NCBI GenBank assembly: GCA_031261485.1
Contig: JAISJO010000106.1
Span: 1 to 37,944 of the forward strand
Length of the DNA: 37,944 nucleotides
Direction of reading: 5' to 3'
Source: Propionibacteriaceae bacterium
GTDB taxonomy: Bacteria > Actinomycetota > Actinomycetes > Propionibacteriales > Propionibacteriaceae
A program made the position numbers and the translations under genes. The notes under the pieces were generated by a model. It was not told the origin of the DNA and made no database searches. It worked only from the letters and a program-made list of their open reading frames with translations. Shown piece after piece: positions 1 through 37,944 of this stretch (position 1 is its first letter; the number at the start of each line of letters is the position of its first letter).

Positions 1-205
1 TGGGTCACAGCCCTCACAGGCTGGACAGGCTTCTCATCAAGTCACCATCGTGGACCGGGTCGGCGTCGGCTCTGACCCTGGCGGGCAAATCTTGTTCAAG
101 ACACTTCCACGAAGGCCAGTCTCAATCCGAGTCACACCAAGGCAAGAGGACCAACACCAACCCTGCCAGCCAGCCACGGGCCAGCCAACCCAATACTTAC
201 AGTCT

Positions 206-338
206 CAATCGCCTCGGACACGAAGCGAGCTTCGAGTCTCTCGGCTCAATCGCTTGTGCTCAGGCTGACGCCTGCAACAAGCTTCAATCGCCTCGGACAC
301 GAAGCGAGCTTCGAGTCTCTCGGCTCAATCGCTTGTGC
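206..338 (-). repeat. Two tandem units of a two-hairpin repeat, 3' of kdgK
   Basis: Two 54-bp units (206-259 and 285-338) are nearly identical and repeat with a 79-bp period. Read on the minus strand, the strand of kdgK, each starts GCGATTGAGCCGAGAG, has the hairpin core CGAAG-CTCG-CTTCG, and ends in GGCGATTG. The linker between them holds a second hairpin (261-265 with 270-274, CAGGC/GCCTG). A second pair with the same period and layout lies at 33901-34053 after bioM. Both pairs are in sense orientation relative to the gene they follow. No protein is predicted. The family looks like a REP-like extragenic element. Confidence 0.85.
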
Positions 339-379
339 GACTTTGCGCAGAATGACAAGGCACGTTGGTTAGGGACCTC

Positions 380-1477
380 CTAGCGCACGACGCGAGCGGA
401 CCCGCCCCCAGCTAACTTCCGTACCTCGTTGGCCGTTGCCATGGATGTGTCACCGGGAGTGGTCATGGCCAGTGCTCCATGTGCGGCGCCCAGATTGACG
501 GCGACATCCAAGGACTCCCCGGACAGCAAACCGTACACGAGACCAGACGCGAAAGAGTCTCCGCCGCCCACACGGTCGAAGACCTCCAAACCGTCGCGCT
601 GGACAGCCTGGACGAGTCCCGTCTCCCGACTCCAAGCGATGGCTCCCCAATCGTTGATGGTGGCTGAGCGGACCCCCCGCAGTGTTGTGGCGATGACGGC
701 AAAGTTGGGGTACGCGGCGCTGACCTGGTCGATCATGGCTGAGAAGGCGTCCACAGGCAGGCTCGTCAAGGACTCGTCGGTGCCCTCCACCTCGAAGCCC
801 AGCGCGGCTGTGAAGTCTTCTTCGTTGCCGATCATGACGTCGACGGACTTCGCCAATGCTTTGTTGACTTCCCGTGCTTTGGCTTGGCCGCCGATGGACT
901 TCCACAGACTGGGACGGTAATTGAGGTCGTACGACACGACTGTGCCGTGGCGATGGGCGGCCTCGACCGCTTCGAGAGCCACCTCGGGAGTTGTCTCAGA
1001 CAGGGCGGCGAAGATGCCTCCCGTGTGGAACCACCGTGCTCCGCGCCGACCGAAGACTTCTGACAAGTCGATGTCGCCGGGCTTCAATTGGGACGTGGCT
1101 GTGTTCCCCCTGTCCGATACCCCCACAGCACCACGGACGCCGAATCCGCGCTCTGTGAAGTTGAGCCCGTTGCGCACTGTGCGCCCGACACCATCGGAGG
1201 CCACCCAGCGCACGTACGAGGTGTCCACGCCGCCAGCCAACATGAAGTCCTCGACCAGATGCCCCACCTCGTCATCCACCAAGGCGGTCACAGCGCCCAC
1301 CCGCAGGCCGAAGACCTTGCGCAACCCTCGAATGACGTTGTACTCTCCGCCACCCTCCCAGGCGTCGAATCGGCGGGCCGTGCGTATCCGCGTGGGGCCG
1401 GGATCGAGACGCAGCATGACCTCTCCCAAGGACACGGCGTCATAGGCGCATTCAGCGGCGGGGCGAAGGGTGAGCAT
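380..1477 (-). CDS. kdgK: PfkB-family sugar kinase, probable 2-keto-3-deoxygluconate kinase
   Basis: This 365-residue protein is a ribokinase/PfkB-type carbohydrate kinase. It has the N-terminal substrate region with GGGEYN and the C-terminal PfkB signature FDRVGGGDSF, in which Asp307 is the expected catalytic base. KDG kinase phosphorylates 2-keto-3-deoxygluconate to KDPG. The assignment over other PfkB sugars rests on the next gene upstream being a KDPG aldolase. The chosen ATG is preceded by AAGGAGG seven bases upstream; an in-frame extension of 19 codons has no such site. The 173-bp gap to eda contains an inverted repeat, GTCTGAG/CTCAGAC, near 1517-1547. The pair is probably co-transcribed but not tightly coupled. 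Confidence 0.8.
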   Translation of the reverse strand: MLTLRPAAECAYDAVSLGEVMLRLDPGPTRIRTARRFDAWEGGGEYNVIRGLRKVFGLRVGAVTALVDDEVGHLVEDFMLAGGVDTSYVRWVASDGVGRTVRNGLNFTERGFGVRGAVGVSDRGNTATSQLKPGDIDLSEVFGRRGARWFHTGGIFAALSETTPEVALEAVEAAHRHGTVVSYDLNYRPSLWKSIGGQAKAREVNKALAKSVDVMIGNEEDFTAALGFEVEGTDESLTSLPVDAFSAMIDQVSAAYPNFAVIATTLRGVRSATINDWGAIAWSRETGLVQAVQRDGLEVFDRVGGGDSFASGLVYGLLSGESLDVAVNLGAAHGALAMTTPGDTSMATANEVRKLAGGGSARVVR

Positions 1478-1650
1478 GGAACCTCCTTGTTGTGCGAGTC
1501 TTGGGTCCATCCCGACGGGTCTGAGGTGGCGCACCAGATGGTCTCAGACTATGACATGCCCTGGGGTGGGGGCATCTATTCGCCCGGTGTTGTCACCGAA
1601 GAGGCAAGTCCGCGCAAGACATCAGCCTCAGATGAGGATAGTCAGCGGGC

Positions 1651-2268
1651 TTATGAGAAGGACGCCGCCAGAGCCACTGCTTCGTGACACAAAGTGGCAA
1701 TCGCAGAGAACTCGTGCGCGGCGATGAGGTCGGATGGAACCATCCAGGACCCGCCCACCGCAGGCACGAAGGGCAGGGCCAAGTATTCGCGGATGTTGGT
1801 CGGCGAAACTCCGCCAGTGGGGACGAACTGCACAGTGGTGAACGGGGCCGCGAGGGCCTTGAGCGCAGCAGGACCACCGTAGATATTCGCAGGGAAGAAC
1901 TTCACCGTCTCGATGCCGAGATTCAACGCGGTCATGATCTCAGAAGGGGTCACAGCGCCGGGCAAGATCATCTTCCCTGCCAGTTGAGCCTCTCGGGCCA
2001 CATCGGAGCGCAAACCGGGGCTGACAAGGAAGTCTGCGCCTGCCTCGATGGCTAACTCGACTTGTGCGGGCGTGACCACAGTGCCCGCACCAACGAGCAA
2101 TCCCTCCATCTCGGACATGATTTCGATGCATTGGGCAGCCACAGGTGTGCGGAAGGTGATTTCAGCGATAGGCAACCCGCCTTCGATGAGTGCGCGCCCC
2201 AAGGGTTCGGCGTCAGCTACGTCGTTCAGGACTACAACAGGGACGATCTTGTACTTGAACAAATCCAC
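1651..2268 (-). CDS. eda: 2-keto-3-deoxy-6-phosphogluconate (KDPG) aldolase
   Basis: This 205-residue class I aldolase has the usual family length. Visible catalytic elements are Glu36 and Arg40 in AEITFRTP, the phosphate-binding PGAVTPSE (103-110) and the Schiff-base Lys123 in VKFFPA. It cleaves KDPG to pyruvate and glyceraldehyde-3-phosphate in the cytosol, the last step of the Entner-Doudoroff and hexuronate routes. It starts at GTG with AAGGAG six bases upstream. With kdgK it forms the lower half of a KDG pathway, and its start faces the LacI regulator. No 6-phosphogluconate dehydratase is in the window, so the substrate is more likely KDG from sugar acids than from glucose. Confidence 0.9.
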   Translation of the reverse strand: MDLFKYKIVPVVVLNDVADAEPLGRALIEGGLPIAEITFRTPVAAQCIEIMSEMEGLLVGAGTVVTPAQVELAIEAGADFLVSPGLRSDVAREAQLAGKMILPGAVTPSEIMTALNLGIETVKFFPANIYGGPAALKALAAPFTTVQFVPTGGVSPTNIREYLALPFVPAVGGSWMVPSDLIAAHEFSAIATLCHEAVALAASFS

Positions 2269-2346
2269 TTCAGTCTCCTTCGTCGGGTCTCGTCAGTCTA
2301 CCCCCGCAAAATCCGGTCGGGGAACCAAAGTTCATATCCCAATCTG

Positions 2347-2361
2347 GGAAAACTCCTTGCC
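2347..2361. promoter_or_regulatory. Operator-like site before eda
   Basis: The sequence GGAAAACTCCTTGCC reads GGCAAG-GAG-TTTTCC on the eda strand. These are the same half-sites as the site at 2394-2407, with one extra spacer base. It lies 79 bp before the eda start. It may be a weaker site for the adjacent LacI protein. The odd spacing keeps confidence low. Confidence 0.35.
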
Positions 2362-2393
2362 GAGCGGCTCAATGACTGGATTGGGAAAGACTG

Positions 2394-2407
2394 GGCAAGC
2401 GTTTTCC
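2394..2407. promoter_or_regulatory. LacI-type operator just before the lacI-family gene
   Basis: GGCAAGCGTTTTCC is an imperfect 14-bp palindrome (5 of 7 positions pair) with the central CG typical of LacI-family operators. It ends 14 bp before the regulator's ATG. It resembles the better palindrome at 3551-3566. Autoregulation, and control of eda-kdgK from the shared region, is inferred. Confidence 0.55.
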
Positions 2408-2421
2408 GGTATCTTTTCCTT

Positions 2422-3432
2422 ATGGCCACTTTGTCTGATGTCGCACGCCTCGCTGGAGTCTCCCTCTCCACAGCTTCCCGTGCCCTCAACGGCAGTCGTG
2501 ACCGCGTTGTCAAGCCCGAGCTAGCCCGGCGGGTCCTTGATGCGTCCCGACAGCTCAATTACTCCCCCAATGCCGCAGCACAAGCGATGGCGCGCGGACA
2601 TTCCAACTCCATTGGGCTCATCGTCCATGACATCCGCGACCCCTTCTTCTCCTCCATCGCTGCCGGCGTCATGCGGTCAGCCAGCGAGCGGGGGTACGTC
2701 GTGACGTTGGCCACGACTTTCCACCACCGCGACGCCCTCTTGCCCCTCATCGACACCATGCGCCAGCAGCGAGCCGAGGCGCTCATCTTGGCCGGTTCTC
2801 TGTGGGACGATCCGGCGTACCTCACGCACCTCAGCGCCGCACTCGCAGATTTTCGCTCCACGACGTCCGCCCATATCTCTCTCATCAGCCAGTCCAAGTT
2901 GGGTTTCAACTCGGTCACTGTGAAGAACCGTCTGGGAGCACAACGCTTGGCGTCGGCCCTGTGGGAAAGGGGTTTCACCACAGCAGCCATCCTGTCTGGG
3001 CAGGAGCAACACATCACCTCAGCCAAACGAGTGCAGGGATTCCTCCGGGGCTTTGGAGGGGAAATTGTCGCACAGGTGCCCTCCGAGTTCACCCGCGAGG
3101 GAGGGTATCAGGCAATGAAAATTGCCCTGTCGCTGCGCCCCATGCCTCAATTGGTGTTCGCCGTCAACGACGTCATGGCCGTGGGAGCGCTGGCGGCGGC
3201 TCGGGAAGCCGGAGTGCGCATTCCCCAGGACATGGCGGTCGCCGGATTCGACGACATCCCCACCTTGTCGGACGTGACTCCGCCCTTGACGACTGTGCGG
3301 GTTCCTATGGAAGTTCTCGGCGAACATGCGGTGGAATTGGCTCTCATGGACCCGACACCGCAACCTCAGGTGCTCTCCGTCTCAACCGAACTCATTTTCC
3401 GCGAGTCGACCGCCGTCGTGCCTTCTCGCTGA
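2422..3432 (+). CDS. LacI-family transcriptional regulator of the sugar-acid locus
   Basis: This 336-residue protein begins with a LacI helix-turn-helix (TLSDVARLAGVSLSTASRALNG, residues 3-24). A periplasmic-binding-protein-like ligand domain follows (SIGLIVHDIRDPFFSSIAAGV and AGFDDIPTLSDVTPPLTTVR). The start is set by the HTH; no Shine-Dalgarno sequence is visible and the message may be leaderless. It lies between eda-kdgK on one strand and the oxidoreductase/isomerase operon on the other. LacI-type palindromes sit before the gene itself (2394-2407) and over the downstream promoter (3551-3566). The likely effector is a sugar acid or its KDG-type intermediate, which is inference. Confidence 0.88.
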   Translation: MATLSDVARLAGVSLSTASRALNGSRDRVVKPELARRVLDASRQLNYSPNAAAQAMARGHSNSIGLIVHDIRDPFFSSIAAGVMRSASERGYVVTLATTFHHRDALLPLIDTMRQQRAEALILAGSLWDDPAYLTHLSAALADFRSTTSAHISLISQSKLGFNSVTVKNRLGAQRLASALWERGFTTAAILSGQEQHITSAKRVQGFLRGFGGEIVAQVPSEFTREGGYQAMKIALSLRPMPQLVFAVNDVMAVGALAAAREAGVRIPQDMAVAGFDDIPTLSDVTPPLTTVRVPMEVLGEHAVELALMDPTPQPQVLSVSTELIFRESTAVVPSR

Positions 3433-3522
3433 CTTCGTGGTGGCGTCCTCATCACCCTTGTCTCTGTATCGCCCGACTCTTTAAGTGCCCTTGCCAGAAA
3501 TCGTCCATTCGTCGGAAAACCC

Positions 3523-3550
3523 TTGACAGGAAGCGCCTCGCTGATAGGCT
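3523..3550 (+). promoter_or_regulatory. Promoter of the oxidoreductase-isomerase operon
   Basis: A consensus -35 TTGACA (3523-3528) is followed after 16 bp by the -10-like TAGGCT (3545-3550). The expected start of transcription falls inside the operator palindrome just downstream, which is a classic arrangement for LacI repression. Confidence 0.65.
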
Positions 3551-3566
3551 TGGAATGCGCTTTCCA
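3551..3566. promoter_or_regulatory. LacI-type operator palindrome
   Basis: TGGAATGCGCTTTCCA pairs at 7 of 8 positions around a central CG, the hallmark of LacI-family operators. It directly abuts the -10 box and lies 33 bp before the oxidoreductase start codon. It is the best operator in the locus. Confidence 0.7.
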
Positions 3567-3598
3567 GAGACGGCGAGCCGACACCATGAGGAGTACCA

Positions 3599-4756
3599 AT
3601 GACCACTCTGACCATCGCTATGAACGGCATCACAGGCCGGATGGGATTTCGTCAGCACCTGACCCGCTCGATTCTTCCCATTCGTGACGCGGGCGGAGTC
3701 GAACTCGCCGATGGGAGCAAGATTCAGGTCGAGCCCATCCTCGTGGGACGCAATGCCGAGAAGTTGGCCGAGATCGCCAAGGCGAACAATATCGAGCGCT
3801 GGACGACCGACCAGGACGCCATCATCGCCGACAGGGCCGTCGACATCTACTTCGACGCACAAGTCACGTCGCGCCGCTACGCCGCCCTTACCGCTGCGAT
3901 GCGGGCTGGCAAGGCCATTTACACAGAAAAACCCACCGCGGAGACTCTGGGGCAAGCCATCGAGTTGGCCCGACTGCAAGCGAAGATGGGCGTGAGTGCG
4001 GGTGTGGTCCACGACAAGTTGTACCTCCCCGGCTTGCGCAAACTGCGTCGCCTCGTGGACGAGGGTTTCTTCGGACGCATCCTGTCCCTGCGTGGAGAGT
4101 TCGGGTACTGGGTTTTCGAAGGCGACGTGCAGCCAGGTCAGCGCCCCTCCTGGAACTACCGCAGCGAAGATGGCGGCGGCATCACAACCGACATGTTCTG
4201 TCACTGGAGTTATGTCCTGGAAGGCATCATCGGACACATCGACGCAGTCACAGCGAAAACGGTCACCCACATCCCGACCCGCTATGACGAGCATGGCCGC
4301 CCCTACAAGGCCACTGCCGACGATGCTGCCTATGGAATCTTCGAGTTGACCACACCTGGCGGCGATCCAGTCATCGGGGTCATCAACTCCTCGTGGACCA
4401 CCCGTGTACACCGCGACGAATTGGTCGAGTTCCATGTCGATGGGACCGAGGGCTCGGCTGTGGCGGGGCTGTTTGGCTGTATCGCCCAGGCCAAGTCCGG
4501 GACCCCCATGCCGATATGGAACCCCGACATGCCCGAGCAGGAGGCCTTCCGGGAGCAATGGTGGGATGTGCCGGACCGCGAGGTTTTCGAGAACGGCTTC
4601 AAAGTCCAGTGGGAAGAGTTCCTCCGCGACGTGGCAGCAGGCAGAGAACACAGGTATGGTCTGTTGAGTGCTGCGCGAGGGGTGGCCTTGGCCGAAGCTG
4701 GACTGCGTTCCTCTGACGAGGGCCGACGCATCGAATTGGAGCAGATCACCGTATGA
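3599..4756 (+). CDS. Gfo/Idh/MocA-family NAD(P)-dependent oxidoreductase
   Basis: This 385-residue protein has an N-terminal Rossmann segment with a glycine-rich GITGRMG (10-16) and the family motif EKP at 110-112, whose Lys is usually catalytic. A C-terminal GFO_IDH_MocA substrate domain follows. Members oxidise or reduce sugars, sugar acids or inositols at a single carbon. GAGGAG lies seven bases before ATG. The stop overlaps the next start (ATGA), so translation is coupled to the isomerase. Control by the upstream LacI is indicated by the operator over its promoter. The exact substrate cannot be read from the sequence; a hexonate or hexuronate derivative feeding KDG is inferred from the neighbours. 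Confidence 0.85.
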   Translation: MTTLTIAMNGITGRMGFRQHLTRSILPIRDAGGVELADGSKIQVEPILVGRNAEKLAEIAKANNIERWTTDQDAIIADRAVDIYFDAQVTSRRYAALTAAMRAGKAIYTEKPTAETLGQAIELARLQAKMGVSAGVVHDKLYLPGLRKLRRLVDEGFFGRILSLRGEFGYWVFEGDVQPGQRPSWNYRSEDGGGITTDMFCHWSYVLEGIIGHIDAVTAKTVTHIPTRYDEHGRPYKATADDAAYGIFELTTPGGDPVIGVINSSWTTRVHRDELVEFHVDGTEGSAVAGLFGCIAQAKSGTPMPIWNPDMPEQEAFREQWWDVPDREVFENGFKVQWEEFLRDVAAGREHRYGLLSAARGVALAEAGLRSSDEGRRIELEQITV

Positions 4757-5625
4757 ACCGTCTCAGTCTGAACACTGCAACAACCAAGTACCTCACGCTT
4801 GCCGAATGTATCGATGTGGCCACCCGTTGCGGGTTGGAAGCCATCGGGCCTTGGCGCGACCGTGTACAGGAAGTCGGAACTGACAAGGCACGACACCTCA
4901 TTGACGCCGCTGGGCTGCGGGTGTCCACCTTGTGCCGGGGAGGGTTTCTCACCGCTCGTGACACAGACGCAATCGATGCCGCACTGGCCGACAACCGTCT
5001 CGCCATCGACGAGGCTTCGACTCTCGGAACCCACGAACTGGTCATGGTCGTCGGTGGGCTGCCCTCTGCCTTCGCGTCCATGGGGTTGGCGCACTCTGAC
5101 GCCGACGATGAGGACCGCGACCTTGTGGCGGCTCGCCAGCGCGTGGCTGACCGCCTCGGCGACCTCGTTCCCTACGCACGAGAGAGGGGCGTGCGACTGG
5201 CGCTGGAACCCATGCACCCTCTCTTCACCGCTGACCGGGGAGTCTTGACCACACTTGGGCAGTCACTCGACATGGCCGCCGACCACTCCCCTGCAGAAGT
5301 TGGCGTCGTCGTGGACACATACCATGTCTGGTGGGACCCGAATCTGCGCGAGTCGATTGCCCGCGCCGGTCAGGAAGGGCGTGTCTCGTCTTACCAAGTC
5401 TGCGACTGGATCCTGCCCCTGGCAGCCAACACCCTCAACTCACGCGGCATGATGGGCGATGGGTACATCGACTTCCCGACCATCACTTCGTGGGTGCGCG
5501 ACACCGGGTACAACGGCGACATCGAGGTCGAAATCTTCAACGAGACCATCTGGGCCCAACCCGGCCAAGTCACAGTGAACACGATGCAGGAGAGGTATCG
5601 CAAGCTCGTTGAGCCCTACCTCTGA
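4753..5625 (+). CDS. Sugar phosphate isomerase/epimerase (xylose-isomerase-like TIM barrel)
   Basis: This 290-residue protein belongs to the AP-endonuclease-2/IolE-IolI/hydroxypyruvate-isomerase type of TIM barrel. Likely metal ligands are Glu152 (LALEPMHP), Asp188 and His191 (VVVDTYHVWWD) and Glu260 (IEVEIFNE). The family isomerises, epimerises or dehydrates keto-sugars using a divalent metal. The four-base overlap with the oxidoreductase suggests that the two enzymes act in sequence, with the isomerase handling the ketone made by the first. No transporter is nearby. The substrate is unknown. Confidence 0.82.
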   Translation: MNRLSLNTATTKYLTLAECIDVATRCGLEAIGPWRDRVQEVGTDKARHLIDAAGLRVSTLCRGGFLTARDTDAIDAALADNRLAIDEASTLGTHELVMVVGGLPSAFASMGLAHSDADDEDRDLVAARQRVADRLGDLVPYARERGVRLALEPMHPLFTADRGVLTTLGQSLDMAADHSPAEVGVVVDTYHVWWDPNLRESIARAGQEGRVSSYQVCDWILPLAANTLNSRGMMGDGYIDFPTITSWVRDTGYNGDIEVEIFNETIWAQPGQVTVNTMQERYRKLVEPYL

Positions 5626-5628
5626 GTA

Positions 5629-5668
5629 GGGATCTCGAGGCCCCAAACATGCTGGGGAACAAAATCCC
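5629..5668. terminator. Nested hairpin between convergent operons
   Basis: An outer stem, GGGAT (5629-5633) with ATCCC (5664-5668), encloses an inner stem, CCCCA (5641-5645) with TGGGG (5653-5657). It lies in the 55-bp gap between the convergent isomerase and pntB genes, so it probably terminates both. No long T tract is present. Confidence 0.55.
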
Positions 5669-5680
5669 GCAGCCCACCGC

Positions 5681-7087
5681 CTACAAGGCCGAAATGATGT
5701 CCTCCACTCGCTGCTTGGCGTCGCCGAACAGCATGACAGTGTTGTCTTTGAAGAAGAGAGGGTTCTGAACTCCGGCGTACCCCGTGTTCATACTTCTCTT
5801 GAAGACGACGACCGTGTTGGCATTCCACACTTCCAGGACGGGCATGCCCGCGATGGGGCTGTGCGGATCCTCCATGGCGGCGGGGTTGACCGTGTCGTTG
5901 GCTCCAATGACGAGGACAACATCAGTTTCCGCGAAGTCCTCGTTGATCTCATCCATTTCCAAGACGATGTCGTACGGCACACGGGCTTCAGCGAGGAGCA
6001 CATTCATGTGCCCTGGGAGCCGCCCTGCGACGGGGTGGATGCCGAAACGCACCTCCACGCCTTGGGCTCGCAACTTGGCGGTCAGGTCTGCGACAACGCC
6101 CTGCGCTTGGGAGGTGGCCATGCCATACCCTGGCGTGATGACGACCGACCCAGCATTCTTGAGCATGGTCGCCACTTCGGGGGCCGTGGTCTCGCGGTAT
6201 TCCCCGTAATCCTTCTCTTCGCCGCTGACCGCACCATCCGAACCAAAACCACCAGCAATGACAGAGAAGAACGAACGGTTCATCGCCCTGCACATGATCA
6301 GGCTCAGGTAAGCACCGGAAGAGCCGACGAGTGCGCCAGTGATGATGAGTAGGTCGTTGTTGAGCGTGAAGCCTGCTGCGGCGGCAGCCCACCCCGAGTA
6401 GGAGTTGAGCATAGATACCACGACGGGCATGTCTCCACCGCCGATGCTGGCGACCAAATGAAGGCCGAGCAGCAGGGAGATGATCGTCATGATGACCAGC
6501 AGCCACAGGGCAGGCGCAAGGACGAACCACACTGCCAGACCAACAATGACCACCAGAGCGGCCAGGTTGATGACGTTATGGTAAGGAATGACGAGCGGCT
6601 TGGACTTCATCTTTCCGGACAGTTTGAGGTACGCGATGATCGACCCGGTGAAGGTCACGGCGCCGATGAACACGCCCACGAACAGTTCACCATTGTGGAG
6701 TCCGGTCGCATGGTCGATGTTCTCGAAATACGCTCCCCAGCCCACGAGCACAGCCGTGAGACCCACGAAAGAGTGGAAGAGGGCGATCAGTTCGGGCATA
6801 CCCGTCATCTCAACCTTGAGGGCTTTCCATACGCCGAAAGCCGCGCCCACAGCCATGGCCGCAAGGATGGCGATGATGGCCCACGAAGGACCGCCGGAGC
6901 TTTCCACACCGTCAGTTGTTGTCTTGAGCACCGTTGCCAGGATGATGAACACGAGAGCGAGCCCCATACCGATCATGCCGAACAGGTTGCCCCTCTTGGC
7001 GGTCTCATGCTTGGACAGCCCCGCCAAAGCGAGAATGAAGCAAAGGCCCGCGATAATGTACGCGCCGGTTACCAAAGTCGTCGTCAT
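5681..7087 (-). CDS. pntB: NAD(P) transhydrogenase subunit beta
   Basis: This 468-residue membrane subunit has multiple N-terminal transmembrane helices (from [21 protein letters not shown] onward). The soluble NADP-binding domain III at the C-terminus carries [10 protein letters not shown] and [12 protein letters not shown]. With PntA it couples proton re-entry to NADPH formation from NADH. Two adjacent ATG codons are possible. The second is preferred because AGGAGG, inside the last codons of pntA, is five bases from it and only two from the first. The start overlaps the pntA stop (ATGATGA), so translation is coupled. Confidence 0.95.
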
Positions 7088-8625
7088 CATGCCCTCCTGA
7101 ACATAGCGAGCATGCGCTGGGTCACGGTGAAGCCACCGAAGATATTGATGGATGCCAGCAGGATGCCGACAATGGACAAAACTGCGACAGTCACAGAAAC
7201 GCTAGCGCTTTGTAGACCCACTAGAGAGCCCACGATGATGATGCCCGAAATCGCGTTCGTCACCGACATGAGCGGAGTGTGGAGAGCGTGGTTGACGTTG
7301 CCGATGACGTAATACCCGACGACCACAGCCAGCATGAAGACTAGGAAGTGGCCTAGGAGATCCGACGGCGAGACCCAGAACAGAGCGAGCAGAGCCAAGG
7401 CACACACGCCCAGGACGCCCCACGTCAGCGCAGGACTCATCTTCTTCTTCTCTCTGGGCTCGACCACGGCAGGAACAGCGGCGGCGGCAGGAGCGACGGA
7501 GACCTGAACAGGTGGTGGCGGCCACATGACCTGCCCTTGCCCGACCACAGTCATCCCTCGTTGCACTTGGTCGTTCATGTCGAGGACCATCTCGCCATCC
7601 TTGTGAGGCGTGACGAGTTTCATGAGGTTGACGACGTTGGTGCCGAACAACTGTGAGGCTTGCGTTGGCAAGCGACTCGGCAGATCTGTGTACCCGATGA
7701 TCTTGACACCATTAGATGTGACGACGAGCTTGTCGGCGACCGACCCAGCGACATTGCCGCCTGTCCCAGCCGCCATATCCACGAGCACTGAACCTGGCTT
7801 CATGGAAGCGACCATCTCTTCAGTGATGAGGCGAGGGGCTGGCTTGCCAGGGATGAGGGCCGTGGTGATGATGATGTCGTTGGCCTTGGCCTGTTCGGCG
7901 TACATCTTCGCTGCGGCAGCGGCGTAATCGGCGGATGCTTCTTTGGCATATCCGTCTGTGCTCTGCTGCTGCTCTTCGACGGTCACAGCCACGAAGTCCG
8001 CGCCCATGGACTCGACCTGCTCAGCGACTTCGGGGCGGATGTCGGTGGCGTGAACAATGGCACCCAGGGAACGTGCCGTTCCGATGGCAGCCAATCCCGC
8101 CACACCAGCGCCAGACACGAAAACCCTTGCCGGAGGCACTTTGCCAGCGGCAGTGACTTGGCCGGTGAAGAAGGAGCCAAACTCGTTGGCCGCTTCGATC
8201 ACCGCACGATAGCCGCCGATATTGGCCATGGACGACAAGACGTCCATCGACTGCGCGCGAGAGATGCGCGGGACCGAATCCATCGCCAGGACCGTCAGAC
8301 CCTTGTCGGCCAGTCTGGCCAACAGTTCTGGGGACCTGGGCGCTGCGACAAGTGCAATCAGGGTTGCCCCCTGGCTCATCGCAGTGATCTCAGGGTCGGT
8401 CGGAGGGTTGATCTTGGAGACAACATCAGCCGCCCAAGCGGTGGCTCGACCGACGATCTCGGCACCAACGCCGATGTATTCGGCATCGGGATAGGACGCT
8501 TTGGTCCCTGCCCCTTGCTCGACGACAACCTCGTATCCGAGTTTGATGAGTTGCGCGACTGTCTTGGGGGTCGCGGCCACCCTGGTTTCCGCAGGAGCGG
8601 ACTCCATGGGGATACCTATCCTCAT
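7087..8625 (-). CDS. pntA: NAD(P) transhydrogenase subunit alpha (fused form)
   Basis: This 512-residue protein is of the single-chain PntA type. Its N-terminal domain I resembles alanine dehydrogenase and has [20 protein letters not shown] (122-141) and the NAD-binding GAGVAG (172-177). A Pro/Ala-rich linker follows near 375-395, then a C-terminal membrane part of about four helices (405-505). AAGGAA lies before the ATG. It follows tkt by 45 bp on the same strand, so tkt-pntA-pntB is a likely operon linking pentose-phosphate flux to NADPH balance. Confidence 0.95.
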
Positions 8626-8670
8626 GTGGTTCCTTTTCTCATGACTGGGGCTTACGTGAAGACCCAGAGC

Positions 8671-10743
8671 TTAGCGTAACTGCAAGGCTTCGATTGCCTC
8701 GGCTACAACGTGGTCAGAAGTAATTCCGTACTCTTCGAACAGTCTAGCGGCAGAAGCCGATGCGCCGTAATGGTCAATGCCAATGCGGCGTGCGTCGGAG
8801 CCGACAATCTCAGCCCAACCATAGGTGACACCAGCCTCAATGGAGACTCTCACCGCATCGGCAGGGATGAGAGCCTTCTTGTATTCCTCGGGCTGGGCCT
8901 GGTACCACTCCAGGCACGGCGCCGACACGACACGGGTGGGGATACCGTCAGCTTCGAGCTTCTCACGCGCGTCAACCGCGACCTCCACCTCAGAGCCAGT
9001 GGCCACAAGGACCACCTTGGGCGCCGCACTTGCCTCGATGAGGGTGTACGCGCCTTTCGCCACCTCGGAAACGGGAGCGAAGCCTGTACCCTCGGAACGG
9101 TCGAAGGTCCTCACGTCTTGGCGAGTGAGAATGATCGCGGTCGGATGGTCATGAATCGACAAGATGATCTTCCACGCTTCGGCGGTCTCATTCGCGTCAG
9201 CGGGGCGGATGACATCCAGATTCGGCATGACCCGAAGCGAAGCGATCTGCTCGATGGGCTGGTGGGTCGGCCCGTCTTCACCCACGCCCACGGAGTCGTG
9301 GGTCCATACGAAGATGGAAGGGATGTGCGACAGAGCAGCTAGACGTGGAGGTGTGCGCATGTAGTCGGCGAAGACCAGGAATGTCCCCCCAAAACACCTT
9401 GTCAATCCAGCATTGATGGCGTTGAGGATGCCGCCCATGGCATGCTCGCGGATGCCGAAATGCAGGACGCGACCATTGGCTTGGGCGTCCCAGTCCTTCG
9501 TTTCGCGGTTCGCGGGAAGGAAAGATGGCTTGCCCTTCATAGTCGTGTTGTTGGAACCGGCGAGGTCGGCCGAACCGCCCCACAATTCGGGCACGATGTC
9601 CGCGATGGCGCTCAACACTTCGCCAGAGGCGGCGCGTGTGGACTTCTTGCCCGCCGGGAATTGGGGCACAGCGTCGGCCAGCGCTTCGGGGGTGCCTTGG
9701 GCGAGGACACGGTCAAGCAATGCCTTGCCCTCAGGGTTGGAGGCCGTCCATGCGGCGAACTTGGCGTCCCAGGTCTTGCGGGCTATGGCGGCGCGCGCTG
9801 TGGCGTTGCTCCTTGTGTGCTTCACAATCTCGGGCGCCACATCGAAGGACTTCGCAGGGTCCAGACCCAGGCGCTCCTTGAGGCGAGCGACTTCCTCAGC
9901 CCCAATCTTCGCGCCATGCACCTTCTCAGACCCGGCCATTGTCGGCAAGGGCCAACCAATGACTGTGGTCACCTTGATGAAACTCGGGCGATCCGTGACC
10001 GCCTTGGCCGCTTCGATGGCGGCGTAAAGTTCGTCGACCTTCTCCTCGTAGCCAGTTCCGCCGTTGGTGAAATCGACGCTCTGGACGTGCCAGCCATAAG
10101 CTTCGTAGCGAGCGCAGACATCCTCTGTCAGTGCGATCTGGGTGTCGCCCTCGATGGAGATGCGGTTGTCGTCATAGAACAAGACGAGATTGCCCAATTC
10201 CTGAGTCGCGGCAAGGGACGAGGCCTCCGACGAAATGCCTTCCTGGATGTCGCCGTCACCGCAGATGCAGTACACGAAATGGTCGAAGACCGACTCTCCG
10301 GGAATCGCTGTCGGATCGTAGAGTTGGCGCTCTTTGCGGGCTGCCATGGCGAAGCCGACAGCATTGGACACCCCAGCGCCGAGAGGACCAGTGGTGCATT
10401 CCACGCCCTTGGTGTGGTGGAGTTCGGGATGGCCCGGTGTGAGGGATCCCCAGGTGCGGAACTGCGCCAGGTCCTCAAGTTCCAGTCCGAACCCGGCTAG
10501 GTAGAGCTGCGTGTACTGAGTCAGGGACGAGTGCCCAATAGACAAGACGAACTTGTCACGACCGAGCCATTGCGGGTCGCCTGGGTCGACGTTCATCACC
10601 TTCTGGTAAAGCAAGTACGCGATGGGAGCCACAGAAATAGCAGTCCCCGGGTGACCGTTGCCCACCTTCTCGACAGCGTCCGCCGCCAGCACCCTCGCCG
10701 CATCCACTGCGCGCGCGTCAAGTTCATTCCACTCCAAAGCCAT
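8671..10743 (-). CDS. tkt: Transketolase
   Basis: This 690-residue enzyme is of normal length. It has the N-terminal NGHPGTA (His31), the thiamine-diphosphate motif GDGDIQEG (162-169) with the following Mg-binding DDN, and the central pyrimidine domain with FGIREHAMGGILNAI. It transfers two-carbon ketol units in the non-oxidative pentose phosphate pathway. AAGGGG lies nine bases before ATG. No transaldolase or glucose-6-phosphate dehydrogenase follows; instead pntAB follow downstream, which is less usual. Confidence 0.96.
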   Translation of the reverse strand: MALEWNELDARAVDAARVLAADAVEKVGNGHPGTAISVAPIAYLLYQKVMNVDPGDPQWLGRDKFVLSIGHSSLTQYTQLYLAGFGLELEDLAQFRTWGSLTPGHPELHHTKGVECTTGPLGAGVSNAVGFAMAARKERQLYDPTAIPGESVFDHFVYCICGDGDIQEGISSEASSLAATQELGNLVLFYDDNRISIEGDTQIALTEDVCARYEAYGWHVQSVDFTNGGTGYEEKVDELYAAIEAAKAVTDRPSFIKVTTVIGWPLPTMAGSEKVHGAKIGAEEVARLKERLGLDPAKSFDVAPEIVKHTRSNATARAAIARKTWDAKFAAWTASNPEGKALLDRVLAQGTPEALADAVPQFPAGKKSTRAASGEVLSAIADIVPELWGGSADLAGSNNTTMKGKPSFLPANRETKDWDAQANGRVLHFGIREHAMGGILNAINAGLTRCFGGTFLVFADYMRTPPRLAALSHIPSIFVWTHDSVGVGEDGPTHQPIEQIASLRVMPNLDVIRPADANETAEAWKIILSIHDHPTAIILTRQDVRTFDRSEGTGFAPVSEVAKGAYTLIEASAAPKVVLVATGSEVEVAVDAREKLEADGIPTRVVSAPCLEWYQAQPEEYKKALIPADAVRVSIEAGVTYGWAEIVGSDARRIGIDHYGASASAARLFEEYGITSDHVVAEAIEALQLR

Positions 10744-10980
10744 CGTCAGCCCCTTCGCTCATACGCCTCACATCAGAGGTCCATTCAAGCTTAGTGGTTC
10801 GCATCGGTCTCGTCGCATCTTCGAATCGTGTCTCCCGCAACCAGGCCCAGCCCGGTGGAGGTGTATTGTCGTGGGCTTCTCACTGCCGTTGCCCTGGGTC
10901 AAGAGTCACTTTGTGCTAGCCGGGCCGTCTTTCGAACTAGGCGTGGTCAGCGGTGCCGGGTAAGGATAATAGGCATGACA

Positions 10981-11039
10981 ATGGCCCTGGTTCGTCTTTG
11001 GCCGCATCATCCATGCGATCCCGAGAGGGCCAGGGCCAT
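10981..11039. repeat. Perfect 10-bp inverted repeat with a nested hairpin
   Basis: ATGGCCCTGG (10981-10990) pairs perfectly with CCAGGGCCAT (11030-11039). Inside the 39-nt loop, CGCAT (11003-11007) pairs with ATGCG (11013-11017). It could be a terminator, an attenuator or part of a small structured RNA. The strand is unknown. Confidence 0.55.
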
Positions 11040-11150
11040 CGTGTGTCTGGCGGCTTCCAGACCCACCCCGACAAGCCTGGGAACCGCACTTATTGTGATT
11101 CATCCCTAAACCCCATGTTCATGGACTTCACCCAATGCATCTATCATACA

Positions 11151-11191
11151 ACTTCAGTCTGAAAAATCAACGACTTCAGACTCTTGATTTT
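11151..11191. promoter_or_regulatory. Interleaved inverted repeats at the MFS promoter
   Basis: ACTTCAGTCT (11151-11160) and ACTTCAGACT (11173-11182) are direct repeats 22 bp apart, about two helical turns. As RNA or single-stranded DNA, AGTCTGAA (11156-11163) pairs with TTCAGACT (11175-11182), and AAAATCAA (11163-11170) pairs with TTGATTTT (11184-11191). These two stems interleave. Since the -35 box lies at the right edge, a pair of repressor sites is the simpler reading. Confidence 0.55.
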
Positions 11192-11212
11192 CACAATTTC
11201 ACATGGTATAAG
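11184..11212 (+). promoter_or_regulatory. Probable promoter of the MFS gene
   Basis: TTGATT (11184-11189) and TATAAG (11207-11212) are separated by exactly 17 bp and lie in a locally AT-rich segment. The -35 box sits in the right arm of an inverted repeat. The untranslated leader to the ATG at 11375 would be about 155 nt. Confidence 0.6.
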
Positions 11213-11374
11213 CAGAATCCGGCAGCGAGCTGACTTCGGATATCGCGCGCAACACACAAGAAGACAAACCAAGAGAACTATGACCGTGGTCCTAGGCCAG
11301 TATCCTGTGGCAAGAAGAGGGAAATCCCTGGCGCGATGTCGTGAGCCTTGAACGGGTGTGCAAGGCTTGTATAT

Positions 11375-12709
11375 ATGCGTTCGTACCTGACCATATTGCG
11401 CCTGCCCGGGGCACTCGCCTTCTGCGCGGCCGGGTTTGTGGCGCGCGCGGGCGGTGCGATGATGTCCATCGGCGCGGTTCTCATGGTCTCCGCGCTGTAC
11501 GGGTCGTATGGATTGGCAGGCGGACTCGCGGCGGCGAATGGAGTCGCGTGGGCGCTGGGCACCGCGTACCTGTCCGGCCTGGTCGACAGGCACGGGCAAC
11601 GCCAAGTCATGTTGCCAGCCGCGCTCGTTTCTGCTGCGTCTCTGGCGGCCATGGTCGTCTCGGGTCTCGTTCATGCTCCCATCTGGGCCCTTTTCGTCCT
11701 CATCGTCATCTCGGGGGCCACAGGCGGTTCTCATGGCGCGCTCGTGCGGGCGCGGTGGAGCTACCTGCTCAAGTCCCCCGCGCTGCTCCACACTGCGTAC
11801 TCGCTGGAGTCAACACTGGACGAACTGTGTTTCGTCATCGGTCCTGTTGTGGCAACGGCATTGGCCACCACGGTGCATCCTGCAGCGGGATTGGTGTGCC
11901 CGGTCGTTCTCGGTGCTGTGGGCGCGCTCTTGCTGTATTCACAGCGTTCGACCCAGCCACCGGTCGAGCCGGTCGAAATGGGAGAAGGTGGACGCAGAAA
12001 GCACGAGAAACTGGTTCTGGCCTATCCAGGGTTCGTTCCCGTGGTCGGAATCAGTCTGCTCCTGGGCGTGATTTTCGGCGCCATTGATGTGACGGCCGTG
12101 GCTGCCACGACTGCCTGGGATCAACGCTCCAAGGCAGGCATCGTCCTAGCGGCCATGTCGGCGGGGTCTGCCCTCGCCGGTATCCTTTATGGCGCGCGCG
12201 CCTGGGCGTCACCCCTGTGGAAGAGATACACCATCCTTGTCGTCGCGCTGGGTGTCTCAGTGTGCTCTCTCCTGTTCGTCGGCAGACCGCTCACCCTCGC
12301 TGTGTGTGGATTCGTCGCGGGCTTCACAATCGCTCCCACCTTCATCAATTCCAACGCCATCATCGTGCGCCTCATCCCGACCAGTCGCCTGACCGAGGGA
12401 CTCGCGTGGCTGGGCACGTCCATGGGCATCGGCACCTCCATCGGTTCCACCATCGCGGGGCAAGCCATCGATGTACAGGGGTGGCGCGCCGGATTCGTGG
12501 TCGCTGCCGCTGCCGGCTTGGCATCCGTTGCCATCGCGGCAGGATGTGCCAAGGTCATGCGCCGACTGACGACTGGACCCGAACCGACTACCGAACCAGA
12601 CCTCTCTGACTCGGCACTGCACGTGGACCGCGATGTGCCTGAGGACACGACCAACCCCAGTGATGGGATGGGGTCTGGTGGCTCGACACCTCATGGAAGC
12701 ACGAGTTAG
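11375..12709 (+). CDS. Major facilitator superfamily transporter
   Basis: This 444-residue protein has about twelve hydrophobic segments in two blocks. A charged central loop lies near residues 200-225, and a hydrophilic Ser/Thr/Pro-rich tail follows about residue 400. The loop GLVDRHGQRQVMLPAA after the second helix is a recognisable MFS motif A. The family exports drugs or metabolites or imports solutes using the proton gradient; the substrate is unknown. The ATG at 11375 is chosen over an in-frame TTG nine codons upstream, and AAGGC lies eight bases before it. It is preceded by a promoter overlapping inverted repeats, which suggests a dedicated repressor not encoded next to it. Its stop codon lies inside the CIRCE-like element of the next gene. 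Confidence 0.85.
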   Translation: MRSYLTILRLPGALAFCAAGFVARAGGAMMSIGAVLMVSALYGSYGLAGGLAAANGVAWALGTAYLSGLVDRHGQRQVMLPAALVSAASLAAMVVSGLVHAPIWALFVLIVISGATGGSHGALVRARWSYLLKSPALLHTAYSLESTLDELCFVIGPVVATALATTVHPAAGLVCPVVLGAVGALLLYSQRSTQPPVEPVEMGEGGRRKHEKLVLAYPGFVPVVGISLLLGVIFGAIDVTAVAATTAWDQRSKAGIVLAAMSAGSALAGILYGARAWASPLWKRYTILVVALGVSVCSLLFVGRPLTLAVCGFVAGFTIAPTFINSNAIIVRLIPTSRLTEGLAWLGTSMGIGTSIGSTIAGQAIDVQGWRAGFVVAAAAGLASVAIAAGCAKVMRRLTTGPEPTTEPDLSDSALHVDRDVPEDTTNPSDGMGSGGSTPHGSTS

Positions 12710-12732
12710 CAGTCTGCGTGGTAGAGTGCTAA
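12706..12732 (+). promoter_or_regulatory. CIRCE-like element (HrcA operator)
   Basis: TTAGCAGTC, nine bases, then GAGTGCTAA matches the CIRCE consensus TTAGCACTC-N9-GAGTGCTAA at 17 of 18 fixed positions with the exact spacer. CIRCE is the operator of the heat-shock repressor HrcA and is normally found at groES or groEL. Here it overlaps the MFS stop codon and lies 28 bp before fmdB. Confidence 0.8.
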
Positions 12733-12760
12733 CCGAAATATGGCACGAGCCTGGAGGAAC

Positions 12761-13192
12761 ATGCCCATCTACGAGTACCACTGCTCCAACTGCGGTGCGG
12801 ATCTAGAGATTTTTCAGCACATGTCGGACCCCACGTTGCGCCTGTGCCCACAATGCAAAGTCGAGGCTCTGGAGAAAGTGTTCTCCCCCGTCGGCATCGT
12901 GTTCAAGGGCTCTGGGTTTTACGCGACCGACTCCAAGAAGTCGAAGTCATCCACGTCCCTGCCCCCAAGCACATCCGAGGGGTCTGGAGCGAGTGGCTCG
13001 TCCAGCGAGTCTGGTCCATCCGAAAGCTCCTCCACAGCCTCATCCACTTCGGCGTCGCAGAAGGGCTCAGAGGCTAAGACCGCTTCTGGCTCTGCGTCGG
13101 CTTCGCCGTCAGGGTCGGGTGCATCTGGTCCCTCCGCCTCCTCGGGGGCGGGCGCTCCCGCATCAGCCACGTCGTCTTCGACCACGTCATAA
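12761..13192 (+). CDS. FmdB-family zinc-ribbon protein
   Basis: This 143-residue protein starts MPIYEYHC, typical of FmdB/CxxC_CXXC_SSSS regulators. It has two Cys pairs (Cys8/Cys11 and Cys29/Cys32) forming a zinc ribbon, then VFKGSGFYATD at about 51-61. From about residue 65 to the end it is an unusually long low-complexity Ser/Ala/Gly/Pro tail. GGAGGA sits directly before ATG. An upstream ATG seven codons earlier lacks a ribosome binding site. The function of the family is poorly known; putative regulator is the common label. The CIRCE-like element just upstream predicts HrcA control and heat induction. Confidence 0.88.
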   Translation: MPIYEYHCSNCGADLEIFQHMSDPTLRLCPQCKVEALEKVFSPVGIVFKGSGFYATDSKKSKSSTSLPPSTSEGSGASGSSSESGPSESSSTASSTSASQKGSEAKTASGSASASPSGSGASGPSASSGAGAPASATSSSTTS

Positions 13193-13290
13193 GTCACCTC
13201 CTCGTTCGACTCTTCATTCGCCTCCTCGGCCGAGTCATCGACCTAGTGTGGCGCGTGTAGTGGGGCTCTTGTCAATGACCTCCAACGGGT

Positions 13291-13329
13291 TGGGGATAAC
13301 TTCTTTGTTTCCGATTCTCCTGTGGATAA
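13291..13329. promoter_or_regulatory. DnaA-box pair before the SAF gene
   Basis: TGTGGATAA at 13321-13329 is a perfect DnaA box (TTATCCACA on the other strand). TGGGGATAA at 13291-13299, exactly 30 bp earlier, differs at one base. The same 30-bp spacing is seen in the perfect pair before comEA. Confidence 0.45.
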
Positions 13330-13366
13330 GTGGCTAGTCGCTGTGGCGGTTTCCCATAGTATCGGT

Positions 13367-13963
13367 GTGAAGATATTCAGCTTTGTGGGTCGCTTGCTGG
13401 CCCATCGTCGCTTGTTGGCCTGCCTTTCAGCAGGTGCGTGCGTCCTGCTTCTCGTGTCAGTGTGGAACGGCGGCAGTCAGGACATGACCAGTGTTCTCGT
13501 TGCCCACACACGCATCCAGGCGGGCGCGGTCATCACCTCCGCTGACGTGAGCGCGGTGGATGTGCCGAAGACTCTCGTTCCGGACTCGGCTATCACGTCG
13601 GAGGGGGCAGTGGTTGGCGAGATGGCGGCAGCGCCCATTCCTCGCGGGGCGATCCTGACCGAGGACTCGCTAGCCTCCGCCTCGGGAGTCGAGGTCGGCC
13701 ATGTCGTTATTCCTCTGTCAGTGTCCGCCCATCTCTTGCCGGTCCTCAAGCCTGGTTCGGTGGTGTCGATCTTCTTGGCCGATGCGACTGGGCAGGTGAG
13801 CGCGACGCGAGGAATCCGGGTGGTCACCGTCCCCCAGTCCTCATCCTCAGGCATGTTCTCGTCCGGGACCGATACCGTCATCTTGGTCGAGGTGCCTGAG
13901 TCCTTGGCCAGAGAGATCGCCTCAGGAACGTCTTTCGGTGCGCCCACCGTGGCTCTGGAATAG
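13367..13963 (+). CDS. SAF-domain membrane-anchored protein (CpaB/FlgA-like)
   Basis: This 198-residue protein has one transmembrane helix near the N-terminus (RLLACLSAGACVLLLVSVW). A SAF domain follows (VLVAHTRIQAGAVITSADVSAVDVP, about residues 45-105), then a small beta-rich C-terminal part (VVSIFLAD and VTVPQSSSSGM). SAF domains occur in CpaB pilus-assembly and FlgA proteins. In actinobacteria a solo SAF protein often lies beside fmdB. GTG at 13367 is preferred because TAGTAT (13357-13362) just upstream fits a -10 box and a near-leaderless start; an in-frame GTG at 13322 would add 15 residues. The biological role is unknown. Confidence 0.75.
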   Translation: MKIFSFVGRLLAHRRLLACLSAGACVLLLVSVWNGGSQDMTSVLVAHTRIQAGAVITSADVSAVDVPKTLVPDSAITSEGAVVGEMAAAPIPRGAILTEDSLASASGVEVGHVVIPLSVSAHLLPVLKPGSVVSIFLADATGQVSATRGIRVVTVPQSSSSGMFSSGTDTVILVEVPESLAREIASGTSFGAPTVALE

Positions 13964-14064
13964 ACGGAGGTCGCTGATGAGTGTCGGAACACCCTCACGC
14001 GCTCCTCCGAAGTCAAGCGCGTCAAGCACGACCTGCCTTCTTCCTTGGACGCTCAGCATGTCAT

Positions 14065-14088
14065 GTTGAGACCGACATGGGTCTCAAC
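14065..14088. terminator. Hairpin after the SAF gene
   Basis: GTTGAGACC (14065-14073) and GGTCTCAAC (14080-14088) form a perfect 9-bp stem with a 6-nt loop, about 100 bp after the SAF stop codon. There is no T tract after it, which is common for actinobacterial terminators. Confidence 0.6.
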
Positions 14089-14095
14089 TGCGGGT

Positions 14096-14187
14096 GCGGG
14101 TTTCCCGCCTGATGGGGTCGCATGTCTTTTTCGGCGGCCTATCTGCTCGTAGTGGGGCGGGTTTCCCGCGTGACGGGGTTACGTGCC
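14096..14187. repeat. Two 31-bp direct repeats, each starting with a hairpin
   Basis: GCGGGTTTCCCGC occurs at 14096-14108 and again at 14157-14169. The similarity continues for 31 bp (14096-14126 and 14157-14187, six differences), with a 61-bp period. Each copy forms a GCGGG/CCCGC hairpin. They lie in the convergent gap between the SAF gene and aroG, the second copy only 15 bp past the aroG stop, and probably act as terminators. Confidence 0.65.
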
Positions 14188-14201
14188 CAACCGTTGTGCG
14201 C

Positions 14202-15575
14202 TCAGAAGTCGAGTGCCGTGAAGTCGCTGTGATGTTCCATCGCTGAGAGTCGGTCGGCCACCATGAAGGCGAGTTCGAGGGACTGGGTGCGGTTCAGTCT
14301 GGGGTCGCACACTGTTTCGTAGCGGTTCTCCAAGTCGGCTTCGGACAGTTCGCCCGCTCCCCCGACGCACTCGGTCACGTCGTCGCCGGTTAATTCGACA
14401 TGAATGCCGCCCGGCCACGTCCCGAGAGTCGCATGAACGTCGAAGAAACCGTCAACCTCGTCGCTGACATCCGAGAAAGACCTCGTCTTGTATCCAGAGG
14501 CCGTGGGGAAGGTGTTTCCGTGCATCGGATCGCACACCCAGCAAACTTTGCGCCCAGTTGCTTCGACGGCTTCCACGATGGGGGGCAGCGCCGCCCGAAC
14601 CTTGCCCGCCCCCATACGGGAAATGACGGTGAGTCTGCCCGGTTCCATGTCGGGGTCGAGGGTTTCCGCTAGGGCCACCACGTCGGCAGGCGTGGCGGAT
14701 GGGCCGATCTTGACGCCGAGTGGGTTGCGCAAGTGCCGAAGCAACTCGACATGTGCGCCATTGAGTTGACGAGTACGCTCCCCGATCCACAGGAGATGCC
14801 CACCGACGTTGTACGGAAGTGTCGTGCGGGAGTCGATGCGCGTGAGGGCATGTTCATAGTCAATGAGCAATGCCTCATGGCTGGCGTAAAAGTCGACTGT
14901 GCGGAAGGAGTCGTCGTCCACTCCGCAGGCGATCATGAAGGACAGCGCGCGGTCGATTTCGGCAGTGATCTGCTCATACCTCGCAGACACATGGGCAGTG
15001 CGCACGAAATCGGCATTCCATGAGTGCATGGCTCGCAAGTCGGCGAAGCCTCCCTTGGTGAACGCTCTGACGAGGTTGAGGGTGGCTGCTGATGCGTTGT
15101 ACACACTGAGCAGACGGTTCGGCTCGTGCCGACGCGCTCCAGCGGTGAACTCGAATCCGTTGACCGCATCTCCTCGATAGGCGGGCAGTGTCACGCCGTC
15201 CCGAGTCTCCGTGTCGGCCGAGCGTGGTTTGGCGAACTGGCCTGCCATCCGTCCAATCTTGACGATAGGGACCTCGGCGGCATAGGTCAGCACGACGGCC
15301 ATGGACAACAAAACGCGAAGGCGTCCCCGAATCGACGATGCAGTCACCGAGTCGAAGGTTTCCGCGCAATCCCCACCTTGAAGGATGAATGCCCGTCCTT
15401 GGGCCGCCTCGGCCATCTTCGTCTTCAGAGCGTCACACTCCCCAGCGAACACCAAGGGAGGCAGCCTCCTCAGCGCGGACAGCACGCGATCCACGTCCGC
15501 CGCATCAGAATACGACGGCTGCTGCGGAGGATTCAGTGCATGCAGGGCATCAAGGGAAGGGACTAAGTCGCTCAT
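14202..15575 (-). CDS. Class II 3-deoxy-7-phosphoheptulonate (DAHP) synthase
   Basis: This 457-residue protein is the plant/actinobacterial type II DAHP synthase, which condenses phosphoenolpyruvate and erythrose-4-phosphate in the first step of the shikimate pathway. Diagnostic segments include QGGDCAETF, GRMAGQFAKPRS, LPAYRGDAVNGFEF, VCDPMHGNT and GIHVELTGDDVTECVGGA. The metal and PEP ligands lie in these blocks. It starts nine bases after the plsC stop, so the two are co-transcribed. No other aromatic gene is near. The symbols aroG and aroF are both used for this class, so none is given. Confidence 0.95.
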   Translation of the reverse strand: MSDLVPSLDALHALNPPQQPSYSDAADVDRVLSALRRLPPLVFAGECDALKTKMAEAAQGRAFILQGGDCAETFDSVTASSIRGRLRVLLSMAVVLTYAAEVPIVKIGRMAGQFAKPRSADTETRDGVTLPAYRGDAVNGFEFTAGARRHEPNRLLSVYNASAATLNLVRAFTKGGFADLRAMHSWNADFVRTAHVSARYEQITAEIDRALSFMIACGVDDDSFRTVDFYASHEALLIDYEHALTRIDSRTTLPYNVGGHLLWIGERTRQLNGAHVELLRHLRNPLGVKIGPSATPADVVALAETLDPDMEPGRLTVISRMGAGKVRAALPPIVEAVEATGRKVCWVCDPMHGNTFPTASGYKTRSFSDVSDEVDGFFDVHATLGTWPGGIHVELTGDDVTECVGGAGELSEADLENRYETVCDPRLNRTQSLELAFMVADRLSAMEHHSDFTALDF

Positions 15576-15584
15576 CTAACCAGA

Positions 15585-16343
15585 CTATCTCTCGGCTTCA
15601 ATCCCGGTTTGTGGTGGCTCGGGCGTGGACTTGTGGCCCGTCGCCTCGATGGTCTTCTTCTCCCTGCGCTGACGTAAGGAGTACTCATCGACCATTTCCT
15701 GCCCTGTCAGCTCCTGAATGCGGCGCATCACTTCGTCGGTGGCCTCCCGCAGAACCGCGCCCGCCTCTTCAGTGGTCGCCGCGTTGAGATACCTATCCCT
15801 CATCTCAGGAGGGAATCGGAACTCCTCGCCCATGCTCAACTCAGGTCTGTACAGCCACGGGAATGGAAGCCATTTCTTGGTGAAGCGAGTCCTGAAACAG
15901 GCGTACGGGAGGATGGGCGCGTCGGCCCCGAGAGCAAGACGAGCGATTCCTGTGTGCCCTTTGTACAACCGCCCGTCCGGCGAGCGGTGGCCTTCGGGAA
16001 ATATCGCAATAACGCCACCGGCCTTGAGGCACTTCATCAAGGAGGACATTCCCCCCGCTGAAGCATTCCCGCCCGAGCGATCCATGGGCACCTGGTGAGC
16101 CTTGGTGAGAACCCAGGCCAACATCCTCCGAAATAGGGTATCTCGACGAAACAGGGCATCTTTTGCTGGGAAAGTCATCTGCGGCTTGGCGAACGCCGGG
16201 AGAAGGAAGGTCTCACCTGTGCCGATGTGGTTGGCCGCGACGATGAGCGGACCCTCGTGTATCTTGTCGAACCCTTTGAGGACAGGCCAAAACAAGATCC
16301 AGCACAACGGCCTGGCGATGGCTCTCACAACCGTATAGAACAT
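15585..16343 (-). CDS. 1-acyl-sn-glycerol-3-phosphate acyltransferase family protein
   Basis: This 252-residue PlsC-type acyltransferase has motif II/III FPEGHRSPDG (115-124) and a hydrophobic N-terminus (CWILFWPVLKGF) that could associate with the membrane. Motif I is NHIGTGE, with His39 and then Glu44 where the family's HX4D has Asp, so the catalytic dyad is His-Glu. The family makes phosphatidic acid from lysophosphatidic acid. The C-terminal 50 residues are charged. The order plsC then class II DAHP synthase is familiar from actinobacteria. The D-to-E change may be conservative or may mark a sub-family with another acceptor. Confidence 0.88.
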   Translation of the reverse strand: MFYTVVRAIARPLCWILFWPVLKGFDKIHEGPLIVAANHIGTGETFLLPAFAKPQMTFPAKDALFRRDTLFRRMLAWVLTKAHQVPMDRSGGNASAGGMSSLMKCLKAGGVIAIFPEGHRSPDGRLYKGHTGIARLALGADAPILPYACFRTRFTKKWLPFPWLYRPELSMGEEFRFPPEMRDRYLNAATTEEAGAVLREATDEVMRRIQELTGQEMVDEYSLRQRREKKTIEATGHKSTPEPPQTGIEAER

Positions 16344-16478
16344 CGTTCTCCTTCCGGTGTAACTCTATCGGCTCCAGAATCTGGGTATCTCCTTTGACAC
16401 TTCCCGGCTTCGGCGCTACCCACCTCCAAGACGGGCAATTCTTACCGATACCCGCCAACGGGGACTACCATCGATCCT

Positions 16479-16892
16479 ATGGACGAGTTCGATGCGATTA
16501 TCGCTGCCGAGTTTGGGGAGAGTAAGTCACCGGCTCAACAACCTGCACCGATAGAACCGGCGCACAGCAAGCCTTCCCCGCCCGACTCGACGGCGCCGAT
16601 CCCTGAAGAAGGGAAGACCGCCCCCACCGACGATTTCCACCTCAATCTCTACGACGATGACGAATCGTACAGGGAAGTGGCCACGGATGCGTGGGCCTTG
16701 GGACCGCTGGCTGGATGGGGTGTGACTGCCATTACGGCGGGCATCGTCGTCGCCATCCTCCGCCTCACCATGGCGGGACCGGGGTGGCTGGGATGGGTCA
16801 CAGGAGCCTTGGTCATGTGCGGAATCGGACTGTGCATTGCACAAGCCGTCACGGGCCCGAGGGATGAAGACAGCGATGGAGGTGTCGTGTGA
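16479..16892 (+). CDS. Small membrane protein of unknown function
   Basis: This 137-residue protein has a Pro/Ser-rich, acidic N-terminal half (residues 1-65), then two hydrophobic helices (about 73-95 and 100-121: WALGPLAGWGVTAITAGIVVAIL and WLGWVTGALVMCGIGLCIAQAV), then a short acidic tail. I do not recognise a domain. A TACCAT (16466-16471) seven bases before ATG would fit a near-leaderless start. It is divergent from plsC and convergent with the NlpC/P60 gene. An AATCAC/GTGATT stem at 16892-16913 overlaps its stop and may end the transcript. Confidence 0.7.
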   Translation: MDEFDAIIAAEFGESKSPAQQPAPIEPAHSKPSPPDSTAPIPEEGKTAPTDDFHLNLYDDDESYREVATDAWALGPLAGWGVTAITAGIVVAILRLTMAGPGWLGWVTGALVMCGIGLCIAQAVTGPRDEDSDGGVV

Positions 16893-16979
16893 ATCACATG
16901 GACAATGGTGATTCTCCGAGCAGCTACAGCCCTAACCAGACTTCCATCCGCAGTGTTCCCTGAGGAAGCAAGTCCAAAG

Positions 16980-18014
16980 TCAGAGGACGCGCACCGCGTA
17001 CGTCAAGGGCATCCCGTTCCACAGTGCGGATTGGACGATTCCTTGACTGGGGTTCCATGCACCGATCTTCTGGCCGCCGCCGATGTACATCTCCACATGA
17101 GAGATGGGCGAGTACACGAAGATGAGGTCGCCTGGCTGAAGTTCTGAGAGCGACACTGGTCTGCCAGCAGACACCTGGGCCCCCGCTACGCGAGGAATAT
17201 GGATGCCGATGGAGGCATAGGCGGCCTGGGTCAATCCAGAGCAATCATAGGCATTGGGGCCTGTGCCGCCGTACACGTAGGGGTAGCCGACGCGGGCTTT
17301 GACGTACGCGACGACTTGCGCGGCCAAGGAGCCATTGGGTGGCGCGACCGACGCACCACCGGAGGATCCACCCGCGTTAGGGGGCGCTTGAGGATGCGCA
17401 GTCGCTTGTGCCGCAGCGGCAGCAGCTCGGGCTCGAGCCAGTGCGGCCTGCTGTTCAGCGGTAAGTCGGGCGACAAGATCCTCGGCTTCTTTGACCTTGG
17501 CCTCCGCTTGCGCCTTGGCGGATTCCATCTCCGCTTCCTTGGCCGTCATCGCTTCCACGCTCGCCTGAGCAGACTTCTCCAAGTCGGCCAACTCAGACTG
17601 GCGAAGCTGGAAATCCTGGATGATGGCTGCGGTCGTATCCCCGACCCGCTGGGATGTCTGAATCTGGACAAGGGCTTCATCAGCGGATGCCGAGCCGAAT
17701 AGCGCGGCGGCTGAAGATGCTCCCCGGTCCTGATACTGCTGAAGAATGACCACGACCAACTGAGATCTTGCCTGTTCAACTGCAATCTCTTGAGTGGCGA
17801 TATCTTCCTGGATGCGAGTGAGCTTGTCCTTCTCGGCGTCCAACTCGACTTGGGCCTCGACGTAGGCCTCAGCGGCCTCGGAGGACTCCTGTTCCAGAGT
17901 GTCGAGTTGGGCCTGGGCTTCGCTCAGGGGGTCTGCCGCCGCGGGCACTGTCCCCAGCCATGCCATTGAGACAATCAGGAGCGGTGCTAGTAGGGCTTTC
18001 GCCACGCGATGCAT
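16980..18014 (-). CDS. Secreted NlpC/P60 peptidoglycan hydrolase with coiled-coil
   Basis: This 344-residue protein has a signal peptide (about 1-27, ending VPAAADP) and a long Ala/Glu-rich coiled coil (about 30-200). A short Pro/Gly linker leads to a C-terminal NlpC/P60 domain with the catalytic Cys258 in DCSGLT and His306 in SHVEMYIG. Such enzymes cut the stem peptide of peptidoglycan during growth or division, as in RipA-type proteins, where the coiled coil regulates or recruits the catalytic part. The start is the ATG nine bases after GGAAAGG; an ATG six codons earlier overlaps that site. The neighbouring CHAP protein has a very similar coiled coil, so the pair arose by duplication with exchange of the catalytic domain. 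Confidence 0.92.
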   Translation of the reverse strand: MHRVAKALLAPLLIVSMAWLGTVPAAADPLSEAQAQLDTLEQESSEAAEAYVEAQVELDAEKDKLTRIQEDIATQEIAVEQARSQLVVVILQQYQDRGASSAAALFGSASADEALVQIQTSQRVGDTTAAIIQDFQLRQSELADLEKSAQASVEAMTAKEAEMESAKAQAEAKVKEAEDLVARLTAEQQAALARARAAAAAAQATAHPQAPPNAGGSSGGASVAPPNGSLAAQVVAYVKARVGYPYVYGGTGPNAYDCSGLTQAAYASIGIHIPRVAGAQVSAGRPVSLSELQPGDLIFVYSPISHVEMYIGGGQKIGAWNPSQGIVQSALWNGMPLTYAVRVL

Positions 18015-18044
18015 CAGAAAGAACCTTTCCATGTTTCTGAGGAA

Positions 18045-18073
18045 ATCCTAAGGGAAACTCAGGAATAAGTCTA
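18045..18073 (-). promoter_or_regulatory. Promoter of the NlpC/P60 gene, twin of the CHAP promoter
   Basis: On the minus strand, TAGACT (18068-18073), 17 bp, then TAGGAT (18045-18050) gives a promoter-like pair. An inverted repeat CTGAG-N16-CTCAG (18037-18062) spans the -10 box. The same boxes, spacing and inverted repeat occur before the CHAP gene. Confidence 0.55.
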
Positions 18074-18190
18074 ATTGCCCCTGTCACAGCCAGATATTGC
18101 CCCCGCACCCAGGGAGAAGGAACCCGACTCTGGAGCGGCTTCAGACAATGCTTGGCGCCCCATTCCTCGGTCAAAATGACGGGCAGATCC

Positions 18191-19171
18191 TCAGTGGATG
18201 TAGTTGAATGCCCCAGGATTAGTGATGGTGCGATACCCGATGACATTCCAGCCAGCGGGCCCATTCATCTCCGAGATAGTGATGGTTCCATTGCCGTTGA
18301 CAGCCTCAACGATGGCAACGTGTCCAAGCCCGCCGCCATTCTGGATGATGGCACCGACTGCGGGCGTGTGGTCCACAAGGTATCCCTCTTGAGTCGCCGC
18401 CCATGCCCACGACACAGCGTTGCCCCACATCGTGCCGACAGGAAGGCCTAGTTGGACGCGGCGATTGAAGGCATACCATGTGCAGTAGCCGTAGGTGTAG
18501 CGGTTGGAACTGGCTGTGGGAACGGACGGGCTAGCCCCAGCCGGACGAGAACCGGCAGCATCTGCAGCGGCGGCCGCAGCAGTACGGGCATGGGCAAGAG
18601 CGGCCTGCTGTGCTGCGGTGAGGCTCGCGACCAAGGTCTTGGCTTGCTCAACCTTCTTGTCGAGTTCGGCTTTGGCTGTTGACATCTCTGCCTTCTTGGC
18701 AGCCATGGCGTCCACCGTGTCCTGTTCGGACTTCTGCAAGTCGGCAAGCTGCCCCTGTTCCAGTTGATAGTTCTGGATGATGGCGGCTGTCGTGTCCTGG
18801 ACCATCTGGTAGGTCACAATTTGGCTGAGCATCTCAGACGAGCCAGAGCCAAGAATAGCCGCTGTGGATGAGGCACCGCGGTCCTGATATTGCTGGAGAA
18901 CGACGATGGACAACTGGGACCGTGAAACTTCAAGAGCTTCTTTCTTCGCCTTGATGTCTGCCTGAATGGAATCGAGTTTTGCCTGCTCAGCAGTCAGTTC
19001 GAGTTCTGCAGCAGCATATTCGTCAGCGGCTTTGCCAGCGGCCTGCTCTAGTGTGGCTAGTTCCGCCTGGGCATCAGCCAAGACATCTGCCGACGCTGTC
19101 ATAGTGCCTAAGAAGACAGTCCCAACCACGATCACCAATGAAAGGAACCCCATACCTGCGCGACGAATCAC
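18191..19171 (-). CDS. Secreted CHAP-domain peptidoglycan hydrolase with coiled-coil
   Basis: This 326-residue protein has a signal peptide (about 1-28, ending TASAD) and a coiled coil (about 30-190) closely similar to that of the NlpC/P60 neighbour. For example, [13 protein letters not shown] is shared almost exactly. A C-terminal CHAP domain follows, with Cys230 in YGYCTWYA, His284 in GLGHVAIVE and Glu301 in SEMN as the expected catalytic residues. CHAP enzymes act as amidases or endopeptidases on peptidoglycan. GTG at 19171 is chosen because GGGAAAGG is six bases upstream; a GTG two codons earlier touches that site. The twin promoter suggests co-regulation with its paralog. Confidence 0.9.
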
Positions 19172-19198
19172 GACCACCCTTTCCCTAAGTCTGAGAAG

Positions 19199-19227
19199 AT
19201 TCTAAACGAAACTCAGGATTCAGTCTA
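19199..19227 (-). promoter_or_regulatory. Promoter of the CHAP gene, twin of the NlpC/P60 promoter
   Basis: On the minus strand, TAGACT (19222-19227), 17 bp, then TAGAAT (19199-19204). CTGAG-N16-CTCAG (19191-19216) surrounds the -10 box exactly as before the NlpC/P60 gene, and TCCTGAGTTTC is shared by both spacers. Confidence 0.6.
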
Positions 19228-19328
19228 GCCCAATAAATCAAGACGCTGACCAATCTGCCAATTTCGTGGCTCATCCCGTTCTCACAATCATCATACCTTG
19301 CGCAACAAAGACTACTCATCCTCGCTTG

Positions 19329-21719
19329 TCACCGCTGGGATACCACGGACCAGTCCTCGCCCCTCGACACAGTGATGGCCCCATGTTCATCGGTACGAAC
19401 CACCGTCATCCCTGCGTCCACCAGGATTCTCAGGGTTGAAGTGACAGGATGCCCGTAGCTATTGCCCTGCCCCACGCTGACCAGGGCGATGGAAGCACCC
19501 GTTGCCGCCAAGAAGGTCGCATCCTGGCGAGCAGATCCATGGTGCGGCACTTTGATGATGTCGACCGACAAATCCTCGGCATGGACGAGGGCTGCTTGTT
19601 GACCGACAGTTTCCACATCGCCTGTCCCCAGAAGACTCAACTCAGGTGCGTCGAACCGAACAACCAGCGAGGCGTCGTTCTCAGCACTGGACTCTTCCCC
19701 GTCAGAACCAGCAAAGAGGGGAAGGTAGCTCGACACCACTTTCAGTTCCACGTCATTGATGGTGGCGCTTTCCCCTCCGCGAGCTTCGACGACCTCGATG
19801 CCGTGCGACATCGCCTCCGCCACGATCCTGTCCTTGCCTGAGCCCACCGTTGGAATGAGAAGTGTCCGAACGGTGAAGGCTCCCAGCACATCCGACAGCC
19901 CACCCACATGGTCGGCGTGGAAGTGCGTGAGCACGAGAAGAGGCACCTGGCGCACGCCCAACTGCTGCAGGCATGTCACGACTGACGAGTCGGGCGGCCC
20001 CACATCCATGACAATCGCCTCCCCCTGCCCCACGCGAATCACCGTCGCATCACCCTGCCCCACGTCACACGATGCCACTCGCCACCCTTGGCCAGGCCAG
20101 CCGGGCTGGTACGGAGGAATGAGCATGATGACGACAAGGGCGCACGTCAGTGCTGTCACCAGCCAGCCGGATCGCAAGACCCATCCCATGAGCGGCACGG
20201 CGATCACACAGGCGGCAACCACCACACCTATGCCCACAGGTGTGGTCGGCCATGGATGGGACGCGCCAGGCAGGACGGCGAACCATCGACCCACAAGGAC
20301 GATGGGTTGAGCGCACCATCCGGCGACATATCCGAGAACCGTCGCGGCACCCGCACTGAGAGGCGACACAAGAGCGGCGCCCAGCCCAATGATCGTGGCA
20401 GGACCGACCCACACCCCGGCGGCGGCGTTCGCCGCCAGTCCCGCCACAGATACCGCGCCCGACAGCCAACTCACGACAGGCTGCGTGGCGATTTGGGCCG
20501 CAAGAGGAACTGCCATGGCCTCCGCAACCCAACCTGGGAGCCACTTCTTCAAGATTTCTGCCCAGGAAGAACCCCATGCGATGATGCCAACGCAGGCCAG
20601 AACGGACAGCGCGAACCCAACGGAGCGGGCCATCCACGGGTCAAACCACAACAGGCACAGCACGGCGAGACACAGTGCCCGCATGCCGCCCGTGCCACCA
20701 TTGCCGCGCCCGAGAGACACCAGGACCACAACCCCCATGGCAGCCGCACGCACAACGCTCGGCTCCGCGTGGCACAAGGCTATGAACGCAGCGATCCCGA
20801 TCGCCGATAACACTGTCATCCAGCGTCCGCGCACGCCGAGTCGCCCCGCCACTGCGGTCAGGAAGGACAACATGATGGCCAAGTTGGCCCCGGACACGGC
20901 CATGAGATGGGTCAGCCCCGTTGTCCGAAAGTCTTCGGTGAGATCCGATGCCATCCCGGTGGTGTCTCCCACAACCAAAGCCGGAACCAATCCGGCCTGG
21001 TCGGGCGGGCTGTGTGCCATGGCGTCTCGCAAGCCCGCCCGCATGGATTCGACTACCCTCGTCCAGACCGGAGGGCCTCGGATAACCTGCGGAACACTGA
21101 GGGCAGCGAGACGCCCTGAAATCCCGTCAGTCCACTCCCCCAATCCCCACCGCACACTCAACGTCGCGGTCGCCCCGATGGGCACAGACGCCCAGCCCAC
21201 AGCCTGTGAACCTGAAACAGTCACAGTCACAGGAACTCGTGTCCGCCACTGTCCCGCCTGAGACGAGACTTGTGTGAGAGTGGCCGAAGCGATGAGTGAA
21301 CCCCACGTTGTCTGTCGGATATCGCGCAACACCACCTGAACATCCGCCACTGAGCCGGGCTCAATCCTCTCGGACGACAATCCTGTCAGCGCGTACGCCC
21401 GAAAAGACCCGATGACAGCACAAAACACGACACACACAACAAGCCCAACCGACCCAGGGGAGGAGGACCAGCGCCCATGTTTTTCAGGGTGGGCACGGCA
21501 CACACGTTTCCGCACATGGCTGGCACCGCGAAGCCGCCGGACCACCGATTCAAGCACAGGTTGCCCCCGTGACATAGGCGGATGCCCCACACTCCACAAT
21601 GTCAACGCTCCCCCCAAGACCGCGAACACGCCGACAGCCTTCCACCCCCATGACCAGCCGCTAATCACCCACATCGCCGCCCACACAATCAGCGCTGGCC
21701 CCAGCAATCGACGATCCAT
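19329..21719 (-). CDS. comEC: ComEC/Rec2 competence membrane channel
   Basis: This 796-residue protein has the full ComEC layout: N-terminal membrane helices with a soluble insertion, the Competence domain with many helices (about 230-520), and a C-terminal metallo-beta-lactamase domain with HFHADHVGG near residue 600 and VPHHGS later. It is the predicted inner-membrane channel for single-stranded DNA uptake. It starts at the ATG immediately after the comEA stop (one base between them), so translation is coupled; an upstream in-frame extension lies inside comEA. No complete pilus or competence set is in the window, so activity in transformation is unproven. Confidence 0.93.
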   Translation of the reverse strand: MDRRLLGPALIVWAAMWVISGWSWGWKAVGVFAVLGGALTLWSVGHPPMSRGQPVLESVVRRLRGASHVRKRVCRAHPEKHGRWSSSPGSVGLVVCVVFCAVIGSFRAYALTGLSSERIEPGSVADVQVVLRDIRQTTWGSLIASATLTQVSSQAGQWRTRVPVTVTVSGSQAVGWASVPIGATATLSVRWGLGEWTDGISGRLAALSVPQVIRGPPVWTRVVESMRAGLRDAMAHSPPDQAGLVPALVVGDTTGMASDLTEDFRTTGLTHLMAVSGANLAIMLSFLTAVAGRLGVRGRWMTVLSAIGIAAFIALCHAEPSVVRAAAMGVVVLVSLGRGNGGTGGMRALCLAVLCLLWFDPWMARSVGFALSVLACVGIIAWGSSWAEILKKWLPGWVAEAMAVPLAAQIATQPVVSWLSGAVSVAGLAANAAAGVWVGPATIIGLGAALVSPLSAGAATVLGYVAGWCAQPIVLVGRWFAVLPGASHPWPTTPVGIGVVVAACVIAVPLMGWVLRSGWLVTALTCALVVIMLIPPYQPGWPGQGWRVASCDVGQGDATVIRVGQGEAIVMDVGPPDSSVVTCLQQLGVRQVPLLVLTHFHADHVGGLSDVLGAFTVRTLLIPTVGSGKDRIVAEAMSHGIEVVEARGGESATINDVELKVVSSYLPLFAGSDGEESSAENDASLVVRFDAPELSLLGTGDVETVGQQAALVHAEDLSVDIIKVPHHGSARQDATFLAATGASIALVSVGQGNSYGHPVTSTLRILVDAGMTVVRTDEHGAITVSRGEDWSVVSQR

Positions 21720-21720
21720 G

Positions 21721-22542
21721 TCACACCCCCACGTACGGCTCAAGCTGGGCAAAGGTCTTCGGGCCGATACCATCGACTTCCTGGAGTTGAGCGATTGACG
21801 TGAATGATCCGTGCTTCTCCCTCCAGGCGAGAATGGCGGCTGCGGTCACGGGCCCCACTCCGGGCAAAGTGTCGAGTTGGGCCGCCGTCGCAGTATTGAG
21901 GTCGAGCACGGAACCTCCCCCTGCCGAGGCGCCTCCCGCTCCATCACTTCCCGCTATTCCTGCACCGCCTGTTCCCACACGCACCTGCCCCATCGGTTCT
22001 GCACGAGTCCCGATGAAGACCTGAGCTCCGTCTGTGAGAACGGCGGCCATATTCAAGTCGGCGGGGTCCGCGTCCTCACTCAACCCTCCGGCCGCTGTGA
22101 TGGCGTCCATGACGCGCGACTTGGCCTCGACACTGACCACTCCCGGTTCGTTGACCGCACCCAAGACATGGATGAACCACATGACCGGCGCGACTGTGGG
22201 CGTTGGGGCAGGGGTAATGATGGCTGAAGAAAGACCGGAGTCAGGCTCAGCCAATGAGACGGGGTGGGCGCCCATGACTGCCCACGTCGCCACAATGACC
22301 CCGCCCAGCCCCAAGGCTGAGAGTGCCTTGACATGGGCGTAGGCAAATCGACGAACACCAGCGATGCGAGTGCCCCATCCGACCTCAGACTCCTCTTGGC
22401 CGTGGAGTGGCTCTTCGTCCACTCTTGATTGATCCGCAGTCCTCCTCGGCAGGGCTCGACGCGCCGTGTCTTCGACGGCCATCCGCTGCCCGTCTGGAGG
22501 CAGGATGGCACGAAGACGCTCCACATACGACTCTGGTTTCAC
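21721..22542 (-). CDS. comEA: ComEA-like DNA-binding protein (SLBB plus helix-hairpin-helix)
   Basis: This 273-residue protein has a cytoplasmic, charged N-terminus and one membrane helix (about 76-92, LGLGGVIVATWAVM). An SLBB-type domain follows (VMWFIHVLGAVNEPGVVSVEAKSR, to about 175), then a Gly/Ala-rich linker and two helix-hairpin-helix motifs at the end (LDTLPGVGPVTAAAIL and LQEVDGIGPKTFAQL). ComEA binds incoming double-stranded DNA outside the membrane and passes it to ComEC. Two perfect DnaA boxes lie 51 and 81 bp before its start. leuS ends upstream on the same strand. Confidence 0.93.
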   Translation of the reverse strand: MKPESYVERLRAILPPDGQRMAVEDTARRALPRRTADQSRVDEEPLHGQEESEVGWGTRIAGVRRFAYAHVKALSALGLGGVIVATWAVMGAHPVSLAEPDSGLSSAIITPAPTPTVAPVMWFIHVLGAVNEPGVVSVEAKSRVMDAITAAGGLSEDADPADLNMAAVLTDGAQVFIGTRAEPMGQVRVGTGGAGIAGSDGAGGASAGGGSVLDLNTATAAQLDTLPGVGPVTAAAILAWREKHGSFTSIAQLQEVDGIGPKTFAQLEPYVGV

Positions 22543-22592
22543 GCCTAGACTATGGGCGATTCATGGTCCGCCTATCCGCTGTCGAAGCAATC

Positions 22593-22631
22593 TGTGGATA
22601 AGTTCTCACGGGGAAAGAAGTCTGTGGATAA
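22593..22631. promoter_or_regulatory. Two perfect DnaA boxes before comEA
   Basis: TCTGTGGATAA occurs twice (22591-22601 and 22621-22631), exactly 30 bp apart, giving two TTATCCACA boxes in the same orientation. They lie in the 169-bp gap between leuS and comEA. DnaA could regulate comEA-comEC here, or the pair could titrate DnaA. The sequence alone cannot tell. Confidence 0.6.
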
Positions 22632-22711
22632 CCGGACAGCCTTCGTTACGCCTAGTCAACGTTGGAAGTCCGCGCGGCAAGTGCCATGCGGCCCACAGGT
22701 ATCGCGTCAGG

Positions 22712-25177
22712 TCAGTTCACAGGAACAATGGAGACCATCTTCGGCGCACGCACGATCACCTTGGCGACCTCACGTCCCGCCAAGTTCCGTACAACTGCCG
22801 GGTCGGCCAAGGCCAGACGCTGCGCCTCAGCCTCACTGATATCAGCGGGCACCTCGATGGTGGCGCGCACCTTGCCCTGGACTTGAACAGCCATCATGAC
22901 AGTCTGTGCAACACGCAATTCAGGTAGAACAGTCGGCCAGGACGCCTCAGCGACCGACGGGGCATGCCCCAGAATCTCCCACATTTCCTCGGCGACATAC
23001 GGAGCAAACAAGGACAGAGCCACCGCAGTGTACTCGGCAGCCTCCCTGACAGCAGGGTCAGCCGGACCAGCGCCTGTGTCAATCGCCTTGCGTGTGGCAT
23101 TGACAAGCTCCATCAGTCGGGCCACGCACACATTGAACCGATGAATGTCGAGCAAGTCGGTGATCTCACCCAGAATCCGGTGAGTCACGCGACGCAGGGC
23201 GATATCTCCCGTGCTTGGGTCAGATCCCACCGGAGAAGCCACATCATTGGCCACTCGCCATGCCCTCTCCAGGAACTTCAGCGTCGCCGCCGGAGAGACA
23301 GCCGCCCAGTCGATGTCATCCTCGGGCGGACTAGCAAAAATGACCGTCGTGCGAATGGAGTCCACTCCAAACAGGTCGATTTGGTGACCCAGATCCACTC
23401 CATTGCCCAGCGACTTGGACATTGCCTTGCCGTTATTGATGACTTGGCCCTGGTTCATCAGGCGCGTGAAGGGCTCCGTGAAGTCAATCAGCCCCAGATC
23501 GTTGAGCACTTTGGTGAAGAACCGGGAGTACAGCAGGTGCAGAATCGCGTGCTCGACCCCCCCGACATACTGATCCACCGGCATCCACTTGGCCACGTCG
23601 GCTTTCTCGAAGACATGTGCCTCGTCGCGCGCGGAGCAGTAGCGGAAGTAATACCACGAGGAATCCACGAAGGTGTCCATCGTGTCTGCGTCCCTTGTCG
23701 CGGGGCCGCCGCACGTCGGGCATGTCGTGTTCACCCAATCAGTGGCGCTGGCTAGGGGAGATGTTCCCTTAGGCGCCAAGGCAGCGCCCCTTAGGTCGGG
23801 CAGTTCAACTGGCAATTGCTCTTCGGGGACGGGCACCTCGCCATCGACAGGACAGTGGATGATCGGAATGGGGCAACCCCAGAAACGTTGGCGCGAAATC
23901 AGCCAGTCACGCAGCCGGAACGTCACCGCTGGCGACCCGGTGTGGTCACGTTCCAACTTCTCGCAGATGCGCGCCACGCCAGAGGCCTTGTCACCCAACC
24001 CATCCAGTTCACCGGAATTGATGTACACCCCGTCGCCAGCCGCCGCCACACCGGACTCGACCGGGTCAGGCTCGCCGGTGTCGATGACCGTACGCACGTT
24101 CAAACCGAACTTGCGGGCAAAATCCAAGTCGCGCTGGTCATGGGCAGGCACCGCCATGATGGCGCCCGTGCCGTAGTCGCTGAGCACATAATCGGCGGCC
24201 CACATGGGGATCCGCTCCCCAGTCAGGGGATTTGTGGCCCACGCGCCCAGGAAGACACCAGTCTTTTCTCTTTCTGTTGACTGGCGTTCAATTTCCGTGG
24301 CCTTCTTGGTGCGCTCCAGATACGCCTCAAACTCCGCCCGCTGGTCCTCTGAGACAATTTCGGAGGCCAAGTCGGCGTCGGGGGCGACCACCATGAAGGT
24401 CGCGCCGTACAACGTGTCAGGACGAGTGGTGAAAACACGCACGGGCTGCTCGCGCCCCTCCACAGGGAAGTCCACCCACGCGCCCTGACTTCGCCCAATC
24501 CAGTTGCGCTGCATGGCCAAGACACGGTCAGGCCACTTGCCTTCCAGTTGCTCCATGTCGTCCAGCAGGCGCTGGGCATACTGTGTGATCCTGAAATACC
24601 ACTGAGTCAACTGCCGTTTGGTGACCTGGGTCCCGCAACGCTCACATTGGCCCTGGACGACCTGCTCGTTGGCCAGAACAGTCTGGCAGGACGGGCACCA
24701 GTTGACATAGGAAGCCTTGCGATAGGCCAGCCCCTTCTTGTAGAACTGGAGGAAGAGCCATTGCGTCCAGCGGTAGTACTCCGTGTCCGACGTGTGCAGC
24801 CGACGAGACCAGTCGAATGACAAGGCATAACGCTTGAAAGAGCGGGCCTGGGTCTCGATATTCTTGTAGGTCCATTCAGCAGGATGCGTGTCGTGCGAAA
24901 TGGCAGCATTCTCCGCCGGCAGCCCGAACGAATCCCAGCCAATGGGATGCATGACATCGAAGCCTTGCAGCTTCCAGTCACGAGCAACAACATCACCCAT
25001 GACGAAAGCCTCGGCGTGGCCCATGTGCAAATCGCCCGAAGGATAGGGGAACATGTCAAGGACGTACCGGCGTTCCTTCGAGCCGTCGTCGAGCGGACGG
25101 AATGTGCCATGCTCGGCCCAATAGGCCGCCCACTTTTCCTGTGCCGCTTTGGCGTTGTACCCGGTGTCTTCGGTCAC
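22712..25177 (-). CDS. leuS: Leucyl-tRNA synthetase
   Basis: This 821-residue class Ia synthetase has the HIGH-type HMGH at 51-54 ([10 protein letters not shown]) and MSKS at about 586-589 ([10 protein letters not shown]). A CP1 editing domain with [13 protein letters not shown] and zinc-type Cys pairs (CPSCQTV and CERCGTQ) lie between them. It charges tRNA-Leu in the cytosol. The start is GTG with GAGGAG six bases upstream. The leader contains a stretch resembling a T-box antiterminator motif, described separately. The order leuS-comEA-comEC is common in actinobacteria. Confidence 0.97.
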
Positions 25178-25219
25178 GATTGTCTCCTCGCTCAGTTCAG
25201 CCGTACGATTCTACCGCTC

Positions 25220-25233
25220 CGCACTACCACCTT
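25220..25233 (-). promoter_or_regulatory. T-box-like motif in the leuS leader (tentative)
   Basis: On the minus strand, AAGGTGGTAGTGCG matches 11 of 14 positions of the T-box consensus AGGGTGGNACCGCG and includes TGGT, which could pair with a tRNA ACCA end. It lies 43 bp before the leuS GTG, upstream of the GAGGAG ribosome binding site. I could not build a convincing stem I or specifier loop in the 160-bp leader. Confidence 0.25.
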
Positions 25234-25337
25234 TACGTTGAGTCCGGAGTGTCATATACCAATGTTACTTACTTCCCGTGGGAAACGGACCCAACCAAGC
25301 GCCAACGCTTCGGCCCTTTGCGGTCGGTAAGGCAGAT

Positions 25338-25901
25338 CTAGAGATACGTGACTGCACTCAGATCAGGCGTGTGAGGCGTGCCAGGCTCGGCAGGATGACC
25401 CACGGCCATGCCGACGGCGATTTCGTACTCCCGAGGCAGGCCGACCAGGTCGTACAACCGTGCCCCATCTGTGGACTTGATGTCGCGGAACGCCTGGGTG
25501 ACAAAACCGCAGATGACGGAACCTAGTCCCAGCCCAGTGGCCGCCAGCGCGATGTTCTCCACTGCCAGGCCAATATCGAGTTGTTCGGAGGTGTAATCCC
25601 ACGTGTGGCGCGCAGCGAACAGAATCACCACGGGGGCATCGTAGAACAGGTTCGTTCCCAGAGAATCGATCCACTTAGCGGCGGAAGGCTCATGACGAAC
25701 CATGACGCGCAGAGCCGAGTCGGACAAGTCAGTGATGATGTCTGGGTTGCTGACAATCACAATCTTCCAAGGCGCATTGCCGCGCGAACTCGGGGCCTGG
25801 ACCCCGGCCAACCCGAGAGCCTCCAAGTCCTCGCGGGACACGGGTTCGGAGGTGTACTTCCGGCAGGAATAACGGGTGGCAATGGCATCGATAACGTTCA
25901 T
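25338..25901 (-). CDS. Nitroreductase-family flavoprotein
   Basis: This 187-residue protein is of the short FMN-dependent nitroreductase type. It has the N-terminal RYSCRKYTSEPVS (flavin phosphate contact), APSSRGNAPWKIVIV and the C-terminal GLGSVICGF with LVGLPREYEIAVGMAVGHP. These enzymes use NAD(P)H to reduce nitro compounds, quinones or enones; the physiological substrate is usually unknown. It lies 160 bp upstream of leuS on the same strand and shows no functional tie to it. The downstream gap contains the leuS leader. Confidence 0.88.
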   Translation of the reverse strand: MNVIDAIATRYSCRKYTSEPVSREDLEALGLAGVQAPSSRGNAPWKIVIVSNPDIITDLSDSALRVMVRHEPSAAKWIDSLGTNLFYDAPVVILFAARHTWDYTSEQLDIGLAVENIALAATGLGLGSVICGFVTQAFRDIKSTDGARLYDLVGLPREYEIAVGMAVGHPAEPGTPHTPDLSAVTYL

Positions 25902-26046
25902 AGCCTCAACTTTAGTGCTTGCGCGATGTCAGGGGAGGTTCCATCTCATGGCCGGGATCCAGGCCGACAGATGTCCCGCAGAACCAGGGGACTCGACCAC
26001 TCCCTCACATCAAAGACCACGGCGTGCAAGCTCGTCGGGCTCGGAT

Positions 26047-27735
26047 TCACGCCCCCATAGAAGCTGCTTGGTCCAGCAACTCCTGTGCATGGGCGAGAGA
26101 AGACTCGGTCTGCTCAAGCCCACCCATCATCCGCGCCAATTCGACGAGGCGATTTTGGCCGCTGACTTCAGACAATCCCGCCGATGTCACTTCCGAGTCG
26201 TCTGTCTTCGTAACCACCCAATGGCGGTCGGCGAAAGCAGCGACTTGCGCGAGATGGGTCACGACGACGACCTGGTTGGTACGTGCGAGCCGAGCCAGCC
26301 GGTTCCCTACTTGGAGGCCGACTGCGCCACCAATACCTGCGTCGACTTCATCGAACACGAACGTTGCTCCCCCGGTCACATCGGCAAGAACGACTTCGAT
26401 GGCAAGACGGACACGCGACAACTCGCCCCCCGACGCCACCTTCCCCAAAGGGGCTGGTTCGACGCCGGGATTCGCAGTGAACAGCAATTGCACATGGTCG
26501 CGCCCATGAGGGCCGAGTTCCGGCAAAGGGGTGAGAGCGAAGTCAACGCGGGCATGGGGCATAGCCAGGGCAGTCAATTCCTGCGCGATCTGCTCCCCGA
26601 ACTTGGCCCTGGCCTGTTCCCGCGCCGCAGTCATCTGGACCGCCAACGCCTCCAGGTCCTGGTCAAGAGCGGCGATGCGCTCCTCCACTTCGGCGATTCT
26701 CTCGTCCGAACCCACCAGGGCCGCCAGTCGTTCCTCCCCCGCTTTCGCCCAGGCGAGAACCTCAGTGGCATCAACGCCATACTTCCTTGTCAGCGCCTTG
26801 AGTTCTGCCAGGCGCGACTCGACCCACTCCAAGCGGACGGGGTCGGCGCTCAGATCCGCCAAGTAACCGGACACCTGCCCAGCCAAATCGGTCGCCAACG
26901 CTGCCATCTCGTCGGCGAGTTCGACCAACGTCTCTGCTTGACTGTCCTCGCTCGCGGCTGAGCGCAGGGCTTTCTGCGCAACGTTGAGACAGGTCAGAAG
27001 TGAGGGCGAATCATCGGTCTCGTCGTCTCCTGCGAGAGCAGTCATGGCCGTGTATGCGTGCCCACGCAAGACATCAGCATCGGCCAGTCGCTTTGCTTCC
27101 TCGGCCAACGCTGCGTCTTCGCCTGGCAGTGGGACCACTTTCTCAATCTCTGACAAGCCATAACGCAACATGTCCGCCTCGCGCGCACGCTCCCGGGCGC
27201 TGGCTGACAACACCGATAGCTCGGCGGACAATCCCTTGCGCTCCTCATACTTGAGCGCGTAAGTCTCGGAACATGTCGCCATGTCGGGCCCGGCGGCCCG
27301 ATCCAAGACCTCGCGTTGCCGGTCAGGAGTGGACAGTCGCACCTGCTCGGATTGCCCATGGATGGTCACCAAGTCCAGTTCTCGCAACACGGCCAGGGGC
27401 ACAGACGCGCCACCCACCCAGGACCGGGACCTCCCGTTGGCACCGACCTGACGCGCCACAAGCAATTCTTGGTCCTCGACCACGCCACCGACTTCGTCCA
27501 CATAATCCATGGCCTCGGCGGGCAGTTCCGTGAAACGCGCCTCCACATGGGCAGTCCCCTCATGGTTGCGCACGATGCCCGAATCAGCCCGCGCGCCTGT
27601 GACCATACCCAGACCGGACACGACCATTGTCTTGCCCGCGCCCGTTTCTCCCGAGACCACAGTCAGGCCCGAGCCAAGCGCGAGCGACGCCTCGGAAATG
27701 ACGCCAAGGTTGCGTATGGTCAGTTCGGTGAGCAT
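26047..27735 (-). CDS. recN: DNA repair protein RecN
   Basis: This 562-residue SMC-like ATPase has Walker A GETGAGKT (29-36), a coiled-coil middle region, the signature VASGGELSRVRLAIEV and Walker B ATFVFDEVDAGIGG. RecN acts in double-strand break repair and holds DNA ends together. The start MLTELTIRN is typical of the family. The in-frame extension upstream overlaps nadK and is rejected. It begins two bases after the nadK stop, so nadK-recN is a coupled pair, as in many actinobacteria. Confidence 0.95.
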   Translation of the reverse strand: MLTELTIRNLGVISEASLALGSGLTVVSGETGAGKTMVVSGLGMVTGARADSGIVRNHEGTAHVEARFTELPAEAMDYVDEVGGVVEDQELLVARQVGANGRSRSWVGGASVPLAVLRELDLVTIHGQSEQVRLSTPDRQREVLDRAAGPDMATCSETYALKYEERKGLSAELSVLSASARERAREADMLRYGLSEIEKVVPLPGEDAALAEEAKRLADADVLRGHAYTAMTALAGDDETDDSPSLLTCLNVAQKALRSAASEDSQAETLVELADEMAALATDLAGQVSGYLADLSADPVRLEWVESRLAELKALTRKYGVDATEVLAWAKAGEERLAALVGSDERIAEVEERIAALDQDLEALAVQMTAAREQARAKFGEQIAQELTALAMPHARVDFALTPLPELGPHGRDHVQLLFTANPGVEPAPLGKVASGGELSRVRLAIEVVLADVTGGATFVFDEVDAGIGGAVGLQVGNRLARLARTNQVVVVTHLAQVAAFADRHWVVTKTDDSEVTSAGLSEVSGQNRLVELARMMGGLEQTESSLAHAQELLDQAASMGA

Positions 27736-27737
27736 GG

Positions 27738-28634
27738 TCAGGTGGACCGCCCTCTCCAACCGTCGATAGGCAAGGCGAACTTCCTCACGAGCCGGGAGGT
27801 GAAAGGCTGCTCGGACAAGCGCGCCACTCGAAGATCATGCGGATGGCGGCGAATCTCAATGCGACTGCCCGTTGGAACGTCAGCCCACCGATAGCCGTCA
27901 CAGGTCACCACAGCCGACATCTCGCCTTGAATCTGCAGGGACACCGTGGTGTCCGAGCCGAGAACCATGGGGCGGGCGAACAGAGCGTGAGCGAGCAGTG
28001 GAACGACTTCGAAAGCCTTCAACTGCGGCCACATGACCGGCCCCCCGGCAGAGAAAGCGTAAGCGGTCGAGCCCGTCGGCGTGGACACAAGGATGCCGTC
28101 ACACCCCCAATTCGAGACCGGCTCACCGTCGATGCTGACAAGACACTCAATCATCTTGGCGCGAGAGGCCTTCTCCAGCGCCACCTCATTGATGGCCAGG
28201 GACGACCAATGAGGGCTGGTCGCACCAGGAGCAAATAAGTCCATCTCGATCGTCATGCGGGATTCGCGCACGTATTCCCCCGCGACAACTCGACTGACCA
28301 ACTCGGGAACTTGGGACATCTCCAACTCGGCGAGAAAGCCAACGTGGCCGAGGTTGACGCCGAGCACTGGCGTGTCAGCAGCCAATGCCCATTCAGCAGC
28401 GCGCAGAATCGTCCCATCCCCACCAAACACCACCATGACTTCGGCGTTCGTCAATCCTTCGGGAGTAATGACCGCCAGTGCGGCCTTGGGCACCGCCGCC
28501 TTGATCTGGCCCAGGGCGTCAGGAACAACCAGCACTTCGAAATCGCCATTGAGAGCCTCGATGAAACGGCACGCCGCCTGGAGCGCCGGCGCGCGCGACG
28601 CATGAATCCACACAGCGATCTGTCTCAAAGCCAC
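27738..28634 (-). CDS. nadK: NAD kinase
   Basis: This 298-residue enzyme has the diagnostic GGDGT at 71-75, the INEVALEKA motif (about 148-156) and the glycine-rich DGILVSTPTGSTAYAFSAGGP. It phosphorylates NAD to NADP, supplying the pool that PntAB and dehydrogenases use. It lies 132 bp after tlyA on the same strand. The gap contains TCATCCACA (28672-28680), a DnaA box with one mismatch, and a poorer one 31 bp away. The order tlyA-nadK-recN is conserved in actinobacteria. Confidence 0.95.
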   Translation of the reverse strand: MALRQIAVWIHASRAPALQAACRFIEALNGDFEVLVVPDALGQIKAAVPKAALAVITPEGLTNAEVMVVFGGDGTILRAAEWALAADTPVLGVNLGHVGFLAELEMSQVPELVSRVVAGEYVRESRMTIEMDLFAPGATSPHWSSLAINEVALEKASRAKMIECLVSIDGEPVSNWGCDGILVSTPTGSTAYAFSAGGPVMWPQLKAFEVVPLLAHALFARPMVLGSDTTVSLQIQGEMSAVVTCDGYRWADVPTGSRIEIRRHPHDLRVARLSEQPFTSRLVRKFALPIDGWRGRST

Positions 28635-28766
28635 ACATTAACTGTATCGACCAGGTATGACATTGCGTGAATCATCCACAGGCAACCCGAGTCATGAAAA
28701 AGATATCCCCAGGTTGTTGTCCGAGAGTGCGCAAGAACCGGCCCTATGCTTGACGCCTGCGCGTCA

Positions 28767-29747
28767 CTATGGCCGCTGAAAGAGACAGAAAGCCTCGCGG
28801 TTGCCCCGTTCGCCCGGCAGCGCTGAATCTCCCTGCCAGGCCAAGGGCCAACCAAGGTCAGCGGCGGCCTCTACGACTGCGGCGATTCCGCGAGCCCGAG
28901 TGGCGTCGTCACGGACAACCCCATGTGAGTCGAGTGCACTGCGGCCCACTTCAAATTGGGGTTTGACAAGGAAGAACGCACTGCCGTGCTGCGCCAAGAC
29001 AGAGAACAGCGGGGCGAGCAAGAGCGTGAGGGAGATGAACGACACATCAGCCACCACCAAATCGACCGGAACCCCCTCCACATCAGCGAGACTCAGGTCG
29101 CGCAGGTTCAGGCCCTCACGCACCACCACTCTGGGGTCCTGCCGCACAACGGGCGCGAGTTGGCCGTGCCCTACATCCAGCGCGTACACCTTGGCCGCGC
29201 CACGGGCGAGGAGAACCTGGGTGAAACCGCCTGTGGACGCGCCCGCATCAAGGACACCCGCCCCTTCGATCACCAGTGGCGACAGCGTCTGTTGTTTCGT
29301 TGCTGAACGGTGTTCAACAACCTGGGGACTGGCTTCAGAAGAGGAGTCAGTCTCAACGCGGCGGTGAGCCTGAGCGAAGGAGGACGAAGAGGAGGAGGAA
29401 GCCTGAGAGGAGCCCGCGTGAGAAGAAGGAACCTGAAAGGAGGGAACCTGAGACCACGGAACCTGAGAGGGGCAAACCGGAGAGGGAGGAACCGGAGAAG
29501 AGGGGTCTTGAACGCAGCGGCGGGTTTGCACGGAGTTCAGTTCGTCCAGCGCATGAATCAACTTGTGGGCGGCTCGTGACACGTACGGATCGAGCACCAC
29601 ATCAAGGAGCGTCGAATCATCGACCGGCATGGATGGTTTGGCTTCACCCGCCCCAAGAACACTGACCTGACCAGCATCAATGAGTTGTCGAGCGTGAGAA
29701 CGTGAGCGCGCCAATCCGCGTTCCACAAGCGCCAAGTCGAGACGCAT
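28767..29747 (-). CDS. tlyA: TlyA rRNA 2'-O-methyltransferase with a large linker insertion
   Basis: This 326-residue protein has an N-terminal S4 RNA-binding domain (1-60) and a C-terminal FtsJ-like methyltransferase with the SAM motif LDAGASTGGFTQVLL (166-180). The later VVADVSFIS and LVKPQFEVG carry expected catalytic residues. TlyA methylates 16S C1409 and 23S C1920 in mycobacteria and sets capreomycin sensitivity. The domains are normally joined by about 25-30 residues. Here residues about 71-160 form a low-complexity Ser/Pro/Val insertion, partly coded by five tandem 15-bp repeats. The insertion also holds a copy of the BioQ-type palindrome. Both domains look intact. Confidence 0.92.
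   Translation of the reverse strand: MRLDLALVERGLARSRSHARQLIDAGQVSVLGAGEAKPSMPVDDSTLLDVVLDPYVSRAAHKLIHALDELNSVQTRRCVQDPSSPVPPSPVCPSQVPWSQVPSFQVPSSHAGSSQASSSSSSSFAQAHRRVETDSSSEASPQVVEHRSATKQQTLSPLVIEGAGVLDAGASTGGFTQVLLARGAAKVYALDVGHGQLAPVVRQDPRVVVREGLNLRDLSLADVEGVPVDLVVADVSFISLTLLLAPLFSVLAQHGSAFFLVKPQFEVGRSALDSHGVVRDDATRARGIAAVVEAAADLGWPLAWQGDSALPGERGNREAFCLFQRP
29304..29316. promoter_or_regulatory. BioQ-type palindrome inside tlyA
   Basis: TGAACGGTGTTCA matches TGAAC-N3-GTTCA. Its reverse complement has the same core, TGAACACCGTTCA, as the site before bioQ. It lies within the tlyA linker insertion, about 1.9 kb from bioQ. Whether it is functional is unknown. Confidence 0.45.
29428..29502 (-). 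repeat. Five tandem 15-bp repeats inside tlyA
   Basis: The plus-strand units are GGAACCTGAAAGGAG, GGAACCTGAGACCAC, GGAACCTGAGAGGGG, CAAACCGGAGAGGGA and GGAACCGGAGAAGAG. They keep the tlyA frame and code for a five-residue P-x-S-x-V unit on the minus strand. Slippage at such repeats can change linker length without frameshift. Confidence 0.85.
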
Positions 29748-29902
29748 CAGCCCTCACGCAACAGTGCTTGCACAGCCTCATTGGCTTCGCGCAATATCTC
29801 CACATGGTCGCTCACATCGTCCTCGGACAGTATCGCCACGCGCGCCAACGCCACATCGACACGCTGGTCACCAGTCACGGGAGGGTCGTCAATCTCGCTC
29901 AC
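29747..29902 (-). CDS. Small conserved-type protein overlapping tlyA
   Basis: A 51-residue reading frame starts at GTG (MSEIDDPPVTGDQ) and ends ALLREG, with the stop overlapping the tlyA ATG (TGATG). The product is acidic and probably helical. An in-frame TAG lies four codons before the GTG, so no longer start exists. Actinobacterial tlyA genes commonly have a short gene of this kind, with an RVDxAxARxxxL-type stretch (here QRVDVALARVAIL), at the same place. Function is unknown; translational coupling to tlyA is likely. Confidence 0.7.
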   Translation of the reverse strand: MSEIDDPPVTGDQRVDVALARVAILSEDDVSDHVEILREANEAVQALLREG

Positions 29903-30213
29903 AGGGCCAGCCTACCGTGTGGGAAGTCCGGCGCGCGCTCCCGCCTGCCGACGTCCGGCCCAAGAAGACACCGAGTAATCATGCGAATCACCAGAACCCT
30001 GCCTCGGGCGGTCCTTGCACACGGAGCCCGCCGATGCCACAGGACTTGGTCAGCACTTCCCTGCATGAGCGCCCACACGCGCGTCTGCGCCGCTCCACCA
30101 GGGAGGCTGACCGGGTGTGCCGACGCCGCCTTACTCCGCTGGGCCGCCCTGTACTGTCGCGCAGGAAGCAGCGTAAACTAATGGGAACGAATCAACGGAT
30201 CAGAGGAGACCCT
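29903..30213. other. 311-bp divergent gap before the hydrolase gene
   Basis: This gap should carry the leftward promoter of the small ORF-tlyA group and the rightward promoter of the hydrolase. A TAAACT at 30174-30179 could be a -10 box for the latter, but I see no good -35. I find no convincing gene, RNA or BioQ-type palindrome here. Confidence 0.5.
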
Positions 30214-31110
30214 ATGAAAGACTATCCCGTCCACTTTGCCCCCCTACCTAACGGCGAAACCCTGGCCTACCGCACCTCTGGGGCGGGACCCACTGTATTG
30301 CTCCTTCACGGCAACATGTCCTCGTCTCTCCACTGGGCGACCACTATTGAGGCTCTGGAATCCTCGTTCACCGTGTATGCACCCGACCTTCGCGGTTTCG
30401 GTGACTCGACGTACGAAGCGACTTTCGACTCCTTGCTCGACCTTGCCCATGACGTGGAGGCTTTCATGGATGTGGTCGGCATCGGCAAGTGCGCTGTCGC
30501 GGGATGGTCAACAGGCGGTGGCGTGGCCCTTGAACTGGCCGCTGACAGGCCAGAACAGGTGACCTCCGTGGTCCTTGTAGACTCTGTCCCGCCCACGGGG
30601 TATCCCATTTTCCGCAAGGACGCGCTTGGCCAGCCCATCCCCGGCGACCTCCTCAAGACCAAAGAAGAGATTGCCATCGACCCAGTCCAGGTAGTTCCTG
30701 CCTTGACCGCCTATGCCACCGGCAACCGGGAAATCATGAGGGCGATTTGGAATGCCGTCATCTACAACCTCCATGTGCCCCCGGCCGACGACTACGAGAA
30801 GTACCTTGACGCCATCATGGCCCAGCGCAACCTCGTGGATGTGGACTATGCCTTGCTGACCTTCAACATGACGGACCAGCCCACGGGTTCGGCGCCCGGT
30901 TCGGGACGCCTGGGGCTCGTCACCAGCCCGGTGACCATCCTGCACGGTGTTCAAGACCTCGTCGTGCCGCTCGCCTGGGGCGAAAGCAGTCTTTCCCTTC
31001 TGGGTGACCGCGCCACGATGGTGACATTCGCGGACTCCGGGCACTCCCCCATCACCGATGTTCCCGAGGAGTTCTTCGCAGCTCTGATTGAGGGGCTGAC
31101 CAAGGGCTGA
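30214..31110 (+). CDS. Alpha/beta hydrolase, PhaZ-like (intracellular PHA depolymerase type)
   Basis: This 298-residue protein has an alpha/beta-hydrolase fold with the oxyanion segment LLHGNMSSSLHW, the nucleophile Ser99 in GWSTGGG, Asp248 (GVQDLVVP) and His277 (SGHSPITD). From memory, the blocks GYPIFRKD, LLKTKEEIAIDPVQVVP and QRNLVDVDYALLTFN resemble the Bacillus intracellular short-chain polyhydroxyalkanoate depolymerase family. A biotin-pathway esterase (BioH-like) is an alternative suggested only by the position before bioQ. No BioQ-type site precedes it. Start: GAGGAGA lies five bases before ATG; an upstream in-frame ATG lacks one. No PHA synthase is in the window. Confidence 0.78.
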   Translation: MKDYPVHFAPLPNGETLAYRTSGAGPTVLLLHGNMSSSLHWATTIEALESSFTVYAPDLRGFGDSTYEATFDSLLDLAHDVEAFMDVVGIGKCAVAGWSTGGGVALELAADRPEQVTSVVLVDSVPPTGYPIFRKDALGQPIPGDLLKTKEEIAIDPVQVVPALTAYATGNREIMRAIWNAVIYNLHVPPADDYEKYLDAIMAQRNLVDVDYALLTFNMTDQPTGSAPGSGRLGLVTSPVTILHGVQDLVVPLAWGESSLSLLGDRATMVTFADSGHSPITDVPEEFFAALIEGLTKG

Positions 31111-31154
31111 CCACTGGGGCGTGTGAGGTTGGCTCGGGGCAGGTTGCTCACGGG

Positions 31155-31183
31155 CTGAACACCGTTCAAAATGGAAGTAGACT
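31155..31183 (+). promoter_or_regulatory. bioQ promoter with a leaderless start
   Basis: CTGAAC (31155-31160), 17 bp, then TAGACT (31178-31183). The GTG start codon at 31190 falls exactly where +1 is expected, so the bioQ message is predicted to be leaderless. The -35 box lies inside the operator palindrome, which gives a direct route to autorepression. Confidence 0.6.
31156..31168. promoter_or_regulatory. BioQ operator before bioQ
   Basis: TGAACACCGTTCA is a perfect TGAAC-N3-GTTCA palindrome 21 bp before the GTG of the TetR gene, covering the -35 box. BioQ operators reported from Corynebacterium also begin TGAAC with a three-base spacer (recalled, not checked). Confidence 0.75.
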
Positions 31184-31189
31184 GGGCTC

Positions 31190-31762
31190 GTGAATCTGTC
31201 CCGCGAGTCCATTGTCACGACCGCTATGTCCCTCATGGACACCTACGGTTTGGCCGATGTGACGATGCGTCGCGTCGCGTCCACACTCGGTGTACAACCG
31301 GGTGCCTTGTACTACCATGTCGAATCCAAGCAAGCCCTGTTTGCCGCGATGTCCCAAGTCATCCTCGCTGACCTCCCCCCGTTCTCCGGCGGCCATGTGG
31401 TGCGTTTGCGCTTGTGGGCTGCCCGTTTGCATTCGCTCCTCCTCGCCCACCACGGGGGCGCCGAACTCGTCTCATCAGTCCTCGCTCTGGGGGATTGGGA
31501 GTCCTCGCCGGGAGCGTCCGTCCAGTTGGGGTTGCTCGCCAATGGGTACACGCCCCGAACTGCGAGTGCCGCCGCTCATGGCCTGGTCAATCTCGTCCTT
31601 GGACATGCCTTTGACGAGGAGCAACGTATTGCGGCGACTCGACTCGGCCTTGCCCCTCAAATGCCCTCATGGGACTCTGCGGAAATGCTCGATGACGCAG
31701 TTGGCCTCTTCGTCGAAGGACTCCTGGCCACTGGTGAGGCCCCCATGGAACCCAGGGCCTAG
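31190..31762 (+). CDS. bioQ: TetR-family repressor, probable biotin regulator BioQ
   Basis: This 190-residue TetR protein has an N-terminal DNA-binding domain (SRESIVTTAMSLMDTYGLADVTMRRVASTLGVQPGALYYHVESK, about residues 4-47) and a helical ligand domain. It begins at GTG in a predicted leaderless transcript. It is followed after six bases by bioN and then bioY-bioM, as expected for the BioQ regulon of actinobacteria. BioQ represses biotin genes when biotin is sufficient. The palindrome TGAAC-N3-GTTCA before bioQ and before bioY supports this assignment. No biotin-synthesis gene is in the window, so the regulon here may be uptake only. Confidence 0.82.
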   Translation: MNLSRESIVTTAMSLMDTYGLADVTMRRVASTLGVQPGALYYHVESKQALFAAMSQVILADLPPFSGGHVVRLRLWAARLHSLLLAHHGGAELVSSVLALGDWESSPGASVQLGLLANGYTPRTASAAAHGLVNLVLGHAFDEEQRIAATRLGLAPQMPSWDSAEMLDDAVGLFVEGLLATGEAPMEPRA

Positions 31763-31768
31763 CCTCGC

Positions 31769-32356
31769 ATGCTCAGTTTGTACATCCAAGGCGCCTCGCT
31801 GCTTCATCGATGCCCTGCTTGGGTCAAGATGCTCGTCTTGTGCGTCGGTGGAACCGCTGTGATGTTCGTCACATCCCCTCTCGCTCTGGGGATCACCTTG
31901 CTCCTCGTCCTGTGCGGATACGGGCTGGCCCGTGTGCCTCTCGCTCAGGTTTGGCGCATGACCAGAGGCGTCTTGATCTTCGCCCTTCTTGTCTCTGGCC
32001 TCCAGTGGATATTCGCGTCTGCCGTGCTCGCAGTGCTTGTCGGGCTGCGAATACTGGTTCTGGTGTGCGCAGCCAACCTCCTCACCTGCACGACGACCAC
32101 CACTGACCTGGTGTCGGTAGTGGAGAAGGTTGCCTCGCCTCTTGCGAGATTCGGAGTGAATCCCGAACGCATCGGCATCGCCGTGTCCCTCACCCTGCGT
32201 TTCATTCCTGTCCTCGCAGAGCAGGGAGCCAAGATTCGGGAGGCACAAGCCGCCCGAGGAGTGCATTCACGCACCGCCTACCTCGTTCCCCTCTTGGTGC
32301 GGACTCTCCGCATGGCCGATTCGGTGGGTGAAGCGCTGGAAGTGCGCGGAGTCTAG
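31769..32356 (+). CDS. bioN: Biotin ECF transporter T component
   Basis: This 195-residue membrane protein has about four to five helices. It carries the two coupling motifs of ECF EcfT proteins, AARG at 161-164 (REAQAARG) and EVRG at 191-194 (ALEVRG), that contact the ATPase. With BioY and BioM it forms the energy-coupling biotin importer. It starts six bases after the bioQ stop, so it depends on the bioQ promoter. It is split from bioY-bioM by 293 bp with its own operator. The short length fits BioN rather than a shared EcfT. Confidence 0.85.
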   Translation: MLSLYIQGASLLHRCPAWVKMLVLCVGGTAVMFVTSPLALGITLLLVLCGYGLARVPLAQVWRMTRGVLIFALLVSGLQWIFASAVLAVLVGLRILVLVCAANLLTCTTTTTDLVSVVEKVASPLARFGVNPERIGIAVSLTLRFIPVLAEQGAKIREAQAARGVHSRTAYLVPLLVRTLRMADSVGEALEVRGV

Positions 32357-32359
32357 AGA

Positions 32360-32430
32360 GCGAACGTGCCCGAGCGAACGTGCCCGAGCGAGGGGGTCCA
32401 GAGCGGGGGCCCAGAGCGAAGAATCTGGAG
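32360..32430. repeat. Short tandem repeats after bioN
   Basis: GCGAACGTGCCCGA occurs twice in tandem (32360-32373 and 32374-32387). Degenerate units follow (GCGAGGGGGTCCAGA, GCGGGGGCCCAGA, GCGAAGAATCTGGA). The stretch begins four bases after the bioN stop. It could end the bioQ-bioN transcript or be slippage-derived filler. Confidence 0.6.
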
Positions 32431-32546
32431 GGGTAAGACCGAAGTGGGCCAGAGAGTGCCGACACGGCAATAGTCCCAAGCCGAAACTAAGGATGCCGCG
32501 CCGGTCCGAAATCAGCCATGAACAAAGAAGAGATGGTGTACTCTAT

Positions 32547-32559
32547 TGAACACTGTTCA
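32547..32559. promoter_or_regulatory. BioQ operator before bioY
   Basis: TGAACACTGTTCA, extended to TTGAACACTGTTCAA (32546-32560), is a perfect palindrome 90 bp before the bioY ATG. TTGAAC may double as a -35 box, with GACAAT at 32567-32572 as a possible -10 (15-bp spacing, weak). Confidence 0.75.
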
Positions 32560-32649
32560 ACACACTGACAATTGGAGCCTTCAGACTCTCGATTCGGGCC
32601 CTCACAGGCGAACGATTCGACGTCCACGAGAGCCTCAGACAGGAGAATC

Positions 32650-33216
32650 ATGCGAGCCAAAGACCTTGCCCTCATCGCCCTCTTCGCTGCCCTCACCGCC
32701 CTCATGGGGATGAGCCCCGTCATTCCGCTGCCGGTGGTGGGCATCACCATCTCCATCCAAACCTTGGGCATGCTCCTGGCGGGAGGCATCATCGGTTCCA
32801 AGCGCGGCGCCCTGTCCCTGCTCCTCTTCATCGTTCTCGTGGCTGTCGGTCTGCCCGTTCTCACCGGCGCACAGGGAGGTTTCGGAAAACTCATCGGTCC
32901 GACAGCCGGATTCATCTGGTCTTGGCCGATTGGCGCCTTCCTCGTCGGATTGCTCGTGGAACTGTGGTGGAAGAAGCTCAACTACCTCAGAGCCCTTGTC
33001 GCGGCTGTGATCGGGTCAGTCTCGCTCTATGTCTTGGGCCACACCTGGCTGGCCATCTCCACCTCTATGCCTCTGAAGACCGCCCTGTGGTCGTGGGTCG
33101 CCTATCTGCCTGGAGATCTCATCAAGTCGGTCGTCGCCGCGGGTGTCATCATCGCAGTGAAGAAGGCGTACCCCCTCATCACACCCAAGGCTCCCAAAGG
33201 GCAGGAATCCGCCTAG
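32650..33216 (+). CDS. bioY: Biotin transporter BioY (ECF S component)
   Basis: This 188-residue protein has about six membrane helices and typical BioY sequence: LALIALFAALTALMGM, VPGM-less but PVVGITISIQTLGMLLAGGIIGSKRG, LLLFIVLVAVGLPVLTGAQGG and GPTAGFIWSWPIGAFLVG. It binds biotin with high affinity and works with BioM and BioN. AGGAGA sits three bases before ATG; an in-frame start 26 codons earlier lacks a ribosome binding site. It is preceded by a BioQ-type palindrome and followed after 25 bp by bioM, so bioY-bioM is a second BioQ-controlled unit. Confidence 0.95.
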   Translation: MRAKDLALIALFAALTALMGMSPVIPLPVVGITISIQTLGMLLAGGIIGSKRGALSLLLFIVLVAVGLPVLTGAQGGFGKLIGPTAGFIWSWPIGAFLVGLLVELWWKKLNYLRALVAAVIGSVSLYVLGHTWLAISTSMPLKTALWSWVAYLPGDLIKSVVAAGVIIAVKKAYPLITPKAPKGQESA

Positions 33217-33241
33217 GCGGTCTGCGCTATTCTGACAGCCT

Positions 33242-33949
33242 ATGATTCACTTCGATTCGGTCACCTTCTCCTATGGCGAGCGGCGTGTCCTCACGGACAT
33301 CACCCTCGACCTGAATGAGCACCGTATCGGCGTCGTGGGTGGCAACGGTTCGGGCAAGTCCACCTTCGCCCGCCTCATCAACGGTCTGCTCGCCCCCATT
33401 TCCGGCGCAGTCATTGTCGATGGTTTGAACACTGTTCACGATCTCAAGAAGGTGCGGACAAAGGTGGGTTTCGTCTTTCAGGACCCCGACCTTCAAATCG
33501 TCATGCCCACAGTGGCAGAAGACCTGGCCTTCTCTCTGCGCCCCCTGCGCCTGCCCAAATCAGAAGTCGAATCACAGGTCAGCACCTGGTTGGACGCTTA
33601 CGGACTAGCCGACCACCGCGACCATCCTGCCCATCTGCTCTCAGGCGGGCAGAAACAGTTGCTCGCCATCGCAGCCATCCTCATCATGAAGCCTCAAATC
33701 GTGGTTTTCGACGAACCAACGACTCTGCTCGACCTGAGAAACAAGCGTCGCATCATGAACGTCGTGGACAGCCTCGAACAGCAGGCCATCGTCGTGACCC
33801 ACGACCTGGAGTTTCTCAATGGATTCGACCGAGTGCTCGTTCTCGACCAAGGCAGGGTGGTCGCTGACGACTCCCCCGCCCCGGCCCTTGACGCATACAA
33901 GCGATTGAGCCGAGAGGAACGAAGCTCGCTTCGTGACCGAGGCGATTGA
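33242..33949 (+). CDS. bioM: Biotin ECF transporter ATPase
   Basis: This 235-residue ABC ATPase has Walker A GGNGSGKST (33-41), a Q-loop at FQDPDLQ, signature LSGGQKQ (133-139), Walker B IVVFDEPT (153-160) and the switch histidine in VTHD. It powers BioY-BioN. Two oddities are visible. A BioQ-type palindrome lies in its coding sequence at 33426-33438 (GLNTVHD). The last 15 codons and the stop are supplied by the dispersed repeat at 33901-33950, so the C-terminus RLSREERSSLRDRGD is repeat-encoded and probably not conserved. The catalytic core ends well before this. Confidence 0.92.
   Translation: MIHFDSVTFSYGERRVLTDITLDLNEHRIGVVGGNGSGKSTFARLINGLLAPISGAVIVDGLNTVHDLKKVRTKVGFVFQDPDLQIVMPTVAEDLAFSLRPLRLPKSEVESQVSTWLDAYGLADHRDHPAHLLSGGQKQLLAIAAILIMKPQIVVFDEPTTLLDLRNKRRIMNVVDSLEQQAIVVTHDLEFLNGFDRVLVLDQGRVVADDSPAPALDAYKRLSREERSSLRDRGD
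33426..33438. promoter_or_regulatory. BioQ-type palindrome inside bioM
   Basis: TGAACACTGTTCA, identical to the core of the bioY operator, lies about 185 bp inside bioM. It could be a roadblock or auxiliary site for looping with the bioY operator 879 bp away, or could be fortuitous. Confidence 0.5.
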
Positions 33950-34053
33950 GACTTGTTGCGGGCGTTAGCCCAAGTACGAGCGATTGAGCCGAGAGGAACG
34001 AAGCTCGCTTCGTGACCAAGGCGATTGAGACTTGTTGCGGGCGCGAAAGCGCC
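33901..34053 (+). repeat. Two tandem units of the two-hairpin repeat, 3' of bioM
   Basis: Units at 33901-33950 and 33980-34029 share the 79-bp period and layout of the pair at 206-338. The 9-mer GCGATTGAG flanks each hairpin core (33901, 33942, 33980, 34021). Secondary hairpins follow each unit: GGGC-GTTA-GCCC (33960-33971) and GGCGC-GAAA-GCGCC (34040-34053). The first unit overlaps the bioM 3' end. The pair lies in the convergent gap with rbpA. Confidence 0.85.
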
Positions 34054-34099
34054 GAACATCGAAGACTCTGTGAAAACTAGTCGGCCTGCCGCCTAGGGC

Positions 34100-34456
34100 T
34101 CAGTAGATGGCTTCGCCGTGCGCCCTGCGCGTGCGCAAATCGTCCACCGCTTCGGCCAGAATCTCCTTGGCCTCAGCCTCCGTACGACGTTCCTTCACAT
34201 AGGCCAGATGGGTCTTGTAGGGAAGGATGTGCGGCGGCGGCGGCGGGTTTTCCTGGTCAGTGTTCGCCGGCAAACCGCAGCGAGGGCAATCCCACTCAGG
34301 GGGGTACACCGCGTCCACGGCGAACGCCTGGCGGGTCTCGTGCCCATTCGAGCACCAATACGACACGTACACCCTGGGCGCAGAATCCCCGCGCTCCGCT
34401 TCACCCATTGGTCCCGCACCCACGCGCGACCCACGGATAGCACTACCCACAGCCAT
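34100..34456 (-). CDS. rbpA: RNA polymerase-binding protein RbpA
   Basis: This 118-residue protein is the actinobacterial RNA polymerase activator. It has RVYVSYWCSNGHE and WDCPRCGLPA giving the zinc-binding-type core, the basic N-terminal segment AIRGSRVGAG, and the C-terminal sigma-interacting helix RRTEAEAKEILAEAVDDLRTRR. RbpA stabilises the open complex with the principal sigma factor. It lies 47 bp after secG on the same strand and ends the glycolytic cluster. Its 3' side faces the bioM repeat pair. Confidence 0.95.
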   Translation of the reverse strand: MAVGSAIRGSRVGAGPMGEAERGDSAPRVYVSYWCSNGHETRQAFAVDAVYPPEWDCPRCGLPANTDQENPPPPPHILPYKTHLAYVKERRTEAEAKEILAEAVDDLRTRRAHGEAIY

Positions 34457-34503
34457 ACAAACTCACTTTCTCCGACACCCTGAAGGGTACGCGGAAGCAC
34501 AAA

Positions 34504-34797
34504 TCAGGCAGCAACCGGAGCCACGCGCCACAGCAGAAGCAGCGCCACGATGCAGGCCAGCCACACACCGCCCACAACGACGGTGATGCGATCAAGGTTG
34601 CGCTCAGCGATGGAAGACCCACCGAAAGCAGTCGACATGCCGCCGCCGAACAGGTCAGACATCCCGCCACCACGGCTCTTATGAACCAGAATGGCCAACG
34701 TCAGCAACAGCGACGTGATGATGAGGATGATCGACAGGGCGATGACGGGCGCGGTCAAGGCCGTCGTAGTCGTCTGCAAGAAAGTCACGCCGTACAT
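34504..34797 (-). CDS. secG: Preprotein translocase subunit SecG
   Basis: This 97-residue protein from the ATG (94 from an internal GTG) has the SecG layout. A first helix (VIALSIILIITSLLLTLAILVH) is followed by the conserved loop KSRGGGMSDLFGGGMSTAFGGSSIAERNLDRIT and a second helix (VVVGGVWLACIVALLLLW). It assists SecYEG in protein export. TACAAT overlaps the ATG and could be a -10 box. In that case transcription starts next to the GTG at 34788, which would be the true, near-leaderless start. Confidence 0.94.
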   Translation of the reverse strand: MYGVTFLQTTTTALTAPVIALSIILIITSLLLTLAILVHKSRGGGMSDLFGGGMSTAFGGSSIAERNLDRITVVVGGVWLACIVALLLLWRVAPVAA

Positions 34798-34843
34798 TGT
34801 ATCCCATCAATCCAGGCGAGCACGAATGCGACCTCCCAGAACG

Positions 34844-34881
34844 GCACAGGGCCCCCGGACACACTGCCGGGGGCCCTGTGC
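34844..34881 (-). terminator. Strong terminator after tpiA
   Basis: A perfect 15-bp GC-rich stem (34844-34858 with 34867-34881, GCACAGGGCCCCCGG and its complement) with an 8-nt loop lies 18 bp after the tpiA stop and before secG. There is no T tract. It should end or strongly attenuate the gapA-pgk-tpiA transcript and supports a separate secG promoter. Confidence 0.8.
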
Positions 34882-34899
34882 GTGACGCCGTGTGGCGCC

Positions 34900-35679
34900 T
34901 TACCTCGCGTAATACGTGACGATACGAGCGAATTCAGCGGGGTCCAGAGCGGCCCCCCCAACCAGCGCACCATCCACATCCGGCTGGGCCATGATGTCGA
35001 CGACGTTGGACGACTTGACCGACCCGCCGTACTGAATGCGCACCTTGGCGGCCGCATCGGCTCCGAGGAGTTCGGACACGCGCACACGGATGGCTCCACA
35101 GACCTCTTGCGCGTCCGCCGGTGTGGCGACTTCGCCTGTGCCAATGGCCCAGACAGGTTCGTACGCGATGACCAGCGCACCGACCTGCTCGGCGGTCAGC
35201 CCAGCCAAGACGCCGTCGATCTGCGCCAGAACGAAGGGCACATGCGTCCCCTCGCGGCGAATCTCCAGCTTCTCACCCACGCAAATGATCGGTGTCATGC
35301 CGTATTCGATGACTTTCTTCGCCTTGGCGTTGATGATCTCGTCGGTCTCACCGTGGTACTCGCGGCGCTCGGAATGACCCACAGTCACATAGGCGCACGA
35401 CAGTTTGGCGAGCATTTGCGCGTCAACCTCACCGGTGTACGCACCAGCGTCATGAACCGACACGTCCTGCGCGCCATAGGCGATGGGCAGCTTGTCGCCC
35501 TCGATCAGGAGTTGGACAGTGCGGATATCAGTGAAGGGGACGATGACCGCAGCCTCGGCCTTCTCCTTGTCATAGTGGTAATCGGCCAGGCTCCACGCGA
35601 GCTTCTGCACGACTCCAGTCGCCTCGACATGGTCGAGGTTCATCTTCCAATTGCCAGCCAATAAGGGCAAACGCGCCAT
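34900..35679 (-). CDS. tpiA: Triosephosphate isomerase
   Basis: This 259-residue TIM barrel is of normal length. It has AGNWKMN (Lys12), the catalytic histidine in [10 protein letters not shown], the catalytic glutamate in [11 protein letters not shown], and the phosphate-binding YGGSVKSSN. It interconverts dihydroxyacetone phosphate and glyceraldehyde-3-phosphate. The start follows the pgk stop by one base, and the AGGAGG inside the last pgk codons serves as its ribosome binding site; longer in-frame starts inside pgk are rejected. Confidence 0.97.
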
Positions 35680-35680
35680 T

Positions 35681-36895
35681 TCAGTCCTCCTCAAGAACAG
35701 CGATACCGGGCAAGGTCTTGCCTTCAAGATACTCCAGGGAAGCGCCGCCGCCGGTGGAGATATGTCCGAAGGAAGAATCATCGAATCCGAAAGCGCGCAC
35801 AGCGGCAGCAGAATCTCCGCCACCCACCACACTGAACGCATCCGATTCGGCCAAAGCAGCCGCGACCGCCTTCGTGCCCTCGGCGAGAGAGGCGATTTCG
35901 GAGATGCCCATGGGGCCGTTCCAGAATGCCGTCTTGGCGCCCAGAATCTCAGCAGCGAAAATCTCAGCAGACTTCGGCCCGATGTCGGCGCCCTCCCAAT
36001 CAGCGGGAATCGCGTCGGCGTCGACGATCTTCACCTCACCGGTGTACGTCTGAGCGGCGAAGTCAACCTGGTCGGGGTCGGCTGTGCGCACATCCACAGG
36101 CAACAGAATCTTCTTGCCCGCAGCCTCAGCCTGCTTCAGGTATTCACCACATACCTCCACCTTGGTCTCGTCCAGGAGCGACTTCCCGACCTCATAGCCT
36201 TGGGCCCTGAGGAAGGTGTACGCCATGCCGCCGCCGATGATGAGGGTGTCGGCGACCTGGAGCAGATTGTCGATGACGGCCAGTTTGTCGGCCACCTTGG
36301 CGCCGCCGAGGACGACCACGTAAGGACGCTCCGGGGAGACGGTGAGCTTCTTCAGCACACCGACTTCCTTCTCGACCAGGTACCCGGCGTACGCGGGCAA
36401 CAACTTGGCCACGTCGTACACGGAGGCCTGCTTGCGGTGGACCACGCCGAAACCTTCGGACACGAAGAGGTCGCCCAGCGCCGCGTACTTCGCAGCCAAC
36501 GCCTCACGGTCTGCCTCGACCTTGGATTCTTCGCCGGGCTCGTAGCGCACATTCTCCAACATGGCGACCTGGCCATCGCTGAGAGCGGCGACTGTGGCTT
36601 GGGCAGATTCGCCGACCACATCAGCAGCCAAAGCGACGTCGAGACCGAGCAGTTCCGACAAGCGCTTGGCTGCGGGCGCCAGAGAATACTTGGGGTTGAC
36701 TTCGCCATTCGGACGGCCCAAGTGCGCCATGAGGACGAGCGAGGCGTTCTTGGCCAAGAGAGCCTTCAAGGTGGGGAGGGCGGCGCGGATACGACCGTCG
36801 TCCGTGATGACGTCGCCTTTGAGGGGGACGTTGAAATCGACTCGAATGAGGACCCGCTTGCCAGCGAGATCACCGAGTTCGTCGATTGACTTCAT
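35681..36895 (-). CDS. pgk: Phosphoglycerate kinase
   Basis: This 404-residue enzyme has [12 protein letters not shown] near the N-terminus, the substrate loop [18 protein letters not shown] and the ATP-binding [13 protein letters not shown] near the C-terminus. It makes ATP from 1,3-bisphosphoglycerate. It sits between gapA and tpiA. A GGAAAG lies about 12 bases before the ATG, a rather long spacing. A hairpin between gapA and pgk (36977-37007) may partly terminate the upstream message. Confidence 0.97.
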
Positions 36896-36976
36896 AATTA
36901 TTGTTGCTTTCCAAAGAGAGGGATGGGTGGATAGAGACTGGAACCTGCTCGGCGTCGATGACGACCAGATGACGAC

Positions 36977-37007
36977 GGGGTGAGCCCTCCGAAAAGGAAC
37001 TCACCCC
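36977..37007 (-). terminator. Hairpin between gapA and pgk
   Basis: GGGGTGAG (36977-36984) pairs with CTCACCCC (37000-37007) around a 15-nt loop, starting 18 bp after the gapA stop. It probably attenuates read-through so that gapA is expressed above pgk-tpiA. Confidence 0.65.
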
Positions 37008-37024
37008 GGCATCGAATATGTGGC

Positions 37025-37944
<920 letters not shown>

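Follow-up and report, generated by a model that had tools for sequence, protein, structure and literature searches.

A compact two-hairpin repeat of Actinomycetota with a conserved fold, clean insertions and the probable character of a non-autonomous mobile element

The DNA analysed here (the window) is a 37,944-nt stretch from a Propionibacteriaceae bacterium. It carries a gene for a BioM-like, ECF-type ABC ATPase (33242..33949, plus strand), which BioY adjoins, and a gene for a PfkB-family sugar kinase (380..1534, minus strand). The name kdgK, assigned to the latter in a first-pass annotation of this DNA, corresponds to models that score below their equivalog cut-offs, and only membership of the PfkB family is supported. 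Comparison of direct and inverted repeats bears out the tandem arrangement that the same annotation had described: four copies of a repeat of about 79 bases form two tandem pairs, one at 33897-34058 on the plus strand and the other at 199-336 on the minus strand, each with 79-bp spacing (direct repeats D3 and D6), lying 33.6 kb apart and joined by an inverted repeat (I1, 88% over 136 nt). Each pair had been said to follow a gene, and this holds for the kinase gene, which lies 43 nt upstream of the first minus-strand copy. The bioM-like gene is not merely followed: its 3′ end is overlapped by the first plus-strand copy, with the last 17 or so codons and the stop codon TGA (33947-33949) inside the repeat. 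The minus-strand pair is itself inserted in a MITE-like palindrome, one arm of which, GTCATTCTGCGC(G)AAGTCGCA, occupies 336..356 on the minus strand. Elsewhere in the window lie an array of 15-bp tandem repeats resembling AACCTGAGAGGAGGG (29387-29511) and a 69-bp direct repeat whose two copies (18005-18073 and 19159-19227) are 74% identical and 1154 bp apart.

Alignment of copies from the host genome and its genus defines a unit of approximately 79-84 bp. Read 5′ to 3′, its first part comprises ACAnnC (P1), GATTGA, GSS (P2), GA, and a hairpin (P3) with a G(CUYG)C-type loop; after P3 follow GA, SSC, GATTGA, GnnTGT (P1′), (T)GA, a second hairpin (P4), GA, and finally (A/G)CA or TA. The two near-invariant GATTGA boxes oppose one another in a symmetric internal loop between P1 and P2, and a GA/GA mismatch pair stands at the foot of both P3 and P4. 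The first-pass annotation had identified the hairpins correctly and drawn the unit too short, as the outer stem begins at A33897, where ACAAG(C)/CTTGT encloses both GATTGA boxes of the first copy. This copy, unit A (33897..33976, plus strand), has P1 strands at 33897-33902 and 33952-33956, GATTGA boxes at 33903-33908 and 33944-33949 with the P2/P3 hairpin between them, and P4 at 33960-33971; it terminates in AAGTA at position 33976, which is also the first base of unit B (33976..34058, plus strand). In the latter, P1 lies at 33976-33981 and 34031-34035, the boxes at 33982-33987 and 34023-34028, the P4 hairpin GGCGC-GAAA-GCGCC at 34040-34053, and the terminal GAACA at 34054-34058. On the minus strand, unit C (257..336), the best covariance-model match of the genome at 91.4 bits, has P1 strands at 336-331 and 282-277, boxes at 330-325 and 289-284, P4 at 274-261, and a terminal GCA at 257. 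Unit D (199..257, minus strand) retains the 5′ strand of P1 (257-252) and both boxes (251-246 and 210-205), and is a truncated copy lacking P4. A second hairpin had been ascribed to every copy; the three named versions, CAGGC/GCCTG, GGGC/GCCC and GGCGC-GAAA-GCGCC, all exist, and both hairpins are present in units A, B and C, leaving the shortened unit D as the exception.

In RNA folding, units A and C take the structure described above at minimum energy, while a different fold is marginally favoured in unit B. Two alternative folds are possible, as the TGT of P1′ has an ACA partner both at the left end and after P4. A type II variant, in which P2 is reduced to 2 bp (GATTGAG-N-GAG ... CGA-N-CGATTGA), co-occurs with the type I form just described and is represented at L050:1420-1486, L104, L114, L100 and L101:400-461.

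That the repeat is under selection for structure, as had been proposed from compensatory changes, is strongly confirmed by covariation in two sets of sequences. In a plain sequence alignment of 19 sequences, independent of any model, both partners vary in 12 of 19 pairs; among 112 distinct copies from Actinomycetota, whose alignment was fitted to the model and so favours the structure, they do so in all 19 tested pairs. Within the larger set, 93.3% of cells are paired, compared with 65.4% after shuffling and at most 49% in slid controls, the cell counts being inflated by the relatedness of the copies; covariation is 0.673 as against 0.181 for shuffled alignments, and none of 500 shuffles reaches the real value. 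The 5′ and 3′ strands of P1 occur as 59 distinct sequences resembling ACAnnC/GnnTGT. Non-Watson-Crick cells in the helices comprise 155 G-T and 53 A-C, and P1 alone, counted without the model alignment, yields 68 and 26, respectively. This excess of G-T over A-C indicates that the fold forms on the given strand, either as RNA or as single-stranded DNA. The GATTGA boxes, as nearly invariant direct repeats, could also be read as a site bound by a protein on duplex DNA, with the palindromy secondary; given covariation across every tested stem pair and the G-T bias, both of which point to a folded single strand, a duplex site seems scarcely credible.

The host genome (G000; 2.8 Mb in 112 contigs, 98% complete) contains 30 or more copies. 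A whole-genome search gave 29 BLAST matches, most with E below 1e-5, and the covariance model gave 33, which together establish the multi-copy nature anticipated for the repeat and show that it is not a chance similarity. Within the genus, 17 of 19 genomes carry the repeat at E≤1, the number of matches ranging from 0 to 52 with its maximum in genome G017. Larger draws, in which few candidates were scored per genome and the counts are accordingly lower bounds, revealed it in at least 46 of 197 genomes of the family (E≤0.001), at least 6 of 396 sampled evenly from the phylum, and at least 3 of 120 sampled evenly around a Microbacterium. Copy number ranges from 0 to 84 per genome, with a patchy occurrence across Propionibacteriaceae, Micrococcales, Actinomyces, Nocardioides and a few others. 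Among the matches listed in a pattern scan of named genomes were Propionibacteriaceae MAGs, Humibacter, Microbacterium, Nesterenkonia, Leucobacter, Agrococcus, Frigoribacterium, Actinomyces, Demequina, Nocardioides and a Mycobacterium. Over whole genomes the count was, for example, 84 for Nesterenkonia ebinurensis, 25 for Humibacter sp. RRB41 and 18 for H. albus, and Leucobacter weissii and Frigoribacterium JB110 had 10 apiece. Tandem pairs with a period of 77-84 bp recur in Humibacter, Actinomyces and Leucobacter. Many of these loci were found with a pattern or model derived from the repeat itself, which biases the collection toward canonical copies.

DNA-pattern matches in other phyla score below 28 bits with the model and were judged to be chance, and those on viral contigs score below 18 bits, and no phage match to the unit was found; the one plasmid match is an incomplete copy carried by a Streptomyces megaplasmid. 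Carriage by viruses or plasmids was accordingly rejected. In Rfam 15, no entry matched so as to cover a unit at E≤1 for 12 loci or at E≤0.5 in a scan of seven loci, and none matched the window at its gathering score. A limited literature search, outside of which most subscription papers fall, returned work on REPs or on unrelated subjects and no description of the repeat, and an earlier description is therefore possible. The family is found in several orders of Actinomycetota and has no Rfam entry or description in the literature searched.

The placement of the units is highly specific at one class of gene. Of 222 distinct units, 49 begin exactly where a tRNA or tmRNA gene ends, every one of them in the sense orientation (three called from T-arm sequence only), and in nearly all of these the discriminator A73 is also the outermost base of P1; A73 of tRNA and tmRNA is strongly over-represented as a junction. 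A further 17 sense units lie 57-114 nt behind a tRNA, about one unit length, which is the position expected behind a first unit. The commonest neighbour is tRNA-Leu (17), followed by tRNA-Val, in raw counts not scaled to tRNA gene content. Only a minority of tRNA genes carry a unit, and different tRNAs do so in different species. Two degenerate copies abut a convergent tRNA (L062 in genome G018 and L112 in genome G001).

Some single units also lie across the stop codon of a protein gene: in addition to the bioM-like gene in the window, this is seen at arginine deiminase in Actinomyces and at rpoC in several Microbacterium species and Frigoribacterium (L133, L137, L148, L149, L171, L193, L195, L218 and L314). 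At rpoC the stems are altered and still paired through compensatory changes, and retention of this position across Microbacteriaceae points to some local benefit, or to long vertical descent, more than to free movement. Together with the fact that the sense strand is the folding strand, these placements would suit a cis-acting element of RNA 3′ ends that has spread because it is useful; its hairpins, once transcribed behind a tRNA, tmRNA or mRNA, would mark or shield the RNA end or offer a binding site to a processing protein. Several observations run counter to such a role. Relative to the upstream protein gene, 35 units are sense and 25 antisense (p=0.25, with crude gene calls), which is not significant and does not sustain the orientation bias originally suspected; the tRNA association is confined to a species-variable minority; a copy within uvrA, described below, is in frame and antisense; and the occurrence of the repeat is patchy, with most related species lacking it. 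Nor is there a U tract: TTTT within 10 nt after P4 occurs in none of 159 units, and a scan of 33600-34300 found no intrinsic terminator, on which grounds we reject the identity of the repeat as a Rho-independent terminator. The role at RNA 3′ ends put forward in the first-pass annotation thus has a counterpart at tRNA and tmRNA genes and is only partly supported as a general function, and we consider a 3′-end element unlikely, though a serious possibility, as the explanation of the family. A mobile element and a cis-acting 3′-end element may both be true, at different loci.

Insertion behaviour, a reading absent from the first-pass annotation, emerges from comparison of filled and empty sites. 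The palindrome that holds units C and D belongs to a MITE-like family, MITE1 (GTCATTCTGCGCGAAGTCGCAGAATCC...GATTCTGCGACTTCGCGCAGAATGAC), with some 40 or more copies in the host genome (window 336-356; L245-L274), approximately 30 empty and about a dozen filled with a unit; the insertion point, GTCGCA|GAATCC, is seen in both arms of the palindrome. A second dispersed repeat of about 120 bp, MITE2 (CCGGTGTCGGGGGACCCCCAAACACCGG...GGATTTTGGGGGTGACACCGAGGCAGG; L405-L424), is unrelated to MITE1 and exists in the same genome as four empty and about eight filled copies, with the insertion point CACCGGA|CG[GA]CGCCCC. Roughly 20 of the 30 or so host-genome units lie in these two families, with common flanks, and many host copies may have been spread by MITEs rather than by their own movement. 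Taken further, the unit would be passive cargo, an internal segment of palindromic transposable repeats that moves only with them. However, both families have empty forms and are unrelated to each other, and copies at tRNA genes, in G017 and in other genera have no MITE flanks, which contradicts this proposal and renders it highly unlikely.

The G017 copies, 52 matches that are mostly similar to one another, have unrelated flanks and usually follow TA. A further case is provided by the UvrA gene of an 11.5-Mb actinobacterial genome (L216:2304-5621), in which an 84-bp unit is inserted in frame and antisense between KGGVY and VYILDEPT (L216:5295-5378), adding 28 residues before VYILDEPT. At the corresponding position, the Streptomyces megaplasmid carries a cut-down remnant that keeps the frame. 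A shorter insert directly before VYILDEPT, likewise encoded by the antisense strand of the repeat, is found at L433:2505-2556. The nearest solved UvrA (7sh1) has no insert.

Insertions are clean and mostly lie immediately after a YA dinucleotide. YA also closes the unit, which leaves room for another behind it, in keeping with the arrays of approximately 79-bp period. Terminal inverted repeats, scored as at least 6 of 8 matching terminal bases, are present in none of 159 units. The YA on the left correlates with that on the right (Fisher p=3e-4, calculated without the G017 family and on copies that are not independent), and from this correlation a target duplication of 2 bp appears possible; the empty and filled MITE1 pair permits duplication of CA at most. 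A longer duplication, to which rpoC, UvrA and MITE2 point, has no counterpart in MITE1 or the recent G017 family, and was rejected. Also rejected was a hairpin immediately upstream as the general target, which holds for tRNA and MITE2, whereas the remaining insertion points show no more structure than controls shifted along the sequence.

Among the known families nearest to the repeat are the REP and REPIN sequences associated with RAYT (Y1) transposases, which comprise GTAG- and CGTC-tagged families (PMC3733652; REPINs, PMC3116915). Like these, the unit measures tens of base pairs, forms hairpins, is multi-copy, mostly intergenic and without terminal inverted repeats, and is thought to be a non-autonomous mobile sequence; its oriented, clean insertion after a short motif would likewise suit mobilisation by a Y1 (RAYT/IS200-IS605) transposase. 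The tags, however, are missing, GTAG and CGTC occurring near the left foot in only 4 and 3 of 159 units, and the unit differs from REPs in its two dissimilar head-to-tail hairpins, its GATTGA internal-loop boxes and its flush junctions with tRNA and tmRNA ends. The Y1 transposase domain (PF01797) is present in only G012 and G014 among the 19 genus genomes and absent from G000 and G017 (98-99% complete), hosts with tens of copies, and we rejected it as the mover on this basis; a REP-type repeat moved by Y1 is weakened to the point of being quite improbable.

A chromosomal reverse transcriptase was rejected similarly, RVT_1 being absent from G017. The host genome has two reverse transcriptase genes, one (L432:1026-2255) with a strong match to the defence-type UG26 family (506 bits) and another (L431:392-1438) with a weaker, general match. 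One of these lies about 1.3 kb from a unit, which is probably a coincidence, as no other reverse transcriptase in the genus is so placed. The absence of Y1 from G000 and G017 and of RVT_1 from G017 indicates that the mover is not such an enzyme encoded there; that these searches yielded no candidate mobilising gene counts against the mobile-element reading.

Other short or tRNA-associated elements resemble the repeat in part. MITEs are likewise short, dispersed and non-autonomous, and some units are nested in two MITE families, but the unit lacks terminal inverted repeats and shows no clear target duplication longer than about 2 bp. Integron attC sites are imperfect hairpins in which a symmetric unpaired spacer divides the outer stem from the inner one, and they are active as a folded single strand. 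The unit shares the outer and inner stems, the symmetric internal loop and the single-strand fold, whereas it lacks the core boxes GTTRRRY/RYYYAAC, having ACAnnC/GnnTGT-like P1 strands instead, and is itself the dispersed entity, with no gene cassettes or cassette-like spacing seen. The repeat resembles REPs, MITEs and attC sites in part and fails a tested defining feature of each. Some integrative elements use tRNA 3′ ends as attB, and tRNA and tmRNA genes are similarly insertion sites for the unit, which differs in being only 79-84 bp, with no integrase, no restored tRNA segment and a junction exactly at A73. An archaeal stem motif, CGTTA-N9-TAACG, also stands behind many tRNA genes, but is confined to a single species and is not dispersed elsewhere.

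We favour, as the probable explanation, a new family of very small non-autonomous mobile elements acted on in trans in a folded, single-stranded form. The unit, which encodes no protein, would be recognised in its given orientation as RNA or single-stranded DNA, with the fold serving as the substrate of an outside mobilising enzyme and the tRNA 3′ end as a preferred target; some host-genome copies would now also travel inside the two MITE families. The reading of mobility draws, besides the comparison of filled with empty sites, on the range of 0 to 52 copies within one genus, the high counts in Nesterenkonia ebinurensis and a Humibacter, the patchy occurrence in the phylum and the in-frame UvrA insert not found in the solved protein. 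As a test system, the repeat bears on how the smallest mobile elements move without a gene of their own and on what recognises tRNA 3′ ends, and isolates of Nesterenkonia, Humibacter and Leucobacter make it testable. UvrA gains a peptide from it, and tRNA trailers and stop codons may be altered, with consequences for annotation and for studies of RNA processing.

A more specific and distinctly doubtful route would proceed through folded, processed RNA ends, the element being joined behind the cut site at A73 with P1′ acting as a short guide matching the target. Were this route correct, the repeat would stand for a novel class of bacterial mobile nucleic acid of minimal size. The idea of a P1′ guide derives from the host right flanks, which resemble the 5′ strand of the unit above chance, with 2.13 matches of 5 compared with 1.60 expected, rpoC and UvrA providing examples.
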